The position numbers and the translations under genes are program-made. Shown here one piece after another: positions 1 through 64,000 of a DNA stretch of 64,000 nucleotides (positions within the stretch are counted from its first letter, which is position 1; every line of letters begins with the position of its first letter). Under the pieces are notes generated by a model that saw nothing but the letters and a program-made list of their open reading frames with translations, made no database searches and had not been told where the DNA came from. The DNA comes from a bacterium (lineage in GTDB: Bacteria > Armatimonadota > Zipacnadia > Zipacnadales > Zipacnadaceae): positions 62,001 through 126,000 of the forward strand of contig JAUWYY010000001.1 in assembly GCA_030615605.1 (NCBI GenBank). The letters are read 5' to 3'.

Positions 1-1279
1 GGAATCCCGGGAACTTCACGCGGGAAGCTATTGCCCTCAAGGCATATGGGCCAGCCGGGATGTCCACCGTGACGCGGTGGTAGACGGCCGGCTTCATCTG
101 ACTGGCTACGAACTGGCGCCAGATAAGCTCATAGAGCTTAGCCTGATCCTTGGTCAGGTAGCTTGCCATCTCCTTCGGCTCGCGGAGCACCGAGGTGGGG
201 CGAATGCATTCGTGGCCTTCCTGAGCGCCCTTGGCCTTCTTGCCCCGCCGTCCGGCCCCGACATACTCCTCGCCCCAGCGTTGTTCAATATACTTGCGGA
301 CCTGTTGCTGGGCGCTCGCGGCCACCCGGGTTGAGTCGGTGCGCATATAGGTTATTAGGCCGGTCGCTTCTCCGCTGATCTCGACGCCCTCATATAGCTG
401 CTGGGCAATCTGCATTGTCTTGCGCGCCGGGAAATGAAGAGCACCGGCGGCGGCCCGCTGGAGTGTGGAAGTAATAAACGGCGCAGAGGGTTTGCGTTTC
501 GGGTAGGTATGCGTGATTTTGGCGATGTGGTACTGTTGTTCCTGAAGCTCCTCAACGAAGGCCTGCGCCTGCTTCTCATTCCTGAGCAGCGCCTGCTCTC
601 TATCATCAGGTATCAACTGCTCATCGTCCCGGAATTTGACTTCGGCTTCAAAGGTGGCTTCTTGCTGGTCCTGTGGGCTGAGTGTGGCGGTGATGCTCCA
701 GTATTCCTGGGGGGCAAAGGCGGCGATTTCACGTTCGCGATCGCAAATGAGCCGCAGTGCTACTGACTGCACCCGTCCGGCACTGAGCGCTGTCCCGCTA
801 CTTCCAGATATCTTTCTCCACAGCAGCGGGCTAATCTGGTAACCGACCAGGCGATCGAGGATACGCCGCGCCTGCTGGGCGTCCACCAGGTTGTTGTCGA
901 TATCTCGGGGATGCTCGAGCGCTGCCGACACAGCTTCTTTGGTTATCTCGTGGAACTCCAGGCGCTTGACATTATTCGGCAGATTGAGGGCATGGATCAG
1001 GTGCCAGGCAATTGCTTCGCCTTCGCGGTCGGGGTCGGAGGCCAAGTAGACGACATCCACGCCGTCCAGATCTTTCTGTAGTTCATTCACAAGCTTACGC
1101 TGGCGAGGGATGATTTCATAGGTGGGCGCAAAATCCTGCTCAATATCCACCGCAAGGCCATCCTGAGGCAAGTCGCGGACGTGCCCCTTGGAGGAGAGTA
1201 GCTTGTACTCGTCGCCCAGAATGCGGCCCAGCGTGCGCGTTTTGGTGGGAGATTCAACAATAATTGCTTTGTTACTCAC
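1..1279 (-). CDS. topA: DNA topoisomerase I (partial, C-terminus beyond window)
   Basis: Type IA topoisomerase that relaxes negatively supercoiled DNA through a 5'-phosphotyrosine intermediate. The frame opens at a GTG preceded by AGGTGA at a 6-nt spacing and runs off the window edge after about 426 residues. The N-terminal Toprim domain shows VESPTK near residue 8 and DPDREGE at residues 82-88, which provide the acidic metal ligands. The catalytic tyrosine is Tyr311 in ITYMRTDS, close to Tyr319 of the E. coli enzyme. The zinc-finger or other C-terminal domains are not visible. It lies 37 bp downstream of dprA and is probably co-transcribed with it, a neighbourhood seen in many bacteria. Confidence 0.97.
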   Translation of the reverse strand, partial: MSNKAIIVESPTKTRTLGRILGDEYKLLSSKGHVRDLPQDGLAVDIEQDFAPTYEIIPRQRKLVNELQKDLDGVDVVYLASDPDREGEAIAWHLIHALNLPNNVKRLEFHEITKEAVSAALEHPRDIDNNLVDAQQARRILDRLVGYQISPLLWRKISGSSGTALSAGRVQSVALRLICDREREIAAFAPQEYWSITATLSPQDQQEATFEAEVKFRDDEQLIPDDREQALLRNEKQAQAFVEELQEQQYHIAKITHTYPKRKPSAPFITSTLQRAAAGALHFPARKTMQIAQQLYEGVEISGEATGLITYMRTDSTRVAASAQQQVRKYIEQRWGEEYVGAGRRGKKAKGAQEGHECIRPTSVLREPKEMASYLTKDQAKLYELIWRQFVASQMKPAVYHRVTVDIPAGPYALRAIASRVKFPGF

Positions 1280-1316
1280 GGGATTCACCTGCGTCTATTC
1301 TTACCCGCAAAGGGGG

Positions 1317-2405
1317 TTAATTCAACCTTACATAGGTATTACCGGCAAAACGACGCACCAGTCCCTTCACCTCGAGCAACATCAATGCCGAGGTGACCTG
1401 AGCCGGGGAAATCTCGCAGCTTTCAGCGATTTCGTCGGCATGCCGGGGCTGATGACTGAGAGCTTCGTAAACCGTCTCCTCGTCCCCGTGTAGCTTCACC
1501 TCCCGGCGTTGTTCGCGAGCCGGAACTACCCGCAGCATTATGCCCAGCCCGTCAACGACGTCTTCGGGTACCTCCACTAGCTGCGCCCCGTCCTTGATCA
1601 GCCCGTGGCAGCCCCGACTGGTCGGACTGTTGATATCGCCGGGCACCGCAAACACTTCTCGGCCCTGCTCGGCGGCCAGTCGCGCGGTGATGAGTGCTCC
1701 GCTCTTGCTGGGAGCTTCTACCACCACCGTACCCAGGCTCAGCCCACTGATAAGACGATTGCGCACCGGAAATCGTTCGCGAGTCGGCGGAGTCCCAAAG
1801 GGACATTCGCTGATCACCGCTCCAGATTGGGCGACTTTTTCGCGCAGTTGTTGGTGCTGGCGGGGATAGGTAATATCGGCTCCGCAGGCCAGCACGGCGA
1901 TGGTGCGTCCGCCGGCTTCCAGGGCAGCCTCGTGGGCCTCGCCGTCAATACCTACCGCCAGGCCGCTTACTATGGTAAAGCCCCGCTGGGCCAGGTTGGT
2001 GGCCAACTCTCGGGCCACTGTCCGCCCGTAGGGAGTGCACTTACGGGTGCCCACCACCGCCAGAGCAAGCTCATCAGCTTTAGTGAAGTCGCCCTGGACG
2101 AACAACACCGGCGGGGGATCGTCAATTTCCTTTAGCAGAGCCGGGTAGCCTTCGTCGGTGATGGTCAGTATGTTCAGTTGGTGTTCAGCGCATTTTTGGT
2201 GCAGCTCAGTCAGATCAAATTGCTGCTGAGCAGCCCGCAGCTTCTTGATGTGGGCTTGGGTGATGCCCTCGACCTCGGTAAGCTGCTGGTTGGTGGCGGC
2301 CAGGATTGCCTCGGCTGACTCAAAGGCCTCCAGCAGGTGCAGTTGCCTGGCAGTTGTCAGCCCGCTGGCGTTGAGCAGAAGCCAGGCATCTGTGGGTTGA
2401 TCCAT
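1317..2405 (-). CDS. dprA: DNA-processing protein DprA
   Basis: DprA (Smf) loads RecA onto incoming single-stranded DNA during natural transformation. The product is 362 residues. It has an N-terminal helix-hairpin-helix-like region, a central Rossmann-fold DprA domain with the GTRKCTPYG and SGLAVGIDGEAH signatures, and a C-terminal winged-helix segment ending VRRFAGNTYVRLN. The ATG at 2405 was chosen because GAGG stands 9-10 nt upstream. An upstream in-frame GTG at 2447 lies right at a hairpin and has no ribosome site. The gene follows a small membrane protein and precedes topA. The assignment is firm and suggests competence, although no competence pilus operon is visible here. Confidence 0.95.
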   Translation of the reverse strand: MDQPTDAWLLLNASGLTTARQLHLLEAFESAEAILAATNQQLTEVEGITQAHIKKLRAAQQQFDLTELHQKCAEHQLNILTITDEGYPALLKEIDDPPPVLFVQGDFTKADELALAVVGTRKCTPYGRTVARELATNLAQRGFTIVSGLAVGIDGEAHEAALEAGGRTIAVLACGADITYPRQHQQLREKVAQSGAVISECPFGTPPTRERFPVRNRLISGLSLGTVVVEAPSKSGALITARLAAEQGREVFAVPGDINSPTSRGCHGLIKDGAQLVEVPEDVVDGLGIMLRVVPAREQRREVKLHGDEETVYEALSHQPRHADEIAESCEISPAQVTSALMLLEVKGLVRRFAGNTYVRLN

Positions 2406-2449
2406 TGGCACTGTCCTCGTCTGGCGAGTGATTTGCTTATAAAGCACAA

Positions 2450-2470
2450 CAAGAGGCTCTTAGCCTCTTG
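2450..2470 (-). terminator. Hairpin between membrane gene and dprA
   Basis: A perfect 9-bp inverted repeat (CAAGAGGCT / AGCCTCTTG) encloses a 3-nt loop in the gap between the stop of the upstream minus-strand gene and the dprA start. It is followed on the minus strand by TTGTGCTTT rather than a clean U-run, so it may attenuate or act as an RNA-processing hairpin rather than stop transcription fully. Confidence 0.5.
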
Positions 2471-2509
2471 CTGCGTAATCGTTGCAAAGTCTGGTACTGG
2501 CTGAGTCGG

Positions 2510-2902
2510 CTACAAACTGTCTTCGTCAGCCTCCGGTTGGTCTTCGGCGGGCTGAAACTGGTCTGGTGCGGTTTCTTTCAGCTTAGCAATTTCCTGGCGC
2601 TGCTGCTTGATCTTCTCGCGCAGTTTTTGGAGTTTGGCCTTAGCATTCTCTACAGTAGTGGCGGCGCTGTCAGTCGCGCGCTTCTGGACGGCCCACTGTG
2701 ACCAGGTCGCAATTGCCATCACAATGGCGCCAACACCAGTGCTTAGCAGGACCCACCATCCCAGTGGCAAGGAGTATCCGTGTGCCTCGCCCATGTACAC
2801 TACGCCGCGGACCCAGGTCGGTTCGCCGTTCCACTGAATGAACAGGGCGCAGTAGACGATGATCAACAGCAGAAGAAATACTTTGGCAATTGCGCTACCC
2901 AT
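2510..2902 (-). CDS. Small membrane protein with cytoplasmic coiled coil
   Basis: A 130-residue protein of unknown function. It has a hydrophobic helix at about residues 6-23, a second at about 46-66, then a Lys/Gln/Glu-rich coiled coil at about 85-112 and an acidic tail. The layout resembles LapA-like (DUF1049) proteins of the bacterial envelope, but I cannot assign the family with certainty. The start is the ATG at 2902 with GAGGGAGG just upstream. It sits between the beta-propeller gene and dprA in the same minus-strand operon and ends 40 bp before a 9-bp hairpin. Confidence 0.75.
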   Translation of the reverse strand: MGSAIAKVFLLLLIIVYCALFIQWNGEPTWVRGVVYMGEAHGYSLPLGWWVLLSTGVGAIVMAIATWSQWAVQKRATDSAATTVENAKAKLQKLREKIKQQRQEIAKLKETAPDQFQPAEDQPEADEDSL

Positions 2903-2988
2903 TTGGGTTGGCCTCCCTCATCGGGATGGGCTGTAGTTGGGAAATCGAATCTCCATCAATAGGGCCGCAGGCCTCCTGGTCCACCGAG

Positions 2989-4968
2989 TCAGGGGGGCCC
3001 ACGCCCGGGCCCTCCACGACCGGGCATGCCGGGATAGCCTGTGCCGAGTCCGCCGGTACCATATCCATACGGCTGCTGGAGCATTCCTGGTATTCTCGGC
3101 TGGGTCAGCGTGTTGTCGATTACAAAGTAGATGTTGGCGCCGCCCTGGTTGCCCGACCAGTCAGGGGCTTTCACTGTGAGGGTATGAGTCCCTGCCGGAT
3201 AGTTGCGCGCCTGAGGTTGTTCCGGGTCGTACATCCACCAGATCATTCCCCTCACTGCATCATACAAGACCTGCGAGGCGGGAACGGGCTGGCCATCCAT
3301 CAGTATCTGCACCCCGTCAGGATCAATGCCGCTACCGGCATCCCTGACTTCGGTTGCCACCCTGAGTGGCGGTGCTCCAGGAAGCTGGATCATGTCCTCC
3401 GCCGCCGGCGGTGGAAAGAACAGCTCCTCGGATTCGTTGGGGATGGTGAAACTGTACTCGGTTCCAGCCCAAGCGCCGGGGAAAGTAATGATTGTTTCTT
3501 CGAATGCCGGCTTCTCATTGTCCACCGCTGCTGCGTCAAAGCCGTACAGTGCGCCATCATCGCCCAGGGCGTAGACGCTGCCTTGCGCGCAGGCCAGAGA
3601 GGAATCCACATACAAGGTATAGATATCCTGCGCGGTTGTATAGCTGGTCTGGGAGCCTATACCCACGCCACCAAGTATACCCACGCCACCAAGTCTCGGT
3701 ATATCTCTCGCCCTGGGGATGGCTGTCGGCTGTGCTGGCCAGTTCGTCTGTGGTCCGTAACCGAGGAGGCGGCCGGTGGCAGTGGTTAGCTGGAGCGGCT
3801 TCTGCAAGCGATACTCCCACACAAGCTGGCCGCTTTCTGGGTCGAGTGCTATGATCGAGGCGGGGTCAGTCTGTGTCTGTTGCTGCGCGTAGGTGGCGGT
3901 ACCCAGGCCTGGTCCTCGTTCGAGGCCCGGTTGGCGGCTGGTGGCGGTCTGGCCCAAGCTGACGTTCGTCTGCACTGCTCCGCTGCGCACCAGCAGCACA
4001 TCGCCGGCCAGAACCGGCGAGGACTGGATCGGACCGCGCGAGCTGTCTTCCGGGAAGCGCCAGATAGCATTGCCCCGGGTAGTGTCAATGCAGTAAACCA
4101 CGCCGTCGCGACTGCCGATGTACGCACGCCTACCTCTTACTGCCGGGCTGCCAGTGATCAGATCCCCAGCTTGGAAGCTCCACCGCAATGCGCCGTGTTG
4201 GGCGTCAAGGGCGATCAAGCGGTTGCTGGCGCTGGCCAATACTTGTCCGCGGTGCACCACCGGTGAGGAAAACAGTTTCATGTATGCGGCAGTGATCTGA
4301 GTGTGCCAGATCATTCGGAAACCACTGGGGGTGCGCCGCAGTGCATAGATATATCCATCCTGGGATGATACAAAGATGTAGTCCTGCCAGATAGCGGGAG
4401 TACTCTGGATCGGTCCTCTGGCTTCAAATGGCGCAAGCGGTTGGTCAGTGGACAGATCAAAAGCGTATAGTCGGCCGTCGTCAGACCCAAAATAGACTAT
4501 GCCATTGTGCATGACCGGTGCCGACCTTATTGGCTCTTCTGCAGCATATTTCCATCTGGCGGTCCCCCCGGTCGCGTCTATCGCCCATAGCTTGCCGTCG
4601 GCGGCACCGAAGTAGAGAATATCGCGATGTAATACCAGGCCGGAAGTGACCTGAGTGTTCAGGTCTATGTATCCGTTGGGCCAGCTCTCCGCACCCGTGG
4701 CACGATCGACTGCGTAGAGTTTGCTACCGTATGCGAAATAGATTCGATCCGGTCCTATCGCGGGCGTCGAGACAGCCTCACCACTTTCACCAGTGGCATA
4801 GCGCCAGCTCATAGACAAGGGCAGGTCTATGGGGTCGGCGGCCACTCCGGTGTGCGCGACATCGTATAGATAAGTCCAGCTTGTGAGGTCCTGAGCTATC
4901 GCCGCATTGCTGGTGCAAATAAGGATGCTGACAAGGACAGTAACACCTACTGGGTGTGTGCGCTTCAT
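2989..4968 (-). CDS. Secreted PQQ-like beta-propeller protein
   Basis: A 659-residue exported protein with a signal peptide (MKRTHPVG, a hydrophobic core, then cleavage near AIAQ). The body is a run of PQQ/WD-type blades, seen as repeated 'V..G..YFGS.DG.LYAID..TG...W' units. It may act as an assembly platform or sensor in the periplasm, as BamB-like proteins do. The last 40 residues are Gly/Pro-rich and disordered. Around residue 420 an exact 18-bp DNA tandem duplication (about 3658-3694) produces two LGGVGI units. AGGAGA precedes the ATG. The gene follows the M16-like gene by 15 bp and is probably co-transcribed. The substrate is unknown. Confidence 0.85.
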   Translation of the reverse strand: MKRTHPVGVTVLVSILICTSNAAIAQDLTSWTYLYDVAHTGVAADPIDLPLSMSWRYATGESGEAVSTPAIGPDRIYFAYGSKLYAVDRATGAESWPNGYIDLNTQVTSGLVLHRDILYFGAADGKLWAIDATGGTARWKYAAEEPIRSAPVMHNGIVYFGSDDGRLYAFDLSTDQPLAPFEARGPIQSTPAIWQDYIFVSSQDGYIYALRRTPSGFRMIWHTQITAAYMKLFSSPVVHRGQVLASASNRLIALDAQHGALRWSFQAGDLITGSPAVRGRRAYIGSRDGVVYCIDTTRGNAIWRFPEDSSRGPIQSSPVLAGDVLLVRSGAVQTNVSLGQTATSRQPGLERGPGLGTATYAQQQTQTDPASIIALDPESGQLVWEYRLQKPLQLTTATGRLLGYGPQTNWPAQPTAIPRARDIPRLGGVGILGGVGIGSQTSYTTAQDIYTLYVDSSLACAQGSVYALGDDGALYGFDAAAVDNEKPAFEETIITFPGAWAGTEYSFTIPNESEELFFPPPAAEDMIQLPGAPPLRVATEVRDAGSGIDPDGVQILMDGQPVPASQVLYDAVRGMIWWMYDPEQPQARNYPAGTHTLTVKAPDWSGNQGGANIYFVIDNTLTQPRIPGMLQQPYGYGTGGLGTGYPGMPGRGGPGRGPP

Positions 4969-4983
4969 CGCTGATCTCCTCTA

Positions 4984-6375
4984 TTAACTGCCCGAATCTA
5001 TTGGTATGTTAGCCACCGACTGCGGCTCTGAGACGGCCTCTATTATGACCGTGGCAGGCTTTCTGAAGATTTGCGCGCAACAGTTCCTTACTTGATCACC
5101 GGTCACTTCTGCGATGAGCTGCGAGAAATGTCGGTAGGTGTGAAGGCCTTTTGCTGGGTCGCTGCTGCTGAACACTCCTAAGTAATGCGCCACGTTACGG
5201 TTGCGTTGCTGGCTGAGCAGAAAGCTGTTGATGGCAAATCGCTTAGCCCGTTCCAGTTCTGGCTCAGCTGGCGAGTTATTGGCAATGTCAACAAGCTGAC
5301 GGGCGATCTCGGTGCGTACCGCATCAATGTCCGATCGCGAGCAAGTTGCTATGATATAACTATAACTGCACACCACAGACGGCGTCAATGCAGCCTCTAC
5401 TGTATAAGCTAGGCTCTGCTCAGCGCGCAGTGCTTGGTACAGTCGCGAGCCCATTCCTGAGCCTAATAGTACACTGAGCACCACAGCGGCCGGATACTCA
5501 GGATCACCGATAGCAGGAGCTCTGCCCGCGGTCACGACCACTGACTTGTCCAGCCCCCTCATCATCAACCGACGGGGTGCATTAATTTCTCGGTGCGGCG
5601 TGAAGCGCCCTGCTCGGTACTTGGTGCCTGGTAATAACTCTCCGAAAAGTTTCTCAGTTTTTGCCTTGAACGTAGCGAGTTTGGCGTTCCCGCTAATACT
5701 GATAACGGTTACATTCGGTCGAAAATGATCACGATAGAACTGTCGAGTTTGTTCCACACTTATGGCCGACATCGAAGCCAGTGATCCGGTTACCGGCCAG
5801 GAGCCAGCCTGCAATGGGTACAGCTCCTTGACCACGGTATGGAAGGCCACGGGCAACGGCAACTGCCGGTTTGTTTGGATTGTCCTGCTTAGCTGGTGCC
5901 GAGCCCTCTCAAAGCTTTCCCGCCTGATCTGCGCTTCAAAAAGCTGATGGCGGATCAGTGATAGTGCATAGGTCAGGTCCTGCGGCAGACACTCCACCCT
6001 CAAGGCCACACCATCGCGGTTTACACTGGCTGCCAGCCGCAGGCTCGGCGGGCAGGGCCCGATCTGCTTCGGCCAGGGATCTGGCGCAGCCAGGATCAGC
6101 CCAAGTAGCTGTCGGATACCTGCAGTCAGCCGCGTTTCCTGACTGGCCCGCACCCTAACCACTGCTGATATTGCTACTGTCGAAGCACTGTTATTCGGTT
6201 GAAAAAGGACGCGGCAGCCATTGTATAGCACTACTTCTTCGATTACCGGTGACCGAGACAGCTGCTGCGCGCGACACTCTCCCGGCGCCAACAGCATCAC
6301 ACCGACTAACAAGTTGACTGCAACCAGCGGCAGCTTCAATTGAACAAGGCTAACCTGAAGTATACGCTCGACCAT
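4984..6375 (-). CDS. Inactive M16-family (pitrilysin-like) peptidase homologue
   Basis: A 463-residue exported M16 homologue with a signal peptide ending near ECRAQQ. The N-terminal half follows the M16 pattern (VVLYNGCRVLFQ, then VAISAVVRV) but the zinc-binding HxxEH motif is absent. The equivalent position reads TAGIRQLLGLI. The C-terminal half keeps the typical SGMGSRLYQALRAEQSLAY segment. Such degenerate subunits normally pair with an active partner, as in PqqL-type or processing-peptidase pairs. No active partner is in the window. The start ATG lies 4 bp after the stop of the TPR gene, so translation is probably coupled. Confidence 0.85.
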   Translation of the reverse strand: MVERILQVSLVQLKLPLVAVNLLVGVMLLAPGECRAQQLSRSPVIEEVVLYNGCRVLFQPNNSASTVAISAVVRVRASQETRLTAGIRQLLGLILAAPDPWPKQIGPCPPSLRLAASVNRDGVALRVECLPQDLTYALSLIRHQLFEAQIRRESFERARHQLSRTIQTNRQLPLPVAFHTVVKELYPLQAGSWPVTGSLASMSAISVEQTRQFYRDHFRPNVTVISISGNAKLATFKAKTEKLFGELLPGTKYRAGRFTPHREINAPRRLMMRGLDKSVVVTAGRAPAIGDPEYPAAVVLSVLLGSGMGSRLYQALRAEQSLAYTVEAALTPSVVCSYSYIIATCSRSDIDAVRTEIARQLVDIANNSPAEPELERAKRFAINSFLLSQQRNRNVAHYLGVFSSSDPAKGLHTYRHFSQLIAEVTGDQVRNCCAQIFRKPATVIIEAVSEPQSVANIPIDSGS

Positions 6376-6379
6376 CGGC

Positions 6380-8386
6380 CTATGTATGGCTCAGGCGGAC
6401 CAGCGCGGAGCTAGCCAGCACGTTGGTGGAGTCGGCCGCCAAGGCCGCACTATACGCCGCCATGGCCTCATGGACACTGCCTTGAGTCTCAAGCATCTCA
6501 CCAATCTGAACGTGCACATCAGCTAGCTGCTCATCGGTGGGTGCGTTTTGTATGGCAATCTCCAGGACTCGGCGTGCTGCCCGGTACTCGTCGCGGGCCA
6601 GGTAAGCCCATCCCATCTGCCGGCAGGCCGCAAAATAGGTTGGGTCCAGGGCTAAGGCCTGATTGAGCGCTGCAATCTCGTGCTCATAATTTTTGGTTTC
6701 ATGGTAGGACAAAGCAATCATATAGCAAATGTACGCTCGCTGGTAGGCAGTTTTGGCCAGCTCGGCTTGGGGAATATATTCCAGTGCTCTCCGGTAATGC
6801 CGCCGGGCCCGAGACCAGGACCCCATCTGGAAGAAGGCGTTGCCCAGGTTCATATGCGACTGACTGTGCTCGGGATTGTGGTCAATTGCCTTGGTGAAGT
6901 AGTGAACAGCTTGGGACAGGTCGTTACGGTAGTAGACGGCCAGACCTGCTGTATTCAAGGCATCCGCGTCCGTTGGCTTCAGTTTCAGGACATACTGAGC
7001 CGTCTCCAGAGCGGCTGCGTGGTTCTCCTGCAGTAGTTCTGCCCGCGCCAGTTGGATGTAGAGGTCAACGTTTTGCGGGTCGAGCTCTAGGCCGTCCTCG
7101 ACCACACTCATTGCCTGGCGCGTGGCCGTTACTGCCGCCGCGCTGCCTGGCTCCAGTGTATTGGCCTGGTCCAGGTAGGTACGGGCTAACTCCGTTAGAG
7201 CTCGCACCAAAGAGGTGGCCTGATCGGCATAAATCTGGGATAGGCCCGTTAGCGCTTGGGCCGAAAACGGCTCTAGGTCGAGCGCTTTTTCGAACTCTTT
7301 GATGGCCTCTTCATAGGAATGAGAGACGATATTGCGGTCGGGATCCGAAGCATAGGTACTGGCTTGCAGGGCGTATACCTCGCCGAGCAGTACGCGGGCC
7401 GGCGAATAGTTGGGGTTGAATTCCAGTGCCTTCTCGGCGGCCTCGATGGCGCTGTTTGTCATCGGGATAGCACTGAACATCAAACCTTTCTCGTAGAACA
7501 TCTCCTTGGCGTCTGCCAGCAGGGCTCGGCCAACTCGCACATAGACGTCGGGATCTGAGGGGTTGCCCAGTTTATTACGGTTCAGCGCCTGGCGGTAAGC
7601 ATTGCGGGCATTAGTCCACTCACCCAGTGCCAGGTAGGTGTCGCCAATGGCTTTATTTAGATCGGGCCACAGTCCCAACTCTTGGGCAAAGAGTTCGGCC
7701 CGGCTGTACTGTTGAGCCATGATCTCTTCGGTCGTTTCCTGCCGGCGCAGCTCAGAGGGCTCTAGCCGCTTGATCCGGATCCTCATATCGGTCCAGGCTT
7801 GGAGTACCTCATCGGCTTGCTGGAACTGCTCCAGAGCCTCTTCTGGCTGACCCAATTGCAAATAGACCCGTCCCAGTTGGTAGTAGGCCTCCACGTATTT
7901 CGGATCGTAGTAGGTGGCTCGGGATAGAGCCTCCTGAGCTTGATCAAGCTGGCCGGCCCTGGCCAGAGTCCGTCCTAGAGCAATCAGTGTTTCGGTTTTT
8001 TGAGGACCTTCGAGCTTGAACAGCTCTTGACGATAGGCAGCTATAGCCTCCTCCAACGCTCCTTGTGCGGCGTATATGTGCCCGATATACAGCCGCAGAT
8101 CGGGCCGGGTCGGTGTAAGCTGTTCCGCCTTGCGGAAGGCGGCCAGCGCCTCGGGGTACTGCTGAAGGTAGAAGTAGGCTATTCCCAGGTGGAAGTAGGC
8201 CGCTTCGCTGTCGGGCTGGACCGCAACCACTTGCTGCAGACTGGTCACTGCCTGTTCGTAGTCTGCTGCGGCAATGGCATTGATTCCTGCAACTAGCTGA
8301 GGGTTTGGCTGCTGGGCAGCGACACTGGTAGCCAATAGGGCCAATACAACCAGCGCCACCAACATAGTAGGGCGACCGTAACTCAT
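6380..8386 (-). CDS. Exported tetratricopeptide repeat protein
   Basis: A 668-residue protein made almost entirely of TPR units (for example 'AYFHLGIAYFYLQQYPEALAAF' and 'YYQLGRVYLQLGQPEEAL') behind a signal peptide MSYGRPTMLVALVVL...ATSVAAQ. TPR superhelices are protein-interaction scaffolds; here it probably acts in the periplasm with the M16-like and beta-propeller proteins encoded next. The ATG at 8386 has AAGGAG 12 nt upstream. A longer frame from 8458 begins inside the promoter and is rejected. It is the first gene of a minus-strand operon driven by a consensus promoter. Confidence 0.88.
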   Translation of the reverse strand: MSYGRPTMLVALVVLALLATSVAAQQPNPQLVAGINAIAAADYEQAVTSLQQVVAVQPDSEAAYFHLGIAYFYLQQYPEALAAFRKAEQLTPTRPDLRLYIGHIYAAQGALEEAIAAYRQELFKLEGPQKTETLIALGRTLARAGQLDQAQEALSRATYYDPKYVEAYYQLGRVYLQLGQPEEALEQFQQADEVLQAWTDMRIRIKRLEPSELRRQETTEEIMAQQYSRAELFAQELGLWPDLNKAIGDTYLALGEWTNARNAYRQALNRNKLGNPSDPDVYVRVGRALLADAKEMFYEKGLMFSAIPMTNSAIEAAEKALEFNPNYSPARVLLGEVYALQASTYASDPDRNIVSHSYEEAIKEFEKALDLEPFSAQALTGLSQIYADQATSLVRALTELARTYLDQANTLEPGSAAAVTATRQAMSVVEDGLELDPQNVDLYIQLARAELLQENHAAALETAQYVLKLKPTDADALNTAGLAVYYRNDLSQAVHYFTKAIDHNPEHSQSHMNLGNAFFQMGSWSRARRHYRRALEYIPQAELAKTAYQRAYICYMIALSYHETKNYEHEIAALNQALALDPTYFAACRQMGWAYLARDEYRAARRVLEIAIQNAPTDEQLADVHVQIGEMLETQGSVHEAMAAYSAALAADSTNVLASSALVRLSHT

Positions 8387-8429
8387 GCGAGCCAGTCTCC
8401 TTTTTGTGTTGCAGTCTGCTTTGATGTCT

Positions 8430-8458
8430 ATTATAGCCTCCACTGTTGACCTTGTCAA
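8430..8458 (-). promoter_or_regulatory. Consensus sigma-70 promoter for TPR operon
   Basis: On the minus strand TTGACA (8458-8453), a 17-nt spacer and TATAAT (8435-8430) form a perfect sigma-70 promoter about 44 bp upstream of the TPR gene start. Confidence 0.85.
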
Positions 8459-8561
8459 TAATAGGCTGGCGGCAATGCTCTGCCACTCGCCCGTAGACGG
8501 GTGAAAATTCTCAATCAGCCAGTTAGGTACCTATCGGGTTTCGCCGCCGGCATCGTTGTGA

Positions 8562-8567
8562 TATAAT
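8562..8567 (+). promoter_or_regulatory. Extended -10 promoter for folP operon
   Basis: TATAAT preceded by TGA gives an extended -10 (TGnTATAAT) 72 bp upstream of folP. The -35 region is poor (TTTCGC at 17 nt). It is divergent from the TPR-operon promoter, and the two share a 250-bp gap. Confidence 0.65.
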
Positions 8568-8638
8568 AGGGCAGCGAGTGAATAAGCCTCCGTTTCAGTG
8601 GTTCTAGACAGCCTTGAGTGCCAAGGAAGACTCAAGTC

Positions 8639-9502
8639 ATGAGCAGTTATTGCCAAGATGCTCCGCCACCTGTTCGCCTGTCGTCGGGGGAGTTGGTTTT
8701 TGCTGAGCGGACGCTGGTGATGGGGATAATCAATATGACCCCACATTCTTTCTCCGGTGACGGGCTGGCCACCGATGTTGCTGCGGCAATCAAGCAGACC
8801 CACGAATTTACCATAGCCGGCGCTGACATTATTGACATCGGGGGCCAGTCTACCCGTCCGGGCAGTGAGCAGATCTCAGTCGCTGAGGAGCTGGATAGAG
8901 TAATCCCGACTATTGAGGCAGTCTGTGCAGAAGTTGATGCGCCGATTTCTGTGGACAGCAGTGTAGCACAGGTCGCCGAGCGGGCGTTGGAGGCGGGCGC
9001 CGAGATGATAAATGATGTCTATGCGTTGCGTGGGGAGGGGATGACGGAGCTGGCGGCGGAGGCTGGCGTGCCGGTCGTATTGATGCATATGCAGGGCACG
9101 CCGCGGGATATGCAGGATAATCCCACCTATGAGGATATAGTAACGGATATCTACGACTTCCTGGCGCGGCGTATTGGAGCGGCAGTGACCGCCGGCGTCG
9201 AAGAGAAACAGATCATAGTTGACCCGGGCTTTGGCTTTGGAAAGACAGTTGATGATAATTTGGAAATACTGCGGCGGCTGGGTGAGTTTCGCAATCTGGG
9301 TCGGCCCGTCTTGATTGGCACCTCGCGCAAGTCCACCATTGGAAAGGTGCTTGATAAGCCGGTCGAAGAGCGCCTGTGGGGGACGGCTGCCACGTGCGCT
9401 GTGGCCATCGCCAACGGAGCCAACATAATCCGCGTCCATGATGTATCCCAGATGGTCCAGGTCGCCCGGATGACCGACGCAATTATGAGGGGCTTCGACT
9501 GA
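8639..9502 (+). CDS. folP: Dihydropteroate synthase
   Basis: Condenses p-aminobenzoate with dihydropterin pyrophosphate to make dihydropteroate in folate synthesis. The 287-residue TIM-barrel protein shows INMTPHSFSGDG (the pterin loop; most homologues have Asp where this has His), DIGGQSTRPGS, a DPGFGFGKT motif, GTSRKSTIG and the terminal RVHDV. ATG 8639 is preferred because AAGGAAG lies 10 nt upstream; an in-frame GTG at 8618 has no ribosome site. It leads a plus-strand folate/one-carbon operon. No folK or folE is in the window. Confidence 0.97.
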   Translation: MSSYCQDAPPPVRLSSGELVFAERTLVMGIINMTPHSFSGDGLATDVAAAIKQTHEFTIAGADIIDIGGQSTRPGSEQISVAEELDRVIPTIEAVCAEVDAPISVDSSVAQVAERALEAGAEMINDVYALRGEGMTELAAEAGVPVVLMHMQGTPRDMQDNPTYEDIVTDIYDFLARRIGAAVTAGVEEKQIIVDPGFGFGKTVDDNLEILRRLGEFRNLGRPVLIGTSRKSTIGKVLDKPVEERLWGTAATCAVAIANGANIIRVHDVSQMVQVARMTDAIMRGFD

Positions 9503-9504
9503 CA

Positions 9505-10104
9505 ATGCGGGCCATCGAAGATCGGCGCAAGACTAGGATCCGTAGGAAAATTCTCAAGAAGCGCGATGGGCTTAGCGAAGCCCAACGCTGTGACAAGAGC
9601 AAAATCATCTGGAGCCGGGTGGTGCAGACCTGGGAGTTTCAGCAGGCCGATTCGGTAATGCTCTATGCCAACTTCGGCTCAGAGGTGCAGACGGACCTGC
9701 TCATTGAGTCCACGCTGGCGGCCGACAAGCGCCTGATTCTTCCCCGAGTGAATCCCGGCTCGCCCGGGTTGGAGCTTTATTTTGTGGAGGATATCTCCGC
9801 GCAGGTTGCGTCCGGCTATTGCGGCATTCCCGAGCCGATTGCGGAGCGCTGTCAGCGCACTCTGCTGGAAGAAGTCAATTGCGTTATCGCGCCCGGGATT
9901 GCCTTTGACCGCTTTGGGGGTCGGCTGGGTTATGGCGGCGGTTACTACGATCGGCTGCTCAACGCGCTTAGCCCGGCCCAGGCTCCCGTCTCAATCGGGC
10001 TGGGCTACGAGATCCAGGTTGTTGATGAGGTCCCCCAGGGCTTTTTTGATGTCCGCGTGGCCGTCCTGGCCACCGAGCTGCGCCTGTTGGTGGAAAATCG
10101 CTGA
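9505..10104 (+). CDS. 5-formyltetrahydrofolate cyclo-ligase
   Basis: Converts 5-formyl-THF to 5,10-methenyl-THF using ATP, which returns a dead-end folate to the active pool. The 199-residue length is normal for the MTHFS/YgfA family. The basic N-terminus (RRKTRIRRKILKKR) and the signature RLGYGGGYYDRLL near residues 140-153 are diagnostic. The start codon is 2 nt after the folP stop, so translation is likely coupled. The product feeds the cyclohydrolase/dehydrogenase steps encoded further along the operon. Confidence 0.95.
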   Translation: MRAIEDRRKTRIRRKILKKRDGLSEAQRCDKSKIIWSRVVQTWEFQQADSVMLYANFGSEVQTDLLIESTLAADKRLILPRVNPGSPGLELYFVEDISAQVASGYCGIPEPIAERCQRTLLEEVNCVIAPGIAFDRFGGRLGYGGGYYDRLLNALSPAQAPVSIGLGYEIQVVDEVPQGFFDVRVAVLATELRLLVENR

Positions 10105-10122
10105 CTTGAAGGATTGATCACT

Positions 10123-10491
10123 ATGCCCCGCGACTGCATACGTATTATGAATATGACCTTCTACGGTCACCACGGCGTGGAGGAGAGTGAGCGCGAGCTG
10201 GGAGGACGTTTTGCGGTGGATGTTGAACTGTATCTGGATTTGGAACCGGCGGGTTCTGCTGATGACTTAACCAAGACGGTTGACTACAAGGCCGTTTACA
10301 AGCTGGTACGGGAGATGGAGGGCGCCCGCAACTACGAACTGGTCGAGGCGCTGGCCCACGACGTGGCCGAGAGTATATTGGCTCAATTTGCCGTCGACGA
10401 AGTTATTGTGCGCGTCCGCAAGCAGAGTGTGCCGCTGGGCGGACTGATTGACTATACTGAGGCTGAAATCCGCCGCAGCGCAGATGGATAG
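10123..10491 (+). CDS. folB: Dihydroneopterin aldolase
   Basis: Cleaves 7,8-dihydroneopterin to hydroxymethyl-dihydropterin, the precursor of the FolP substrate. The 122-residue protein has the T-fold signatures YGHHGVEESERELGGRF, TVDYKAVYKLV and the lysine-containing VRVRKQSVPLGG. The ATG at 10123 follows AAGGA at a 10-nt spacing; a TTG at 10114 is less likely. It lies 18 bp after the cyclo-ligase gene in the same operon. Confidence 0.95.
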   Translation: MPRDCIRIMNMTFYGHHGVEESERELGGRFAVDVELYLDLEPAGSADDLTKTVDYKAVYKLVREMEGARNYELVEALAHDVAESILAQFAVDEVIVRVRKQSVPLGGLIDYTEAEIRRSADG

Positions 10492-10534
10492 CCTTAATGT
10501 GCCGGACTGATAGAAGTTACGGGAAAGGTGTATT

Positions 10535-11167
10535 ATGTCTTTGGTAAGCGAAACAGTGCAAGACTACTGCGAGCGGCTCGCTTCCAATGAGCCTACTCCC
10601 GGCGGGGGGAGTGCGGCGGCAGTGGCGGGGGCATTGGCGGCAGCTTCGGCGGCGATGGCCGCTAGTTTTACGGTGGGCAAGAAAAAGTTCGCCGATGTCC
10701 AGACCGATATTGAACGGATTCTGAAGGTGCTGAATACTCAGCAGCAAGAGCTGTTGGAGCTGGCTGATGCTGATGCCGAGGCCTACAGCAAAGTCGGCGC
10801 GGCTTATGGTATGCCCAGGGATACGGACGCGGAGAAGCAGGCCCGCCAGCAGGCAATTCAGGAGGCGCTGATGGCGGCGGCCGAAGTGCCTATGGGTGTC
10901 GTCGAGGCCTGCACAGCGGTCATTGCCATCTTGCCAGAACTCGCCGACAAGTGCAATCCGAATCTGATCAGCGATGTGGGAGTTGGTGCCGAGCTAGGTT
11001 CGGCGGCGCTGGCGGCTGCCCAGCTCAATGTGGAGGTTAACCTGGCCCTAATCAAAGACGAAGATTACAATTCACAGAAGCGCCGCCGGCTCAGCCAGTT
11101 GGCGACCGAGGCCGGCGAGGCGGCTGAGCAAGCCATTGAGAAGGTCAAAGAGGCCATTGTGGCGTAA
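10535..11167 (+). CDS. fchA: Methenyltetrahydrofolate cyclohydrolase (FTCD_C family)
   Basis: A 210-residue member of the formiminotransferase-cyclodeaminase C-terminal family (FchA type). These proteins hydrolyse 5,10-methenyl-THF or deaminate formimino-THF. Evidence is the PTPGGGSAAAVAGALAAA motif at the N-terminus, KKKFADVQ, and the helical tail with NPNLISDVGVGAELGSAAL and EVNLALIKD. In acetogens and some anaerobes fchA works with folD in one-carbon metabolism, and here folD follows. AAAGGTG precedes the ATG. Which of the two activities it has cannot be decided from sequence. Confidence 0.9.
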   Translation: MSLVSETVQDYCERLASNEPTPGGGSAAAVAGALAAASAAMAASFTVGKKKFADVQTDIERILKVLNTQQQELLELADADAEAYSKVGAAYGMPRDTDAEKQARQQAIQEALMAAAEVPMGVVEACTAVIAILPELADKCNPNLISDVGVGAELGSAALAAAQLNVEVNLALIKDEDYNSQKRRRLSQLATEAGEAAEQAIEKVKEAIVA

Positions 11168-11215
11168 CATCATTTCCGGTGCCACTGTCACAATGGCCTT
11201 CCCCCAGTCAATTCA

Positions 11216-11240
11216 GACAGCCGGGACGCCTGTCCTGCTG
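11216..11240 (+). repeat. Degenerate copy of GACAGGCG..CGCCTGTC palindromic repeat
   Basis: An imperfect palindrome (ACAGCCGGGACGCCTGT) shares GACGCCTGTCCT and its flank with the intact palindrome at 13442-13460. Both stand a short distance upstream of a ribosome site in the same operon (folD here, the metF-like gene there). Confidence 0.5.
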
Positions 11241-11264
11241 AACCAGAACAAGGAGGAAAATGAA

Positions 11265-12122
11265 GTGAGTGCCAAGATACTTGAAGGTGGACCGATTGCC
11301 GAACAGATCAAAGATGAGATCCGTGCTGAAATTGAGCAGATGGCCGGGCCGCCGTGCTTGGTGGCGGTGATGGTCGGCGATAACGTCGGCGCGCGTATGT
11401 ATGCCAAAATGCAGGCCAAATCCTGCGACGAGGTCGGCATCGCCTACGAGCTTAAGGAGTTCACTGACGAGATCTCCGAAGCCGACCTGCTTGGTGAGAT
11501 TGAGAAGCTGAACGAGGACGAGGGTGTATCAGGTATTATCCTGCAGATGCCAGTACCCGAGCATATCAACGCGCGTACCGTGCAGGCCACCATCGCCCCG
11601 CGGAAAGATGTGGATGGCGTGAACCCGACCAATTTGGGACGCGTTGTTATGGGGCATCCCGGGGCCGCGCCCTGTACCGCGCAGGCTGCCGTGCGGCTGG
11701 TCGAGGAAACCGGTATTGATCTGTATGGTACCGAGGTCGTTGTCGTGGGGCATAGTGAGATCGTGGGCAAGCCCGTTGCGCTGCTGCTGCTGGACGAGTT
11801 TGCTACCACCAGCGTCTGCCACATTGGCACCAGCGATGCGGGAATGCTGGAGGAGCATACCACTCGCGCCGACATATTGATCGTTGCCACTGGCGTACCT
11901 GGTTTAATTAAGGCCGATATGATCAAGCCAGGCGCGGCGGTAATTGATGTCGGCATCAACCGCGTGAAGGACCCCGAAACTGGTAAGTCCAAGACCGTCG
12001 GCGACGTTGCCTTTGACGAAGCTGTGGAAGTCGCCGGCATTATCACGCCGGTACCGGGCGGCGTCGGGCCGATAACCACGGCGATGCTGCTGCAGAGCAC
12101 CCTGCGGGCGGCGAATGTGTGA
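11265..12122 (+). CDS. folD: Bifunctional methylene-THF dehydrogenase / methenyl-THF cyclohydrolase
   Basis: FolD interconverts methylene-, methenyl- and 10-formyl-THF with NAD(P). The 285-residue product shows YAKMQAKSCDEVGI (the catalytic Lys region), LQMPVPEHI, KDVDGVNPTNLG, GHSEIVGKPVALLLL and PVPGGVGPITTAMLL. The GTG at 11265 was chosen because AGGAGG is 8 nt upstream; an ATG at 11260 is out of frame. Its C-terminus ends LRAANV. Copies of the same 3' end with LRAAQA and LRAAKA endings follow further downstream, so the present tail may be acquired rather than original. Confidence 0.96.
   Translation: MSAKILEGGPIAEQIKDEIRAEIEQMAGPPCLVAVMVGDNVGARMYAKMQAKSCDEVGIAYELKEFTDEISEADLLGEIEKLNEDEGVSGIILQMPVPEHINARTVQATIAPRKDVDGVNPTNLGRVVMGHPGAAPCTAQAAVRLVEETGIDLYGTEVVVVGHSEIVGKPVALLLLDEFATTSVCHIGTSDAGMLEEHTTRADILIVATGVPGLIKADMIKPGAAVIDVGINRVKDPETGKSKTVGDVAFDEAVEVAGIITPVPGGVGPITTAMLLQSTLRAANV
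12059..12109 (+). repeat. folD 3'-end repeat, copy 1 (inside folD)
   Basis: The last part of folD, encoding GVGPITTAMLLQSTLRA. Bases 12059-12109 match 13351-13401 with one mismatch, and 12076-12109 match 12809-12842 exactly. It is the left boundary of two successive single-gene insertions. Confidence 0.85.
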
Positions 12123-12142
12123 ATGCGAAAGGACTGAAGGCT

Positions 12143-12787
12143 ATGGATTATGTGTCAGCCGAGCATGGTAAGGAGGCCTACAACTGTCCGCATTGTCTGG
12201 CTTACTCTCGCCAAGAGTGGCGGTATGGGCTAAGGGCCTGTGCACAGAAGGAGGGCGTAGGTACGGCGCATATGGTGGAATCGCTGTCCATGGCATTCTG
12301 CGACAACTGCGACGCGTTCTCCATCTGGTTCAATGATCAAATGGTATTCCCGGATCAGCCAACTGCGCCGCCAGCTTCACCTGATATGCCGGACGAGATT
12401 CTGACAGACTACGATGAGGCAAGAAGCGTTGCAGAAAACTCGCCGCGGGCAGCGGCCGCACTATTGCGCTTGACAATTCAGAAGCTTTGTACGCACCTTG
12501 GCGAATCGAGCGACAACATAAACGATGACATTGGCAGCCTAGTGGAAAAGGGATTGCCTGCCAGGGTTCAGAAAGCTCTGGATGTGGTCAGAGTAGTCGG
12601 GAACAACGCTGTCCACCCTGGGCAGATCGACATAAACGATAAGCCTGAAATTGCTCTGTCGCTGTTCAAATTGGTTAACATGATTGTGGATGTTATGATC
12701 TCACAACCGCAGGAGGTTAAAGAGTTATTCGAATCGTTGCCCGAGGGGGCAAAGAAGCAGATCGCCGAAAGAGATGGGGATGACTAA
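12143..12787 (+). CDS. DUF4145-like protein with N-terminal zinc ribbon
   Basis: A 214-residue protein of unknown function. Residues 14-17 (CPHC) and a second pair FCDNC near 53-57 form a probable zinc ribbon. The C-terminal half (SPRAAAALLRLTIQKLC, GNNAVHPGQID) matches the DUF4145 helical domain, which is often found in defence or accessory genes. AAAGGA precedes the ATG. The gene has no obvious promoter and begins 20 bp after the folD stop, so it would be read from the folate operon. Base composition is lower in GC than folD. Its stop is followed 21 bp later by a copy of the folD 3' end, so it appears inserted. Confidence 0.8.
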   Translation: MDYVSAEHGKEAYNCPHCLAYSRQEWRYGLRACAQKEGVGTAHMVESLSMAFCDNCDAFSIWFNDQMVFPDQPTAPPASPDMPDEILTDYDEARSVAENSPRAAAALLRLTIQKLCTHLGESSDNINDDIGSLVEKGLPARVQKALDVVRVVGNNAVHPGQIDINDKPEIALSLFKLVNMIVDVMISQPQEVKELFESLPEGAKKQIAERDGDD

Positions 12788-12808
12788 TCTAGTGAAACCA
12801 GCCGCTGA

Positions 12809-12842
12809 CCACGGCGATGCTGCTGCAGAGCACCCTGCGGGC
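12809..12842 (+). repeat. folD 3'-end repeat, copy 2
   Basis: Thirty-four bases identical to 12076-12109, followed by an in-frame alternative folD ending (..TLRAAQA then TAA at 12852-12854). There is no folD body upstream of it, only the DUF4145 gene, so it is a detached gene tail. Confidence 0.85.
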
Positions 12843-12959
12843 AGCGCAGGCGTAAGCAAGCAGCCCAACCATACACAATGACGATGGCCATGCGGCGAGT
12901 AGTCACAGGCCCTATGGCCTTAGTTAGTGGGGTGATCGAGTGTTAGGAGGAGAGTCGGC

Positions 12960-13334
12960 ATGCCAAGCAACCGTGGCGATATCGTGTCTCCGTTGAAGTA
13001 TGGTGTAAGGTCTCTCATTGTGGGGATACTTGGCTTAGGTTTCAGTTGCTTAGGGTATCTGTGGGCCCCATACGGCATACTCGTTTGGTGGTCCCGCGGG
13101 ACATCGTCTTCCCTTGCGGGGCATTGGGCGGTGTGGAAGGGTTGCTTGCTACTGGTCATATTCATTGCCTGGCCAGTATGCGGCCCGCTTGCGGTGTGGT
13201 TTGGGCGTAAGTCATATCGGGTAGAAAGTGCCAAGCATCTGGCCATACTGGGCATTATTATTGGCCTGATTACGATAGCCGCTTTGGCTTGCTGGTGGGT
13301 GCTTGTCGTGATGCTTATGATAGCGGTTGCGTGA
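12960..13334 (+). CDS. Small four-helix membrane protein, inserted
   Basis: A 124-residue hydrophobic protein with about four membrane segments (near residues 17-35, 55-72, 88-103 and 106-122). No family recognised. The ATG follows AGGAGGAG at a good distance, so it is probably translated. It lies between copies 2 and 3 of the folD tail and has no visible promoter, so it is likely a second gene acquired downstream of folD. A superficial likeness in size and topology to the inserted gene at 34885-35220 does not extend to clear sequence similarity. Confidence 0.75.
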   Translation: MPSNRGDIVSPLKYGVRSLIVGILGLGFSCLGYLWAPYGILVWWSRGTSSSLAGHWAVWKGCLLLVIFIAWPVCGPLAVWFGRKSYRVESAKHLAILGIIIGLITIAALACWWVLVVMLMIAVA

Positions 13335-13350
13335 TGAGATTTCCGCGCAC

Positions 13351-13413
13351 CGGCGTCGGGCCGATAACCACGGCGATGCTGCTGCAGAGCACTCTGCGGG
13401 CAGCAAAGGCGTA
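13351..13413 (+). repeat. folD 3'-end repeat, copy 3
   Basis: Fifty-one bases (13351-13401) match folD 12059-12109 with one mismatch and continue in frame to ..LRAAKA and TAA. The bases after the stop (gcgtaagcagg) resemble those after copy 2. This copy stands directly upstream of the metF-like gene and may be the original end of folD before the insertions. Confidence 0.85.
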
Positions 13414-13441
13414 AGCAGGCTACCAGAGAAACACACGGCAC

Positions 13442-13460
13442 GACAGGCGAGACGCCTGTC
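13442..13460 (+). repeat. Palindromic repeat GACAGGCG-AGA-CGCCTGTC
   Basis: A perfect 8-bp inverted repeat with a 3-nt loop, 27 bp upstream of the metF-like start codon. A diverged half copy lies upstream of folD. Dispersed elements with this GACAGGCG/CGCCTGTC core are, from memory, common between genes in Planctomycetota and similar genomes. Confidence 0.6.
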
Positions 13461-13486
13461 CTACTGTACTGACGGGAGGACAAAGT

Positions 13487-14365
13487 ATGAAGCTGTCTCA
13501 GGCATTTGCGGAACAAGACTTTGTGGTAACCGGGGAAGTCGGGCCGCCCAAGGGCGCAACTGTCGAGGAGGTACTCGCAGGCGGGCGGATTATGAAGGAC
13601 TACGTGACGGCGGTTAACGTCACTGACAACCAGAGTGCGGTGATGCGGCTGGGGTCGCTGGCCGTCTCGCGCTTGCTCAAAGAAGAGGGCATCGAACCGG
13701 TCTTTCAGATGGTCTGCCGCGACCGCAATCGCATCGCGCTCCAGTCCGATCTGCTCTCTGCTGAAGTCCTGGATATTGATAATGTTCTCATTATCACCGG
13801 CGACCATATGGCGCTGGGCGACCATCCCGGAGCCAAGCCCGTCTTTGGCCTGGATTCGGTGCAACTACTGGAGGTAGCCAGAGGCCTCAACGAGGGCCAC
13901 GATATGGAGGGCAACGAGCTGGAGGCGCCTACTGATCTGTGCCTGGGTGCGGTGGTCAGTCCGGCCAGCGCGCAGTTGGATATGCAGATTATGAAGCTGG
14001 AGAAGAAGGTCGAAGCTGGTGCCGAGTTCATCCAGACGCAGGCGGTATACGACCCGGACCGTTTCGCGGAGTTTATGGAGAAGGTGGAGGGTCTGGGTGT
14101 GCCGATTATGGCGGGGATTGTTCCGGTCAAGTCGGCGGGTATGGCCAAATATATGAACGCTAACGTCGCCGGCGTCCAGGTCCCCGATTGGATAGTCGAG
14201 CGGATGGCTGAGACTGCCAAAGAAGACCGCAAGCAGGTGGCCACCGAGATAACCGCGGAGTTCATTCGCGACATCAGGGATATCTGCCAGGGCGCTCATA
14301 TTATGCCGCAGGGCTGGGACGATATGATTCCCGGTACCGTGAAGCTGGCCGGCCTGGCCGATTGA
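13487..14365 (+). CDS. Methylenetetrahydrofolate reductase family protein
   Basis: A 292-residue MetF-like TIM-barrel flavoprotein expected to reduce 5,10-methylene-THF to 5-methyl-THF. Supporting segments are VTGEVGPPKGA at the N-terminus, AVNVTDNQSA, VFQMVCRDRNRIALQSDLL, ITGDH and GAEFIQTQAVYD. It resembles the short MetF forms found beside folD/fchA in organisms using methyl-THF pathways, in which a partner subunit (MetV) may be needed. No MetV is in the window. GGGAGGAC precedes the ATG. It closes the one-carbon set and is separated from folD only by the inserted genes. Confidence 0.9.
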   Translation: MKLSQAFAEQDFVVTGEVGPPKGATVEEVLAGGRIMKDYVTAVNVTDNQSAVMRLGSLAVSRLLKEEGIEPVFQMVCRDRNRIALQSDLLSAEVLDIDNVLIITGDHMALGDHPGAKPVFGLDSVQLLEVARGLNEGHDMEGNELEAPTDLCLGAVVSPASAQLDMQIMKLEKKVEAGAEFIQTQAVYDPDRFAEFMEKVEGLGVPIMAGIVPVKSAGMAKYMNANVAGVQVPDWIVERMAETAKEDRKQVATEITAEFIRDIRDICQGAHIMPQGWDDMIPGTVKLAGLAD

Positions 14366-14558
14366 GTCAGCACGTTCGCCAATCAGTGTCCTGTTAGGTG
14401 GTGTTCAACCGCTCTCGTTTGCTGAGCGCGGTGAGAGAGGCGGCGTGTTTGCCTCCCAGAATGCCACGAAGGGGAGAGCACCAGCGAGGAGTTCTCTCAA
14501 GCAAGAGGAAGGAACACCAAAGCGTCAAAGCGAATATTAAGAGCCAGGAGGTGAACTT

Positions 14559-15014
14559 ATGACCGAGGATGCTAACGAGCAAGTAGAAGCTGAAGAAATG
14601 GGGGAGGAAATAGACCTGGAGACAGAGGGGGCTGCCCCCCGCCGCAAGAGATGCGGATTCTGGGCAGTAACGACACTGGTTTTTGTGGTGGCTACTGGGG
14701 TGCTGGCCTGGCTTTACAGCATCCAGATAGAGGAACTGGCGGCACTGCGCAGCGAGGCTGATCAAGCAAGCAGTCAAGTGATTAGGTTACGGCAAGCCAA
14801 CAGGCAAATCAAGACTGAACTCACAGAACTGGTAGACAAGCTCAAGGAAATTGTGAAGGTAGTAGAGGGGCTGGAGGGGGTTGAGGGACTGGAGCCTTCC
14901 GATGAGGAGCCTGCGGCTGAAGCTTCAGCGGAACCCGTGATAGCAGAATCTGCCGAGGCAGCAGCCGAGGCGCCCGAGTCACAACCAGCCGAAGAAGCCA
15001 AACCGGCTGAGTAA
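14559..15014 (+). CDS. Single-pass membrane protein with coiled coil and acidic tail
   Basis: A 151-residue protein with an acidic N-terminus, a basic RRKR stop, one membrane helix at about residues 34-52, a periplasmic coiled coil at about 54-105 and a Glu/Ala/Pro-rich tail. No family recognised. AGGAGGTGA precedes the ATG at 14559, so expression is likely. The 193-bp gap before it shows no gene. The topology resembles small scaffold or tether proteins; function unknown. Confidence 0.72.
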   Translation: MTEDANEQVEAEEMGEEIDLETEGAAPRRKRCGFWAVTTLVFVVATGVLAWLYSIQIEELAALRSEADQASSQVIRLRQANRQIKTELTELVDKLKEIVKVVEGLEGVEGLEPSDEEPAAEASAEPVIAESAEAAAEAPESQPAEEAKPAE

Positions 15015-15233
15015 CAACGGCCCAGGGGACCCCGCCCACGAGTGCCTGCGGTTCCACCGCGCCGTTAGTGGAGGCCGTTAGAGCAGCCTAACCAGGTGTG
15101 GCCAACGGAGGGCCGCCGCCAGACTATAGCAGCCATATAGTGGCGGTCAGTTGCCTGGCATTGGCTCCCCTGAAGTCTGCCCTCTTCGTTGTGGATGAGT
15201 CCACCTGCTGGAGTGTGACCGGACGCCGGTATG

Positions 15234-15262
15234 TTGCCACCAGCGTGTAGTTGTGGTATAGT
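15234..15262 (+). promoter_or_regulatory. Sigma-70 promoter for rnpA operon
   Basis: TTGCCA (15234-15239), a 17-nt spacer and TATAGT (15257-15262) lie 83 bp before rnpA. The rest of the 331-bp gap from 15015 to 15345 shows no gene. In particular there is no rpmH, which usually precedes rnpA. Confidence 0.75.
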
Positions 15263-15345
15263 AGATAGCTACACTACAGCGGTTGCCGGCGGCATTGTCG
15301 GGGCGGTGAATAGAGAATTGAACTGGGCCGTCGGTGTGGGAAACT

Positions 15346-15684
15346 ATGGCGAAAGTCAATACACTAAGGCGACAGCGCGATTTTGACCGCCTGTTTGAGT
15401 CGGGGAAGCGATACTACGACAAGCTCTTGGTAACTGTTGTACACCTGCGTCTGGAGAGTGACCAGGCGCGGGTTGCCTTTATAGTAGGGAGAAAGGTTGA
15501 CAAGCGGGCGGTGGTGCGCAACCGCGTCAAGCGCCGCCTGCGCGAGGCCTGGCGCCGCGAGGTGCCTCAGCCATCTGTCGGTGTCGATATCGCCTTCGTG
15601 GCTTCTCCAGCTTCAGCTCAGGCCAGCTATTGGGATCTGGCCGAAGTAATGAAGGCGCACCTGGCGCAGGCTGGCCTGGCTTAG
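15346..15684 (+). CDS. rnpA: Ribonuclease P protein component
   Basis: The basic protein subunit of RNase P, which matures tRNA 5' ends. The 112-residue protein has LRRQRDFDRLFESGKRY at the N-terminus and the RNR box VVRNRVKRRLREAWR near residues 57-71. The ATG at 15346 has GGGA 5 nt upstream; an in-frame GTG at 15334 is also possible. It is followed by yidD, yidC and jag in the classical order. Confidence 0.95.
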   Translation: MAKVNTLRRQRDFDRLFESGKRYYDKLLVTVVHLRLESDQARVAFIVGRKVDKRAVVRNRVKRRLREAWRREVPQPSVGVDIAFVASPASAQASYWDLAEVMKAHLAQAGLA

Positions 15685-15721
15685 ATTACGCACAGCCACG
15701 GAGGACTAACTAAATCGCAAT

Positions 15722-16024
15722 ATGGCTAGGCTCATTCAACGACTGGCAATTGGCCTCATCCGGTTATACCAGCGGACATTATCCCGGCTGCTGCCGGCAA
15801 CCTGCCGCTATCGTCCATCGTGTTCTGAATATGCCGTGCAGGCTGTCCAGAATCACGGAGTGGTGAAGGGACTATGGCTGGGATTGGGACGGATACTGCG
15901 CTGTCATCCATTCACGGCTGGCGGCTATGATCCGGTGCTGCTGTCCGGCCAAGGCCTGGAGGACAGAATTTGCAAGCAATCTACTGAAGCAAAGTTGAAG
16001 GATACATATGAGAAGAGCTGTTAG
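15722..16024 (+). CDS. yidD: Membrane protein insertion efficiency factor YidD
   Basis: A 100-residue YidD protein that assists YidC-dependent insertion of membrane proteins. Diagnostic segments are LIRLYQRTLSRLLP, CRYRPSCSEYAVQAV, GLWLGLGRILRCHPF and GGYDPV. The C-terminal 25 residues after GYDPVL are a lineage-specific tail that overlaps the yidC start by 17 bp, which suggests translational coupling. Confidence 0.95.
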   Translation: MARLIQRLAIGLIRLYQRTLSRLLPATCRYRPSCSEYAVQAVQNHGVVKGLWLGLGRILRCHPFTAGGYDPVLLSGQGLEDRICKQSTEAKLKDTYEKSC

Positions 16025-17726
16025 CCACTACGCTGTGTTCCTGGTGCTGGCAATGCTGGCGCTGGGCATCTTACCTATAGCTGCTGTAGTCTGGGCCGAG
16101 CCTCTGTCCGGACAGGAGGGACTACCTCCCGAGCTGGTCATCCAGGCTGTGCCCGCCCTCGATGATCAGATTGATGTCCTCGAGGATCTGGCCGACTATG
16201 CCGAAGAGAATGCTCCCGAGACCGGCTTTGTTGCTAGCCTAAAGCAGATGTTCTCAGGTGGCCAGGGGCCGCGGCTAATTAATGTCAGTGATCTGGCTGC
16301 CCACATTGAGGGTCTTAAGGGCGAGATTGTGGCCGTGGAGGGTATCTACGAAAAGCAGGGCGAGGACGAGGGCGAGGGTCTGTTTCGCAGCATCGGCGCA
16401 AGCTGTTACTTGGCCTGGGCCGGCGGCACTCAGCCGCAGGGCTTTCCCGACGCCGGGCCCGATGGCCTGCCCGCGCGGGCCGAGGGAACTGTTGAGGTCA
16501 ATGAACGTGGCGAACCTGTGATCAGAGTGCAGAAGATTACCCCGGCCCTGGCGTTGACTTTCATTCGCCTGGCCCGCGCCTACGAGCTTGACGAAGAATA
16601 CAAAGACGCCGTCGAGGCCTACAGCGCTGGCGCTCAAGCCGGTGCCGCCTGGCGGACTGCTAAGGATAACAAGCCGACGTTCTATGAATATGCTGCCTTT
16701 GCCCGCGTTCACGCTGCCGAACTGGCGCTGGACCAGCTTGAGGACGAAGGCAAAGCGCGGGGGATGTATGACCAGGCATGGACCGCATATGCTGCTGTCC
16801 CTGATGGCGACTTCTATACCTGGACGCGTCCAGAAGAAGATGGGCAGTGGCACAGACAGCCTGTGCGTGAAATTATTGGGGAGCCGCTTGACAGACTGAA
16901 GCGGGATGGTTTCTGGTACAGTCTGGTCGGTACGTTCGTGAATATCGCCGGCGGTCACCCGGCATTCGGCTTGATACTGCTGGCCATAGTGACCCGCCTG
17001 ATGATCTATCCGCTGACCAAGAAGCAGCTTTCCTCGATGCAGGCGATGCAGAAAATCCAGCCTCAAATAAAACAGCTTCAGAAAAAGCACAAAGACGACA
17101 AGCAAAAGTTCCAGGGAGAGTTTTGGAATCTCTGTAAGGAGCACAATGTCAATCCGCTGGGCGGCTGCTTGCCGTTGATTGTTCAGATGCCCATCTTGAT
17201 TATGATCTACCAGGGTATCCGCGCCTATGTCGTCCAGTTCGACGGAGCTTCATTCTTGTGGGTAAGCAATCTGGCGCATCCGGATATGTATCTCCTGGTG
17301 GCCTACGCAATCAGTATGTTCCTGTTCCAGAAGATGACGCAAAAGATGAATCCGGCCGCCTCGGCTGATCCCCAGCAGGCCCAGCAGCAGAAGATGATGA
17401 TGTACTTGATGCCGGCAATGTTCTTCTTTCTGTTTCGCGGCTTGTCGGCGGCTTTCATCCTGTATTGGCTGAGTGCCAATCTGGTCTACTTCGTCGAGCA
17501 TCTGTGGTTCCAACGTACTCACGGCTCTGGCGAAGAATCGGAGGGGGACAAGAAAAGTTCCGGCGGCTTTGTAGCGGCAATGGCGAAAGTCGTGTCCGGA
17601 GCAGTAGGCAAAACCCAGGAAGATGATAAGGACAAAGCTGCCCCGCTGCCTCCTAGCTACGAGAAAACACGCGCGAGCGCTGAGGGCAGGAAGATCGGTA
17701 AGGAAAAGGATGAAAAGAGGAAGTAA
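16008..17726 (+). CDS. yidC: Membrane protein insertase YidC with atypical ectodomain
   Basis: Inserts and folds inner-membrane proteins alone or with SecYEG. The C-terminal YidC/Oxa1 core begins near residue 303 (FWYSLVGTFVNIAGG), keeps the conserved Arg of the hydrophilic groove (IVTRLMIYPLTKKQ), and ends with NLVYFVEHLWFQR plus a Lys-rich tail of about 60 residues. The N-terminal 300 residues, after a signal-anchor helix, do not look like the usual beta-sandwich P1 domain. Instead they contain an OB-like stretch and a TPR-like helical region (ALTFIRLARAYELDEEYKDAVEAY). GAAGGA precedes the ATG. Function of the core is firm; the ectodomain is unusual. Confidence 0.95.
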   Translation: MRRAVSHYAVFLVLAMLALGILPIAAVVWAEPLSGQEGLPPELVIQAVPALDDQIDVLEDLADYAEENAPETGFVASLKQMFSGGQGPRLINVSDLAAHIEGLKGEIVAVEGIYEKQGEDEGEGLFRSIGASCYLAWAGGTQPQGFPDAGPDGLPARAEGTVEVNERGEPVIRVQKITPALALTFIRLARAYELDEEYKDAVEAYSAGAQAGAAWRTAKDNKPTFYEYAAFARVHAAELALDQLEDEGKARGMYDQAWTAYAAVPDGDFYTWTRPEEDGQWHRQPVREIIGEPLDRLKRDGFWYSLVGTFVNIAGGHPAFGLILLAIVTRLMIYPLTKKQLSSMQAMQKIQPQIKQLQKKHKDDKQKFQGEFWNLCKEHNVNPLGGCLPLIVQMPILIMIYQGIRAYVVQFDGASFLWVSNLAHPDMYLLVAYAISMFLFQKMTQKMNPAASADPQQAQQQKMMMYLMPAMFFFLFRGLSAAFILYWLSANLVYFVEHLWFQRTHGSGEESEGDKKSSGGFVAAMAKVVSGAVGKTQEDDKDKAAPLPPSYEKTRASAEGRKIGKEKDEKRK

Positions 17727-17787
17727 GCGCAGAGAGTATGGCCGGTTGATGGTCAGTCATTGGAATAGACAGGAAGGATAAGAAAGC

Positions 17788-18585
17788 ATGCGATCGGTAG
17801 AGATATCTGCTTCCAGCCTGGAAGAGGCCCGTAATGTGGCCGCATTTCAACTTGGTGTCGTTGCGGAACAGATCGAGATTGAAGTACTGGAAGAACCTCG
17901 CAAGCTCTTTGGCATCATAGGTTCCGGCGAGTATCGCGTTCGGGCTACCTACGACGAAGATGCGGTGGAGTTGGCTGCTCCCGAAGCAGAGGCTGAAGCG
18001 TCTGCTGACGCGGCTGGCCCGCAGTTAGCCGAGGCCGAGGCACCCAGTGAACCTGCTGTTGAGCGCCAGCCGCCCCCGCCAGTCACCGAGCAACCGGATG
18101 ATCCGAAGCAAGCGGTAGCCGACCGAGCTCGCCAGCTCACTGAGGACATTGTTACGATGATAGGCATTGATGTCCCGGTTACCATTAGCAGCGTCGGAGA
18201 AGAAGAGGTTGAGATCGAAATGGACGGTGACGACAGCCTCGAGCTGCTCATTGGTCAGGAGGGCAATACGATAGACGCGCTGCAACTAATTGTGGCTATC
18301 GGCGCCAATAATGGCATCGAGGACGGCTGTCGAGTAGTATTGGACACGACTGACGGATACCGCGAGCGCCAGCGTGAGCATCTGTGCCGCCAGGCTCGCG
18401 AGGCTGCCGAAGAAGCTCAGGGCACCGGGCGCGAGGTAGTTATGAGTGACCTCAAAAACTATGAACGGCGCATAGTACACATGGCGCTGGCCGACGAGCC
18501 AGGCGTAGAAACCTACTCCGAGGGCGAGGGGCGCCATCGCAGCCTGGTGATCTCGCCCGTCAGCAGCGAGTCGTCGGACTGGTAA
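17788..18585 (+). CDS. jag: KhpB/Jag RNA-binding protein
   Basis: A 265-residue cytoplasmic RNA-binding protein (SpoIIIJ-associated family). An N-terminal Jag domain (RSVEISASSLEEARNVAAFQ, KLFGIIGSGEYRV) is followed by a long Ala/Glu/Pro linker, a KH domain with the GxxG loop LLIGQEGNTIDALQ near residues 150-163, and an R3H domain ending NYERRIVHMALAD and YSEGEGRHRSLVI. Position directly after yidC is the conserved context. KhpB homologues bind many transcripts and affect cell division and elongation. Confidence 0.93.
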   Translation: MRSVEISASSLEEARNVAAFQLGVVAEQIEIEVLEEPRKLFGIIGSGEYRVRATYDEDAVELAAPEAEAEASADAAGPQLAEAEAPSEPAVERQPPPPVTEQPDDPKQAVADRARQLTEDIVTMIGIDVPVTISSVGEEEVEIEMDGDDSLELLIGQEGNTIDALQLIVAIGANNGIEDGCRVVLDTTDGYRERQREHLCRQAREAAEEAQGTGREVVMSDLKNYERRIVHMALADEPGVETYSEGEGRHRSLVISPVSSESSDW

Positions 18586-18603
18586 GTCAGCGAGAGTGAC
18601 GCT

Positions 18604-19098
18604 ATGACTAATCCCCGCAAGCTGGTTGACCTGCAGCAGTTGCGCACGATTATCGCCGACCTGCGCGCCGCCGGCCAGCGCGTGGTTTTCACCAACGGAT
18701 GTTTTGACATCATCCACCCCGGGCATATCCTGCACCTGCAGCAGGCCCGCCAGGAGGGAGATGTGCTGGTCGTCGCGCTCAACAGCGACGAGTCGGTTCG
18801 CCAGCTCAAGGGCCCGGACCGGCCCGTCTTCAGCCAACAGGAGCGAGCGACGGTGCTCGCCGCTCTGGAGCCGGTGGATTACATTACTATCTTCGATACG
18901 CCGCGTGTGACCGGGATAATTGAGGCCATACAGCCTGCCGTTTATGTCAAAGGCGGTGACTACACTCTGGAAACCCTCGTCGCTGAAGAGCGCGAAGCTC
19001 TGGAGCACTGTGGGACCGAAATTCGGCTGCTGCCCGAGATTGGCAACTTCTCCACTACTGATGTTATCAACCGAGTGCGCGGCAGCCGCGAGACCTAG
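18604..19098 (+). CDS. hldC: D-glycero-beta-D-manno-heptose 1-phosphate adenylyltransferase
   Basis: A 164-residue nucleotidyltransferase of the RfaE domain II type that makes ADP-heptose for lipopolysaccharide or other glycans. It has the cytidylyltransferase-fold motif TNGCFDIIHPGHILHL at residues 29-44, RPVFSQQERATVLAAL and VKGGDYTLETL. The kinase domain (RfaE domain I) is absent, so it would need a separate kinase as in HldA/HldC organisms. It starts 18 bp after jag. It supports a diderm envelope. Confidence 0.92.
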   Translation: MTNPRKLVDLQQLRTIIADLRAAGQRVVFTNGCFDIIHPGHILHLQQARQEGDVLVVALNSDESVRQLKGPDRPVFSQQERATVLAALEPVDYITIFDTPRVTGIIEAIQPAVYVKGGDYTLETLVAEEREALEHCGTEIRLLPEIGNFSTTDVINRVRGSRET

Positions 19099-19145
19099 CC
19101 GATGTTAGCAATGTGGCGGAGACCGTCCCTGCACAGGTGGTGACT

Positions 19146-20057
19146 ATGGCAGATCAGGCTGAACTGGCTGAGGAGATTAAGCAGCTCAAAGAAGAGCGAA
19201 ACGCGGTAATACTGGCGCATAACTACCAGTTGCCTGAGATTCAGGATATCGCTGACTTTCTGGGCGACTCGTTGGACCTCAGCCGCCAGGCGGCCGCCAC
19301 TGAAGCGGAGGTCATTATTTTCTGTGGAGTGCATTTCATGGCGCAGACTGCCAAGCTGCTGTCTCCGGGTAAAACCGTCCTGATGCCGGACCCGTCGGCC
19401 GGCTGCCCGATGGCTGATATGATCACGCCCGAGAGCCTCAGGGAGTTTCGCCAGCCTTATCCCGACGCGCCGGTGGTCTCCTACGTCAACACCACTGCCG
19501 AGGTCAAAGCCGAATCTGACATCTGTTGTACCTCCTCCAACGCCGTTCGGGTTGTCGAGTCATTGGAGCCACAGACGATACTGTTCACTCCGGACGCTAA
19601 CCTGGGAGAGTGGGTCCAGGAGCAACTCCCCGACAAAGAGATAATCATCTACCCCGGGCACTGTTATGTCCACGTCCATATCCGGCCGGAAATGATTCAG
19701 GAGTTGAAGCAGGAGCATCCCCAGGCCCTAGTCGTGGCCCATCCGGAGTGCATCAAGGAGGTCCGGGATATGGCGGATGTAGTTACTTCCACAGGGGGGA
19801 TGATCAGGTTCGCGCGGGAGAGCGAGGCCCGGCAGATTATTGTCGGCACCGAGCAAGGGCTGTGCTATCCGCTGCGGCAAGAGAACCCGGAGAAGGCCTT
19901 CTACGAGATCAAGGCCGCTCTGTGTCCGAATATGAAGAAGACCACGCTCGCCAAGCTGGCCGCCTGTCTGCGGGAGATGAGCGGGGAGATTACCATTCCG
20001 CCGGATGTCGCCGAGCAAGCCCGGGCCAGCGTCGAGCGCATGGTGGCGGTAAGCTAG
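19146..20057 (+). CDS. nadA: Quinolinate synthase A
   Basis: Condenses iminoaspartate with dihydroxyacetone phosphate to quinolinate using a [4Fe-4S] cluster. Three cysteine sites are visible: FCGVHFMAQTAK, DICCTSSNAV and ALCPNMKKTTL. The protein is 303 residues, normal for NadA. ATG 19146 follows AGGTGG; a GTG at 19113 is possible. nadB is not in the window, while nadC lies at 56857-57723, so the pathway is split. Its last 4 bp overlap the end of the convergent gene. Confidence 0.96.
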   Translation: MADQAELAEEIKQLKEERNAVILAHNYQLPEIQDIADFLGDSLDLSRQAAATEAEVIIFCGVHFMAQTAKLLSPGKTVLMPDPSAGCPMADMITPESLREFRQPYPDAPVVSYVNTTAEVKAESDICCTSSNAVRVVESLEPQTILFTPDANLGEWVQEQLPDKEIIIYPGHCYVHVHIRPEMIQELKQEHPQALVVAHPECIKEVRDMADVVTSTGGMIRFARESEARQIIVGTEQGLCYPLRQENPEKAFYEIKAALCPNMKKTTLAKLAACLREMSGEITIPPDVAEQARASVERMVAVS

Positions 20058-20773
20058 TTGGCCGACGGGAGTTTATCGCACCATCTGGCATGGCCGTCGG
20101 CGTAGCAGACGTTGAATTGCCCCCCATGTGGCCCGACTAACCCCTCGGCGTCAAGCGCCGGGTCCCACAGCATGGGGGTCGCCTGGGGATTGTCCAGATC
20201 CTTCATGTCCAGACCGCTGAGCGCCTCATTGAAGATGTAATGCTTACCCGTGACAGGGCAGGCCAAGATCTCCGCCAAGATCTCCGCGTCTCCGATGTAC
20301 GGGGCTACAGCCTCTTCCCAGGAGTTGGCCGGGGGCAGGTGCCCGTGGTAATCCATCGTGTACATCGTCAATGCTACGCCGAGTTGCTTGACATTGCTCA
20401 GGCAGACTCTCGCCTGGCTGGGCTCCTTGGCTCGACTAAAGACCGGAAAGAGAATCGCTGCGAAGATCGCCAGTGCGGCCAGCAGCATAAAGGCAGCGCC
20501 CGCCACGACACCGATTATGATCCATTTCTGGGAGTTGCTCCGGGGTGGGGGTGTGGGAGAAGCCGGTCCGGCAGCCGGCCCTGCCTTGGGCAGTGCCTCG
20601 CTGGCCCGCTGCCACGGCTCGTCACCACACTTCACATAGTCGTCGTCCACTATCCGCCCATCCTGCCGGCAAAACAGCACAGTCTGATAGTCATACGGGC
20701 CATAAACCTCCCCACCCCGACTCATCCACCAGTTTTGTTCGCCGCGGCTCTCTGGGCCATTCGGCATTCTCAT
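20054..20773 (-). CDS. GYF-domain and H-X9-DG prepilin-like membrane protein
   Basis: A 239-residue protein. The N-terminus carries a GYF_2-like domain (WWMSRGGEVYGPYDYQTVL ending at the Trp in DEPWQRASE). A Pro-rich linker and one membrane helix at about 82-112 follow. The C-terminal part resembles DUF1559-type pseudopilins (FPVFSRAKEPSQARVCLSNVKQL) and ends in the H-X9-DG motif HGGQFNVCYADG. There is no GFTLIE prepilin cleavage site, so it is probably membrane-anchored rather than assembled. The ATG overlaps the stop of the upstream paralogue by one base. Function unknown; such genes are highly paralogous in Planctomycetota-like genomes. Confidence 0.8.
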   Translation of the reverse strand: MRMPNGPESRGEQNWWMSRGGEVYGPYDYQTVLFCRQDGRIVDDDYVKCGDEPWQRASEALPKAGPAAGPASPTPPPRSNSQKWIIIGVVAGAAFMLLAALAIFAAILFPVFSRAKEPSQARVCLSNVKQLGVALTMYTMDYHGHLPPANSWEEAVAPYIGDAEILAEILACPVTGKHYIFNEALSGLDMKDLDNPQATPMLWDPALDAEGLVGPHGGQFNVCYADGHARWCDKLPSAN

Positions 20774-21288
20774 CACCGCCCTCTTGTCATCAGTTCACTG
20801 AACGCGGCCTCGTCCACCAGCTTCGCGTGCCCGTCGAGGAAGCCCACGTTGAATCTGCCCTCGTGGGGCGGCCTCCCATTGTCGGTGCGTGCCTCCCAGA
20901 CCAGGGGCACACCAGCAGGATTGCCAAGTTCGTTCATTGTCTGTCCAGCTAATTTGCCGTTGAGTACGTAGGCTTTGCCAGTGACTGGACAACGGAGCAG
21001 GGATTCACTTTCCTCCGCGCCGTCCCGGAAGTACGGTGTTATGTCCTTCCGCCAAGTTCCACTTTGTGGAAGTGTGCCATTGTGCTGTTCAGCGTACTCG
21101 AGGACCGCGCCGGTGACCTTCACGACGTTTGACAAGCATAGGGTTATTGAAGATGTGCCACGGGGCGGATACAACAAGAGAAGCACATAGGCTGTGGCCA
21201 TGACCACAGCGGTAAACGACAAGCAACCAATTCCAATCGCCTGCTGCCGTCCTATTCTCCACTTGCAGTCTGGCCTAGCAGGTTCCAT
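20773..21288 (-). CDS. H-X9-DG prepilin-like membrane protein
   Basis: A 171-residue paralogue of the next gene, with a short basic N-terminus, a membrane helix at about residues 17-40, the LCLSNVVKVTGAVLEYAEQHNGTLP segment and the H-X9-DG motif HEGRFNVGFLDG near the C-terminus. It lacks the GYF domain. GGGGAG precedes the ATG. Stop and next start overlap (TGATG), so the pair is translated as a unit and probably forms a complex. Confidence 0.78.
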   Translation of the reverse strand: MEPARPDCKWRIGRQQAIGIGCLSFTAVVMATAYVLLLLYPPRGTSSITLCLSNVVKVTGAVLEYAEQHNGTLPQSGTWRKDITPYFRDGAEESESLLRCPVTGKAYVLNGKLAGQTMNELGNPAGVPLVWEARTDNGRPPHEGRFNVGFLDGHAKLVDEAAFSELMTRGR

Positions 21289-21349
21289 ATCTCTCCCCCT
21301 CTCCGTTCTCTGTGCCCCGGGCGCGCTCGTTTGATGGCTGCTGACTGCC

Positions 21350-21766
21350 TTACAGCAGTGGGTTAAGCAGCTTCATCGCATGTTTGATATCGGCGATTTG
21401 CTGGGGGCCGGCGATTTCCCGCTCTATGGTGACCGCGCCACGGAAGCCCTTCTCCTTCAGCTTGGGTAGCAGCACCGGGAAATTAACTCGGCCCTCGCCC
21501 AGCGGCTTCTCCCGGCCCAGGTTAGCCCCGTCGGTGGGGTACTCCCCGTCCTTGGCGTGCATCCCCCGTACATATTCGCCGAAGACATCCACCGCGTCAA
21601 TAGGATTGCCCTTCCCGTACATTAGCAGATTAGCCGGGTCAAGGTTGATGCCCACGTTGTCCCCGCCGATGTCCTGGATCATCCGCAGCAGCGTCACCGG
21701 CGTCTCCTGAGCGGTTTCAAATCAGGATTCAATCCCTTCCTCGGCTTCGAGTTTGTGCGAAGTCAT
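21350..21766 (-). pseudogene. Sugar phosphate isomerase/epimerase, 5'-deleted and stop-interrupted
   Basis: From 21697 downward the frame encodes the C-terminal third of a xylose-isomerase-like TIM-barrel protein (VGINLDPANLLMYGKGNPID, GMHAKDGEYP, LGEGRVNFPVLL, TIEREIAGPQQ). Upstream in the same frame are FETAQETP, then a TGA, then MTSHKLEAEEGIES starting at an ATG (21766) with GGGAGG before it. A complete family member would have about 150 more residues between these parts. The gene therefore carries an internal deletion and a nonsense codon. Selenocysteine is unlikely because the rest of the barrel is missing. Confidence 0.75.
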
Positions 21767-21980
21767 TACGATCCTCCCTTAGGTAAGAGAACAAGTGGTG
21801 CAGTGTTGTGAGGGGAACTTCGTCATGGGCAACCCATAGTCCTGCCTGTTTCAGAATAAGAAATGCTGGGTATCTCTGCGGGGACCACATGGTTGAGGCT
21901 GGACGTGCAGAAGATAGGCTTGGTGATTACAGCGAAGAGTTCGGCGGCTGGCCGCTTGGAAGTGTCTCGGGGCAACTGTT

Positions 21981-23729
21981 CTAACTGCGCCGGCGCAGCC
22001 GCGCCGCCAGGCCAACAAGCCCGAGTGCAAACAAGGCGGTAGTCGTCGGCTCGGGGATGTTAGCATCGGCGTACAGGATGGCCTCATAGGCGTCCAAGCG
22101 CCCGTATCCGTAATAGCGATCGTAATTGGGGTCGCCCAAATCGAAGGCAGATTGTTGGATGAAGTCGCGGAACTGCTGGTAGGTCATGCCGGGGTAGCGA
22201 GTGTGCAGTAATCCGGCAAAGCCCGAGACCACTGGGGCAGTGAAGGAGGTACCTCCGGGCGTCACTTCGTAAGTGTCTTCACCTAGAGGATATTGGACAT
22301 CGTAGAGGTAATCAGACTGATACCATTGGCTGGCATTGATTACTCCGGTCGACCAGGCATAGTGCCCGGGCGCGACAAGGTCGAGCACCTCACCCAGGGC
22401 AGGATTGGCATAGCTGGAATAGTAGGCGCGTTCCCCATTCCAGTCTACAGCTCCCACCGATATGGTTTCCGGCATGGAACCGGGGAAGTCTAGTCCGCCG
22501 CCCTCGCTGTCATAGTCAGGGAAGTTGGGATTGTCATCGGAGTTGCCGGCGGCGGCGACGATGATGATGCCCTTCGCTGCGGCGTACTCTATGGCATTCT
22601 TGACCAGATAGCCCTCGCCGCCTTCTTCGAACTCGTAGGCGGGAATGCTGTACATCGGTCCAAATCCAAAGCTGAGGTTTATGACATCAGCGCCATTATC
22701 GGCGGCGTAGATGATGGCGTCAGCCGCGTCAATGCCCCATCCCCAGCCTTCAGCGTTTATTATGCGCAGGGGCATCAGGCCGGAGTTGAAGGACATACCT
22801 GCGTAGCCAGTACCATTGTCGGTGACCGCCCCGACGATGCCGGCGACAAGGCTCCCGTGGCTAACACCGCCGTCCCAGTCCAGACCCGAGAGGCTGTAGT
22901 CATTATCAACAATGTCGCCGATGGCCGGATCATAGTGGTCCGCCCACCAGTTAGCAGTGTAGTCGGGGTCAAAAATCGGTAAAAACTCTGGATCGTTGTC
23001 TATGGTAGGAAAAGGAGGGGATTTGTCACCCGGCTGTCCCCAGGCCGGATCCCAGACCGTGGGATTGTCGTCTCCGACTGGATCAGGTACGTCGTCGGTC
23101 CAGCCCGGGTAGCCCATCCAACCAGCGTTGGTTCCTACAAAATCCCAGCCCGCAACAACGTTGGCGGCCAGATCCTCGTGGAAGGCGGTGATTCCGCTGT
23201 CCACAATTGCAATTATTGTCGATGGCGAGCCCTGCTGCAGGTCCCACGCCTGCGGTGCATTGACGTCGTAGAGGTAGTATTGGTTTAGCGTGATCTCGGG
23301 ATCAGTATCAGTGAAATAGGGGTCATTTGGGATATACAGTTGATGCAACAGCAGATGTGGCTTTGCACTTACCACCTGCGGGAGCCCGGTCAGGTACTCC
23401 TGGATGGTCTCCAAGGATGCCCCCGGCGGAACTGTGATCGACACGAAATCCGGGAAGTTCTGATGAGTCTTAACGCCCAGGCCTGCTGCCCGCAAGCTGT
23501 GGGCCACCTGGTCCGCCGATTCCTCAGGCTCTAGTCTTACCAACAGACTGGAAGACGAATACTGAGGCCGAGCCGCGGTGACCTGTGGCAGCAACATCTG
23601 TTTCTCGATGGGTGAGAGGATTGCTGCCGTCGAACCGCTTACATCGGCCCAGGCCTGATCTGTCTGCCCGAAACAACCAATGGATAGGACACAAATGATG
23701 GCTAATATCGCGATACTACGCAACTTCAC
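21981..23729 (-). CDS. PEP-CTERM subtilisin-like serine protease
   Basis: A secreted S8 peptidase of about 582 residues. The catalytic triad is visible: Asp in IAIVDSGITAFHEDL, His in SHGSLVAGIVGA and Ser in GGTSFTAPVVSG. An inhibitor-like propeptide precedes it. The C-terminus IPEPTTTALFALGLVGLAARLRRRS is a PEP-CTERM sorting signal, so the protein should be processed by an exosortase, which is not in the window. The GTG at 23729 was chosen because it gives a normal signal peptide (VKLRSIAILAIICVLS). Upstream in-frame codons at 23783 and 23828 overlap the promoter region. Start confidence is moderate. Confidence 0.88.
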   Translation of the reverse strand: MKLRSIAILAIICVLSIGCFGQTDQAWADVSGSTAAILSPIEKQMLLPQVTAARPQYSSSSLLVRLEPEESADQVAHSLRAAGLGVKTHQNFPDFVSITVPPGASLETIQEYLTGLPQVVSAKPHLLLHQLYIPNDPYFTDTDPEITLNQYYLYDVNAPQAWDLQQGSPSTIIAIVDSGITAFHEDLAANVVAGWDFVGTNAGWMGYPGWTDDVPDPVGDDNPTVWDPAWGQPGDKSPPFPTIDNDPEFLPIFDPDYTANWWADHYDPAIGDIVDNDYSLSGLDWDGGVSHGSLVAGIVGAVTDNGTGYAGMSFNSGLMPLRIINAEGWGWGIDAADAIIYAADNGADVINLSFGFGPMYSIPAYEFEEGGEGYLVKNAIEYAAAKGIIIVAAAGNSDDNPNFPDYDSEGGGLDFPGSMPETISVGAVDWNGERAYYSSYANPALGEVLDLVAPGHYAWSTGVINASQWYQSDYLYDVQYPLGEDTYEVTPGGTSFTAPVVSGFAGLLHTRYPGMTYQQFRDFIQQSAFDLGDPNYDRYYGYGRLDAYEAILYADANIPEPTTTALFALGLVGLAARLRRRS

Positions 23730-23772
23730 TGTGGTTTTGGGACCCCGCTTTCTCCCAAGCTTGCTGCATTTT

Positions 23773-23802
23773 ATTATACCCATTGTTGTTACACTTACGC
23801 AA
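23773..23802 (-). promoter_or_regulatory. Promoter for PEP-CTERM protease gene
   Basis: On the minus strand TTGCGT (23802-23797), an 18-nt spacer and TATAAT (23778-23773). The context ATGGGTATAAT is shared with the promoter of the second subtilase at 43226-43231. Confidence 0.6.
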
Positions 23803-23901
23803 GGCTTTGGGCCATTTGTTAAGGACAATTTGTAGGCATATCTAGTCCCGGTGCGGCAGCGAATTGCCTAAGTGTGGCTAGGCGGTCGCATCATAGCCAG
23901 C

Positions 23902-23930
23902 TTGACAAGGCTTGGGCACGAGGCTATTCT
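23902..23930 (+). promoter_or_regulatory. Sigma-70 promoter for transketolase gene
   Basis: TTGACA (23902-23907), a 17-nt spacer and TATTCT (23925-23930), 110 bp upstream of tkt. The 310-bp gap 23730-24039 otherwise contains only the divergent protease promoter. Confidence 0.75.
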
Positions 23931-24039
23931 GTATCCGGTCTGGTGGAGTATAGGAGGCAAACGTGCAGTTGCCGTGCGTACTGGCTCCCGCAATTTTGCG
24001 CATTAGTGCAACACTGATCACAAAACGGAGCGATTTGGT

Positions 24040-26133
24040 ATGCCAATCGTAGACTCGCAGACAGGCGAAGTTAGAGTAGATTACTCGGTGGGAGAGCTGG
24101 AGACTAAAGCCCAGGAGATGCGGGCTTGGAATATGATTTCACTGACTGCTGCCGGCTCCGGGCACACCGGCGGAACCTTGTCCATAATGGACATTGCCGC
24201 CGCCTTGTATCTTAAGCATATCCGCCATGATCCCAAAACCCCACAGTGGCCTGACCGCGACCGGGTCTTTTGGTCAGCGGGCCATAAAGCCCCGGCTTTG
24301 TATGTCGCGCTGGCGGCAACGGGCTACTTTGACGAACGCCCGCTCACCTTCCACGACGAGGCGGTACCCGGGCTGGAGAATATCAGAGGCCTGGAGCAGA
24401 CGGTGCTGCTGCGCCGACTGGGCTCGAGCTTTGAGGGCCACCCCAACTGGCTGAAGCTACCCGGCTTGGAGTTTTCCTCAGGCTCATTGGGACAGGGATT
24501 GGGTGTCGCTATCGGCTCTGCACTTGACGCCAAACTGCGCGGCAGAGACTACCATGTCTACTGTATTATGGGTGATGGTGAGCAAGACGAAGGCTCAATC
24601 TGGGAAGGCGTGATGTGCGCGGCCCATTATGAGTTGGATAATCTCGTCGGGATAATTGATGTTAACCGCCTGCAGATTGACGGGCTTACCGAAGACATAA
24701 TGAAGGTCGAGCCGCTGCGGCAGAAATACGAAGCGTTCGGCTGGGAAGTCATCGAGATTGACGGGCACGATATGGGCCAGATTCTGGAAGGTCTCCGGCA
24801 GGCTGACGCGGTGACCGGCGGCCCGGCTCTCATATTGGCTCACACAATCAAGGGCAAGTGCGTGGATTTCGCCGAGGATGTCGTCGGCTATCACGGGTTG
24901 CCTCCCAAGGATGGACGCTACGGGGATGAGTCGTTGGAGCAAGCACTGATCTGTATTGGTGCCCGGGAGCAGTTCCCGCCCGAGCGCGTGGATAAACTGC
25001 TTGGGATAGCAGCAAAGTATCAGGCCTACGTAGACCGGCGAGTGGCCGAGTCGGTGCCCAAATTCAGCCGCGAGTACTGGTGGAACAGCGGCGAGACGAT
25101 GCAGATAGCGATGGACGCCACTCGCAACGGCTTCGGCCTGGCCATAGCGGAGTTGGGTGCCGACGAGAAGGTCGTCGCCCACGGCGCGGACATCACCGAC
25201 TCAATCCGCATGGACAGTTTCTACAAGCCGGACGGCAAGAACGAAGACCCTCAGCGCAAGAAGCGCTTCTTCAGCATGGGCATCGCCGAGGCCAATATGA
25301 CCGTGGTGGCGTCGGGATTGGCCAAAGAGGGACGCACGGCATTTATTGGTTCGTATGGTGTGTTTGCCACCGGCCGGAACTGGGACCAGTTGCGCACCAC
25401 CGTCGGCTACAACGAGTACAATGTCAAGATCGCCGACGCTCACGGCGGCATCTCAGTAGGGCCTGACGGGGCCACGCACCAGGCGCTGGAGGAGATCAGC
25501 CTCATCACCTGCCTGCCCAATTTCAGGATGATCGTGCCCTGCGACGCCCTTGAAACAGCGCGTGCAACCAGGGCTATTGCGGCTATTCACGGGCCAGCGG
25601 TAGTCCGCTACGCTCGTGAGGCAACACCAGTTGTGACGAACGAGGAGACACCGTTCGAATTTGAGGTAGCTAATGTCATCCGCTATCGCGGCGAGCAGGG
25701 GCAGTTCATAGATGCCTTCGAGACCACCCTGGCCTGCGATTACCAGTCTGAAGGCGAGGTTCTGGCTATCATTGCCTGCGGGCCGATGGTGCCCGAGGCG
25801 ATGCGGGCAGCCTGGATGCTCAAAGAAGACTACGGCATCGAGACGCGAGTGGTCAATGCTCACACCGTAAAGCCGCTGGACGCTGAGGCCATCGTCAGTG
25901 CCGCCGGTGACGCCGACGTGGTTATCACCGCCGAAGAGCACCAGGTCGGCGGCTTTGGGAACCTGGTGGCCGGGGCTATCTGCCGAGCCGGGCTGGGCGG
26001 TAATGTGAAGCTGGACATGGTCGGTGTTGAGGACCGCTACGGCGAGTCTGGCCAGCCCTGGGAGCTTATGAAGGTCTTCGGGCTGACCGCTGAGCATATC
26101 GCCGACAAAGCTCGCAAGCTGTTGGACCTGTAA
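24040..26133 (+). CDS. tkt: Transketolase
   Basis: A 697-residue thiamine-diphosphate enzyme of the pentose phosphate pathway carrying both halves in one chain. The N-terminal half has GSGHTGGTLSIMDIAAALY, WSAGHKAPALYVALA and the ThDP/Mg motif MGDGEQDEGSIWEG. The pyrimidine-binding half has FFSMGIAEANMTVVASGLA, and the C-terminal half ends HQVGGFGNLVAGAI. The sequence is closer to the split archaeal/clostridial TktA-TktB type fused in one chain than to E. coli TktA. GGAG lies 7 nt before the ATG. It is followed closely by the archease gene. Confidence 0.95.
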   Translation: MPIVDSQTGEVRVDYSVGELETKAQEMRAWNMISLTAAGSGHTGGTLSIMDIAAALYLKHIRHDPKTPQWPDRDRVFWSAGHKAPALYVALAATGYFDERPLTFHDEAVPGLENIRGLEQTVLLRRLGSSFEGHPNWLKLPGLEFSSGSLGQGLGVAIGSALDAKLRGRDYHVYCIMGDGEQDEGSIWEGVMCAAHYELDNLVGIIDVNRLQIDGLTEDIMKVEPLRQKYEAFGWEVIEIDGHDMGQILEGLRQADAVTGGPALILAHTIKGKCVDFAEDVVGYHGLPPKDGRYGDESLEQALICIGAREQFPPERVDKLLGIAAKYQAYVDRRVAESVPKFSREYWWNSGETMQIAMDATRNGFGLAIAELGADEKVVAHGADITDSIRMDSFYKPDGKNEDPQRKKRFFSMGIAEANMTVVASGLAKEGRTAFIGSYGVFATGRNWDQLRTTVGYNEYNVKIADAHGGISVGPDGATHQALEEISLITCLPNFRMIVPCDALETARATRAIAAIHGPAVVRYAREATPVVTNEETPFEFEVANVIRYRGEQGQFIDAFETTLACDYQSEGEVLAIIACGPMVPEAMRAAWMLKEDYGIETRVVNAHTVKPLDAEAIVSAAGDADVVITAEEHQVGGFGNLVAGAICRAGLGGNVKLDMVGVEDRYGESGQPWELMKVFGLTAEHIADKARKLLDL

Positions 26134-26152
26134 GAAAGCGCGGCCACAGGCG

Positions 26153-26575
26153 ATGAAGCCGTTTGAGCTGGTCGAACACACTGCGGATTATGCCATTGTT
26201 GCTCGGGGCAGCGACCTGCACGAGCTTATTGAGAACGCTGGCCGCGGCATGATCAGCCTGATGGTGGAGGCCGAGGCAGTTGCCGCCACTCAAGAGATTG
26301 AGTGCACTGCTGAAGCTGACAGCCCGGAACGGCTGTTGCTGCAATGCCTGCGGGAGCTGCTCTATCTGGAGGAGGATGAGGGGCTGGTGCCGGTTGGCTT
26401 TGATGTCAGCCGGCTCTGTCAAGCGACCCTTGAGGCCGAATGCACCGCTGCCGTGGCCTCTATTGACCAAGTTCGCCCCCATCTGCTGGTAGGCATCAAA
26501 GCAGTAACCTACCACGATCTGCACATCGTTGCCACACCTCAGGGCCTGGAAGTTCAGATTGTCTTTGATGTCTGA
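26153..26575 (+). CDS. Archease
   Basis: A 140-residue archease, the chaperone that lets RNA ligase RtcB make multiple turnovers. Evidence is the N-terminal EHTADYAIVARGSDL, the loop LYLEEDEGLVPVGFDVS, and AVTYHDLHIV near the C-terminus. The acidic metal ligands of the family (Asp in EHTAD, and the C-terminal Asp after VIFDV-like) are kept. The gene lies 20 bp after tkt. RtcB is not in the window. Confidence 0.9.
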   Translation: MKPFELVEHTADYAIVARGSDLHELIENAGRGMISLMVEAEAVAATQEIECTAEADSPERLLLQCLRELLYLEEDEGLVPVGFDVSRLCQATLEAECTAAVASIDQVRPHLLVGIKAVTYHDLHIVATPQGLEVQIVFDV

Positions 26576-26676
26576 GATTCCTCACCGCTGGCCCGGCCTG
26601 TCAACTGTCAACATTGCCACTATGGAGTAGGCTCTTGCTTCTTCAACGGTATCGGTGGCGATCTCGGTGGCCGTGA

Positions 26677-28110
26677 TTAGGGACTGCGCCAGAAGATAAG
26701 TGGTGCCAGATCGTCTTTGCGCAGCTCACCGATCAGCCTGAGAATCAGGCCGTAGGCAATTGCCAGCATGGCACACTTGACCAGTACGACCCAGCTGGTG
26801 GTGGGAACATAAATCCCGGCCAGGTAGATCAAGCCCCCGGTCAGCAGCGTACGCAGGACAGTCAGCGGCGGTAGTAGTGCCCGAAATTCGCGCCAGACCA
26901 TGGTGGTGAGTATGCCGGCGACCAGCGCTGCCGTAGCAGTCGTCGCCAGGCTGGCCCCGATCATCCCATAGCGAGTGACCAGCACGTAGTTGAGTATGAC
27001 GTTGATGGGCACAGCCGGAGCGAACGCAGCGAGGCACAGCGCCGGTTTACCTGCTGAGACCAGCACGATATTGGCGATGAACTCCAGAGCGAAAAGCAGG
27101 GCTGCGAACATCAGGCAAAGGGCCGGGAAGGTAGCCGGCGCGAAGTCGGCTCCAAATACCAGCACAATCAGCTCGCGCATACTGCTGGCAAGCACGGCAA
27201 TTGCGGCCACCATGATAATCAGCGCGAAGCGGAACGACTGGCGGATGAGCTGGCGGCAACGGGCCTCGTCTCCCCGGGAGATTGCCTGGGTTAAGGTCGG
27301 GAAGACCGCGCCGGAGACCGCCACCGGCAGCATCATCAGTGCCCGCGAGATATACTGGGCCAGCCCGTAGTAGCCGGCCTGGTTGTAACTGGGTAGCAAG
27401 CGGGTAATGAACCATAAATCCATGTTTTGGACGGTGCGGCGCATCACAGCGATGCCAGCCAGCGGCAGTCCGAATAGTACAAACGTCCTCGTCGGCACTG
27501 TGCCCGATCCCAGTGACACCCCGCTCCACAGCCACGTCACCGCCACGCCCACTACCGAGGCCAGGACGCTGCCGATAATAGCGCCTTCTACTGACAGCCC
27601 CAGCGCCACCAGGCCGATGACGAGGGCAGCTTTGATCAGCCAGTAAATGGCCCACGAACCAGCGTAGAAGCTATACCTGCGCCGTCCGGCCAGCACTTCG
27701 GCCAGCGCGATGAACAGTGGGAACAGGGCCAGGTCGGCGCTGAACAGCAACAGATAAGGAACCAACTGGGGATCGCCCAGCATCCCGCTGACCAGCGGTG
27801 CCGACACCACGCCCAGTATCACCAGCACAGCGCCCCAGCTCAGGGTGGTGCGTATCGCGGAGCTGGCTACGCCCGGCCATCGCTCCTCGGCTTCGGCTAC
27901 AAAGCGGGTGGTGGCGTTGCGCACCAGCGCCTCGCCGACTGCTTCCCACCAGATAATTACCGAAGTGACGACGACCAGCAGACCATACAGCTTCGGCTGC
28001 AGAGCGCGGGTTAGGTAGATGTGAGTGGCCACGCCGCAGCCGGCCATGACCAGTTGGGCCAGGGCCAGTTTGACGGTACCGCGTGCTGTGCTGCGATCGG
28101 ACTCATTCAT
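26677..28110 (-). CDS. Wzx-like polysaccharide flippase (MOP superfamily)
   Basis: A 477-residue integral membrane protein with about 12-14 helices. It matches polysaccharide-biosynthesis flippases (N-terminal STARGTVKLALAQLVMAGCGVATHIYLTRAL, central RRTVQNMDLWFITRLLPSYNQAGYYGLA, C-terminal GSLVAGI-type helices). Such proteins flip lipid-linked sugars for surface polysaccharide. No glycosyltransferases are adjacent. It lies 52 bp after pth at the end of a long minus-strand operon. Confidence 0.85.
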   Translation of the reverse strand: MNESDRSTARGTVKLALAQLVMAGCGVATHIYLTRALQPKLYGLLVVVTSVIIWWEAVGEALVRNATTRFVAEAEERWPGVASSAIRTTLSWGAVLVILGVVSAPLVSGMLGDPQLVPYLLLFSADLALFPLFIALAEVLAGRRRYSFYAGSWAIYWLIKAALVIGLVALGLSVEGAIIGSVLASVVGVAVTWLWSGVSLGSGTVPTRTFVLFGLPLAGIAVMRRTVQNMDLWFITRLLPSYNQAGYYGLAQYISRALMMLPVAVSGAVFPTLTQAISRGDEARCRQLIRQSFRFALIIMVAAIAVLASSMRELIVLVFGADFAPATFPALCLMFAALLFALEFIANIVLVSAGKPALCLAAFAPAVPINVILNYVLVTRYGMIGASLATTATAALVAGILTTMVWREFRALLPPLTVLRTLLTGGLIYLAGIYVPTTSWVVLVKCAMLAIAYGLILRLIGELRKDDLAPLIFWRSP

Positions 28111-28161
28111 GAAGATATCCCGGGGCCCTATCGCGCGGCGAACAGGTCAACGCAGCAGGCG

Positions 28162-28722
28162 CTAGCTGTTACACCGGCACATCGCTGCCTCCATACCCTC
28201 GGCCAGCAGGCATTCGACTGCATCGGCTGCTTGCTCAATTAGTTGTTGGGCCACTTCCTCTTCGTCCTTCGCAAAGGGGGCGAGGACAAAGCCGCGGGCC
28301 TCCGCTTCCGGTGGCAACCGTCCAATCCCCAGCCGCAGGCGGGGGATCTGCTCCGTGCCCAGGTGGTCAATAACCGATTGCATGCCTTTATGCCCACCGG
28401 AGCTGCCCTCGCGGCGCAGCCGGAGCATGCCCAGGTCAATATTGATGTCGTCGTAGATGACGAGCAGGTCACTTGGTAGAAGGTCGAAGTGGACGCAGAG
28501 ACGGGCAACGGCCCGGCCACTTTCGTTCATAAAGGTCATCGGCTTGACCAGCAGCAGTTGGCTGCTTTTGATTTTGCTCTCTCCCACGATCGCCTGCAGC
28601 ATCCGTTGAGGGGTGGAGAACTGGTGGCGGGCGGCCAGCAGGTCAATGACACGAAACCCGACATTATGCCGGGTTTCGGCATACTTGGGTCCGGGATTGC
28701 CCAGGCCGATGATGCAGCGTAT
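28162..28722 (-). CDS. pth: Peptidyl-tRNA hydrolase, apparent AUA start
   Basis: Releases peptides from peptidyl-tRNA that has dropped off ribosomes. The full family frame is readable: CIIGLGNPGPKYAETRHNVGF (with the catalytic His and the NPG Asn), KPMTFMNESG, IYDDINIDLGMLRLRREGSSGGHKGMQSV and RLRLGIGRL. No ATG, GTG or TTG exists in frame before GLGNPG. The position where homologues start is ATA at 28722, with ACGAGG 9 nt before it. The first internal ATG (28602) would remove the catalytic N-terminus. The gene is therefore annotated with an AUA start, 186 residues; a point mutation or sequencing error is the alternative. Confidence 0.85.
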   Translation of the reverse strand: MRCIIGLGNPGPKYAETRHNVGFRVIDLLAARHQFSTPQRMLQAIVGESKIKSSQLLLVKPMTFMNESGRAVARLCVHFDLLPSDLLVIYDDINIDLGMLRLRREGSSGGHKGMQSVIDHLGTEQIPRLRLGIGRLPPEAEARGFVLAPFAKDEEEVAQQLIEQAADAVECLLAEGMEAAMCRCNS

Positions 28723-28780
28723 GAGAGATCGCCTCGTTGGTCTTAGCTGGCCGTCCGGACTGCGTAGCCCACGGGTCGCG

Positions 28781-30016
28781 CTAGCCGCCCTGTTGATCAG
28801 GAAGTGCCATGTCTGTGCCTATCTTGGCATCTTGCGGCGGGTTCGGTAAGCGCTGAAAACGGAAGACAAGGAGGTTGGCCTCCCGTTGTTTAGGTGTGTA
28901 TGCATCTATGGTAATGTGTGTCGCGCTGTCGGGGATGAACGACACCTCAGCCTCTAACACAGCGCCGCCTGGACCTCCCGTAAAGCTGTGCCCATCCCGA
29001 CCCAGGGGACGGCCTTCTTGGTCAGTGACGCGAACAAGTCCTAGGCCGCCGTATCCACTGTAACTGTAATCTGAGTATCTGATCGTCAAGCCTAGACAGC
29101 GCACTGCCGGCAAGTGGTTTGTGGAAGGAGGCCGTCTGAGATCTCTAACGGTCAGGACAATGCCTTCTCCCTTGGCAGAGAAAGAGCGATCAATTGGCCC
29201 TTCAGTTGCCGTGGGCACCGGTACAGTCACAGACACCGCAGGTTGTCTCGGCCAACGGGGAACAGTGATTGCAAGGTCGAGACTCCGGGTCCACGGTGGT
29301 GCAAAGGTGTAGGCTGACATATATGCCCGCTGCGCCTCCTGTGGTTGCAGATCCCATTCGTGAGGTGACCAGGCCCGGAAGGGCAGAAACGCACAAACCT
29401 TGCCGCCGATTTGGATATGGTCCAAATCGTAGTCACGACGGAGTCCGGGCAATGACGTAGCAACTACAAAATCGCAAAAGCATACGTTCCCCCGGCGGCT
29501 AAGTGCGTAGATCGTGACAGTCAGATCGTCTACGGTTTCGCTCGTGGGTAGACCTTGTGTCGAAGGTGGTACCAGGGCAGCAATTCCCCATAACACGATA
29601 AACAGACCCGTAGAAATGGCCAGCCATCGCTGGCGACGGTGCCACCCGCCAATGATGAGCAGTCCCAGAAGAAGAACTACAACTGGCCAGGGCAGATCGT
29701 GGTAACTGTCGAAATAGCTGAAGACCGGCACGCTTATCGCCAGAATAGCCAGCAATATTGACAACCCATATCCCAGCCGCACTGGCCACCGAACGGTGGG
29801 CCGTCCCGAACGCCACAGGGCAATGGCAATGATCATAAAGCCCATCCCGCCGACATATAGCCAGCTTGGATAGACCCTGGGGGGGTTCCTTACCGACGAT
29901 GCCGTTGGACTGAGTACGACGGCAACAGCCACCAGACCAAGGACAAGCGTTACCCAGACCCGTTCGCTTGTTGATCTATCGGACTGCCTACTTTGTTGCT
30001 TGGTGCTGCCTGCCAC
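28781..30016 (-). CDS. Membrane protein of unknown function
   Basis: A protein of about 411 residues that I do not recognise. The N-terminal half has about four or five hydrophobic helices (VWVTLVLGLVAVAVVLS, WLYVGGMGFMIIAIALW, LGYGLSILLAILAISVPVF, WPVVVLLLGLLIIGGW, ISTGLFIVLWGIAALV). The second half is a soluble, mainly beta region with several Arg/Tyr-rich strands. The GTG at 30016 with GTGGAG upstream is preferred; a TTG at 30034 is possible. It lies between rplY and pth, which are usually adjacent, so it is probably a later insertion. Confidence 0.7.
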   Translation of the reverse strand: MAGSTKQQSRQSDRSTSERVWVTLVLGLVAVAVVLSPTASSVRNPPRVYPSWLYVGGMGFMIIAIALWRSGRPTVRWPVRLGYGLSILLAILAISVPVFSYFDSYHDLPWPVVVLLLGLLIIGGWHRRQRWLAISTGLFIVLWGIAALVPPSTQGLPTSETVDDLTVTIYALSRRGNVCFCDFVVATSLPGLRRDYDLDHIQIGGKVCAFLPFRAWSPHEWDLQPQEAQRAYMSAYTFAPPWTRSLDLAITVPRWPRQPAVSVTVPVPTATEGPIDRSFSAKGEGIVLTVRDLRRPPSTNHLPAVRCLGLTIRYSDYSYSGYGGLGLVRVTDQEGRPLGRDGHSFTGGPGGAVLEAEVSFIPDSATHITIDAYTPKQREANLLVFRFQRLPNPPQDAKIGTDMALPDQQGG

Positions 30017-30196
30017 TGTAACTCCACTCGGCAATCACATGTAGGCTTTTTCGCTACCGCGCTCTTTGCTGAGAAAACGCGCTATCTGGGCTGCGGTTCT
30101 GTGCGCGCTGGCCAGGCTAAGCAGCTTGGCCGTCTGAAGTACCGGAAGACAGAGATTGCCCTCGAATCAGCGAGCTTATCGGCTGGCAGCCAGCGG

Positions 30197-30907
30197 CTAT
30201 TCGCTCTCTTCTTCTGGTGCTTCTTCTTCGGCTTCGGCAGGCTCTTCGCTTTCGACCAGCTCCAGTTCTTCTTCGAGCGGCAGCTCTTCGAGACCCTCGA
30301 GCAGCAACTCGTCCACCCGCACCTCCAGGTCTTCCTCCTTGATGGGCGCGGCGATGCTCACCACAGTCTCGGCGGGGTCTACCAGGATTTCGACGCCCTC
30401 CGAGGCCTGGATAGCCTCGGCGTGAACAGTGTCGCCGATCATCAGGTCGGTGATGTCGGCCACCAGGTGGTCGGGAATACTGGTGGGCAGACATCGTACT
30501 TCTACTTCGTAGATGATCTGGTCCACCACGCCGCCGTCCTCCGCGACGCCGGGCGCTATACCCTCGATTTGGATAGGGACGCTGAAGGTACTGGTCTCCT
30601 TGAGTGATATCCACTGAAAGTCGACGCTTATCGCGTCACGGCTAATGGGATGGCGCTGAATGTTCTTGACAATCGCAGCGGCTCCCTCCTCAACCTCGAC
30701 GTCCGTGATCTGCAGATCCAGCAGGACGTTAATGCCCTGCTCGGTGCGCAGGACATCTTCAAGCTGTTCTGCCGACACCGAAATGGGCAGGGTTTCTTTG
30801 CCCATTCCGTAGACGACTCCTGGAACTATGCCTTGCTCACGAAGTCGTCGAGCCGGTCCGGAGCCAAATTCCTCGCGCCGCTCGGCCTCTATGACTGCTT
30901 GTTCCAT
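30197..30907 (-). CDS. rplY: 50S ribosomal protein L25 (Ctc/TL5 type)
   Basis: Binds 5S rRNA in the large ribosomal subunit. The 236-residue long form has the N-terminal L25 domain (AERREEFGSGPARRLREQGIVPGVVYG), the TL5 C-terminal domain (PDHLVADITDLMIGDTVHA) and a very acidic tail of about 35 residues. AGGAGG lies just before the ATG. It follows prs by 52 bp, the order common in Gram-positive and related bacteria. Confidence 0.95.
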   Translation of the reverse strand: MEQAVIEAERREEFGSGPARRLREQGIVPGVVYGMGKETLPISVSAEQLEDVLRTEQGINVLLDLQITDVEVEEGAAAIVKNIQRHPISRDAISVDFQWISLKETSTFSVPIQIEGIAPGVAEDGGVVDQIIYEVEVRCLPTSIPDHLVADITDLMIGDTVHAEAIQASEGVEILVDPAETVVSIAAPIKEEDLEVRVDELLLEGLEELPLEEELELVESEEPAEAEEEAPEEESE

Positions 30908-30959
30908 CTATACTTACCTCCTGCTTTGTCGGTCTGTCTTTAGTCTGGTTGTTATGTTT

Positions 30960-31937
30960 TCAAAACATTCGCTTCTGGCGGGCAATGTGGTTGGACAGGA
31001 TTGCGCTTACTGACGCGTCCTTGTGGATATTGTCAATTGCTTCGGCCAGCAGCGGCGCCAGGTTGAGAATTTCCATCTTATCAAGCCGCTTCTCCAGCGG
31101 AATAGGGATCGAGTTGGTCACCACGACACTGTCTACAGCTTCCCCGGACAACCGCTGGGAGGCTGGGTCGGATAGGACGGCATGGGTGGCTGCGCAGTAC
31201 ACCTGGGCAGCGCCGCGCTCGCGCAGCAGCGCAGCGCCCTGAACCATCGTTCCGCCAGTATCAATCATATCATCCAGCATTATGGCGCGCTTGCCGGCCA
31301 GTTCGCCGATGACCTCCACCACACTGACTTCGTTATCACGGGGGCGGCGCTTGGCGACCACGCCGATCGTGGCGTGCAGTTCGTCGGCCATCTCCATGGC
31401 CTCGCCCGTGGCATTCGGATCCGGGGCTACCACTATGACATCGTCGCCCTGCAGACCCTGTTCGATAAAGTATTCGGCCATTATGCGGCGGGCGGGCAGG
31501 TGATCCACGGGGATGTCGAAAAATCCCTGAATCTGGTCGCTGTGCAGGTCCACGGCCAGAACGCGGTCGGCCCCGGCCTGAGTAATGAGATCGGCAATCA
31601 GCTTGGCGCTGATCGGCTCACGCCCCTTTGCCTTCTTGTCCTGGCGAGCATAGCCATAGTAGGGCAATACCGCCACAATGCGCCCGGCGCTGCCCCGCTT
31701 GAAGGCATCCAGCATCACCAGTAGTTCCATCAAGTTCTGATTGACGGGTCGGCAGGTCGGCTGGATAACGAAAATGTCCATGCCTCGCACACTTTCGTTG
31801 ATTTTTACGGCCACCTCGCCATCGGCGAACTGACCGACTTCCATGTTTCCCAGCTCTGTCCCAAGCTGGCTGGCGATCGCCTCGGCCAACTGTGGATTTG
31901 CGTTACCACAAAACAGTCGCATCTGGCCGTGGAGCAA
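30960..31937 (-). CDS. prs: Ribose-phosphate pyrophosphokinase
   Basis: Makes PRPP from ribose 5-phosphate and ATP. The 325-residue protein has MRLFCGNANPQLAEAIA, VIQPTCRPVNQNLMELLVMLDAFKR, VLPYYGYARQDKK, AVDLHSDQIQGFFD, KRRPRD (the catalytic flexible loop) and the PRPP-binding MLDDMIDTGGTMVQ. The loop that normally reads PDVGGVxRA reads PDPNATGEAMEM here, which is unusual. TTG 31937 is chosen because GAGGGTGA precedes it by 7 nt; the ATG at 31922 is the alternative. It is transcribed after tRNA-Gln. Confidence 0.93.
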   Translation of the reverse strand: MLHGQMRLFCGNANPQLAEAIASQLGTELGNMEVGQFADGEVAVKINESVRGMDIFVIQPTCRPVNQNLMELLVMLDAFKRGSAGRIVAVLPYYGYARQDKKAKGREPISAKLIADLITQAGADRVLAVDLHSDQIQGFFDIPVDHLPARRIMAEYFIEQGLQGDDVIVVAPDPNATGEAMEMADELHATIGVVAKRRPRDNEVSVVEVIGELAGKRAIMLDDMIDTGGTMVQGAALLRERGAAQVYCAATHAVLSDPASQRLSGEAVDSVVVTNSIPIPLEKRLDKMEILNLAPLLAEAIDNIHKDASVSAILSNHIARQKRMF

Positions 31938-32003
31938 TTCAGTCACCCTCTTTGCCGGCCCCAACTGACTTATCTGCCTGTGCCTTATTTGGCAGGCAAG
32001 TCA

Positions 32004-32077
32004 TGGCTGGGGCGGCAGGGATCGAACCTGCGATACGGGATCCAAAGTCCCGTGCCTTACCACTTGGCTACGCCCCA
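32004..32077 (-). tRNA. tRNA-Gln (anticodon TTG), CCA encoded
   Basis: The minus strand folds into a cloverleaf: acceptor TGGGGCG/CGCCCCA, D arm GCC..GGC, anticodon stem CGGGA/TCCCG with loop CTTTGGA giving anticodon UUG, and T arm GCAGG-TTCGATC-CCTGC. Discriminator G is followed by genomic CCA. It lies 1 bp after the stop of the NTP-transferase gene and upstream of prs, so it is released from a polycistronic transcript. Confidence 0.96.
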
Positions 32078-32078
32078 A

Positions 32079-32858
32079 CTACCGCTGCCTTTCTCTTAAG
32101 CGTTGTTGGGCAATTGCAATGTGCTCAGGTTTGTCCACGTCAAAAGATACCTCAGGGTATGGCGAGTTGACCACCATAGCCTCACAGCCGAGTATCTGCT
32201 TGGCCCGCTGCACGATATCGGCCACCGTCAGGCGGCCGAGTAAATAGCGGAATATGAAACGCCCTCCCAGAAGTCGAACCAGCCCAATGGGATTCTTGCG
32301 GCTGGCAAAGGCCCGCTTGAGTTGTTCCCCTTGGTGTTCCACAAATTGCCGGCTGACTAGCACCAAGTTGCCGCCGGTAAAGTCCCCGTCGCGCAACCGC
32401 ACCGCGGAGTGGCTGGTTGTCCCGTACAATGAAGCTGCCCGCTCAGCACTGACCATACTGTAACACAATTCTGCGCCGCTGTCGAGTGCCTCAGCAACGA
32501 AGTGATCCACCGCCTCAGCGGTCAGCAGCGGTAGGTCGCCGGTGACCAGTAGAGCTTCCTGGCAGTCCTTGTGGTACTTCAGCCCCGCCATAATTGTATC
32601 CACATAACTTCCCCCGGCCGACTCGACCCACGCCGTGCCTTCGACCAGCACATCCTGGACTGGCGAGTCGGGCGCGGTCACTACCACCACCTCACCGACA
32701 AGCTGGGCTGCCTGGAGTGCCTCGACCACCCGATTTACTATCGCTTGCCCGCCCACCTCCAGCATGGCTTTGTGGGCCAGGCCGCTCGCCTCGCTGACCG
32801 GCTCGGATTTGGTGCCTGCCGCCAGCACTATGGTCGCCACCGACTTGGCTTCGCTCAT
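32079..32858 (-). CDS. MobA-like NTP transferase domain protein
   Basis: A 259-residue nucleotidyltransferase. The N-terminus TIVLAAGTKSEPVSE is a variant of the LAAGxGxRMGxxK nucleotide loop, with Lys27-29 region HKAMLEVGGQAIVNRV. LLVTGDLPLLTAEAVDHF gives the metal-binding Asp, and the C-terminus SFDVDKPEHIAIAQQRL is typical of MobA/IspD/GlmU-like cores. The substrate is unknown. The gene follows ispE by 12 bp and ends next to tRNA-Gln, a pairing that suggests a role in isoprenoid or cell-wall nucleotide chemistry but does not prove it. Confidence 0.82.
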   Translation of the reverse strand: MSEAKSVATIVLAAGTKSEPVSEASGLAHKAMLEVGGQAIVNRVVEALQAAQLVGEVVVVTAPDSPVQDVLVEGTAWVESAGGSYVDTIMAGLKYHKDCQEALLVTGDLPLLTAEAVDHFVAEALDSGAELCYSMVSAERAASLYGTTSHSAVRLRDGDFTGGNLVLVSRQFVEHQGEQLKRAFASRKNPIGLVRLLGGRFIFRYLLGRLTVADIVQRAKQILGCEAMVVNSPYPEVSFDVDKPEHIAIAQQRLRERQR

Positions 32859-32870
32859 AATCTGCTCCTG

Positions 32871-33761
32871 TCAGCTTTCTATCAGCCTTGCCCCATACTC
32901 AACAGGTCGGACTGCGACTGCCCGGTAGCCGGCTTCGCCCACGGCAGCGGCTATCTGCTCGGCCTCGGCTAGACTCGGCAGTATACAGAAAACTGCCGAG
33001 CCGGAGCCTGACAGTACCGCCGGTGTCCGGCTTATTTGGGCTGTATCCTCCTGCAACTCGGCGATTCGTGGCCACCGGGAGGAGACGGCCCGCTGAAAGC
33101 AGTTGAATAGATGCCGGTCGGCATCCAGTCGTCCCTCGGCCAGTGCCTGCTGCGCAGAGGCAGTAATCTCGCCGTCAGTAAAATCGTTGCGTTCCAGCAG
33201 TTCATACGCCTCCGTGGTAGAAATGCCTAAATCAGGCCAGGCCACCACCAGGGCCTGGTCTCTCCACCGAGCGGCCATGCTCTGAACCTGTTCACCGCGT
33301 CCCGATATTACTGCCGCCCCACCAGCCAAAAACAGTGGGACGTCGCTGCCCAATTCTGCCGCCATCTGGTGTAGTTCCTCTCCAGAGGGCGGTTCTTCGA
33401 CCAGCTCACACAACCCCAGCAGCGTTGCCGCTGCGTCACTGCTGCCTCCACCCAGCCCGCGACCGGCGGGAATATGCTTGGTAAGCTGAATATCGACGCC
33501 ACCGGGGCTGCCGACTTGCTCAATAAATATCGTGGCAGCGACGTGACACAGATTCTGTCGGCCGTCGGGTGCCCACTGGCCACGGACGCTGACTGTTATG
33601 CCCTTGGCAGTTGGCCGCAGCGTCAATTCATCGGCCAGTGAGAGGCACTGTACCAGGCTGCGCAGCTCATGATAGCCGTCGGCGCGCTCACCCAGGACCT
33701 CCAGAGTCAGGTTGACCTTGGCAGGAGCCCGCAGCTTTATCTCGGCGCCGGTCTCCGCCAT
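32871..33761 (-). CDS. ispE: 4-diphosphocytidyl-2-C-methyl-D-erythritol kinase
   Basis: GHMP kinase of the non-mevalonate (MEP) isoprenoid pathway. The 296-residue protein shows APAKVNLTLEVLGERADGYHEL at the N-terminus, the ATP-binding PAGRGLGGGSSDAAATLLGL near residues 90-110 and the late VLSGSGSAVF motif. Its start codon overlaps the end of rsmA, an arrangement that implies coupling. The other MEP genes are not in the window. Confidence 0.96.
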   Translation of the reverse strand: MAETGAEIKLRAPAKVNLTLEVLGERADGYHELRSLVQCLSLADELTLRPTAKGITVSVRGQWAPDGRQNLCHVAATIFIEQVGSPGGVDIQLTKHIPAGRGLGGGSSDAAATLLGLCELVEEPPSGEELHQMAAELGSDVPLFLAGGAAVISGRGEQVQSMAARWRDQALVVAWPDLGISTTEAYELLERNDFTDGEITASAQQALAEGRLDADRHLFNCFQRAVSSRWPRIAELQEDTAQISRTPAVLSGSGSAVFCILPSLAEAEQIAAAVGEAGYRAVAVRPVEYGARLIES

Positions 33762-34618
33762 TATTGGGCTGCCTCGCTGAGATGATAGACGGCGTTACCC
33801 AGGGCGACAAATTCGTCAAAGTCAAGCGTCTCACCTCGTCGGCTCCCGTCAATGCCAGCCTCGGTCAGAGCTGCGTCAATCTGTTCGATAGACAGGTCCA
33901 GCCGCTGTGATGTCTTGAGGGAGTTGCGCAGGGTCTTGCGCCGATAGCCGAAGGCGCTGCGCACTGCAGTGAAAAAAGCATCTTCACTCGCTACTCCCTC
34001 CGGGGCAGCGTCGCGCAGTGTCATGCAGAGCACCTGCGAGGTGACCTGTGGCGGCGGCCAGAAAGCCCGGGGCGGCAGCGTGGCCAATGTCTCTATCTGA
34101 GCCGCATAGTAGCGGCAGAATATGGTCAAAGAGCCATATTGCTTGGTGCCCGGCTTCGCTTGCAGGCGCTGACCTACTTCCTGCTGCACAGTGATGATCA
34201 TTGCGCCGAAGCGGGGCCGGCTCTGAAAGACCTTCTCCAGAATGGGCGAGGTAATATAGTAGGGCAAGTTGCCGACCACCACGCCGTCGGGACCGCCCAG
34301 CTTGGTTAGGTCAGCCTTCAAGAAATCGGTCTGATGTATCTGCGCCCGCTCGACATCGCGTAACAGCCAGTCGAGAATATCACAAAGTTGGCGGTCCGTC
34401 TCAAGTGCGATGATTTCCCGGGGCCGGGTGGCCAGCGGTATGGTTAGAGCGCCCAGCCCTGGCCCCACCTCCACGATACGCTGCGGGTTGAACTGTTCAG
34501 CCGCCTGGACTATCTGCTCGGCAAGCAGGTCATCTACCAGGAAGTTTTGCCCCAGCGACTTACGCGGCCGGAAATTGAAATGCCGCCTCAGCCAGTGTGT
34601 CCGACGGCTAAGCGGCAT
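33761..34618 (-). CDS. rsmA: 16S rRNA dimethyladenosine transferase
   Basis: RsmA (KsgA) dimethylates the two adenosines of helix 45 in 16S rRNA. The 285-residue protein has FRPRKSLGQNFLVDD, the SAM loop VEVGPGLGALTIPL, and VVGNLPYYITSPIL with the catalytic NLPY. The ATG at 34618 has GAGG 8 nt upstream; an in-frame GTG at 34657 lacks a site. It heads the rsmA-ispE-NTPase-tRNA-prs-rplY-pth operon. Confidence 0.96.
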   Translation of the reverse strand: MPLSRRTHWLRRHFNFRPRKSLGQNFLVDDLLAEQIVQAAEQFNPQRIVEVGPGLGALTIPLATRPREIIALETDRQLCDILDWLLRDVERAQIHQTDFLKADLTKLGGPDGVVVGNLPYYITSPILEKVFQSRPRFGAMIITVQQEVGQRLQAKPGTKQYGSLTIFCRYYAAQIETLATLPPRAFWPPPQVTSQVLCMTLRDAAPEGVASEDAFFTAVRSAFGYRRKTLRNSLKTSQRLDLSIEQIDAALTEAGIDGSRRGETLDFDEFVALGNAVYHLSEAAQ

Positions 34619-34667
34619 CTGGCGGACCTCTTCGGGTGTCTTGGCTTCTGTTTCCACCGGTAGTGCG

Positions 34668-34696
34668 AGTGTACTTTGGGTATGCTATTGTGTCAA
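34668..34696 (-). promoter_or_regulatory. Sigma-70 promoter for rsmA operon
   Basis: On the minus strand TTGACA (34696-34691), a 17-nt spacer and TACACT (34673-34668), 50 bp upstream of the rsmA ATG. It is back to back with a plus-strand promoter 15 bp away. Confidence 0.8.
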
Positions 34697-34710
34697 GCTG
34701 GCGAGAGCGA

Positions 34711-34739
34711 TTGAAGCAACGGGGCAGGTCGGATATAAT
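34711..34739 (+). promoter_or_regulatory. Strong sigma-70 promoter reading into duplicated tail and relA
   Basis: TTGAAG (34711-34716), a 17-nt spacer and a perfect TATAAT (34734-34739). The transcript would begin near 34746, inside the first tail fragment, and could serve the small membrane gene at 34885 and relA. Confidence 0.75.
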
Positions 34740-34742
34740 ACA

Positions 34743-34845
34743 GTTGGGAACCCTTTGCCTCCTTTCCCTTTACGCTATACTTGTATGGCCCTTGATAGCG
34801 TGGCGGCGGCTATTCTTCCCGCCGAAGCCAGAGGGCGAGGAATAG
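34743..34845 (+). pseudogene. Tail fragment of small membrane protein, copy A
   Basis: An open frame encoding LGTLCLLSLYAILVWPLIAW followed by RRLFFPPKPEGEE and TAG. It lies right at the transcription start predicted from the upstream promoter and has no ribosome site or good start codon, so it looks like the 3' end of a gene whose front part is lost. Its last 36 bp (34813-34848) recur at 35286-35321. Confidence 0.55.
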
Positions 34846-34848
34846 CCC
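34813..34848 (+). repeat. 36-bp gene-tail direct repeat, copy A
   Basis: Matches 35286-35321 at 35 of 36 positions, including the TAG stop and the next three bases. It encodes FFPP..EGEE. Direct repeats 473 bp apart flank the gene at 34885-35220. Confidence 0.8.
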
Positions 34849-34884
34849 CAAAACGCACTGAGGACGCAGAGGAGGTGACCGGCA

Positions 34885-35220
34885 TTGAGCCTAATTGTGA
34901 TATCTCCCTTCATAATCGCTGCGGCATTGATATGGTATGTCTTCAGTCCCAAAGGATTTGGGGGCCATGGCACAGCTGTCTGGGCCGTGGTCAGCTGGCC
35001 GACGGTTATCCTGCTCGTGGTATTCGTTAAACCGTATGGCCTTGGTCCATGGTTTTGCGTGTGGCCAGCGGCAGTCTCGGTTTTGCTGGGCATCTTTCAC
35101 ATCATGATAGGGGGTGCTGAACGCTCCATTTGGACTGTTTTTGAGGGATTGTTTGCGGTGCTGTCAGGGGGCGCCCTCTTCTTCTGGGGGTCTATTGCAT
35201 ATGTGTTTGCCCACCTGTAG
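34885..35220 (+). CDS. Small membrane protein between duplicated tails
   Basis: A 111-residue protein with four hydrophobic helices (about residues 2-21, 30-48, 57-75 and 88-107) and no recognised family. The TTG start at 34885 is supported by a strong GGAGGTGA 6 nt upstream. It sits between two direct repeats of another gene's 3' end, in the same arrangement as the genes inserted after folD. It has no promoter of its own and would be read from the promoter at 34711. Confidence 0.7.
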   Translation: MSLIVISPFIIAAALIWYVFSPKGFGGHGTAVWAVVSWPTVILLVVFVKPYGLGPWFCVWPAAVSVLLGIFHIMIGGAERSIWTVFEGLFAVLSGGALFFWGSIAYVFAHL

Positions 35221-35228
35221 CCCACTTT

Positions 35229-35318
35229 GTCTGGGTGCTCATCCGCGTCCTCATCATCTGGCCGTTGGCCACGCGCCGCCAGTTGTTCTTCCCGCCGAAG
35301 CAAGAGGGCGAGGAATAG
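35229..35318 (+). pseudogene. Tail fragment of small membrane protein, copy B
   Basis: An open frame without a good start encodes VWVLIRVLIIWPLATRRQ then LFFPPKQEGEE and TAG. It is the diverged counterpart of 34743-34845: the WPL..RR.LFFPPK.EGEE pattern is kept and the DNA identity is highest in the last 36 bp. The remaining gap to relA (35322-35486) shows no gene. Confidence 0.55.
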
Positions 35319-35321
35319 CCC
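35286..35321 (+). repeat. 36-bp gene-tail direct repeat, copy B
   Basis: Second copy of the tail at 34813-34848, with one mismatch, located downstream of the small membrane gene and 166 bp before relA. Confidence 0.8.
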
Positions 35322-35486
35322 TCCTATGGTTGCGACGGTGTGTTTCTTTGTTCAACATGTCTAGTGTGCAGGTTCGACGACACGATGTGGCAAGGGCATA
35401 GCGGAACGCAATGGTGCTGTCCAGCCCTACATGCTGACAAAGCTGGGCAAACTGTGAATTCACAGATGGGCGCAGCCGAAACTTGA

Positions 35487-37670
35487 ATGCCGACTAACGT
35501 AGACGCCACAATTGAGCGGGTCACCGCGTATTCGCCGACGGCGGATACACAGATGCTGCGGCGGGCGTATGAGTTTGCCGAGAAGGCCCACGAGGGCCAG
35601 GAGCGGCTGACCGGTGATCCCTTCATCAGCCATCCGCTGGCGGTGGCTAACATCCTCGCGGATATTCAGGCCGACCCGGTGGCCGTCGCCGCTGCGCTGC
35701 TGCACGACACCGTGGAAGACACCGGCGTCGCCATCGCTGACATTGAACGGCAGTTCAGCGAGCGCATCGCCCATCTGGTGGCGGGCGTGACCAAACTGAC
35801 GCAGCTTGACTTCTCCAGCCGGCAGGATAAGCAGGCCCAGAACCTGCGCAAGATGTTCCTGGCGATGGCTGACGATATTGGCGTGATTCTCATCAAGCTG
35901 GCCGACCGCCTGCACAATATGCGGACACTGGAGCCCCTGGAGGCGGAGGTCCGCCAGCGCAATGCCCACGAAACCCTCCATATCTTTGCCCCGTTGGCTC
36001 ATCGGCTGGGAATCTCGCAGATCAACTGGGAGCTGGAGGATCTGGCTCTGAAACATCTGGAAGCGGAGGCCTACTGGGACATCGTCGAAAAACTGGGGCA
36101 GAGCCGCGAGGCCCGGGTTGCGCAACTGGAGTCAGTTCAGCGTGAGCTACAGGAAGCACTCGCCGAAGCGCAAGTACCCGCTGAAGTTGAGGGCCGGGCC
36201 AAGCACATCTACAGCATTTACGAGAAGATGAAAGAGCAGCAGATTGATTTCGGGCAGATTGCCGATCTGACTGCGCTGCGCGTGATTACCGATACTGTGG
36301 ATCACTGTTACGCTGCTCTGGGTGTGGTGCATTCACTGTGGATGCCGGTGGCGGGCCAATTTTCTGACCATATTGCAAATCCTAAATCCAATAAGTATCG
36401 GTCGCTGCACACGAAAGTCTTCGGGCCGGACAAGCAGCCGATGGAGATTCAGATCCGCACCGAGCAGATGCACCAGCAAGCTGAGTACGGCGTGGCTGCC
36501 CACTGGCGGTACAAAGAGGAAGACAGTGATCCGCAGCTTGACGAACAAATCTCCTGGCTGCGTCAGATGCTGGACCTGGAGACCGACCTGGAAGAGAGCC
36601 ATGAGTTTCTGGAGCTTTTGGAGCTTGACCTGTTTCAGGATCAGGTATTTGTCTTTACCCCCGACGGCGATGTAGTTGACCTGCCCGGTGACGCGGGGCC
36701 GATTGATTTTGCTTACCGGATTCATACCGAAGTAGGCGACCACTGTGCCGGGGCGCGCGTCAACGGTCGAATGGTACCGCTGGACTACAATTTCCAGAAT
36801 GGCGATATTGTCGAGATCATCACCTCGTCCAGTGCTCAGCCCAGTCGCGATTGGCTGCGCATAATCAGAAGCAGCCGGGCCAAGGCCAAGGTGCGCAAGT
36901 TCCTGCGCCTGCAGACCGAAGAGGAGAATATCCGCAATGGCCGTCAGCGGCTGGCGGAGGTGTTCGCGAAAAGCAAGGAGTTGGCCGGCAAAACACTTGA
37001 CGAAAAGCTGCTGGCGCCAATTGCCGAACATCTGAATTATCCCGATGTTGACAGCCTGCTGGCAGCGATCGGCTACGGAGAAGTCGGACCCGGCACGGTT
37101 GCTGACCATCTTATCCAGGGGCTTGATCGCCGCCCGCAAACACTGACCGAAGAGGTTGAGCTGAGTCTGCCGGAGACACCTGCTGCGCCGCCGGCCGATG
37201 GGACAATGCTGGTTTCGATCGAGGGTATCCGCGGCCTGGAGTGTCGCCTGGCGCGGTGCTGCAATCCTCTGCCCGGTGATGAGATTACTGGCTATGTCAC
37301 TCGCGGGTCGGGGATCAGCGTGCATCAGAGAGCCTGTAAGAATCTGCAGTATCTGCAAGCGAAAGATCCTGAGCGGCTGCTCAGCCTTGATTGGGCCACC
37401 AGCGACAGCGAGGCCAGGTTCCGGACCCGCCTGGAAATCCTCGCCTCTGACCGGGTCGGTCTGCTTTCGCACATAACGGCCATTGTCAGCGACTGCGACA
37501 TCAACATCGTCGCCGCCGAGGCCAACGCCGAAGGCCGCGAGCTCGCCCGCCTGCTGCTCACCCTCGACATCGCCAGCCGCCGGGACCTGGAGTGTCTCAC
37601 CGACCGCCTCAGGAAGCTGATTGATGTGATTAGTGTCCGCCAGGTGCCAGCAGCCGAAGAAGCCTCGTGA
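35487..37670 (+). CDS. Bifunctional (p)ppGpp synthetase/hydrolase (RelA/SpoT, Rsh)
   Basis: Controls the stringent response by making and degrading (p)ppGpp. The 727-residue protein has an intact HD hydrolase domain (ALLHDTVEDT near residue 75 and KLADRLHNMRTL), a synthetase domain (ALRVITDTVDHCYAALGVVH, NKYRSLHTKVFG), a TGS domain (FVFTPDGDVVDLPGDAGPIDFAY), a zinc-finger/RIS region (RLARCCNPLPGDEITGYVTRG) and a C-terminal ACT domain. Both active sites look complete, so it is the single long bifunctional Rsh enzyme type. Confidence 0.96.
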   Translation: MPTNVDATIERVTAYSPTADTQMLRRAYEFAEKAHEGQERLTGDPFISHPLAVANILADIQADPVAVAAALLHDTVEDTGVAIADIERQFSERIAHLVAGVTKLTQLDFSSRQDKQAQNLRKMFLAMADDIGVILIKLADRLHNMRTLEPLEAEVRQRNAHETLHIFAPLAHRLGISQINWELEDLALKHLEAEAYWDIVEKLGQSREARVAQLESVQRELQEALAEAQVPAEVEGRAKHIYSIYEKMKEQQIDFGQIADLTALRVITDTVDHCYAALGVVHSLWMPVAGQFSDHIANPKSNKYRSLHTKVFGPDKQPMEIQIRTEQMHQQAEYGVAAHWRYKEEDSDPQLDEQISWLRQMLDLETDLEESHEFLELLELDLFQDQVFVFTPDGDVVDLPGDAGPIDFAYRIHTEVGDHCAGARVNGRMVPLDYNFQNGDIVEIITSSSAQPSRDWLRIIRSSRAKAKVRKFLRLQTEEENIRNGRQRLAEVFAKSKELAGKTLDEKLLAPIAEHLNYPDVDSLLAAIGYGEVGPGTVADHLIQGLDRRPQTLTEEVELSLPETPAAPPADGTMLVSIEGIRGLECRLARCCNPLPGDEITGYVTRGSGISVHQRACKNLQYLQAKDPERLLSLDWATSDSEARFRTRLEILASDRVGLLSHITAIVSDCDINIVAAEANAEGRELARLLLTLDIASRRDLECLTDRLRKLIDVISVRQVPAAEEAS

Positions 37671-37785
37671 ACAGGTGGAATGCCATCTATTGGAACAGCA
37701 ACTCTGATGATCCATTCTTTATGCATATCAGGGCCTGTTCGGGACATTTCACTCGAACTCCATCGGGTCACGATAAGGAGGGATT

Positions 37786-38241
37786 ATGAGCAGAGCACCA
37801 TTCCAAGTATTTGTCTATTTACATCGGATGTCGAAAGAAAATGAATTGGAGTTTGCACTTTTCAGACGCTCAGACGCGGGCTACTGGCAAGGAATTGCAG
37901 GTGGAGGCGAAGACGGTGAGTCCCCGATAGAAGCCGCTCGCCGAGAAGCATTCGAAGAGGCTAACATTCCCACGAACTCGATGTTCCATAGGCTCGATAC
38001 TAATGTATGCCTGCCTGTTATTGCCTTCGAAAGTTACAAAGACTGGGATAACAATTTGTTTGTTATACCCCAGTATTATTTTGCGGTCGAATACTGCGGA
38101 CCTATCACAATCTCGTCGGAGCACACAGAGGTGGCTTGGTTTGCATATGCTGAATGTGAAAAACGATTGCATTGGGATAGCGACAAAACTGCACTGTGGG
38201 AGCTCAACCAAAGGCTGCTGACTGGCAGGATGCTTGATTGA
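37786..38241 (+). CDS. NUDIX hydrolase
   Basis: A 151-residue pyrophosphohydrolase. The Nudix box runs from GGGEDGE through REAFEEANI (about residues 39-61) and keeps the Gly, Glu and REUxEE residues, with Asn in place of the last Gly. The overall form (QVFVYLHR at the start, LHWDSDKTALWELN near the end) resembles dihydroneopterin-triphosphate pyrophosphatases (NudB), but that is only a suggestion. AAGGAGG precedes the ATG. It is clearly AT-richer than the surrounding genes and directly abuts a broken methyltransferase, so it was probably acquired. Confidence 0.88.
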   Translation: MSRAPFQVFVYLHRMSKENELEFALFRRSDAGYWQGIAGGGEDGESPIEAARREAFEEANIPTNSMFHRLDTNVCLPVIAFESYKDWDNNLFVIPQYYFAVEYCGPITISSEHTEVAWFAYAECEKRLHWDSDKTALWELNQRLLTGRMLD

Positions 38242-38264
38242 AAGCAGGAGCGGGGGACGTGCTG

Positions 38265-38486
38265 TCCTGCCATCCGATAGGCGGACTCAGAGATCTCCAC
38301 ACCGGTGACTTGGAAGCCAGCCTCGGCGAAAAGCCTTGAGTTCCGGCCGTACCCCGAGCCAGGAACGAGCACTTCGCAGAGACCTTCGCGACGGAACATC
38401 TCTAATGCATAGAGGGCGCTGCGACTGGGGGTTTCGCCCCATATCTTGCCCTCTGCCGTGAACCTCCGGTCCCAGTATTCCCGCAT
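38265..38486 (-). pseudogene. Truncated SAM-dependent methyltransferase
   Basis: From an ATG at 38486 with AGGAGG before it, the frame encodes about 73 residues of a class I methyltransferase (MREYWDRRFTAEGKIWGETP, then VLVPGSGYGRNSRLFAEAGF and VTGVEISESAYRM). The similarity stops near 38265, next to the convergent NUDIX gene. After that the frame only reads antisense NUDIX sequence. The remaining 120-odd residues of the fold are missing. Confidence 0.75.
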
Positions 38487-38720
38487 GTGGTTACCCTCCT
38501 GAGGGTGATATTCCCTGTTTGCTGCACTAATCCCTCCCAGTGCCAAATGACAAATGTGGGCGTAAGGAGGTCCCTCTTGATGGCCAATCGCTCTAGCGCT
38601 CACCTGACCGGATGCAACTTTTCGCCGCTTTATTGCTCTAAACGCTAAGATGTGCCGAGGTGGTCGGGCGGCGGGGAAGGCTGGAAATATTCCCAGATTT
38701 TATGTTCGGAGGCATCGTTG

Positions 38721-39821
38721 GTGCACGTTCCCCTGATGGATCTGAAAGCTGAATATGCAGCGCTTAAGCCCCAAATGATTGAAGCAATCGATGAAGCCCT
38801 CAGTTCAATGCAGCTCGTTCTGGGACCGAATGTCCAGCGGCTTGAGAACAGTTGGGCTGAAATGGTGGGCGTGGAACATGCCATCGGCGTGGGCAGCGGC
38901 ACTGACGCGTTAATCATTGCGCTGAAAGCACTGGACATCGGTCCAGATGACGAGGTTATCACGATCGGGTGGACATTTATCGCCACCATCGAGGCGATCA
39001 TCCTGGTAGGAGCCCGGCCAGTTCTGGTAGATATTAAGCCAGATGATTACTGTCTGGATCCCGAGCTGCTGGAGGAGGCAATTACGCCATGTACGCGGGC
39101 GTTAATACCGGTACACGTATATGGGCATCCCGCGGATATGGCCGCTATCAACAGCGTCGCCGAGCGGTATAGCTTGCACGTGATTGAAGATTGCGCCCAG
39201 GCCCATCTGGCCAGGTACGAGGGGGAGGCTGTCGGCGGCCTGGGCGACTGTGGCATCTTCAGCTTCTATATGAGCAAGAACCTGAGCGGCTACGGCGAGG
39301 GAGGTATGGTCACTACCAGCGACGACAAGCTAGCCGAGCAGATTCGACTGCTGCGCAATCATGGCTATACATCCAAGTACGAGCACAAAATAATTGGCTA
39401 CAACAGTCGGCTGGACGAAATCCAGGCGGCCATTCTTAATGTCAAACTGGGAAAGCTGGAATGGGGCAATCAGCGGCGGCGGGAGCTAGCTGCAATATAT
39501 GACGAGGCACTGGCTGACCTGCCGGTTGCCACCCCGACGGTCGCCCCGCCGGCCGAGCACGTCTATCACCTCTACACGATCCGTAGTGCAGATCGGGAGT
39601 CACTGGTTGCTCATCTTGAACAGAACGATATCGGCTTTGCCACCCACTACCGCTCGCCTGCTCACCTCCAGCCAGCCTGCCGCCCCTACGGTCTACATCT
39701 TGCCGAGCTTCCAGTCACCGAGCAGGCTGCCGACGAAGTCCTCCAGTTGCCCATCCATCCCTACCTGTCCGAGGAGCAGATTGAGTACGCGGCCGAGACG
39801 GTGCGGGGCTTCTTCGGCTGA
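38721..39821 (+). CDS. DegT/DnrJ/EryC1/StrS-family aminotransferase
   Basis: A 366-residue PLP-dependent sugar aminotransferase of the kind that makes amino-deoxy sugars on nucleotide carriers. It has PLMDLKAEYAALKPQM, the GVGSGTDALIIALKALDIG motif, VIEDCAQAHLA and the PLP lysine in FSFYMSKNLSGYGEGG. Also kept are the NSRLDEIQAAIL and HVYHLYTIR segments. The GTG at 38721 has GGAGG 8 nt upstream, and a TTG at 38718 is close by. It likely serves surface glycan synthesis, but no other sugar-nucleotide genes are adjacent. Confidence 0.92.
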   Translation: MHVPLMDLKAEYAALKPQMIEAIDEALSSMQLVLGPNVQRLENSWAEMVGVEHAIGVGSGTDALIIALKALDIGPDDEVITIGWTFIATIEAIILVGARPVLVDIKPDDYCLDPELLEEAITPCTRALIPVHVYGHPADMAAINSVAERYSLHVIEDCAQAHLARYEGEAVGGLGDCGIFSFYMSKNLSGYGEGGMVTTSDDKLAEQIRLLRNHGYTSKYEHKIIGYNSRLDEIQAAILNVKLGKLEWGNQRRRELAAIYDEALADLPVATPTVAPPAEHVYHLYTIRSADRESLVAHLEQNDIGFATHYRSPAHLQPACRPYGLHLAELPVTEQAADEVLQLPIHPYLSEEQIEYAAETVRGFFG

Positions 39822-39852
39822 GCGCTGGCGGGCAGAGAGTTAGTATCCCCTG

Positions 39853-42800
39853 TTAGCGGATTACGTTCAGGGTGCGCAGGGCGCGGGCGGTGGTGCCATT
39901 GGTAGCGTTGGCTTCGATCTGGATCAGATATCGGCCACTGGGTACGCTGCTGCCAGTGTCAGCGCGGCCATCCCACAGCACTACATTCTGACCGGCAGCA
40001 TGGGCCCGATCAGTCTCCAGGATGCGGATGGTGCGGCCAGCGATATTCATTACTCTAATGTTGCACTGGGCTGGGCAGGAAAGGGTGAAGACCACCTCAC
40101 CGCCGCCCCGAGTAGGCAGTGCGGCGACAGAGGTCAGCGTAACTGATTGACTGCTGGTCGGCGTGACTGTCAGCTTGAAACGCCGGCTGCCCGCCTCCTG
40201 GGGATTGAAGACATATCGTGGCCGCAAGCGCAGGTTGACAGTCCCTCCTCCATCAAGGTCCTGCAATGTGGCCTCATACTCGTCGGGCAGCTCGTTGAGG
40301 GTGGGCCAGGTCAGGCTTATTTCGCTGTCGGGATGAGGCCACGTGACGACCACGTCCCACTTGTACTCCGTGACGGACTGAGTCGCGAAGCTGGCGGCCA
40401 GGCGGCGGTTGCTGTCCCCGTCGAGCAGGTATAGATCCACCGCGGTGGCCACAGCCGGCGGATTGTCCACCTTGGTCACCACCGCTGCCGGGCGCAGGCC
40501 ACAGAAATTGTCGGTATCGCGGCTGGTGCTGTCTGCAGCCACCAACTGCAGCGACCATCCCTCGTCCTCGGCTGATGACTGGTCGCCCTGTACAGTCGCG
40601 GCGGAAGTACCAGTGGGCCGGGCGATGGTGAACGTACACGGTTCGTATGCGAGAAGCCAGAAACCGCTCCACGGGGCGATCTGGCGCTGGCCGATGCTGT
40701 CGGCGCTAATCATCTTGTAGCTGTGGTCATCAGTGTCATAAATCCAGGCGACAGCACAGAGGATGCCCAGGCGGTGGGCGCTGAGCATATCATAGGTCCC
40801 GTCCTGGAAGACCGTGGCCGCACCGAAGTCAGTCGGCCCAAAGAACGGATTGCCCAGCAGGTGCCAGCCAGGCTGCAGCGGGACATCAAAATCGCCGGAC
40901 GGTGCCGAAGTGCCTTCGGGGGTGACGGCAACAGGATAGGGAAGATCAACCCAGAAGCCGCGGGCCAGATCGAGCTGGAGAATCGGTTCCAGGGGTTCGC
41001 CGTCGTAGATCTCATACTGCTCGGCAGCTCGGTCCCAGCGAGCGTAGCGATCAATCAGGTCGCCGGAAGGGATGTCAAACAGCGTGGCGGGGTGCTGGTC
41101 GGGCGGTATCGCCGGGGCGGAGAGCAGTTGCAGGCCTGCCTCAAAAGGCATTTCGTCATTGGGGTAAGACTGGACCGGGCCAGCGGTCTGGACAAGCTGA
41201 TTTTCATTACCGACGTCATCGGTGGCGGTGATAGCGTAGTAGTAGTCTGCGCCGTCCACCACGCTGGTATCGGTCCAGGTGCTGGTAGCAGGATTGGTGA
41301 AGGTGACAAGCAGTGTGACGTGCTCCTGTGTCACTGTGTTGAAGTTGCGATTTGACCGGTACAGGCTGTAGAAGTCAAAATCTTCCGGCGGACTGTACAT
41401 CCACTCCAGTTCGATGGCCCCCCCGGAATCACTGGGCCGGTCATGGGTGGTCAGCGTGGTGATCTGAGGCGGAGCCAGATCGTTGCGGGATTGCGCTGGC
41501 CCAACTATCTCCGAGTCAGTATACAGGGCATCGGCGACAGTTCTGATTGTGTAGTAGTAGTCCACCCCGTCGGTCACCGGGGTGTCATTGTATTGTTGGG
41601 TGCTGGGCGGTAGCGAGTCAATATCGCTGAAGGGGCCGGAGGCGCCGGTCCGTCGCCGCACGACATAGCTGGTGACACTGTTGCTGCCGCCGCCATCATC
41701 GGCTGACTTGAGCCAGGTGAGAGTGATGCTGCCGCCCTGGTCGCCGGTAGTGTCGGCAGCCTGCAGATTGGTGACCGATGCGGGCGGGATAGGCACTCCC
41801 AGGGCACGGGCGGCGTTTATGCGGCCGGTGCCCAGCATTCCTGCGTAGCCGGGATTCTGCGGATCAATGTTGTCGGTGGTATCGCGAATTATCTGGTAGA
41901 CGGCGGCCGGATTGCCCCGCAAGCCGGGATTCTGGGCTATGAGCAGCGCCGCCAGGCCCGATGCAATAGGCGCGGAGAAGGAGGTGCCGTCATTGGTGTA
42001 CCAGTACTCGTCGAACGCAGGATACGACGGATCGTAAAAGGCCGGGCCGTAGATTCCCAGGCCAGGGGCGGCAACATCCACGAAATTGCCGCCAGAGCTG
42101 TCCCAGTTGGCGAAACCTGGCTTGCGATCCTGACTGTCGGTGGCAGTGACTCCCAGCACGTAGTTGTCGATCAACGGATTGGGGCCGTCGTTGCATACGG
42201 GAGACTTCCAAGTGTAGTCGTCATTAGTCAGTTCGGCGTAGTTGTTGCCAGCGGCTGCTATGACCAGCTTGCCCGACTCATAGGCTGTATTGATAGGGGG
42301 CGAGAAGGCGTCGCTATATCCTGATCCTATACTCAGGTTGATGATGTCGGCCCCGTTGGCCGTGGCATAATCAATAGCCTCGACCACAATGGAGACCGAG
42401 CCGCTACCGCTGGCCGGAAAGACCTGCAGGACCATAATCTGGGCCTGCCAGTCAATTCCGGCAGTGCCCCAGGCATTGTTACCGACCGCGGCAGCGGTCC
42501 CTGCGACCAGCGTGCCGTGCGAGACATTTTCATCCGATCCACCGGTCGGCTGGGGAGTGGGGTCGCCGTCGTCGTTGTAGAAGTCGTAGCCGTGAACGTC
42601 GTCTACATATCCGTTCCCGTCGTCGTCTACTTCATTTCCGGGAATCTCGCCGGGATTGGTCCAGATCTTGCTGACCAGGTCGGGATGGTCCATATCGCAG
42701 CCCGAATCAACCACCGCGATGGTCACGGTATCAGTGCCCGTAGTGACATCCCAGGCCTGCGGGGCGTCAATCTTGGGCAGATGCCACTGTTCGCCATACT

Positions 42801-43218
42801 CCGGATCATTGGGAACAAGTGCGGGATAGACCAGGGCATCAGGGACAGCGAATTCCACCTCGGGGCGGCTTTCGAACTGGCGGGCCGCCGCCATCAGGTC
42901 ACTGCCGCTGGGCAAGTCAATAATCACCAGGCCGCTGACCGGCAGCATTTTCCTTACCCGGCTATTGCCGGCGGCGGCCAGCGTTCCGACCTGCTGGGGG
43001 CCGACGTGCGGGCGCAGCTTGAGGATCAATCGGTCGGCAACTGCCCGCGCCGGCATCATCCGCACCGTGCCATTGGCGGCAGTCACCGCGTGAGGCGGTC
43101 CCGGGATGGGGACAGTATTCAACTGCTGCTCAGCACCCCAAAGAGAGACGGTTGAGCCGAGCAGGAAAAGAACGGCCACCAACAGCAGCGCGGCAGTTGT
43201 CTGACGGGACTCAATCAT
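39853..43218 (-). CDS. Large secreted subtilase with FN3 and FlgD-like sorting domain
   Basis: A secreted S8 protease of about 1121 residues. The signal peptide (ALLLVAVLFLLGSTVSLWGAEQQ) is followed by a propeptide, then the catalytic domain with Asp in IAVVDSGCDMDHPDL, His in ENVSHGTLVAGTAAAVG and Ser in NDGTSFSAPIASGLAALL. A Ca-binding-like insert GNEVDDDGNGYVDD lies between. Two fibronectin type III domains (about residues 500-700), an unassigned beta region and a final 80-residue FlgD/T9SS-type domain (NIRVMNIAGRTIRILE, DGRADTGSSVPSGRYLIQI) follow. ATG 43218 is 8 nt below a -10 box with no ribosome site, so the start is uncertain. Confidence 0.88.
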   Translation of the reverse strand: MIESRQTTAALLLVAVLFLLGSTVSLWGAEQQLNTVPIPGPPHAVTAANGTVRMMPARAVADRLILKLRPHVGPQQVGTLAAAGNSRVRKMLPVSGLVIIDLPSGSDLMAAARQFESRPEVEFAVPDALVYPALVPNDPEYGEQWHLPKIDAPQAWDVTTGTDTVTIAVVDSGCDMDHPDLVSKIWTNPGEIPGNEVDDDGNGYVDDVHGYDFYNDDGDPTPQPTGGSDENVSHGTLVAGTAAAVGNNAWGTAGIDWQAQIMVLQVFPASGSGSVSIVVEAIDYATANGADIINLSIGSGYSDAFSPPINTAYESGKLVIAAAGNNYAELTNDDYTWKSPVCNDGPNPLIDNYVLGVTATDSQDRKPGFANWDSSGGNFVDVAAPGLGIYGPAFYDPSYPAFDEYWYTNDGTSFSAPIASGLAALLIAQNPGLRGNPAAVYQIIRDTTDNIDPQNPGYAGMLGTGRINAARALGVPIPPASVTNLQAADTTGDQGGSITLTWLKSADDGGGSNSVTSYVVRRRTGASGPFSDIDSLPPSTQQYNDTPVTDGVDYYYTIRTVADALYTDSEIVGPAQSRNDLAPPQITTLTTHDRPSDSGGAIELEWMYSPPEDFDFYSLYRSNRNFNTVTQEHVTLLVTFTNPATSTWTDTSVVDGADYYYAITATDDVGNENQLVQTAGPVQSYPNDEMPFEAGLQLLSAPAIPPDQHPATLFDIPSGDLIDRYARWDRAAEQYEIYDGEPLEPILQLDLARGFWVDLPYPVAVTPEGTSAPSGDFDVPLQPGWHLLGNPFFGPTDFGAATVFQDGTYDMLSAHRLGILCAVAWIYDTDDHSYKMISADSIGQRQIAPWSGFWLLAYEPCTFTIARPTGTSAATVQGDQSSAEDEGWSLQLVAADSTSRDTDNFCGLRPAAVVTKVDNPPAVATAVDLYLLDGDSNRRLAASFATQSVTEYKWDVVVTWPHPDSEISLTWPTLNELPDEYEATLQDLDGGGTVNLRLRPRYVFNPQEAGSRRFKLTVTPTSSQSVTLTSVAALPTRGGGEVVFTLSCPAQCNIRVMNIAGRTIRILETDRAHAAGQNVVLWDGRADTGSSVPSGRYLIQIEANATNGTTARALRTLNVIR

Positions 43219-43225
43219 ATGATTC

Positions 43226-43231
43226 ATTATA
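43226..43231 (-). promoter_or_regulatory. -10 box of large subtilase gene
   Basis: TATAAT on the minus strand, 7 nt before the chosen start codon. The flanking ATGGGTATAAT is the same as at the other subtilase gene. No clear -35 box is seen. Confidence 0.5.
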
Positions 43232-43312
43232 CCCATGAAATTGGTGCTGGCACACTTCCAGCAGCAACAAGCATACCGAGTCTGCTCCGCTGCTGTGAGG
43301 GTGCTGGTGGCA

Positions 43313-43342
43313 TTGTTACTTATGACGTATCTGATGTACAAT
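43313..43342 (+). promoter_or_regulatory. Promoter for methyltransferase gene
   Basis: TTGTTA (43313-43318), an 18-nt spacer and TACAAT (43337-43342), 87 bp before the methyltransferase start. Confidence 0.5.
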
Positions 43343-43428
43343 CGGTTCCACCAGACGAGAAGTTAACAGTGGCGACGCGAAACCAGCTTGTCCCCAAAAC
43401 GGTTCTCTGAAATATCCGTTCGCCGGAT

Positions 43429-44376
43429 ATGCGAGATATGAAGCCGATGACCAATGAGAAGAAGGCAACGTGGGATTGCCTGGAGATGCTGGTCTGCCCG
43501 TCGTGCCGCGCTAGGTTGACTGATTGTACTCAGGGACTTCGTTGCACCACCTGTGATCTCACCTACACTGTCACAGAGAGCATACCCCGGATGGTTGATG
43601 AGAGCTGGTTGGACGAGGCTACCCGTCAAGAGATGGCTGCCCAGGATGGGCATTTCGCTGGTCTGCCCGACAAAGCGGTATTCAAGCCTGACTACCATTC
43701 CCGCTATCGGCGCTGCCGTACGCGCCAGCGCCTGGAGCACCTGTTGGCGCAGCTCGATCGCGGTATTACTCATAGGCCCTCGGTGCATGTGGCCTGTTGT
43801 GGGACTGGCTACGAGGTAGAAGCGCTGCTGCAAGCCGGCTGGCAGGTATCGGCCTCGGATCTTTCGGTACAGGCGCTTCGTGGTCTGAGCAAACGCAGCG
43901 CCGCTCGCAGCTATCGAGTCCCATACCTGCAGGCTGATGTCCGGTATCTGCCCTTTGCTGCGGATAGCTTTGATGTGGCTGTGGCAGTGGAGGGGCTTCA
44001 CCACACCCCCGATCCGTTGGGCGGCTTTACTGAGTTGGTGCGCGTCGCTCGGCATCAGGTGGCCGTAATCGAGCCCTACACAACGGGAGCGTTGAATCTG
44101 CTGGCCCGGTTGGGTCTGGCGCACAGACCTGAGTACTCCCGGCGCCAGCCCCGCCGCCTGACGGCATCTTTGGCTGGCCAGATGCTGAGCGTTGCCGGCG
44201 TGGACGCTGGCATCACGCGGCTGTACCTGGATCTGCCTCCTGGCCTGCTGGCGGATACAGCCGGAGACTGGCCAATCCTGGCTGCGTTGCTGGGCGCCTC
44301 CAATCGAGGGGCCGAGTGGCTATTGGGAATAGTGGGAATGGGGAACAAGATAGCCCTGGTCGCCGACGTCAACTGA
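43429..44376 (+). CDS. SAM-dependent methyltransferase with N-terminal Trm112-like zinc ribbon
   Basis: A 315-residue protein. Residues 22-25 and 38-41 (CPSC and CTTC) form a Trm112-type zinc ribbon (LEMLVCPSCRARL...LRCTTCDLTYTV). A class I methyltransferase domain follows, with the SAM loop VHVACCGTGYEVEALLQAGW, DVRYLPFAADSFDVAVAVEGLHH (Methyltransf_11 pattern). The C-terminal 80 residues are helical and possibly membrane-associated. The substrate is not known; ubiquinone/menaquinone-type or small-molecule methylation are options. ATGs at 43438 and 43447 are alternative starts. Confidence 0.85.
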   Translation: MRDMKPMTNEKKATWDCLEMLVCPSCRARLTDCTQGLRCTTCDLTYTVTESIPRMVDESWLDEATRQEMAAQDGHFAGLPDKAVFKPDYHSRYRRCRTRQRLEHLLAQLDRGITHRPSVHVACCGTGYEVEALLQAGWQVSASDLSVQALRGLSKRSAARSYRVPYLQADVRYLPFAADSFDVAVAVEGLHHTPDPLGGFTELVRVARHQVAVIEPYTTGALNLLARLGLAHRPEYSRRQPRRLTASLAGQMLSVAGVDAGITRLYLDLPPGLLADTAGDWPILAALLGASNRGAEWLLGIVGMGNKIALVADVN

Positions 44377-44475
44377 AATAGGTATCCCGACGCTCCCAAG
44401 CTCCGAGTTGCCCTCCATCCTTATTGATCGGGCCAACATTTGTGCGGCATTGCTCCAGAAAGTCTGGCAGAGGCC

Positions 44476-44504
44476 TTGACATGGACCTGAGTTTGTGGTA
44501 TAGT
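44476..44504 (+). promoter_or_regulatory. Strong promoter for structured RNA
   Basis: TTGACA (44476-44481), a 17-nt spacer and TATAGT (44499-44504). There is no open reading frame behind it, so the product appears to be a non-coding RNA ending at the hairpin at 44674-44711. Confidence 0.8.
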
Positions 44505-44510
44505 ATGTTT

Positions 44511-44715
44511 GTATAGTGTTCTGGACCCGAACTTAGACATAGTTCATAGGAACCAGGAGATGCAGCCCGAGACACAGCCTGCTTTGCATCTGTGTCCGCA
44601 CTCAGGTTGAGCATTCGGGTCCACAGCCGCCTACAAGTCGTTGCTCGCCTTGAAGCCCGTAGGCGGAAGCATGCAGCCGAACTCTTTCTTGCCCCGAGAA
44701 GAGTTCGGCTGCTCA
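44511..44715 (+). ncRNA. Structured non-coding RNA candidate, about 200 nt
   Basis: Between a consensus promoter and a long terminator hairpin lies a 205-nt segment without an open frame. It has several complementary blocks. GGACCCGAA (44523-44531) pairs with TTCGGGTCC (44614-44622) to close a domain that contains GACACAG/CTGTGTC. CCGCCTAC (44627-44634) pairs with GTAGGCGG (44659-44666) as a second hairpin. The size fits 6S RNA or another housekeeping RNA, but I do not see the 6S central bubble layout. Signatures of SRP RNA, tmRNA and RNase P RNA were not found. Identity unknown. Confidence 0.55.
44674..44711 (+). terminator. Terminator hairpin of structured RNA
   Basis: A perfect 13-bp stem (CAGCCGAACTCTT / AAGAGTTCGGCTG) with a 12-nt loop, followed by CTCATTTGT. 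The U-run is weak but the stem is long. Confidence 0.7.
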
Positions 44716-44796
44716 TTTGTGGGGTTGTCAAGCGCCTGTCAGAACAGTTCTGTGAGTAAGCTTCCTCGTTAGTTGGGAGCCAACGGCTTTCTGAGC

Positions 44797-44826
44797 TTGT
44801 CTTTCTGCGTAATTCTGTGCTATAAT
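44797..44826 (+). promoter_or_regulatory. rpsT promoter
   Basis: TTGTCT (44797-44802), an 18-nt spacer and TATAAT (44821-44826), 70 bp before rpsT. Together with the RNA promoter at 44476 and its hairpin, it explains most of the 519-bp gap 44377-44895. Confidence 0.7.
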
Positions 44827-44895
44827 AGCCGTGTCGCCGCTGGCTGTGTTGCTACCAGGCGACTATTTGCTTTCGAGAAAGGAAACTGTCCAGAT

Positions 44896-45165
44896 ATGCC
44901 GCAGATCAAATCGCGACGCAAACATATACGTCAAACTGAGAAGCGCACCCTCCGTAACCGCCGGCTGAAGCAGGAGATTGCTAAGTCCACTCGAGCTGTT
45001 CTGGAGGCAGCGCGCAGCGACGCTGAAGAAGAGATTCAAGAGGCGATAAGTCGCGCTTACAAGGCCATTGACAAGGCCGGCCAAGCTGGTGTCTTTCATG
45101 CTCGGCGGGGTGATCGCAAGAAATCGCTTCTGGCCCGGCAAGTTGCTGAGCTTCAAGCCGAGTAG
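44896..45165 (+). CDS. rpsT: 30S ribosomal protein S20
   Basis: An 89-residue, very basic helical protein that binds 16S rRNA at the base of the small subunit. PQIKSRRKHIRQTEKRTLRN at the N-terminus and KAIDKAGQAGVFHARRGDRKKSLLA at the C-terminus match S20 closely (its usual KA.KKG.IH...A..KKSRL pattern). AAAGGA lies 12 nt before the ATG. It is monocistronic, with its own promoter and a convergent neighbour. Confidence 0.95.
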   Translation: MPQIKSRRKHIRQTEKRTLRNRRLKQEIAKSTRAVLEAARSDAEEEIQEAISRAYKAIDKAGQAGVFHARRGDRKKSLLARQVAELQAE

Positions 45166-45242
45166 TAGTCAGCCACCGCAGATTCTTCCGAGGATGTTGC
45201 GGACCACCGACTGACCAGTTCAGGCCCAACTGCCCGGGAGGC

Positions 45243-45797
45243 TCACTCTTCACTTCGGGGTCCGCCCGCATCGCCGCCAGTCTCCGTACTGCTGTCGTCC
45301 GCTGCCGCGTGTTGTTCGATGATTTCCTGCATCTCGGTAACGCCGAGGGCGCGCCTGGTGGATTCATCTAGCTGGTCAACTATCTCCTGGGGCACTGCTA
45401 CGAGAATCATGCCTCGTTTTGCCAGCATGCGCAGGTACTCGTTGAGGGAAACCTCCACCTCGCGGCGAGTGAGCTTATATTCGTCAGATAGTGCCTCGCC
45501 AATCTGCTCGATGCTATGTTCGCCGTTGCACATCTTCCAGACAAAGGTGCCGACTTCGTCTAGAACAACAGGACGCTCTTCGGGCACCGCTATGAAAAAG
45601 TTGATCAATTTGCCGGTCGCCCCGCCTCTCCGGGTCAGCATGGCCACGACGTAACCTTCTTCGTTATATTGCCATTCCAAATTGGGGTTGCGCAGAGGCT
45701 TAATGGCCAGAGCCTGATGGCGGGTGATCTGCGGGCTGGGCTGCCGCAGCCTTAGCTTTTCCAGTAGCCTATTCCACAGTTGTGTGATCAGATACAT
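45243..45797 (-). CDS. PqqD-like (RRE fold) protein
   Basis: A 184-residue protein whose centre matches the PqqD family: RPVVLDEVGTFVWKMCNGEHSIEQIGEALSDEY, then EVEVSLNEYLRMLAKRGMI. PqqD-like domains recognise leader peptides of ribosomally made, modified peptides, but many stand-alone members lack such a partner. The C-terminal 50 residues are acidic and low in complexity. The start overlaps the end of the metallophosphoesterase gene by 10 bp, so the two are coupled. No precursor peptide or radical SAM enzyme is nearby. Confidence 0.85.
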   Translation of the reverse strand: MYLITQLWNRLLEKLRLRQPSPQITRHQALAIKPLRNPNLEWQYNEEGYVVAMLTRRGGATGKLINFFIAVPEERPVVLDEVGTFVWKMCNGEHSIEQIGEALSDEYKLTRREVEVSLNEYLRMLAKRGMILVAVPQEIVDQLDESTRRALGVTEMQEIIEQHAAADDSSTETGGDAGGPRSEE

Positions 45798-46723
45798 CGT
45801 TGGTATTCTCCTGGCTTGATATTTGCGCGGTCGCGCAGTTCCGCATTTGGTATTTGCTCAGCGACGCCTTGGCGCAGGGTGAGGATGCATACCTCCGCTG
45901 GACACAAGAAGCGGGCGTCCAATCCCGCGCCGATACCCCGGCTGACGTGGATGACCGTCTGGCCAGATCGCATCAGCCCGGATGATCGCCGCCGCAGCCG
46001 CCAAACCGGCGCCCAGGGACTGCCCAAGCCCGGCAGCCGACACTGTCCGCCGTGAGTGTGGCCGGCCAGCAGCAGGTCAGCCCAGTCAGCGCGGGGCAAG
46101 TCAATGGCGTCCGGCGAGTGGGCCAGCATAATCTTCAAGTCGGCGGGCCCAATCTCCTTCAGTGCGGTTTCGATGTCGTCCCGGCCGCACGAGGGGTCGC
46201 CCACGCCCACGATGGCGACAGTCTGCCCCTTGAGTGTCAGCAAGCAGCTCTTGTTCTCCAGCAACTGAATTTCAGTCTGGCTCAGAGACTGCTCCCAATC
46301 TTGCACGGTTGGGTCCGGCTTGCGGCTGCCAAATAGATAGGTCTCCAGAGTGCAGTTCCAGTCATGGTTGCCCAGCACGGCGTAGACTCCATACCGGGCG
46401 GACAATTCGTCCAGACGCTCCGCGGCGCAGTTGGCATAGCGAAAACCGTTGGACAGGTCCCCGGTGATCGCCACCAGGTCAGGTGCTTGCCGGAGGGTTT
46501 CGGCAATGGCACCATTGGTCACCGAGTCATCACGGCGATGACACGCGCAGTGCAGGTCGGACAGGTGAGCGATGCGCAGGCCGACCAGCGCCTCCGGTAG
46601 GTTAGGTAGCGGCACGTCAATCTGCCTGACACACACCCGCTGCGGCTCAATCAGTGAAGCGTATACCCAAAAAGTAGCCGTGGCCGCCACCAGGATCCAG
46701 AGGATTATTGCAGTGGTGATCAT
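45788..46723 (-). CDS. Membrane-anchored metallophosphoesterase (YkuE/YaeI-like)
   Basis: A 311-residue phosphodiesterase with an N-terminal membrane helix (residues 3-24) and the dinuclear metal motifs LSDLHC (53-58), ITGDLSNG, LGNHDW, AHSPDAIDL and LAGHTHGGQ. Such proteins, for example YaeI and YkuE, hydrolyse phosphoesters at the membrane face and have been linked to lipid or cell-envelope turnover. It lies between a three-helix membrane protein and the PqqD-like gene and is probably co-transcribed with both. Confidence 0.93.
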   Translation of the reverse strand: MITTAIILWILVAATATFWVYASLIEPQRVCVRQIDVPLPNLPEALVGLRIAHLSDLHCACHRRDDSVTNGAIAETLRQAPDLVAITGDLSNGFRYANCAAERLDELSARYGVYAVLGNHDWNCTLETYLFGSRKPDPTVQDWEQSLSQTEIQLLENKSCLLTLKGQTVAIVGVGDPSCGRDDIETALKEIGPADLKIMLAHSPDAIDLPRADWADLLLAGHTHGGQCRLPGLGSPWAPVWRLRRRSSGLMRSGQTVIHVSRGIGAGLDARFLCPAEVCILTLRQGVAEQIPNAELRDRANIKPGEYQRCI

Positions 46724-46749
46724 AGTTGTGTGGTAAATTGTTGCGAATC

Positions 46750-47133
46750 TTAGATAGTGGGGCCGCGCTCATCCGAGTCAGGTTGGGGTGGCTCCTGGAG
46801 CCGTCGCACGTTGCGCAGAGCGACAAAGAGCAAGATACCAACCAGGAAGACAGCCGCTAGTGTGGTAAAGATGCCGCCGGGTCTGCCCCAGCTTAGGTGT
46901 AGTCCACCGGCGCCGGCTGAGTAACCCACAATTGGCCCGCCCAGCAGCGCCCGTGCTCCGGCCAGAACCACAATTGTGGCCGCCAGGCACAGCCAAACCA
47001 TAATCAGGCCTCGCCAGATATCGAGCTTGGGATGCCTCAGCGCGAGCGCCTTCAGATACACCAGGTAGCTGAGAAAGCCAGTGACAGCTATCACCACCAC
47101 GCCCATTGCTATCCATTCAGCGATGTTTATCAT
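46750..47133 (-). CDS. Three-helix membrane protein
   Basis: A 127-residue protein with hydrophobic helices at about residues 5-26, 42-63 and 86-108 and a charged C-terminal tail. No family recognised. It lies 26 bp before the metallophosphoesterase gene in the same direction. Confidence 0.6.
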   Translation of the reverse strand: MINIAEWIAMGVVVIAVTGFLSYLVYLKALALRHPKLDIWRGLIMVWLCLAATIVVLAGARALLGGPIVGYSAGAGGLHLSWGRPGGIFTTLAAVFLVGILLFVALRNVRRLQEPPQPDSDERGPTI

Positions 47134-47164
47134 TGTCTGAGCCTCTGATAGAGAAGCGGTTTCA

Positions 47165-47330
47165 TAGCCTATTGAGCACGATCATGATGCAGGCGAGATG
47201 AAAGAAGGCACTGTAGATTTGAGGCTTGTATTCGTAGCGGACGACCGGGTGAAAGTCCGCTCCGCGATCCAGCGATGTCCGTAACCGCGCAACGCCGCCA
47301 TCCTTAGTCTTCTTGCGCCAATGGCCACAC
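47165..47330 (-). pseudogene. Relic of IS5/IS4-type transposase C-terminus
   Basis: The minus strand encodes RGYGHRWIAERTF in one frame. After a shift it gives VVRYEYKPQIYSAFFHLACI and MIVLNRL before a stop, the usual end of DDE transposases (RW..ER.F ... RYE....Y..F..LA....L.RL). The rest of the element and its inverted repeats are not visible in the flanking sequence, and the 47389-47641 gap shows no gene. Confidence 0.7.
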
Positions 47331-47641
47331 AGCGAAACCATTGGTTGCTCCTCACTTTTTTCACCTCATTGTTCGCTGGGCTTAGCATAATAACGCCTTG
47401 GAGGAGTTGTTTCGCTGCACTCGGTCTGTTTGAGCGTATGATTCCGTCTACTTACCGGTCAGTTCCTGATCTATTGCCCTCGTACCTCCCCCTCCCGAGT
47501 GGTGGCTGATTCGGGCCTGGCGGCCTGGGCTACCGGGTTGTCCAAGCTGGCACCGTGTACGTGTTGTGATAGACAATACAGTTTCGCTTTCAGCCAGCGC
47601 TGGCGCGACAGACAGGCTCTCAATCTTGTGATGCCAGACAT

Positions 47642-49162
47642 TTAGCTGCCGGGCTCTTGCTGATCTGTACGATGGCTTCCCAAGGCGTCTCCAATGGCGT
47701 ACACCTTCGTTCTGTAGCAGTAAACCGTCCGATCCGGGCCAATAGCTGGTGAGCTGATAACTGGCTCGCCGGCCTCCCTATACCACCAAGACGCAGCCGT
47801 CTCCTTGGTTGACTCGGGGATAGCATAGATCCATCGCTGGGTTCCGTCTGGATTGAGACTGTAGAGGTACAGTCCCTCATCCTCTTCAGAGAAAACAGTC
47901 AGGTAGATGTTCCCCGCACCATCCACGGCGGGGGCCGTCGTCATCTCACCAGGCATTTCGTGTTCCCATAACAGTTCGCCGTCGTGGTTAAGAGCATACA
48001 GCATGTGATAGTGGTCGAGAGGCTCGTTCCTGCCACCCTCCGTTGGGTATTCGCCGTTATGGAAAAGAGCGTCCAGCATATGACGGAGCTCAAGAAGCCC
48101 GTTCCTGTTACCCTCCGTTGGGTACCTGACGGAGGACGGCAGGTCGGCTTCGCCGACATAGATACGGTCAGGTGTCATCGCCAAGTGGGCGGCAGAGCGT
48201 CCCCTCAATTCGAACCGCCACTCAACTTCCAGACTCGTTGCACCTACCCGATAGAGTATCCCGCTCCATAAATTCATCAACACATACACTGCATCGTGTT
48301 TCTGACTTACTGCGAGTCCCACGTTGTTGCCGGCATCCTCGAACGCAGCCAGCTGGCCGGTGCTCCCGTCGGGCCGGACGACATGGAGGATCCCTCTGTC
48401 GAGACAGTAAAGCCACACGCCGTTCGCATCTTCTCCAAGTGCCAGCTTCAGCCGGCCACCCGGGCCGTATTTCGATTTGATCGGGTACTCCTCAAGCGTG
48501 TGGCCCTCCGGCGACATGACTACTAATCGGAATTCTTCGACTTTGAAGTCAGATACGGAAGAGCTGCAAAAGTAGATACGGTCCTGTGTGTCCACGACGG
48601 GCGCGCAGTGCAGCAATCCCACCTTCCTCTTCCAGACAACGTTCCCGTCCCGATCCAGGGCATAAAGGAAGTTGACGGAGGGTATAGGTAAAGGAAAGTC
48701 GCTCCCGTGCTTGATGACTGGGACCACTACGGTACCGTCCGATAGCAACGCCAAACGGCAAAGCCCTGCTGGGCCCAAACTCGCGGAAAGCTCACGAGTC
48801 CAGCGAAACGTCCCGTCCGGCTTTATGCAGAATACAGACCACGGGGTTGCCAGCATGCAGTCGCCCTGGCGCGAGACAACCGGAGCGGTCTCCTGATCGA
48901 AGAAGCCGGGGACCATATTCTCGTCTCCCAACGCGCTTGATTCCCACTTGAGCTTGGGAGAAGCCGGCCCAACGAGCACAACATGACCAGTGTTGGCTGC
49001 GTCCGCGCGGAAGAGGGGCCATGGTTGGAGCGATCCCCCCAACTGCACGCTTCCTGCCTTCTGTCCTGGCGCTCTGCAGCCCACTGTCAAACAGGCGCCA
49101 CTGATGCACGCGGCCAGAACGATGCAAGCAACAGCAGAAAATCCTGGTGTACGACTAGACAT
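47642..49162 (-). CDS. Secreted or lipid-anchored beta-propeller protein
   Basis: A 506-residue protein of PQQ-like blades ('LYALDRDGNVVWKRKV', 'LYSLNPDGTQRWIYAI', 'AIGPDRTVYCY'). The N-terminus has a hydrophobic signal ending LTVGC, a possible lipobox. The DNA at 47976-48125 is an imperfect tandem duplication with a 75-bp period. It encodes 25-residue units beginning PTEG.RN and containing HML.AL.H.GE. GGAGGC precedes the ATG. It is unrelated in its N-terminus to the propeller at 2989-4968. Function unknown. Confidence 0.82.
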   Translation of the reverse strand: MSSRTPGFSAVACIVLAACISGACLTVGCRAPGQKAGSVQLGGSLQPWPLFRADAANTGHVVLVGPASPKLKWESSALGDENMVPGFFDQETAPVVSRQGDCMLATPWSVFCIKPDGTFRWTRELSASLGPAGLCRLALLSDGTVVVPVIKHGSDFPLPIPSVNFLYALDRDGNVVWKRKVGLLHCAPVVDTQDRIYFCSSSVSDFKVEEFRLVVMSPEGHTLEEYPIKSKYGPGGRLKLALGEDANGVWLYCLDRGILHVVRPDGSTGQLAAFEDAGNNVGLAVSQKHDAVYVLMNLWSGILYRVGATSLEVEWRFELRGRSAAHLAMTPDRIYVGEADLPSSVRYPTEGNRNGLLELRHMLDALFHNGEYPTEGGRNEPLDHYHMLYALNHDGELLWEHEMPGEMTTAPAVDGAGNIYLTVFSEEDEGLYLYSLNPDGTQRWIYAIPESTKETAASWWYREAGEPVISSPAIGPDRTVYCYRTKVYAIGDALGSHRTDQQEPGS

Positions 49163-49195
49163 GATCTTGCCTCCCAGGCCTCAAAGACAGATGTT

Positions 49196-50593
49196 CTACT
49201 GCTGACCACCCACCACCAATTCGGCTATGCGCAGGTGGGGGCCACCCGTGTCTACTGGCACGCCCTGGCCGCCTTTGCCGCAGGTGCCGCCGTTGCGCAG
49301 CTCCATCTGGCTGCCGACGGCGGTCACTGCCTGCAGAGTCTCCAGAGTCATCCCGGAGATATTGACATTGCGATAGTGCTGGCCGAGCTGGCCATTCTCG
49401 ATGGCGTAGGCTTCTTCAACGTTGCAAGTGAACTGGCCGCGGGCAGTAAAGACGTACCCCCATTGGCCACCCTTCAGATAGAGACCGTGGTCAATGTCGG
49501 CGATCATCTCGTCCAGGCTGGCCGCGCCCGGCTCAATGAAAGTATTGCTCATCCGCACTAGCGGCGAGGACTGGTAGCCGCCGGCCCGTCCTGCGCCGTT
49601 GGGCTTGACACTGAAGCGGGCCGCAGTCTCCAGGTTGTGCAGGAACCCCTGCAGGACTCCGTCTTCGACCAGCAGATGCCGCTGGGCCGGTACACCTTCG
49701 TGATCGTACTGGTAGGAACCGTTGGCCCCGGCCAATGTCGGGTCGTCAACGATGGTGATTATGGGTGCGGCAACCTGCTCTCCAATTCTACCTTTAACAA
49801 TGGAATTGCCCGCCCAGACGGCATCGGCCTCGCAATTGTGGCCGAAGGCTTCGTGAACCAGCAGTCCGCAGATCTTTGGCCCTACGATGACCTCGAATTT
49901 GCCGGCTGGAGGTGGGGCCGCGCTCAGCAGCTCAAGTGCTCGCCGCGCGACGCCTCCAGCGAACTCGTCAGGATCGGTTTCTTCGATAAGCTCATAGCCG
50001 GCAGCATTAGCCTTGTAGTTAGCAGCCTGCTGACGGACATTGTCTTCCTGAGTTGTGACGACTACGCCAATGCGGCTTCGTACCGACTCGTATTCTATGT
50101 AGCTGCCGAAAGTATTGCCCATATACATCTGCGCGGCGCTGTCGGCGTACGAGGCGACAGTATTGACTATTCGCTCTGGGTCCTGCTCGCGGGCGACCTT
50201 CTCGAATTCGAAAGCTGTGGTGACTCGGTCATCCAGGGGAATGTCAGCCGGTTTTATTTGATAGGTGGTGCTGACTTTGGCATCGGTCGGCTCAACTTCG
50301 GCGACCACACCACGTTCGGTTACGCTACTGCTGGCAGCGCGCGCCATGGTGACAGCGTCGTCCACGCACTGCTCCAAGGCTGCACCACTAATTCTGTTGA
50401 TTGACGCAAAGCCCCAGGCCCCGTCTACCAGCACGCGCAAGCCTGCCCCCTTGACCAGAGAGTGTGATATCTTGTCGGCCCGTCCGTCCTCCACCTTAAC
50501 GGCGGTCTGGCTGCCTTCGGCTATCCGCAGATCAGCAAATTCGGCTCCTTTGCGTTTTGCCTGCTCGACTGTCCTCTCAATAAGCTCTCTCAT
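49196..50593 (-). CDS. tldD: TldD-type metalloprotease
   Basis: A 465-residue member of the TldD/PmbA family. The zinc site is the HEAFGHNCEAD motif near residue 260, and the conserved GAGRAGGYQSSPLVRMSNTFIEPG and terminal GTCGKGGQGVPVDTGGPHLRI blocks are present. In E. coli TldD works with TldE to remove peptides (microcin leader, CcdA). No TldE/PmbA partner is next to it. It has its own promoter and stands alone. Confidence 0.93.
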   Translation of the reverse strand: MRELIERTVEQAKRKGAEFADLRIAEGSQTAVKVEDGRADKISHSLVKGAGLRVLVDGAWGFASINRISGAALEQCVDDAVTMARAASSSVTERGVVAEVEPTDAKVSTTYQIKPADIPLDDRVTTAFEFEKVAREQDPERIVNTVASYADSAAQMYMGNTFGSYIEYESVRSRIGVVVTTQEDNVRQQAANYKANAAGYELIEETDPDEFAGGVARRALELLSAAPPPAGKFEVIVGPKICGLLVHEAFGHNCEADAVWAGNSIVKGRIGEQVAAPIITIVDDPTLAGANGSYQYDHEGVPAQRHLLVEDGVLQGFLHNLETAARFSVKPNGAGRAGGYQSSPLVRMSNTFIEPGAASLDEMIADIDHGLYLKGGQWGYVFTARGQFTCNVEEAYAIENGQLGQHYRNVNISGMTLETLQAVTAVGSQMELRNGGTCGKGGQGVPVDTGGPHLRIAELVVGGQQ

Positions 50594-50691
50594 TGCCTAA
50601 GTCCTCGTCGCTGCCTTAATGGTCGTGAGATGCCCGCTTTTGCTAATTGTGTCTTACTTGACTTACCCGCCAGAGGCGGAGTTGCCAGCCT

Positions 50692-50720
50692 ATTGTACAA
50701 TAGTTTGGCCGGGGCTGCAA
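50692..50720 (-). promoter_or_regulatory. Sigma-70 promoter for tldD
   Basis: On the minus strand TTGCAG (50720-50715), a 17-nt spacer and TACAAT (50697-50692), about 100 bp upstream of tldD. Confidence 0.65.
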
Positions 50721-50751
50721 AAAGAAGGCTGGCGAGGGTCGGGCGGAGAGC

Positions 50752-51381
50752 CTATTCGTTATCTGAGGCGATGTCGTTGAGGATAGCTGGCAGGTCCCGG
50801 GCAAAGGCGCGTAGCGCCTGGCCGCGATGGCTGGCATCATTCTTCTCCTGGCTGCTCATTTGGGCGAAGGTCTGCTGGGTCGGCGGATAAAGGAAAACCG
50901 GGTCATAGCCGAAGCCGCCTTCGCCCTGGGGCTGTGCGATTATGATACCGTCTACGCGCCCCTGCCATGTTCCCAGCATCTCGCCGTGGAGATCAGCCAG
51001 AGCGGTCACACATACAAAATAGGCGGCGCGCTGCTCGCCGGTCAGGTCTTTCATCTCCTCCAGTAGCCATCCGATGCGCTCAGCATCGCTGTCGGCAACC
51101 CGACTGGAGCGGATGCCCGGTGCTCCGTCCAGGGCTGGCACGACCAGGCCACTGTCGTCGGCGACCGCCAGATAGCCATTGGCGCAGGCAGCCGTGGCAG
51201 CTTTGTGCTGGGCGTTGCCGGCGAAGGTATCATATGGTTCGCTGAGGTGGGGAGAACTGGGCAGGTCGGCAAGCGAGATTACTTGCAGCGGCACTGCTGT
51301 CAGCAGTCCTCGGATTTCGGCAACCTTACCGGGATTCTCGGAGGCGACCAGCAAGACCTCAGGCCGCGAAACGCCGCTCAT
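50752..51381 (-). CDS. rdgB: XTP/dITP diphosphatase (RdgB/HAM1)
   Basis: Removes deaminated purine nucleotides such as dITP and XTP. The 209-residue protein has VLLVASENPGKVAEI, DTFAGNAQHKA, VADDSGLVVPALDGAPGI and the C-terminal GEGGFGYDPVF...SSQEKNDASHRGQAL block. ATG 51381 gives a normal 9-nt spacing from AGGAG; the ATG at 51390 touches it. It follows rph, the usual order in many bacteria. Confidence 0.95.
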   Translation of the reverse strand: MSGVSRPEVLLVASENPGKVAEIRGLLTAVPLQVISLADLPSSPHLSEPYDTFAGNAQHKAATAACANGYLAVADDSGLVVPALDGAPGIRSSRVADSDAERIGWLLEEMKDLTGEQRAAYFVCVTALADLHGEMLGTWQGRVDGIIIAQPQGEGGFGYDPVFLYPPTQQTFAQMSSQEKNDASHRGQALRAFARDLPAILNDIASDNE

Positions 51382-51465
51382 CCGATCCATCTCCTGTCTG
51401 CAATATCTGCCTGTGGGCTATTGTGTGCCGGCGTAAACGCCCTACCTCGGCAAGTGAGCGGGACA

Positions 51466-52194
51466 CTACTTGTTCAGGTCGGCCAGGGCTTCTTTCTGCT
51501 GACTGAACACTTTTGATAGTCCCTCGCGGCCCATGGCTATCATCTGGTCCGCCTGTTTGACGGTAAATGGTGCGCCCTCCGCGGTAGCTTGCAACTCGAC
51601 GAGATTGCCGGCGGCGGTCATAACCAGATTCATGTCCACCGAGGCGCGGCTGTCCTCCTCGTAGCATAGGTCGAGCAGGAGTTCTCCGGAGACCAGGCCC
51701 ACTGAAACTGCTGCTACCTGATCACGCAGCGGCCAGCTCTTTATTTGGTTTCTCTCGCGCAAGTAGCTGCAGGCTTGAACCAAAGCGACGTAAGCGGCAG
51801 TGATTGCTGCTGTGCGGGTGCCACCGTCCGCCTGGAGGACGTCGCAGTCAAGCTGGATGGTGCGCTCGCCCAGAGCATTCAGATCCACCACCGCTCGCAG
51901 CGACCGTCCGATGAGCCGTTCAATCTCCTGGGTGCGCCCGGTGCGGTAGCCACGCTTGGACTCCCGCCGCGAGCGTTCTTTGGTTGCGCGGGGCAGCATT
52001 CCGTAGTCAGCCGTCACCCAGCCCTGCTGGCTGTCAACCAACCAGCGGGGTACCCGGCCTTCAACAGTTGCCGTGCAGTAGACGATAGTATCGCCCATCT
52101 GAATGCGGCAAGAGCCCTCGGCATACTTGTTTACATCTCGCGTGATAGTCAGGTCACGCAGGTCCTTGTTGTCCCGTCCATCAATGCGCAGCAA
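51466..52194 (-). CDS. rph: Ribonuclease PH
   Basis: A phosphorolytic 3'-5' exonuclease that trims tRNA 3' ends. The 242-residue protein shows MLRIDGRDNKDLRDLTI, VTADYGMLPRATKERSRRE, GRTQEIERLIGRSLRAVVD, LDCDVLQADGGTRTAAI (phosphate and metal site) and VDMNLVMTAAGNLVELQATAEG. The start is a TTG preceded by AAGGAGG. It is followed by rdgB and preceded by the amidase gene. Confidence 0.96.
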   Translation of the reverse strand: MLRIDGRDNKDLRDLTITRDVNKYAEGSCRIQMGDTIVYCTATVEGRVPRWLVDSQQGWVTADYGMLPRATKERSRRESKRGYRTGRTQEIERLIGRSLRAVVDLNALGERTIQLDCDVLQADGGTRTAAITAAYVALVQACSYLRERNQIKSWPLRDQVAAVSVGLVSGELLLDLCYEEDSRASVDMNLVMTAAGNLVELQATAEGAPFTVKQADQMIAMGREGLSKVFSQQKEALADLNK

Positions 52195-52238
52195 AGCTAT
52201 TCAGCCTCCTTTTGAACTATCGGCAAGTCGGCGCGAGG

Positions 52239-53933
52239 TTATTGTGCGGCTTTGTTGGTTGCATTCTCTTCATTCACCGTTGTCTGGATAGTTGGCATAT
52301 CTGGCCGGCCCTCGAAGTACTGGCGCAGCCCGCGAACTACCGCCTCGGCGGCGGCTGCCCGCACCTCCGGTTTGGATAGTAGCTGTTCTTCTTGTTGATG
52401 ATTCAAGTACATGAGTTCAACCAACACTGACGGGATTTCATTCTCGCGAATCACCACAAAACGGGCTTGCCGCACCCCGTTGTCTTTTCGTCCCAGCGCC
52501 TCCAGAAGCTGCTGCTGGAGAATAACCGCCAGCATATTGCTCTGGGGCGTATAGTAATATGTCTCGGTGCCCCAGTTGGTATCCGGTCGGGGCATAGCGT
52601 TGCAGTGAATACTCACAAAGGCGTCCACGGCTAGCTGGCGAGCGAACTTGGCTCGGTCAAAGAGCCCCACGAAGACGTCGCAGTCGCGAGTCAATATAGC
52701 GGTGCAGTCCTGGGCAGCCAGCCTCTGGGCTATCCGCATGGCCACATCCAGATTTACATCCTTCTCCAGCAGCTTTCGGCCGCGGGCGCCAGAGTCTTTG
52801 CCTCCGTGACCCGGGTCTATCATTATCAGTTTATCACAAAGCCGGGCCTTTTGGAAGGACAGCCTCACCTGCCAGGCCTGTTGGGTATCTGTTTTCTCAA
52901 TATCAAAGCGCATCAGCTTGTCGAGGTACACCTCGATTATCACCCCATCATCGGCGGCTAGGGCCTCGACGCCCTTGATGATTTCCCCCCGGCCTCGCTG
53001 GCGGGGTATCTGCTGAGTTATACGAGCATCTCTTAGGTGGAGCCGTATCCGCCAGGGCTGAGCCAGCACCTCGTAATCCAGCTCTGCTGGCAAAGACAAA
53101 TCCGCCTGGACTACCGTGGCCTGGTTGTTAGTTTGATATATCCGTATCCGTTCAAGCTGGGGATAACGGATTGGCAGTTCCGGCTCGTCGCCTTCGAACT
53201 TTCCGACAATAAGTGATCCTCCACGGCCGTCAGCGCGGGGCAGCCACGTCACCTGCTGCTCCTCCTTGAGGTCTATAACATAACGGGCAATCGGAGGCCG
53301 GTCGGAGAACTGCCCCCAGCGCAGCCGCCACACCCCACATTGGCCGATGTAGCGCCGCCCGCTCGGTGAATGCGGCCTGGCTCCGTGGATGTTGAGGTAG
53401 GCGCGGTAGGGGTCGTCGAGATACTTGACCTCGCCAATGACCAACCCGTTTGTCTCCAGTTCTATGGCAAAACCTTCGTCATTCCCGCGAATCACTGGCT
53501 GGCTCATTGGCACCGTTACGTAAAACCGGATGAGCTCCTTGTTGGCCGAAAGCTCGCCGCCCAGAGCTTCAACGATGGGGGGAAGGGGAGCGACCAGCAC
53601 TCCACCTGCAACCGATGTCAGCGCGGGCAGGGACACTTCTTGCCCATCCTGCCAGAAGTGGGCGACGCCCACTTCCCACTGAAGCTGCTGGCCGTTCGGG
53701 GCCGTGGCGGTCAAGCGTCCCTGTTCGGGTTGCCAGTTGATCTCGGCACCCAGCGCCCGCGCCACGGCATCTACCGGCCCCCAAAGCAAGTTGTTTTCTA
53801 CACAAGGGGCGGGTGGGCCGGTTACTTGCTGACCGGCTACCTGCAGGTAGACCTCGGCAGGAGCATCGGCGACCGAGATTCGAACGGCAATGATTAACAG
53901 GGTTGCTGCAAGTAGAGTATGTTTAAGCTGCAT
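52239..53933 (-). CDS. N-acetylmuramoyl-L-alanine amidase with Cu-amine-oxidase-N and AMIN domains
   Basis: A secreted peptidoglycan hydrolase of about 564 residues. After the signal peptide (MQLKHTLLAATLLIIAV) comes a copper-amine-oxidase-N-like domain (GPPAPCVENNLLWGPVDAVARAL), an AMIN-type region, and a C-terminal amidase_3 domain with the zinc site IMIDPGHGGKDSGA, a second ligand in SIHCNAMP, and VLVELMYLNHQQEE. This combination is common in Firmicutes and Armatimonadota. ATG 53933 was chosen because it lies below the promoter and starts a normal signal peptide; an ATG at 53969 overlaps the -10 box. Confidence 0.92.
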   Translation of the reverse strand: MQLKHTLLAATLLIIAVRISVADAPAEVYLQVAGQQVTGPPAPCVENNLLWGPVDAVARALGAEINWQPEQGRLTATAPNGQQLQWEVGVAHFWQDGQEVSLPALTSVAGGVLVAPLPPIVEALGGELSANKELIRFYVTVPMSQPVIRGNDEGFAIELETNGLVIGEVKYLDDPYRAYLNIHGARPHSPSGRRYIGQCGVWRLRWGQFSDRPPIARYVIDLKEEQQVTWLPRADGRGGSLIVGKFEGDEPELPIRYPQLERIRIYQTNNQATVVQADLSLPAELDYEVLAQPWRIRLHLRDARITQQIPRQRGRGEIIKGVEALAADDGVIIEVYLDKLMRFDIEKTDTQQAWQVRLSFQKARLCDKLIMIDPGHGGKDSGARGRKLLEKDVNLDVAMRIAQRLAAQDCTAILTRDCDVFVGLFDRAKFARQLAVDAFVSIHCNAMPRPDTNWGTETYYYTPQSNMLAVILQQQLLEALGRKDNGVRQARFVVIRENEIPSVLVELMYLNHQQEEQLLSKPEVRAAAAEAVVRGLRQYFEGRPDMPTIQTTVNEENATNKAAQ

Positions 53934-53967
53934 TGTTTGCTGTTGCCTTGCACTGTTGATGTATGCC

Positions 53968-53997
53968 ATTATAAGGCGTTCGGGCTAAACTAGGCAA
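53968..53997 (-). promoter_or_regulatory. Promoter of amidase gene
   Basis: On the minus strand TTGCCT (53997-53992), an 18-nt spacer and TATAAT (53973-53968), 35 bp before the chosen start. Confidence 0.65.
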
Positions 53998-54076
53998 GCG
54001 GGAAGGCTAGCTGGGGAGAATGGAGCTACAAGCGGGTTGCCTTTGTTGGAGACATTGGGCAAACCAGCAAATTCCG

Positions 54077-54697
54077 TTAGGGCTCCCAGAGGTTCACAGT
54101 GTTGGTCAGCGTCGCAGACGGCTTGATACGCTTGGCATTGCCCGCGCAGAACGCAAAATTGCTGGCCTGGTTATGACGAGCCGCGACATACTGCGGCAGA
54201 TTACCCCAGGAGGCTCGCCAGCCGTAGGAATGGGGCTGCGCCAGGTCAAAAAACAGTATGGTCTCGCAGGGTTGAGGTATCTGGGTTGATCGCAGCGACG
54301 CCCCCGGATATCCGCCGATCATCGCAACGTCGAGGTTGATACCGTAGCTATGCGTCACAGAGTTGGTGTAGGCCGGGCCTGCAGTGGGGTTCTCGTCAGC
54401 GGGGCACAGATAAATCTGCTGGCTGCCGATATAGGGAAGCAGCAGAAGATCCCAGCAGTTCTTCTGGGTGCTATTAGGTATCTCAATCAGAGCAGGGGGC
54501 AAGCGCCCGTCGTAATCGTCGGTGTACAATTGACTGGCCAGGGCCAGATGGCGCACGTTGGCCAGGCAACTGACGGCTTCAGCGGACTTTACAGCCCGCT
54601 CGAAGACCGGCAGCAGCATAGCAGCGAGAATCAGAATGATACTGATTACCACTACCATTTCGATGAGCGTGAAGCCTGCGCGCAGCTTGCGATGCAC
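54077..54697 (-). CDS. Type IV pilin-like (pseudopilin) protein
   Basis: A 206-residue pseudopilin with the prepilin peptidase site RAGFTLIEMVVVISIILILAAMLLPVF, where cleavage precedes Phe. The body resembles H-X9-DG-type prepilins (ALASQLYTDDYDGRLPPALI, SYGINLDVAMIGGYP). The expected motif is H-X9-AG here (HNQASNFAFCAG), a degenerate form. The GTG start has GGGGG upstream. No pilus assembly operon adjoins; the PilC-like gene at 59015 is the nearest related function. Confidence 0.85.
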   Translation of the reverse strand: MHRKLRAGFTLIEMVVVISIILILAAMLLPVFERAVKSAEAVSCLANVRHLALASQLYTDDYDGRLPPALIEIPNSTQKNCWDLLLLPYIGSQQIYLCPADENPTAGPAYTNSVTHSYGINLDVAMIGGYPGASLRSTQIPQPCETILFFDLAQPHSYGWRASWGNLPQYVAARHNQASNFAFCAGNAKRIKPSATLTNTVNLWEP

Positions 54698-54805
54698 TAT
54701 GCCCCCTAATCCAATGGGATCGCAGCTCCCAGGGTGGCGCTGGCTAATTGTCTGTGTTTTTAGGCGTACGCTAGCAATTACTTATGCGGTTGCACTACGG
54801 GCTGG

Positions 54806-55240
54806 TCAGTCTGGTTCCTCGGGCTGTTTGAGCTCCACAGTCACCGTGGCAGTTCCCCCCTGTCGCGTCACTCCTAGATGGAAGACGCAGCTCTCGCCGG
54901 CTTTAAGGTCTTCCACCACCACCATGTTCGTGCCCCGAATGCTACCGTGTGAATCGTGAAGTGTGACATGCACCTCCACGCCTTCGACGGCAACCTCGCC
55001 GGTGTTCTGCAGCTCACCCACCACCCATACCTTGGTCTTCACGTCATCCACGTACCAACGGTGTTTGCGCACCTGAACGGCATCTATGCTGATAGTGGTG
55101 CGTGGACCTCCGCAGCCCGATATGGCCAGCCCCGCTTGCACTGCTAGAAGAAGTAATAGAACTACTGTGTTTGTGGAGGTGCGTATTGCCGACGACCGGG
55201 ATGTTTGGGCTGGTTGTGGCGACCCTGAGAAGGGGTTCAT
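54806..55240 (-). CDS. Lipoprotein-like protein with FxLYD-type domain
   Basis: A 144-residue exported protein. The signal segment TVVLLLLLAVQAGLAISGC looks like a lipobox (LAISGC), and the C-terminal part is an FxLYD-like beta domain (VWVVGELQNTGEVAVEGVEVHVTL, AGESCVFHLGV). The ATG at 55240 overlaps the stop of the upstream gene (ATGA). A longer frame from 55486 covers that gene and is rejected. Function unknown; probably an envelope protein paired with the small membrane protein. Confidence 0.75.
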   Translation of the reverse strand: MNPFSGSPQPAQTSRSSAIRTSTNTVVLLLLLAVQAGLAISGCGGPRTTISIDAVQVRKHRWYVDDVKTKVWVVGELQNTGEVAVEGVEVHVTLHDSHGSIRGTNMVVVEDLKAGESCVFHLGVTRQGGTATVTVELKQPEEPD

Positions 55241-55551
55241 TCTTGCTGGCTGCGGCGGCTCGAAGAGGTCCGGCCCAGTGGTCGGCGCACTCCCCGGGAA
55301 GGTGGCTGTTGCGGATAGGGCTCTGTCTCGGAACCGGGCGTTGACGGCTGGCGCCGAGATAAACTGCGTTGCTGGTGGCGACTGATTCCAGTAACGATTA
55401 TCACGCTCAGCAGGATGATGATCATCAGCAGGCAGCCATCGGTCACCGACATCTCTCCGTAGCCGAGTAACTCTTCTCCCACCCATCGTACCAGAACAAT
55501 GCCAGGAAAGAATAACACAAGACCGAGAATTATGCCCCAGACTACTCGCAT
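55237..55551 (-). CDS. Small membrane protein
   Basis: A 104-residue protein with helices at about residues 4-21 and 39-58 and a basic, Ser/Arg/Pro-rich cytoplasmic tail. No family recognised. GAGGTAA precedes the ATG. Its stop overlaps the next start as ATGA, so the two genes are coupled. Confidence 0.7.
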   Translation of the reverse strand: MRVVWGIILGLVLFFPGIVLVRWVGEELLGYGEMSVTDGCLLMIIILLSVIIVTGISRHQQRSLSRRQPSTPGSETEPYPQQPPSRGVRRPLGRTSSSRRSQQE

Positions 55552-55606
55552 TTGCGGTTACCTCATCTCATGCTGCAGCGTGTAGTGTAACGTTTTGGCC
55601 GATTAC

Positions 55607-56839
55607 TTACCATAATAGATTCTCCAGCGCTCGCGCCACGGCCAGATGCCCCATCCCGCTTAATGATACGTTATCCTGGTAGTTATCTGCAACGCCGTGC
55701 TCGCTGTGAGCCAGTACCGAAGCCGTCCGCACCACTGCGCAGTCGGTGAGCGCGGCAACCTGCTCAGCGGCGCGCGCCAGTCGCCAACTGTCTTTGCCCT
55801 GCACCTGGGCAAATCCGACCAGATCGGGCCGGTGGACAAAGGGCGCCGGCGTAACCACCACCGTTAGCGCCGCCAACTCGTCCTGGACTAGCTCCACCAG
55901 TTGCTGAAACTGGCGCCGAAACTCCAGCGTCGGCATATCTGTAAGCCCAGCCTCGGTCCCGTAAGCGATAATGAGCAAATCTACCGATTGGAAGTCGCTG
56001 AGTCTTTCGCGAAGTTCAGTTAAGTTGTCCAGCCTGACGCTGTTGGCAGCCAGCACTCGGACAGTTTCGTAGGCGCCCCGTTGTTTGAGTTGCTTGATGA
56101 ACAGGTCCACCCAGGTGGGTTGAGGTAGATCGCTTGAACTGCCTGCTGAGACGGCGAAGCGGTCGCCTAACACGCCCACAACGATATCTGTTTGCTGCTG
56201 CAGGCAGTAGCGGCGAAACAGATCCATCGAGTATGGCTTAACCAACGCTGGTTGCCAGCGAGCTAGAGCCATGATGCTCGTCCAGGTATCCACCGCGGTG
56301 CTTTCTGCCTCTTCATCACCGTAGACTTCTACCTCGCGCAGGTAGAGGCAGTTATCGCCACCTTCGCCCCCGGTCCAGGTGTCGTGCATACTTATCTTGA
56401 TATAACGGGCCGGGCGAGGATGGGAGGGAAACGAGTGGATCAGCGGCTGGATGCGGTCAGGTGGAAAGTAGTACTCGCGCAGTTGCGTGAAGTCTTTTGC
56501 ATCCTGCGAAATCCACACGGTAATGTACCGCGTGTTGCCATTTAGGCTGTTGTAGACAGCGATATTGGTTAGCTGGTATACCCCACCCAGATCAATTATC
56601 ACCTCTTTAGGGAACTGCGCGGAGTTGTCTGTGGCAAAACAGGCGGGGGGCTGGTCGCTATCATTTTGGCTGTCGACCAGGCCGGTCCAGCCGGGCCGCA
56701 GTTCGGTAGTGCACAGATAAGGTTTGCCTGCGGCCAGATTACGCTCAGCCGCGGCACCCGTCCCAGCACCAATCAGTCCCAGGACACCCGCCAACACTGC
56801 CAGCTTGTGACAGCGAGGCAATAACCTCAAGTCGCTCAC
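55607..56839 (-). CDS. Discoidin-domain protein with degenerate SGNH-hydrolase fold
   Basis: A 410-residue exported protein with a signal peptide ending GAAAERN, an F5/8 type C (discoidin) domain at about residues 40-175 (PKEVIIDLGGVYQLTNIAVYN...RYIKISMHD), and a C-terminal SGNH/GDSL-like domain (IVVGVLGDRFAVSAG, LLIIAYGTEAG, DNVSLSGMGHLAVA). The GDS nucleophile position reads GDR and the GxND block reads YGTE, so serine esterase activity is doubtful although the D..H pair remains. It may bind cell-wall or capsule sugars. Confidence 0.82.
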   Translation of the reverse strand: MSDLRLLPRCHKLAVLAGVLGLIGAGTGAAAERNLAAGKPYLCTTELRPGWTGLVDSQNDSDQPPACFATDNSAQFPKEVIIDLGGVYQLTNIAVYNSLNGNTRYITVWISQDAKDFTQLREYYFPPDRIQPLIHSFPSHPRPARYIKISMHDTWTGGEGGDNCLYLREVEVYGDEEAESTAVDTWTSIMALARWQPALVKPYSMDLFRRYCLQQQTDIVVGVLGDRFAVSAGSSSDLPQPTWVDLFIKQLKQRGAYETVRVLAANSVRLDNLTELRERLSDFQSVDLLIIAYGTEAGLTDMPTLEFRRQFQQLVELVQDELAALTVVVTPAPFVHRPDLVGFAQVQGKDSWRLARAAEQVAALTDCAVVRTASVLAHSEHGVADNYQDNVSLSGMGHLAVARALENLLW

Positions 56840-56856
56840 CCCACAGGTCTGCTGTG

Positions 56857-57723
56857 TTACTCGAAGAGAGACAGTTCCAGACTTATATCCAGCGACGGGG
56901 CTGAGTGGGTCAGTGTGCCCACCGATATGATGTCAACCCCGATCGCGGCGACCTCGGCTACTTCGTCGAACTCGATACCACCGGAAGCCTCGATGAGAGC
57001 ACGATCACCGATGACTTCCACCGCTTCGCGCATCATCTCCCGGCTCATATTGTCCAGCATTATGATATCAGCACCGGCCGCCAGTGCCTCCCGGACCTGG
57101 TCGAGATTTGTGGTTTCGGTTTCAACTTTGAACAGGCTATGGGCTTTGCTGCGCGCTGCCTGGACGGCTGCGCGGACACTCCCGACCAGTCGAATATGGT
57201 TATCTTTTATCAGTATACCATCGTACAGCGCGGTGCGGTGATTCTTTCCGCCTCCGGCCCGCACCGCAGCCCGGTCCAGCGAGCGTATCCCCGGGGTGGT
57301 CTTGCGGGTATCAGCAATTTCGACACCAGTACCGGCCACAGCATCCACGAACTTGCGGGTGAGAGTGGCGATGCCACATAGCCTCTGCAAGAAGTTGAGT
57401 GCGGTCCGCTCGGCCGCCAGCAGGGCGCGAGCCGGTCCCTGAGCGGTAGCCAGAACCTCGCCCACTTCAAAGCATTCTCCGGAATGCTTGACCGCGGTAA
57501 ACTCTGTCTGTGAACTGAGCTGTCGGAAGCACTCCCGGGCCACCTCCATCCCCGCGACAACTCCTGACTCTTTGGCTAGCAGTCGCCCGATTGCGCGAGT
57601 TTCAGGAGGAATTACCGCACGGCTGGTGGCATCACCGGGGCCGATGTCCTCCGCTAAGACCCGGGCAACAATGTCCCGAATCAGATAAGACTGACCCTCA
57701 AGATCGCTCTCAAACTCGCTCAT
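56857..57723 (-). CDS. nadC: Nicotinate-nucleotide pyrophosphorylase (carboxylating)
   Basis: Quinolinate phosphoribosyltransferase, which makes nicotinate mononucleotide from quinolinate and PRPP. The 288-residue protein has AEDIGPGDATS, LLAAERTALNFLQRLCGIAT, IADTRKTTPGIRSLDRAAVRAGGGKNHR, LIKDNHI and ASGGIEFDEVAEVAAIGVDIISVGTLTHS. Its ATG overlaps the panD stop (ATGA), so panC-panD-nadC are one unit. nadA is over 36 kb away. Confidence 0.96.
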   Translation of the reverse strand: MSEFESDLEGQSYLIRDIVARVLAEDIGPGDATSRAVIPPETRAIGRLLAKESGVVAGMEVARECFRQLSSQTEFTAVKHSGECFEVGEVLATAQGPARALLAAERTALNFLQRLCGIATLTRKFVDAVAGTGVEIADTRKTTPGIRSLDRAAVRAGGGKNHRTALYDGILIKDNHIRLVGSVRAAVQAARSKAHSLFKVETETTNLDQVREALAAGADIIMLDNMSREMMREAVEVIGDRALIEASGGIEFDEVAEVAAIGVDIISVGTLTHSAPSLDISLELSLFE

Positions 57724-58067
57724 TGACTCTCCTCGATGGTGTTGTCCTCGCCAAGTATGGCCACCTTCATTTGGCTGCCACGAGCTTCCTGTTCATCCAT
57801 AGCACAGTAGGCCATAATGTGTACGACATCGCCCACTTCCCCTACACGGGCGCACGGCCCATACAACCGTATTGTCCTGCTTCCAACCGGCTCGGCGATA
57901 ACATAAGTCTCGAATCGCGCCCCGTTATTGCAATTGACCACCACAACCCATTCATCGGGCAATAGGTCAACGGCCTCCATAATTTCGCGGTCAATGCCAA
58001 TACTTCCTGCATAATATAAGTCGGTATCGGTGACCGTGGCGTTGTGGATCTTGGCTTTAGCCATCAT
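57720..58067 (-). CDS. panD: Aspartate 1-decarboxylase (pyruvoyl type)
   Basis: Makes beta-alanine from aspartate for coenzyme A synthesis. The 115-residue proenzyme has the self-cleavage site Gly21-Ser22 in YYAGSIGID, the Ser becoming the pyruvoyl group, and VNCNNGARFETYVI and GDVVHIMAYCAMDE downstream. ATG 58067 lies inside the end of panC and reads past its stop in another frame (an 11-bp overlap); a second ATG follows at 58064. Essential chemistry appears complete. Confidence 0.95.
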   Translation of the reverse strand: MMAKAKIHNATVTDTDLYYAGSIGIDREIMEAVDLLPDEWVVVVNCNNGARFETYVIAEPVGSRTIRLYGPCARVGEVGDVVHIMAYCAMDEQEARGSQMKVAILGEDNTIEESQ

Positions 58068-58929
58068 TCTCAGCATTTATGGCATCCTCTTCAATCTTAA
58101 TGTTGTCAATGAGTCGGGTATCGCCCAGATAGGCAGCCGCCGTTATTACCATGGGGACTCCGGCTTGGCCCCGTGGCTGCAAAGTCTCCAGGTCAACGGC
58201 CTGCACATATTGTACTGTAAACCTTAGCTCGCTGGCCAGCAATTTGCGAACGACGCTCTCCACCTTGGTGCCACTGGCGCCCTTCCGAGCCGCTTGTGCA
58301 CCGTGCTGCAGAGCCTGGTATAGCCGGGGCGCGGCTGCGCGCTGCTGGGTGTCCAGGTACTGATTGCGTGTGCTTACCGCCAGACCGTCGGCCTCACGCA
58401 CAGTCGGCAGGCCCACTATCTCCACCGGCATCTTCAGATCGCGCACTAACCGCTTTATCACTATTAGCTGCTGGTAATCCTTCTCGCCGAAATAGGCCCG
58501 GTCTGGCTGGACGATATTCAGCAGCTTGGTGACCACTGTCGTTACTCCACGGAAATGTCCCGGCCGCAAGCTGCCGCACAGGCCCTCAGTCAGTTCTTCG
58601 ACCTCCACCCAGGTTGAGTGATCATCGGGGTACATTTCGGCCCGTGACGGTGCGAATATCAGATCGCCACCGGCCTGCTCGGCAAGCTGGGCGTCGCGGG
58701 CCAGTTGCCGGGGATATCGCTGGTAATCCTCATCCGGGCCGAACTGGGTAGGATTGACGAAAACACTGACCACAACGAAGTCGTCCCGCTGGTTGGCGGC
58801 TTCGATGAGTGAGAGATGGCCTGCGTGCAACGCCCCCATCGTTGGCACCAGGCCGACGAGCTTGCCAGAAGCCCGGACCTGGGCGATAGTTGAAACTCTC
58901 AGCTCGGAGATTGTCTCGACGATGCGCAC
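58057..58929 (-). CDS. panC: Pantothenate synthetase
   Basis: Condenses pantoate with beta-alanine, ATP dependent. The 290-residue protein shows LVPTMGALHAGHLSLIEAA (HIGH-type motif), SVFVNPTQFGPDEDYQRYPR, FGEKDYQQLIVIKRLVRDL and STRNQYL. GTG 58929 is chosen because AGGTGA stands 7 nt before it; a TTG at 58935 overlaps that site. It starts the panC-panD-nadC operon. panB is not in the window. Confidence 0.96.
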   Translation of the reverse strand: MRIVETISELRVSTIAQVRASGKLVGLVPTMGALHAGHLSLIEAANQRDDFVVVSVFVNPTQFGPDEDYQRYPRQLARDAQLAEQAGGDLIFAPSRAEMYPDDHSTWVEVEELTEGLCGSLRPGHFRGVTTVVTKLLNIVQPDRAYFGEKDYQQLIVIKRLVRDLKMPVEIVGLPTVREADGLAVSTRNQYLDTQQRAAAPRLYQALQHGAQAARKGASGTKVESVVRKLLASELRFTVQYVQAVDLETLQPRGQAGVPMVITAAAYLGDTRLIDNIKIEEDAINAENDG

Positions 58930-59014
58930 GAGCAAGTCACCTGATCTAGCCTTCGGCGTTCAGTGAGCGTGATTATACGCGCCGTGGCGCGGCCCGGCAA
59001 CAGACCGTCACCGA

Positions 59015-60022
59015 TTATTCGAGGAGTTGGCCGAAATAGCCGACGTAGAATTGTATTAGAATGCAGGCCACGATGATACCGGCGAAGATTACGCCGATGG
59101 GCAGGGCCATTACCGCCATGCGATGGATAGAGGTTTCGGCGGCGACCTCGAAGTGGTCGGCGACGCGCTCCATCGTGGCATCCAACTCGCCAGTCTGCTC
59201 GCCGGTCCGCAGCATGCCCAGAACCATGTCGTCAATATCAGGAGCTTTGCCCAGCGCCTGGGAGAGCTTTTGGCCCTTCTCGACCAGCGGCACGGCGCTC
59301 TTGAAGCGTCGTTCCAGGATGGAGTTGCCCGTGGCGGAGGCCGACAGAGTTATGGCCTGTCCCATCGGGACGCCGGCAGAGTAAGTATATGACAAGGCGC
59401 GGGCAAACTTAGCCAGGGCCAGGCGGCGTACTACCGCACCCAGCAGCGGGATGTGCAGTTTCATCGAATCAACCGCCTCCCGCGACTGCTGGCTTTTCGC
59501 CATCAGCGAGTGGTAGATAAGATAAGCTAGATAGATCGGAATGCCCAGCCCCAGTGCCCACTTACCGATGTTCTTGATGAATATCCACAAGCCAAGCCAT
59601 ACCGAGCCCATCAGAGCTTCAATCAACGCCGGGATAGCGCTGGGAATGATGATGCAGCAGGCCAGGAGCACCTTGGGGTAAAAGGTCTCACGCATAATCA
59701 TCTGGCGCAGGCTATACTCGCGCTCGAGGTAGCCGGCCACCTGGTCGAAGGATTCGTCCAGTCGCCCGGTTTGCTCGCCCATGGTGATGACCGCCGTGGT
59801 CAGTTCGGAGAACTCTTCGGGGTATTTGGCCAGCACCTCAGAGAAGCTACCGCCAGCGGCCACGCGCTTAGCGCCCTCTTGTATTACTTGCCGTAGTTGG
59901 GGATAGGGGGCGCGGCCCTCCAGAACATGAAGCGCCTCGCCCAGAGCCATGCCGGCCTTGAGCATCGTGGCCAGCTCGCGCATCGTTGATGACTTTTGCT
60001 CCAGCCGGAAGATGGCTAGCAT
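59015..60022 (-). CDS. PilC/GspF-like inner membrane protein
   Basis: A 335-residue protein with two T2SF domains and three membrane helices, the fold of GspF/PilC platform proteins. First repeat: MRELATMLKAGMALGEALHVL to LDESFDQVAGYLERE; second repeat: FARALSYTYSAGVPMGQAITLS to TGELDATMERVADHFE. Each contains the GEQTG.LD motif. In type II secretion or type IV pili it anchors the motor, but no GspE, GspG or PilT gene is adjacent. The pseudopilin at 54077 could be a client. Confidence 0.9.
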   Translation of the reverse strand: MLAIFRLEQKSSTMRELATMLKAGMALGEALHVLEGRAPYPQLRQVIQEGAKRVAAGGSFSEVLAKYPEEFSELTTAVITMGEQTGRLDESFDQVAGYLEREYSLRQMIMRETFYPKVLLACCIIIPSAIPALIEALMGSVWLGLWIFIKNIGKWALGLGIPIYLAYLIYHSLMAKSQQSREAVDSMKLHIPLLGAVVRRLALAKFARALSYTYSAGVPMGQAITLSASATGNSILERRFKSAVPLVEKGQKLSQALGKAPDIDDMVLGMLRTGEQTGELDATMERVADHFEVAAETSIHRMAVMALPIGVIFAGIIVACILIQFYVGYFGQLLE

Positions 60023-60082
60023 TAGTCAGGTGACAGACTCAACTGTTGGCGTGAAGAATAGCAGATCAAGCGCTGACGGTCA

Positions 60083-61456
60083 CTATTCCCGGGGGCGTTC
60101 GGCCCAGCCTTCAACATTCTTCTGGTGGCCTCGCTCCACAGCCAGGGCATCGGGTGGCACATCTTTAGTTATGACCGATCCTGCTCCGATATAGGCGCGA
60201 GCGCCAATGGTGACTGGCGCGACAATCGTGACGTCGCTACCCACAAAAGCACCGTCCTCAATTACCGTGCGGTGCTTGGTCCGCCCGTCGTAGTTGCAGG
60301 TAATGGCTCCGGCGCCAATATTGACATCGGCTCCGACCTGGGCGTCGCCCAGATAACTGAAATGCTTATTGTAAGTCCGCGGGCCGATGACACTGCGGAC
60401 TACCTCAGCGTAGCTGCCGATACAGGCCTGGTCGCAAATCTCGCTATCATTGCGGATGTGGGCGAACGGGCCGACTTCCACCTCGTTGCCCAGGCGGCTG
60501 TCGGTCACCACACTGCAAGGGCGCACCTGCACCCGATCGGCTAGCTGGCAGTTTTCTATTCGTACGTTGTTCTCTATAACGCAGTCGTCGCCAATCCGGG
60601 TCTGGCCGAGGATGGCTGCTCCCGGCCAGATAACAGTGTCGGGGCCGATTTGCACTTGGCAGTCAATGAAAGTGGAGCCGGGATCCATCAGCATCACACC
60701 GTCATCCATCAGCCGCTGGCGTACCCGGTCGCGGGCAATCCGTTCGGCTTCGGCATGCTGGGTGCGGGTGTTGATACCCATTACCTCTTGCCAGTCGTGG
60801 GCGGTGATCGCGGCGACAGTGTGACCCGCATCAAGCAATTGAGGAATAACGTCAGTAAGATAGTGTTCGCCCTGGACATTGTCGGTACTGAGGCGGGGCA
60901 AAGCGTCGAATAGCACGGCTGCCTGGAAGTAGTAGATGCTTGTATTAATCTCGCTGATTTGCTGGACTTGCTGGTCGGCGTCATCCTGCTCGACTATCTG
61001 CTGGACGCGCCCGTCCTCGCCGCGCACCACTCGTCCGTAGCCAGTGGGATCAGGACAAATTGTGGTCAGCACCGTAGCGGCAGCGCCGGATTGAGAATGC
61101 TCGGCGCTAAGCTGGGTGAGTGTCTGGGGGCGGAGCAGAGGGATATCGGCGCAGGTGACAAGCATATCGCCCTGGTAGCCTTCCAGGGCTGCTTGAGCGC
61201 ACATCACCGCATGGCCGGTGCCTTTGCGTTTGGCTTGGTGGGCAATCCGCACGTCAGTGTCGGCCAGGACTGTGCGCATCTGCTCGGCACCGGCCCCAAT
61301 CACCACGACAATGGGGTCGGCTCCGGCGGCCTGGGCTGCGTCAATGGCGTGCAGCACCAAAGGCTTGCCACATAGGCGCTGCAGCGCTTTGGGATACTTA
61401 GACTTCAGCCGGGTGCCCTCTCCGGCTGCCAGGATAATACAGGCTGGTGATGGCAT
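60083..61456 (-). CDS. glmU: Bifunctional UDP-GlcNAc pyrophosphorylase / GlcN-1-P acetyltransferase
   Basis: Makes UDP-GlcNAc for cell wall and LPS. The 457-residue protein has the uridylyltransferase loop IILAAGEGTRLKSKYPKAL, CADIPLLRP and EINTSIYYF, and then a C-terminal left-handed beta-helix of hexapeptide repeats (IENNVRIENCQLADRVQV), ending with the acetyltransferase residues NKHFSYLGDAQVGADVNIGAG and TCNYDGRTKHRTV. ATG 61456 is the normal start; a GTG at 61486 is less likely. Confidence 0.96.
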   Translation of the reverse strand: MPSPACIILAAGEGTRLKSKYPKALQRLCGKPLVLHAIDAAQAAGADPIVVVIGAGAEQMRTVLADTDVRIAHQAKRKGTGHAVMCAQAALEGYQGDMLVTCADIPLLRPQTLTQLSAEHSQSGAAATVLTTICPDPTGYGRVVRGEDGRVQQIVEQDDADQQVQQISEINTSIYYFQAAVLFDALPRLSTDNVQGEHYLTDVIPQLLDAGHTVAAITAHDWQEVMGINTRTQHAEAERIARDRVRQRLMDDGVMLMDPGSTFIDCQVQIGPDTVIWPGAAILGQTRIGDDCVIENNVRIENCQLADRVQVRPCSVVTDSRLGNEVEVGPFAHIRNDSEICDQACIGSYAEVVRSVIGPRTYNKHFSYLGDAQVGADVNIGAGAITCNYDGRTKHRTVIEDGAFVGSDVTIVAPVTIGARAYIGAGSVITKDVPPDALAVERGHQKNVEGWAERPRE

Positions 61457-61509
61457 CAGTCGCTGGTTACCCTCCGATGTAAGCACCAGTGGTAGTCAAG
61501 TGGGAAAGT

Positions 61510-61526
61510 GTGAAGGGCCCCTTCAC
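61510..61526. terminator. Short palindrome between glmU and anti-sigma gene
   Basis: GTGAAGG and CCTTCAC form a 7-bp hairpin in the intergenic gap. No U-run follows on either strand, so a role as terminator is uncertain. Confidence 0.3.
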
Positions 61527-61612
61527 CTGCCAGCTTCCTCAGCAGTGCTGTGTTGACCTTCCCTACTGGGACGCAGATATGCTGCTAATCGAGCCACCAT
61601 TTTGCAGACTAC

Positions 61613-62395
61613 TCAGAATCCGGGTCCCAGTCCGCCTGGTTTGCCGTACAACCTGGCCATCTCCAGTAACTGCTCAGCACCTGTTGCCCCGACCAGTATT
61701 CCCCAGCCGGAGCCCTGGCGCCAGGCGATCATGGAAAGTTCGTCGCTCGCGGCCAGGTAAAACCGCAGTCCCTCCTGATTTGTGAAGTCAAGTCCGGAGA
61801 CATCCAGGCTGTCACAGGGCAGGACAAAGTAGGAAACGATCGCTCCGGGTCGCGAGTAGACGACCTGGCGGCCGCTGCACATCTGTGTATGAATGGGCTG
61901 GGCATAGCCCGATTGCCAGGCCGCTTGGATAGCTTGCTCGCTGCGATCGGTGGGGTTCCGGGCGGCCACTGGTGGGATCAACTGTGCTATGGCGGTGCGA
62001 TGGGCTCTGGCCAGATACATCCACTTCGCGGTCCGAGGTATCAGCGCCCCGCGAATGCCCATAGCCAGCATGATCATCAAAACACCGGCACCGGCCAGAG
62101 CAACGAGACGCCGGGCGGGTGCGCGAGTCGGCCCGATGCTGACCACCTTGCGGGCGACTGCGTCTATTTCGTCCAGGCGCCGGCGTGCTCTCTTCCAAAA
62201 GCCTCTGGGGACGCGGGCTGGTTGCTGGTCAGGACCGCCGGCGAGGACTTTCAGCGAGTAGATTGTCCCGAGCTGCCGACTGCATGAGGAGCAGGTGACA
62301 ATGTGACGAGATAGCTCACACCGCTGCTCGCTGGGCAGCTCGCCATCAACAAATGCCGACAGGGCCTCAGATGTGACGGGGCATTGTTGGGGCAC
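61613..62395 (-). CDS. Anti-sigma factor with zf-HC2 zinc finger
   Basis: A 260-residue membrane protein. The N-terminus has the zinc-binding anti-sigma domain (HIVTCSSC, the HxxxCxxC pattern, around residue 31), one membrane helix at about residues 93-113 and a periplasmic C-terminal domain. These proteins hold an ECF sigma factor at the membrane until a signal releases it. The GTG start follows GAGGTAAA and lies 12 bp after the sigma gene, which identifies its partner. Confidence 0.9.
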   Translation of the reverse strand: MPQQCPVTSEALSAFVDGELPSEQRCELSRHIVTCSSCSRQLGTIYSLKVLAGGPDQQPARVPRGFWKRARRRLDEIDAVARKVVSIGPTRAPARRLVALAGAGVLMIMLAMGIRGALIPRTAKWMYLARAHRTAIAQLIPPVAARNPTDRSEQAIQAAWQSGYAQPIHTQMCSGRQVVYSRPGAIVSYFVLPCDSLDVSGLDFTNQEGLRFYLAASDELSMIAWRQGSGWGILVGATGAEQLLEMARLYGKPGGLGPGF

Positions 62396-62406
62396 TTGAC
62401 TTTACC

Positions 62407-62964
62407 TCACAGATAGCCGCGCTGCTGGGCATACTCTCGCAGGTGCTCGGCCAAGGCTCGCCGGCCCCGACAGATGCGGCTACGCACGGTACCCAGCGGT
62501 ACGTCGAGTGCTTGCGCAATTTCCTTGTAGCTCAGATCAAACATATCACAAAGAATAACCGCGCTGCGAAACTCTTCAGGTACCTGCGCCAGCGCCTGCT
62601 GGATCGGTTCATCAAGTTCCTGCTCTACGATTATTGCTTCGGGCAGCATGTCGTTCGATTTATGCCATTCCTGGGGCGGGCCACCTTCGCCGTCGTCCCA
62701 TATCATAGTCTGAGGCTGGCGGGATTGCTGGCGGTAACGGCTGATGTGAGTGGTCGTCACAATCTTCAGCAGCCAGGCTCGGAAGTTTGTCCCCAGTTCA
62801 AACTGGTCAAACGAGATATATGCCTTGACCAAAGCTTCCTGACTGAGATCCTCAGCATCGCTCAAGGTGCGCGTCAGCCGGCGAGCAGCTTTGAACAGAT
62901 CACGCTGATGCCGCTGCGCCAGTCGTTCGAATTCACGCCTGCGTCTGCCCGTTGGTTGATGCAT
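62407..62964 (-). CDS. ECF-type RNA polymerase sigma factor
   Basis: A 185-residue sigma-70 family factor with region 2 (LFKAARRLTRTLSDAEDLSQEALVKAYISF, NFRAWLLKIVTTTHISRYR) and region 4 (LPEAI...CDMFDLSYKEIAQALDVPLGTVRSRICRGRRAL). It is typical of SigW/RpoE-like envelope-stress regulators. The anti-sigma gene follows directly. ATG 62964 is preferred over the TTG at 62970. Confidence 0.94.
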   Translation of the reverse strand: MHQPTGRRRREFERLAQRHQRDLFKAARRLTRTLSDAEDLSQEALVKAYISFDQFELGTNFRAWLLKIVTTTHISRYRQQSRQPQTMIWDDGEGGPPQEWHKSNDMLPEAIIVEQELDEPIQQALAQVPEEFRSAVILCDMFDLSYKEIAQALDVPLGTVRSRICRGRRALAEHLREYAQQRGYL

Positions 62965-63073
62965 ACGCAACCAGCCTATCTTCCGGCAGATGCGCGCGAC
63001 GCTTGTTCATACTTAACAACGCCGCGCAGTGCCCCAACAGTTCCGCGGTTTGCCCGCCGTCGGGTCGGTAGCC

Positions 63074-63748
63074 CTATCCGCTTGACCACCGCTTGATAAG
63101 CGAACGAATTGGCTCCCGTGTCCGTCGGAATATCCGCTCCCCGAGGCTGCGGTGGTGGAGAAATTCCCGCTGCTGTTCGGTAAGCAGTTCAGGGCCGATC
63201 TTGTCCTTTAGTTTATATACGCCCCGCCAATCGTCGTCACAAAAGATGCGGAAGACAAGTGCCACAAGCGGATTGGATCCGGTCATTATGGCACTGGTAA
63301 AATCTACTATCACCGGGCGCCCACTGTTGTCAATCAGGATGTTGTCCAGCTTGTGGAGGTCTCCGTGCGCGATGCCTCGACCGTGCAGATTTTCAACTAA
63401 CTCGGAAAGTAGACGAAAGAAGTCAGCGGGTACTTGTTCGTTATCGACATTCAGCACAGGTTCAGCAGGGACGTGCTGGAGGATAAGTGCGTAGGGATCA
63501 ACTGTTCCGTAGCAGGAGGGTATTCCTGGCAGGTCGTTGAGTCTCCCGTAGGCTACCTTCTCTCGGAAGACCAGGAAACGTCCCAGCAGTCGGCCAAACA
63601 GAGACTTGCCGCTGCCATAGTCTTTGATTAGCAGATCGCTGCCCTCCATGCATACGATCTTGACTTCAGGACGCGCCCGCGGGCCGGCGCGTAGTGTTTC
63701 GGAGGGCAGGATAGCCAATTGTTGGCGAGTTAGTTCAGAGGCAGTCAT
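63074..63748 (-). CDS. RIO/LPS-kinase-like small protein kinase
   Basis: A 224-residue kinase-fold protein. The catalytic residues are in place: Lys42 in LLIKDY, Glu63 in REKVAY, the loop HGDLHKLDNIL with Asp130 and Asn136, and Asp149 in VDFTSA replacing DFG. Small kinases of this type include RIO-like, Bud32-like and Kdo/WaaP-like LPS kinases; which one is unclear. It lies upstream of, and in the same direction as, the sigma/anti-sigma pair, with a 109-bp gap. Confidence 0.82.
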   Translation of the reverse strand: MTASELTRQQLAILPSETLRAGPRARPEVKIVCMEGSDLLIKDYGSGKSLFGRLLGRFLVFREKVAYGRLNDLPGIPSCYGTVDPYALILQHVPAEPVLNVDNEQVPADFFRLLSELVENLHGRGIAHGDLHKLDNILIDNSGRPVIVDFTSAIMTGSNPLVALVFRIFCDDDWRGVYKLKDKIGPELLTEQQREFLHHRSLGERIFRRTREPIRSLIKRWSSG

Positions 63749-63844
63749 TGGTCTGTTTCAATCAGCATTTTATCTATTCTGCTGGTCAGGCCCACAGCTG
63801 CCCCAGCAATGCCTGTCTGATGCTGGTGAGCGGCCCACCGCAGT

Positions 63845-64000
63845 TCATTCGTTGACCAGTCTCTTCAGGTATAACAAGTCGGCTGCCAGAGCCTCGCGCT
63901 TTGCTTCACCTTCCACCCAGGAAAATTCCACGGCGATGCAGCCGGTGTAGCCCGACTTGCGAAGCTGTCTGACCAGGGGTTGGTAGTCTATCGCCCCATC
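63845..64000 (-). CDS. Sugar phosphate isomerase/epimerase, C-terminal end (partial)
   Basis: The last 51 residues of a protein that continues beyond the window. The segment DGAIDYQPLVRQLRKSGYTG and CIAVEFSWVEGE is the usual end of xylose-isomerase-like TIM-barrel proteins (G..DY..L...L...GY.G...VE). It is a separate gene from the pseudogene at 21350-21766. Substrate unknown. Confidence 0.75.
   Translation of the reverse strand, partial: DGAIDYQPLVRQLRKSGYTGCIAVEFSWVEGEAKREALAADLLYLKRLVNE

Follow-up and report, generated by a model that had tools for sequence, protein, structure and literature searches.

The folD-metF locus and its inserts

The window, a stretch of 64,000 nucleotides from the genome of an uncultured bacterium (G000) whose relatives suggest the class Zipacnadia of the Armatimonadota (PMC10290634), carries a full-length folD gene followed by two small inserts, each closed by a further copy of the folD 3' end, and then by metF (Table 1). 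This arrangement of three direct folD-end copies around two single-gene inserts, proposed in the earlier note, was recovered by a repeat search and by alignment with four congeners compared at folD-metF (G005, G004, G001 and G006). The core shared by the copies is real, with one mismatch in the last copy, and measures 35 nt rather than the 34 bp first given: the first two copies of it (12075-12109 and 12808-12842) are identical and the third (13367-13401) carries the mismatch, whereas shuffled sequence gives an expectation of zero matches by chance. The longer match between copies 1 and 3, put at 51 bp, extends over 57 nt at 95% identity, and copies 2 and 3 share 90% over 61 nt. The three reading frames end in LRAANV, LRAAQA and LRAAKA, each before a stop, as had been read. 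No other copy of the folD end occurs in the whole 2.89 Mb genome, and no known RNA element was found within the repeats. Insert 1 starts within the final codons of folD, and alignment with the four congeners indicates that its junction supplies the last two codons and the stop (AAT GTG TGA), so that the protein now ends in NV. The GC content of the inserts (0.525 and 0.538) is lower than that of folD and metF (0.59). A palindromic REP-like element (ACAGGCGAGACGCCTGTCC) lies 5' of both folD and metF (window 11217-11238 and 13443-13464), and is present there in the congeners too.

Table 1. Features of the folD-metF locus (window coordinates) and long overlaps at G000 versus G005 indels
Feature	Position	Strand	Basis or remark
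folD, full length	11265..12122	+	Pfam; alignment with G006/G005/G004/G001
Copy 1, folD 3' end joined to folD body	12059..12113 (repeat search: 12059-12120)	+	Repeat search, alignment
Insert 1, about 690 bp	12114..12800	+	Not at this place in congeners
Insert 1 gene, 214 aa, DUF4145 (HEPN-type), predicted PD-T7-4 anti-phage family	12143..12787	+	Pfam; PADLOC
Copy 2, folD 3' end, stop and a few nt past the stop	12801..12861 (repeat search: 12792-12853)	+	Repeat search, alignment
Insert 2, about 490 bp	12862..13350	+	Not at this place in congeners
Insert 2 gene, 124 aa small membrane protein	12960..13334	+	Distantly like DUF4190-type proteins
Copy 3, running straight into the native folD-metF spacer	13351..13412	+	Repeat search, alignment
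metF, next gene in the ancestral order	13487..14365	+	Pfam; directly 3' of folD in G005, G004, G001, G006
Indel at folD			55 bp overlap
Indel at MttB	C12:41521		139 bp overlap
Indel	C12:187705		90 bp overlap
Indel at a methyltransferase	C9:2314		151 bp overlap

Pfam analysis of the insert 1 protein reports DUF4145 (E=6e-15), in agreement with the earlier reading of this gene, and DUF4145 is a member of the HEPN superfamily (PMC3710099). The protein also matches the PADLOC model PD-T7-4 nearly from end to end (E=1.5e-86, residues 2-212, model positions 3-208 of 211), and is thus a predicted member of this single-gene phage-defence family. Its relatives are found on Streptococcus and Vibrio phages or prophages and on plasmids (25-48% identity among the matches listed), and a scan of viral contigs returned one distant relative; by these similarities, insert 1 is assigned to a mobile defence family. 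It probably supplies the cell with a PD-T7-4-type defence gene which, as its orientation suggests, would be read from the folate operon. The insert 2 protein did not return any family match in Pfam and further profile searches. Weak relatives exist in its own genome and family, one of those in its own genome having a sub-threshold DUF4190 match. A small membrane gene distantly like that of insert 2 lies, without flanking repeats, between fliP and fliQ in the flagellar operon (L122 1468-1896).

The ORF list and Pfam report no transposase-like ORF in either insert, none of the local ORFs was recognised as a recombinase gene, and terminal inverted repeats are lacking at the inserts, the inverted pairs detected lying elsewhere than the insert ends. 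The claim that no integrase or transposase is present holds for the local ORFs; genome-wide, however, tyrosine recombinases give 27 matches, ten of which are located on one contig of 184 kb (C11).

Empty sites in congeners and divergence of the folD tails

In G005 (also JAUVZM010000023.1), G004, G001 and G006, a single copy of the folD end is directly followed by metF, which are the empty sites that the earlier note had proposed to look for. Both inserts are therefore gains. Alignment of G000 with G005 returns the whole array as 1237 bp extra in G000 with a target overlap of 55 bp, and when the sequences outside copies 1 and 3 are joined, they match contiguously in G005 and G004. The genes of inserts 1 and 2 were not found at folD-metF in the other genomes searched. 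The folD neighbour metF has a tail copy of its own: in G005 (C10 18742-18890) and G006 (C242 2001-2162), the small native gene that comes next is followed by a decayed duplicate of the metF 3' end. This duplicate was not found in G000 or G004, and it has no evident cargo, which counts against the reading of such scars as insertions with long target duplication.

The tails of the three copies compare differently with the congeners. Copy 2, ending in LRAAQA, is identical to G006 from ACCACGG to TAAG, and the QA tail is that of both G006 and G005. The NV tail arises at the insert 1 junction, and the KA ending of copy 3 differs from the KA of G004 and G001 in the neighbouring codon, the spacer that follows it resembling that of G006. 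The copies differ mutually by 5-10% (3-4 differences in 46-55 nt), with 1-2 differences from G006 and 2-5 from G005. Since they diverge about as much from one another as from congeners, a comparison that fits copying in situ as well as donor DNA, the folD tails could have come with the latter. The copy states shared against G005 were considered as proof of duplication within the lineage, and this argument was dropped because three sequences cannot be rooted; G006 also undoes it, as copies and species form a near-star.

Comparable structures elsewhere in the genus

The pattern recurs in the genus. At other loci, local sequence present once in a relative stands on both sides of an insert, the duplicated piece measuring 38-151 bp; these sequences are unrelated between loci, their targets being gene 3' ends, gene 5' starts and spacers. 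Self-comparison of contig C12 and further stretches reports numerous direct repeats, local and low in copy number, on either side of small genes. Over 137 kb aligned between G000 and G005, 4 of the 25 clean indels exhibit long overlaps (55, 90, 139 and 151 bp; Table 1). Joining of the flanks identified contiguous empty sites in a congener for eight repeat pairs, two of which are one mutS locus seen in both G000 and G005. Duplication lengths and sequences vary by locus and the cargos are unrelated.

At a locus named DUF2254 from its sequence rather than by a family search, copies of the gene tail flank toxin-antitoxin pairs of the BrnT/CopG and Phd/ParE types in G005 and G000 (families tested on the G000 copies), with other genes in their place in G004. 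The expectation of different cargo at the same joint is thus borne out here among congeners. In G000 (C12:200889-202417, L130) and G005 (C81, L143), two toxin-antitoxin pairs are separated by the DUF2254-like gene tails. The gene body has been lost from the G000 array, where the tails alone remain. This array of two toxin-antitoxin pairs (C12 200.9-202.4 kb) is common to G005, and no empty site was found for it. At G000 C12:53067-57700 (L125), a mini-mutS relic joins copies of the mutS 5' and 3' ends and stands 5' of two extra genes and an intact mutS. Because this relic keeps both gene ends, tandem duplication followed by deletion can leave similar scars, which counts against the long-target-duplication reading.

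Under one fixed definition, G000 contains 18 local direct-repeat loci in 0.776 Mb, some of them ordinary repeats inside proteins; across 0.755 Mb from controls and from the same family, the number is 3 (p about 0.001). The same definition gives 16 loci in 0.661 Mb of G005, in stretches partly picked for holding repeats. In contrast, newly sampled stretches of G004, taken without selection, hold 1 locus in 160 kb. The within-protein repeats, the G005 selection and the low G004 count make the size of the excess uncertain. Insertion with long target duplication seems frequent in the genus.

Interpretation

Insertion with long target duplication was described from restriction-modification genes of Helicobacter pylori (Nobusato et al. 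2000, Gene 259:99, as cited in PMC3031569, PMC1643837 and PMC3874152). This type of cargo is typical, but as an association and not as a strict definition. As in those cases, a small gene unit is gained relative to a related genome, with long direct target duplications of variable length (order of 100 bp), the insert being absent and the target single-copy in related genomes, and transposase and terminal inverted repeats being lacking. Unlike in H. pylori, the cargo is a predicted defence gene (HEPN/PD-T7-4) together with a membrane gene instead of restriction-modification genes, a single joint holds two inserts in tandem, and the host is a Zipacnadia-related bacterium. By its sequence features, the folD array is thus classed with insertion with long target duplication, with a different cargo. 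It probably represents two separate small foreign insertions at the folD-metF boundary, with target duplications of about 46 bp and about 57-75 bp. Against this, the presence of three folD ends at a single joint hints at something beyond random insertion, either a hotspot or growth driven by the repeats, and no insertion young enough for its copies still to be identical was seen.

The proposal of a cassette-like array stands as regards the empty sites and the different cargo at another joint, and fails on gene-end specificity: elsewhere in the genus, unrelated sequences are duplicated in a similar way, gene 5' starts and intergenic positions among them, which argues that the folD end is not a special, dedicated join site. 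The inserts resemble integron gene cassettes as single genes in a codirectional tandem array, but the array repeats are folD coding sequence, and an integron was rejected as the genome has no match over the TIGR02249 cut-off for the integron integrase IntI. Elements that integrate at gene 3' ends and accrete in tandem are known, and the array, with its tandem units parted by copies of a housekeeping gene 3' end, looks like CIME/IME accretion. The 27 tyrosine-recombinase matches in the genome would also suit an array of tandem integrase-less (CIME-like) elements for which the folD 3' end is the attachment site of a tyrosine recombinase. This is nevertheless quite improbable: the units are of 0.5-0.7 kb (both inserts below 0.7 kb) and contain no recombinase, the left ends of copies 2 and 3 differ, and the duplications at other loci are unrelated in sequence, without a shared core, different in size and in part at gene 5' starts. 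Within folD, the 35-nt core is common to the three copies. A tandem duplication of folD whose extra bodies were lost and filled by other genes, for which the mutS relic offers a precedent, appears improbable as well, since neither a folD 5' end nor a decayed body, the remnant by which the earlier note would have recognised such an origin, is found between the copies, and the inserts are complete genes absent at this place in relatives. The genome is a many-contig draft and the array occurs in no congener, as an assembly artefact from mixed strains might produce; this is very improbable given that the copies differ, that exact shared stretches stay below 60 nt and that G005 and G004, which were assembled independently, show similar structures.

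How the insertions arose is a separate matter. The duplications vary in length, their targets are unrelated and terminal repeats are missing, all of which disfavours a transposase or a single integrase. G000 and six congeners (all seven congeneric genomes searched) lack Ku, which makes classical end joining unlikely, and a Ku-type route was rejected for this reason. In the literature consulted, no settled mechanism was found for this class of insertion, described in 2000. Template switching is tentatively suggested: a broken chromosome end would copy a foreign fragment during repair replication, and the copying end would re-enter the chromosome upstream of the exit point, such that the target is copied twice. 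A second insertion may then have used the same joint, possibly via homologous recombination between the tail copies. Alternatively, a congener might have supplied each gene with a folD tail already attached, and a single homologous crossover would have brought it in, the tails being donor alleles. That the copies differ as much as species do, that copy 2 carries the G006 allele noted above, that the cargo at the DUF2254 joint differs between congeners and that a ComEC-type competence gene is present would all agree with such an origin. It is rather unlikely, however, as no congener was found with these cargos at folD and a first event making the gene-tail junction is still needed. Template switching in situ and donor-borne homologous integration are both possible.

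Many such scars in one genus, several of them matched by empty sites in relatives, would open the mechanism to comparative testing, and they show how a core operon can take up a single defence gene with no recognisable mobile element involved. More speculatively, and on balance doubtful, the genus might have an active Ku-independent route by which defence genes, toxin-antitoxin genes and others enter operon joints singly and leave long target duplications, the copied gene ends then serving as homology for stacking into integrase-free cassette arrays. Elsewhere in the window, a 36-bp near-identical repeat stands on either side of a small membrane gene (34813-34848 and 35286-35321), and related repeats recur about 500 bp apart, in arrays, in G004 and G005.

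Follow-up and report, generated by a model that had tools for sequence, protein, structure and literature searches.

An apparent lineage-specific insertion of family gene tails and an orphan reading frame between ksgA and relA in a Zipacnadia genome

Results and Discussion

A piece of about 690 bp lies between two divergent genes, which we take to be ksgA and relA, in the window (the whole stretch of 64,000 nucleotides that was analyzed), and comparison with related genomes indicates that it is a lineage-specific insertion. On balance, we consider it probable that this relA-leader interval is the recent insertion of a fragment of a gene array delimited by T, the 3' coding end of a family of small genes termed here MNTL. 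The inserted piece would consist of a severed gene tail, an array spacer with a ribosome-binding site, an orphan membrane-protein gene and a second T (Table 1). The gene names used here (ksgA, relA, folD and metF) are presumed ones, given from our own reading of the sequences. The genome that holds the window, from an uncultured bacterium of sediment type, is referred to as G000 and its relatives as G001 onward.

Table 1. Features of the ksgA-relA interval and of the folD array, in window coordinates.
Feature	Position	Strand	Basis or remark
folD tail array	12059..13412	+	related design to the relA-leader locus; followed by metF
ksgA (host flank)	33761..34657	-	divergent from the insertion; ORF list
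relA promoter-like site TTGAAG-N17-TATAAT	34711..34739	+	host DNA; sequence and blastn; TTGAAG at 34711-34716, TATAAT at 34734-34739
Left T: final helix and tail of an MNTL protein, no gene body	34755..34848	+	HMM 29.6 bits
Array-type spacer CCAAAACGCAC.., then ribosome-binding site AGGAGGTGA	34849..34884	+	assigned by eye and by blastn against tandem-array spacers in G005, G006 and G000
Orphan 111-aa membrane-protein ORF, TTG start	34885..35220	+	ORF list
Right T, tail ..IIWPLATRRQLFFPPKQEGEE*	35247..35321	+	HMM 35.7 bits
Pre-relA spacer	35322..35484	.	no match in the 15 genomes of the taxonomic family
relA/spoT-like gene (host flank)	35487..37670	+	ORF list

Two Family Tails in the ksgA-relA Spacer

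An earlier, sequence-only reading of this DNA had reported a 36-bp repeat with one mismatch that ends in TAG, and self comparison bore this out. The match between 34813-34848 and 35286-35321 sits within a longer, 63-nt repeat of 81% identity (34786-34848 and 35259-35321; E 7.1e-11 in a 5-kb self comparison), the copies of which are 473 bp from each other in the spacer. The exact 15-mer TTCTTCCCGCCGAAG occurs twice in the whole window, both times in this repeat pair. Both copies had also been read as tails of membrane proteins, and the translations and the family HMM agreed: the left tail reads ...LVWPLIAWRRLFFPPKPEGEE* and the right tail ends as listed in Table 1, both with a TAG stop, and the C-terminal W.L.TRR.LFFPPK.EGEE block was recognized by the HMM in each. 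These scores show that both window tails belong to the MNTL family. The reading frame of the right T differs from that of the 111-aa ORF, whose stop lies about 27 nt before it.

The Interval Compared with Relatives

The ksgA-relA spacer is 829 bp in G000 versus 136, 136, 136, 227 and 137 bp in G005, G004, G002, G001 and G006, in all of which ksgA and relA are divergent, so that the site is filled in G000 only and empty in five relatives. Among same-genus genomes, these five were the only ones to yield both genes (5/5). Outside the spacer comparison were G003 (no ksgA match), G008 and G010 (none), G011 and G013 (partial ksgA), and G007, G009, G012 and G014, whose compared stretch had no relA match. 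The flanking genes have orthologues in the five genomes, at 68–91% identity for ksgA and 74–91% for relA.

Host homology ends at about 34740-34752 and restarts at about 35484 (the left side having been aligned with G006 and G001); the junction with the left T, read by eye from the empty-site sequences, is at about 34750-34756. No T was present between ksgA and relA in the five same-genus relatives, and the frame upstream of the left T is host spacer DNA; therefore the left T has no gene body at this site. These comparisons, which the sequence-only reading had suggested making, excluded a pair of full-length paralogues at the site. They also modified the claim that the tail of a gene had been duplicated around a small gene: the tail-gene-tail design was confirmed, but the tails are stray copies of T and not the 3' end of a host gene, and the left copy is a family tail that no gene body precedes.

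The insert starts about 10–16 nt 3' of the -10 box of the relA promoter-like site, which blastn also found in the empty sites of G006 and G001. As the insertion adjoins the relA promoter on its downstream side, the 111-aa ORF, which had been described as promoterless, is not so in context; TTGAAG-N17-TATAAT stands directly upstream and is conserved in two relatives. The ORF, now behind this promoter, would be co-transcribed with relA, and any synthesis of its product is expected to draw on the relA transcript.

Might the interval be an artifact of assembly or binning? The assembly is of the metagenome type and there are repeats at the junctions, but we find this explanation scarcely credible, as the locus is in the middle of a 303-kb contig, repeats of 36–63 nt are short for an assembler to confuse, and matching T units were found in other genomes.

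The 111-aa Reading Frame

The membrane-protein ORF of 111 residues, with its TTG start and a strong signal upstream, had been correctly described from the letters of the window, and AGGAGGTGA is positioned just 5' of the start codon. The codon score of this ORF is the best of the six frames, yet near zero (-0.009), and its coding support therefore appears only moderate. The predicted product is hydrophobic over most of its length. The GC content of the gene is 53%, versus 59–60% for ksgA and relA. Searches with the product returned no Pfam match, no relative other than itself at E<=0.01 in the 15 genomes of the taxonomic family, no relative in plasmid or phage records, and none in viral contigs.

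Another reading is decay in place, by which two MNTL genes lost their bodies and the second left the 111-aa ORF behind as a frameshifted remnant. The lengths suit this proposal, since 111 aa and a 33-aa tail give 144 aa, which is typical of the family, and both tails are indeed family tails. However, the ORF scored -4 bits against the family HMM, the joined reading scored 25.3 bits versus 36.0 bits for the tail alone, and the empty site contains none of the sequence. We regard decay in place as improbable, and the specific frameshift reading, in which the ORF and the right tail are one family gene, was rejected on the HMM scores. The family start MNTLxDTDEGRARPSVWPVY and the RPWGWW block were not found together in one frame at the locus.

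The MNTL Family and the Dispersal of T

Full-length members of the MNTL family are 128–175 aa and have the form MNTLxDTDEGRARPSVWPVYV...LFGxVTxxGLVRLRPWGWWC...WxLATRRxLFFPPKPEGEE. A search of G000 (2.89 Mb in 59 contigs) with the tail identified nine places, and a five-member profile at E<=10 identified ten: six full-length members (one inside a 583-aa frame), three tail-only places (both window copies and one on contig C25) and one start-only place (C51, E 0.17). A profile of 19 members, built without G005 C14:26680, which has internal stops, and without partial matches, had matches in 8 of the 46 genomes searched within the class, Candidatus Zipacnadia, which was named in PMC10290634. The family was modeled as four helices (pLDDT 80.7), and this model had no PDB match at E<=0.001. 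In Pfam, 15 members gave scattered weak matches, each in one of the 15 (DUF2127, DUF5366, DUF5693 and DUF308).

In G005 and G006, tandem arrays have junctions that share 87% identity over 69 nt with the left T and the spacer behind it (34802-34870). For the DNA of the right T, identity is 98% over 50 nt with G006 C7 and 84% over 68 nt with C12:204288 of G000; for comparison, relA of G000 and G006 are 74% identical as proteins, and 45% of the codons for shared residues differ. T-like DNA was found in 6 of the 15 genomes of the taxonomic family, including G011, in which there was no MNTL family gene at E 0.001. Solo copies of T are present at C25, at G005 C29 and in G011.

The core of T, GGGCGAGGAATAGCCC, also ends genes from outside the family. 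Among them are the unrelated genes A and C of the array on C40, where the core is in frame and where gene C also carries the family start, a 239-aa gene in G005 and others; the core ends a 101-aa frame on C7 as well. Counting as a segment any core preceded by the family tail or followed by one of two spacers, we identified 31 distinct T-core segments in 173 sequences (727 kb) and 0 in a reversed-sequence control, a count made with loose mismatch limits on partly overlapping sequences after removal of duplicates, and in which the G008 segment may be due to chance. A search with the core pattern gave 16 matches versus 3 in the control for G000, 13 versus 2 for G006 and 10 versus 7 for G005. Together, these data indicated that T is a dispersed module and, at the same time, the coding end of a gene family. 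The idea that the repeat is a dispersed element, which had been named as an objection to the sequence-only reading, is consequently right as to dispersal and wrong as to the nature of T.

Rickettsial palindromic elements are small mobile repeats that also occur inside genes. T is like them in being a short dispersed repeat that is also found in reading frames, and differs in being a true gene-family end with a stop codon, in which no palindromic structure has been established. Rfam gave no match in 34500-35600 at E<=1. Single-sequence folds of T often paired GGNTNTTC with GAATAGCC, but we make no claim for a hairpin or structured RNA in T because this pairing overlaps Leu/Phe codons.

Two T copies in G005 (L166:1054 and L171:1893, on C14 and C29) both have the change TTCTTCTAGTGAAG, which creates a stop inside the tail. 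That this change is common to two loci suggests that T spreads as DNA even with a broken frame.

Several of these observations favor the insertion of an array fragment. There are six full-length MNTL members in G000 in addition to the matches across the class, the left T and its spacer resemble array junctions, and the genes on C40 have been grafted with the T core. We propose that T-delimited arrays gain, lose and move genes via recombination between near-identical copies of T, at gene ends, and of S, at gene starts, and that illegitimate recombination probably then placed a fragment of one such array between ksgA and relA. Two observations weigh against this: the 15 genomes of the taxonomic family contained no donor or match for either the 111-aa gene or 35322-35484, and the right T is out of frame, unlike the in-frame core of the C40 genes A and C.

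Homogenized Gene Starts and Ends

Codons were compared among 19 MNTL members for pairs sharing the residue. Codons 2–21, which make up the start block, differed in 346/2546 comparisons (14%), those of the RPWGWW block in 1175/1791 (66%), those of the middle in 2523/3949 (64%) and those of the tail block, T, in 677/1658 (41%). As judged from these counts, the ends of the family are homogenized at the DNA level. Between G000 and G006, the start block differed in 9–13% of codons, and 11 ordinary ORFs differed in 39% (52/133) of the first 20 codons and in 48% (837/1751) of the rest. Versus the closer G005 the values were 10–20% for the start block and, in 51 ordinary ORFs, 10% (84/816) for the first 20 codons and 20% (1826/8964) for the rest, so that in this comparison the start block diverges no less than ordinary starts do; shadow frames are still included in both ordinary-ORF controls. 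The low divergence of starts could partly reflect selection on translation initiation.

A family whose ends are homogenized while its middles run free lends itself naturally to testing edge-guided gene exchange. A broader proposal, which we consider doubtful, is that Zipacnadia have an undescribed small-gene exchange system in which the S and T modules, kept almost the same as DNA, serve as recombination edges. If this were true, orphan membrane-protein genes would be exchanged across these edges, attached to unrelated genes or inserted after housekeeping genes along with a copied tail.

Some unusual gene ends were observed in the course of this work. On C51, the first ~47 profile positions of a TrmO-like ORF (L027:5852-6188, minus strand) are replaced by the MNTL start module MNTLSDTDEDRAKPA, and the match to TrmO_N (116 profile positions) starts only at position 48. 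On the same contig, an apparently truncated P-loop ORF (GKGGVGKTT; L027:5459-5806, minus strand) continues into the 3' end of a different gene, ..LAEVSMESVRKLFIA*, and a gene with this ending precedes MNTL genes at the C40-type locus. We considered whether the gene 3' end found upstream of several S modules travels with them and rejected this, as the C40-type locus represents ancestral synteny and the 3' end looks displaced only at G000 C51 and G006 C60. At C40:36550-38918 (L198), tandem genes of 362 and 375 aa are 96% identical over their first 75 nt, within a longer repeat of ~64%, and represent another homogenized gene start.

The folD and metF Loci

The sequence-only reading had likened the relA-leader locus to an array behind folD. 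In G000 this array has the order folD tail, 222-aa DUF4145 gene, tail, 124-aa membrane gene, tail, metF, while in G005 folD runs into metF with a single tail. Measured against this single-tail site of G005, the G000 stretch of three tails and two genes represents an insertion. The likeness holds for design and as a related type of event but not for the target: T is absent from the ksgA-relA empty site, and the two loci therefore differ at the target level.

At metF, G005 (C10 ~18741-19960, L237) has metF, a membrane gene, a decayed copy of the metF tail and an rnpA-like gene; in G000 the membrane gene is present and the tail copy is absent. An insert with a decaying copy of the tail of the upstream gene is a readable footprint of orphan-gene entry, with no evident transposase or integrase, and its stages can be seen at folD (empty in G005, filled in G000) and at metF (copy decayed in G005, missing in G000).

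The folD locus also lends weight to a stepwise origin, in which a solo T came first in the relA leader and a circle of orphan gene with T-like DNA then integrated by a single crossover into T, as at folD, duplicating it. Solo T copies exist, as noted above, the folD empty site has one tail, tail-gene-tail arrangements occur at other host genes, and circularization with a single crossover has been documented in E. coli (PMC3240628). However, the two T copies clearly differ (81% over 63 nt) and extend into different family-like sequence. This divergence and the different extensions favor separate T units over the duplication of one T, and we consider the stepwise origin a serious but unlikely alternative to the insertion of an array fragment.

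Comparison with Described Processes

The closest described process is insertion with long target duplication, which was reported for Helicobacter pylori by Nobusato et al. 2000 and is described in passages of PMC1643837, PMC3154945 and PMC3031569. In those passages a unit lies between long direct repeats of the target and the empty site has one copy, a description that fits folD. The process as described there chiefly concerns restriction-modification genes; here, orphan genes, a DUF4145 gene and a weak BrnT-like gene are at gene 3' ends. An empty site was found for both the ksgA-relA (five relatives) and folD (G005) loci. The repeat is native target DNA at folD and not at ksgA-relA, where the five relatives have no T, and for this reason we do not assign the ksgA-relA locus to this process. 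An inserted restriction-modification gene, which is typical though not essential, is not what the relA leader contains, as its 111-aa ORF has no Pfam match.

The minimal mobile element of Saunders and Snyder 2002, as described in PMC3898611, may be comparable; in it, differing whole-gene cassettes lie between conserved genes and are exchanged by homologous recombination, and at the ksgA-relA site G000 alone is occupied while five relatives are empty. In that description it is not defined by a copied gene tail or by a homogenized start or tail module, unlike the loci here. Homology-facilitated illegitimate recombination and single-crossover integration (PMC3240628) provide two routes, a homologous anchor with an illegitimate joint and a circle with a single crossover, that would yield structures such as those observed here. 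That account concerns a laboratory event with marker DNA, whereas our loci imply no particular route of uptake. In other species, illegitimate recombination has been given as the origin of most short variable segments (PMC2884548). In the one open-access library that was searched, we did not find the present arrangement described.

Copied Gene Tails Elsewhere in the Genome

The wider search for tail-gene-tail arrangements that had been suggested was conducted on 869 kb, about 30% of G000, and revealed more cases; this set is not a random sample, as its contigs were partly chosen for family members or the T core. The last 78 nt had a downstream copy within 2.5 kb in 11 of 631 ORFs, versus 2 mid-gene and 4 three-quarter control segments (Fisher p 0.011 and 0.058, respectively). 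Upstream copies of gene starts were found for 13/630 genes versus 4/630 mid-gene segments. The 11 tail copies comprised four family, array or tandem paralogues, one 26-nt match and six other genes, namely mutS, a pentapeptide-repeat gene, folD, a 264-aa gene with a weak zf-HC2 match, ruvA and an AIR-synthase-like gene. In several cases tail and copy are separated by single genes, such as the DUF4145 and 124-aa membrane genes at folD and a 275-aa gene on C40. Behind ruvA (L208:7911-9170, C40) the tail recurs 581 bp downstream, and the small gene in this interval has a weak BrnT toxin/DUF4258 match below the cut-off; the mutS copy is 99 bp away with no gene between.

In six tail pairs, 26 of 41 differences are at third codon positions (p 8e-5 versus 1/3; p 0.02 versus 0.46, a crude expectation). 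This excess tells against every pair being a pure target duplication, and some tail copies may be the tails of orthologues from other genomes.

A further possibility is a dedicated site-specific recombination of small gene cassettes, integron-like, with T and the folD-type tails as attachment sites. Small orphan genes, a T core that is common while its flanks differ on either side, insertion at gene ends and a possible GGCTATTC/GAATAGCC hairpin in T would all be in keeping with such a system. Nevertheless, the ORF list has no recombinase in the insert, no common sequence was seen among the folD, ruvA and mutS tails, and the putative hairpin is inside coding sequence and has no Rfam match, and we consider such a system very unlikely.

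Repeats no more than 2 kb apart in the 869,291 bp of G000 numbered 46 direct and 1 inverted, with many of the direct repeats being tandem paralogues or repeats inside genes. The window itself has a 75-nt tandem duplication, 79% identical, at 47975-48124.
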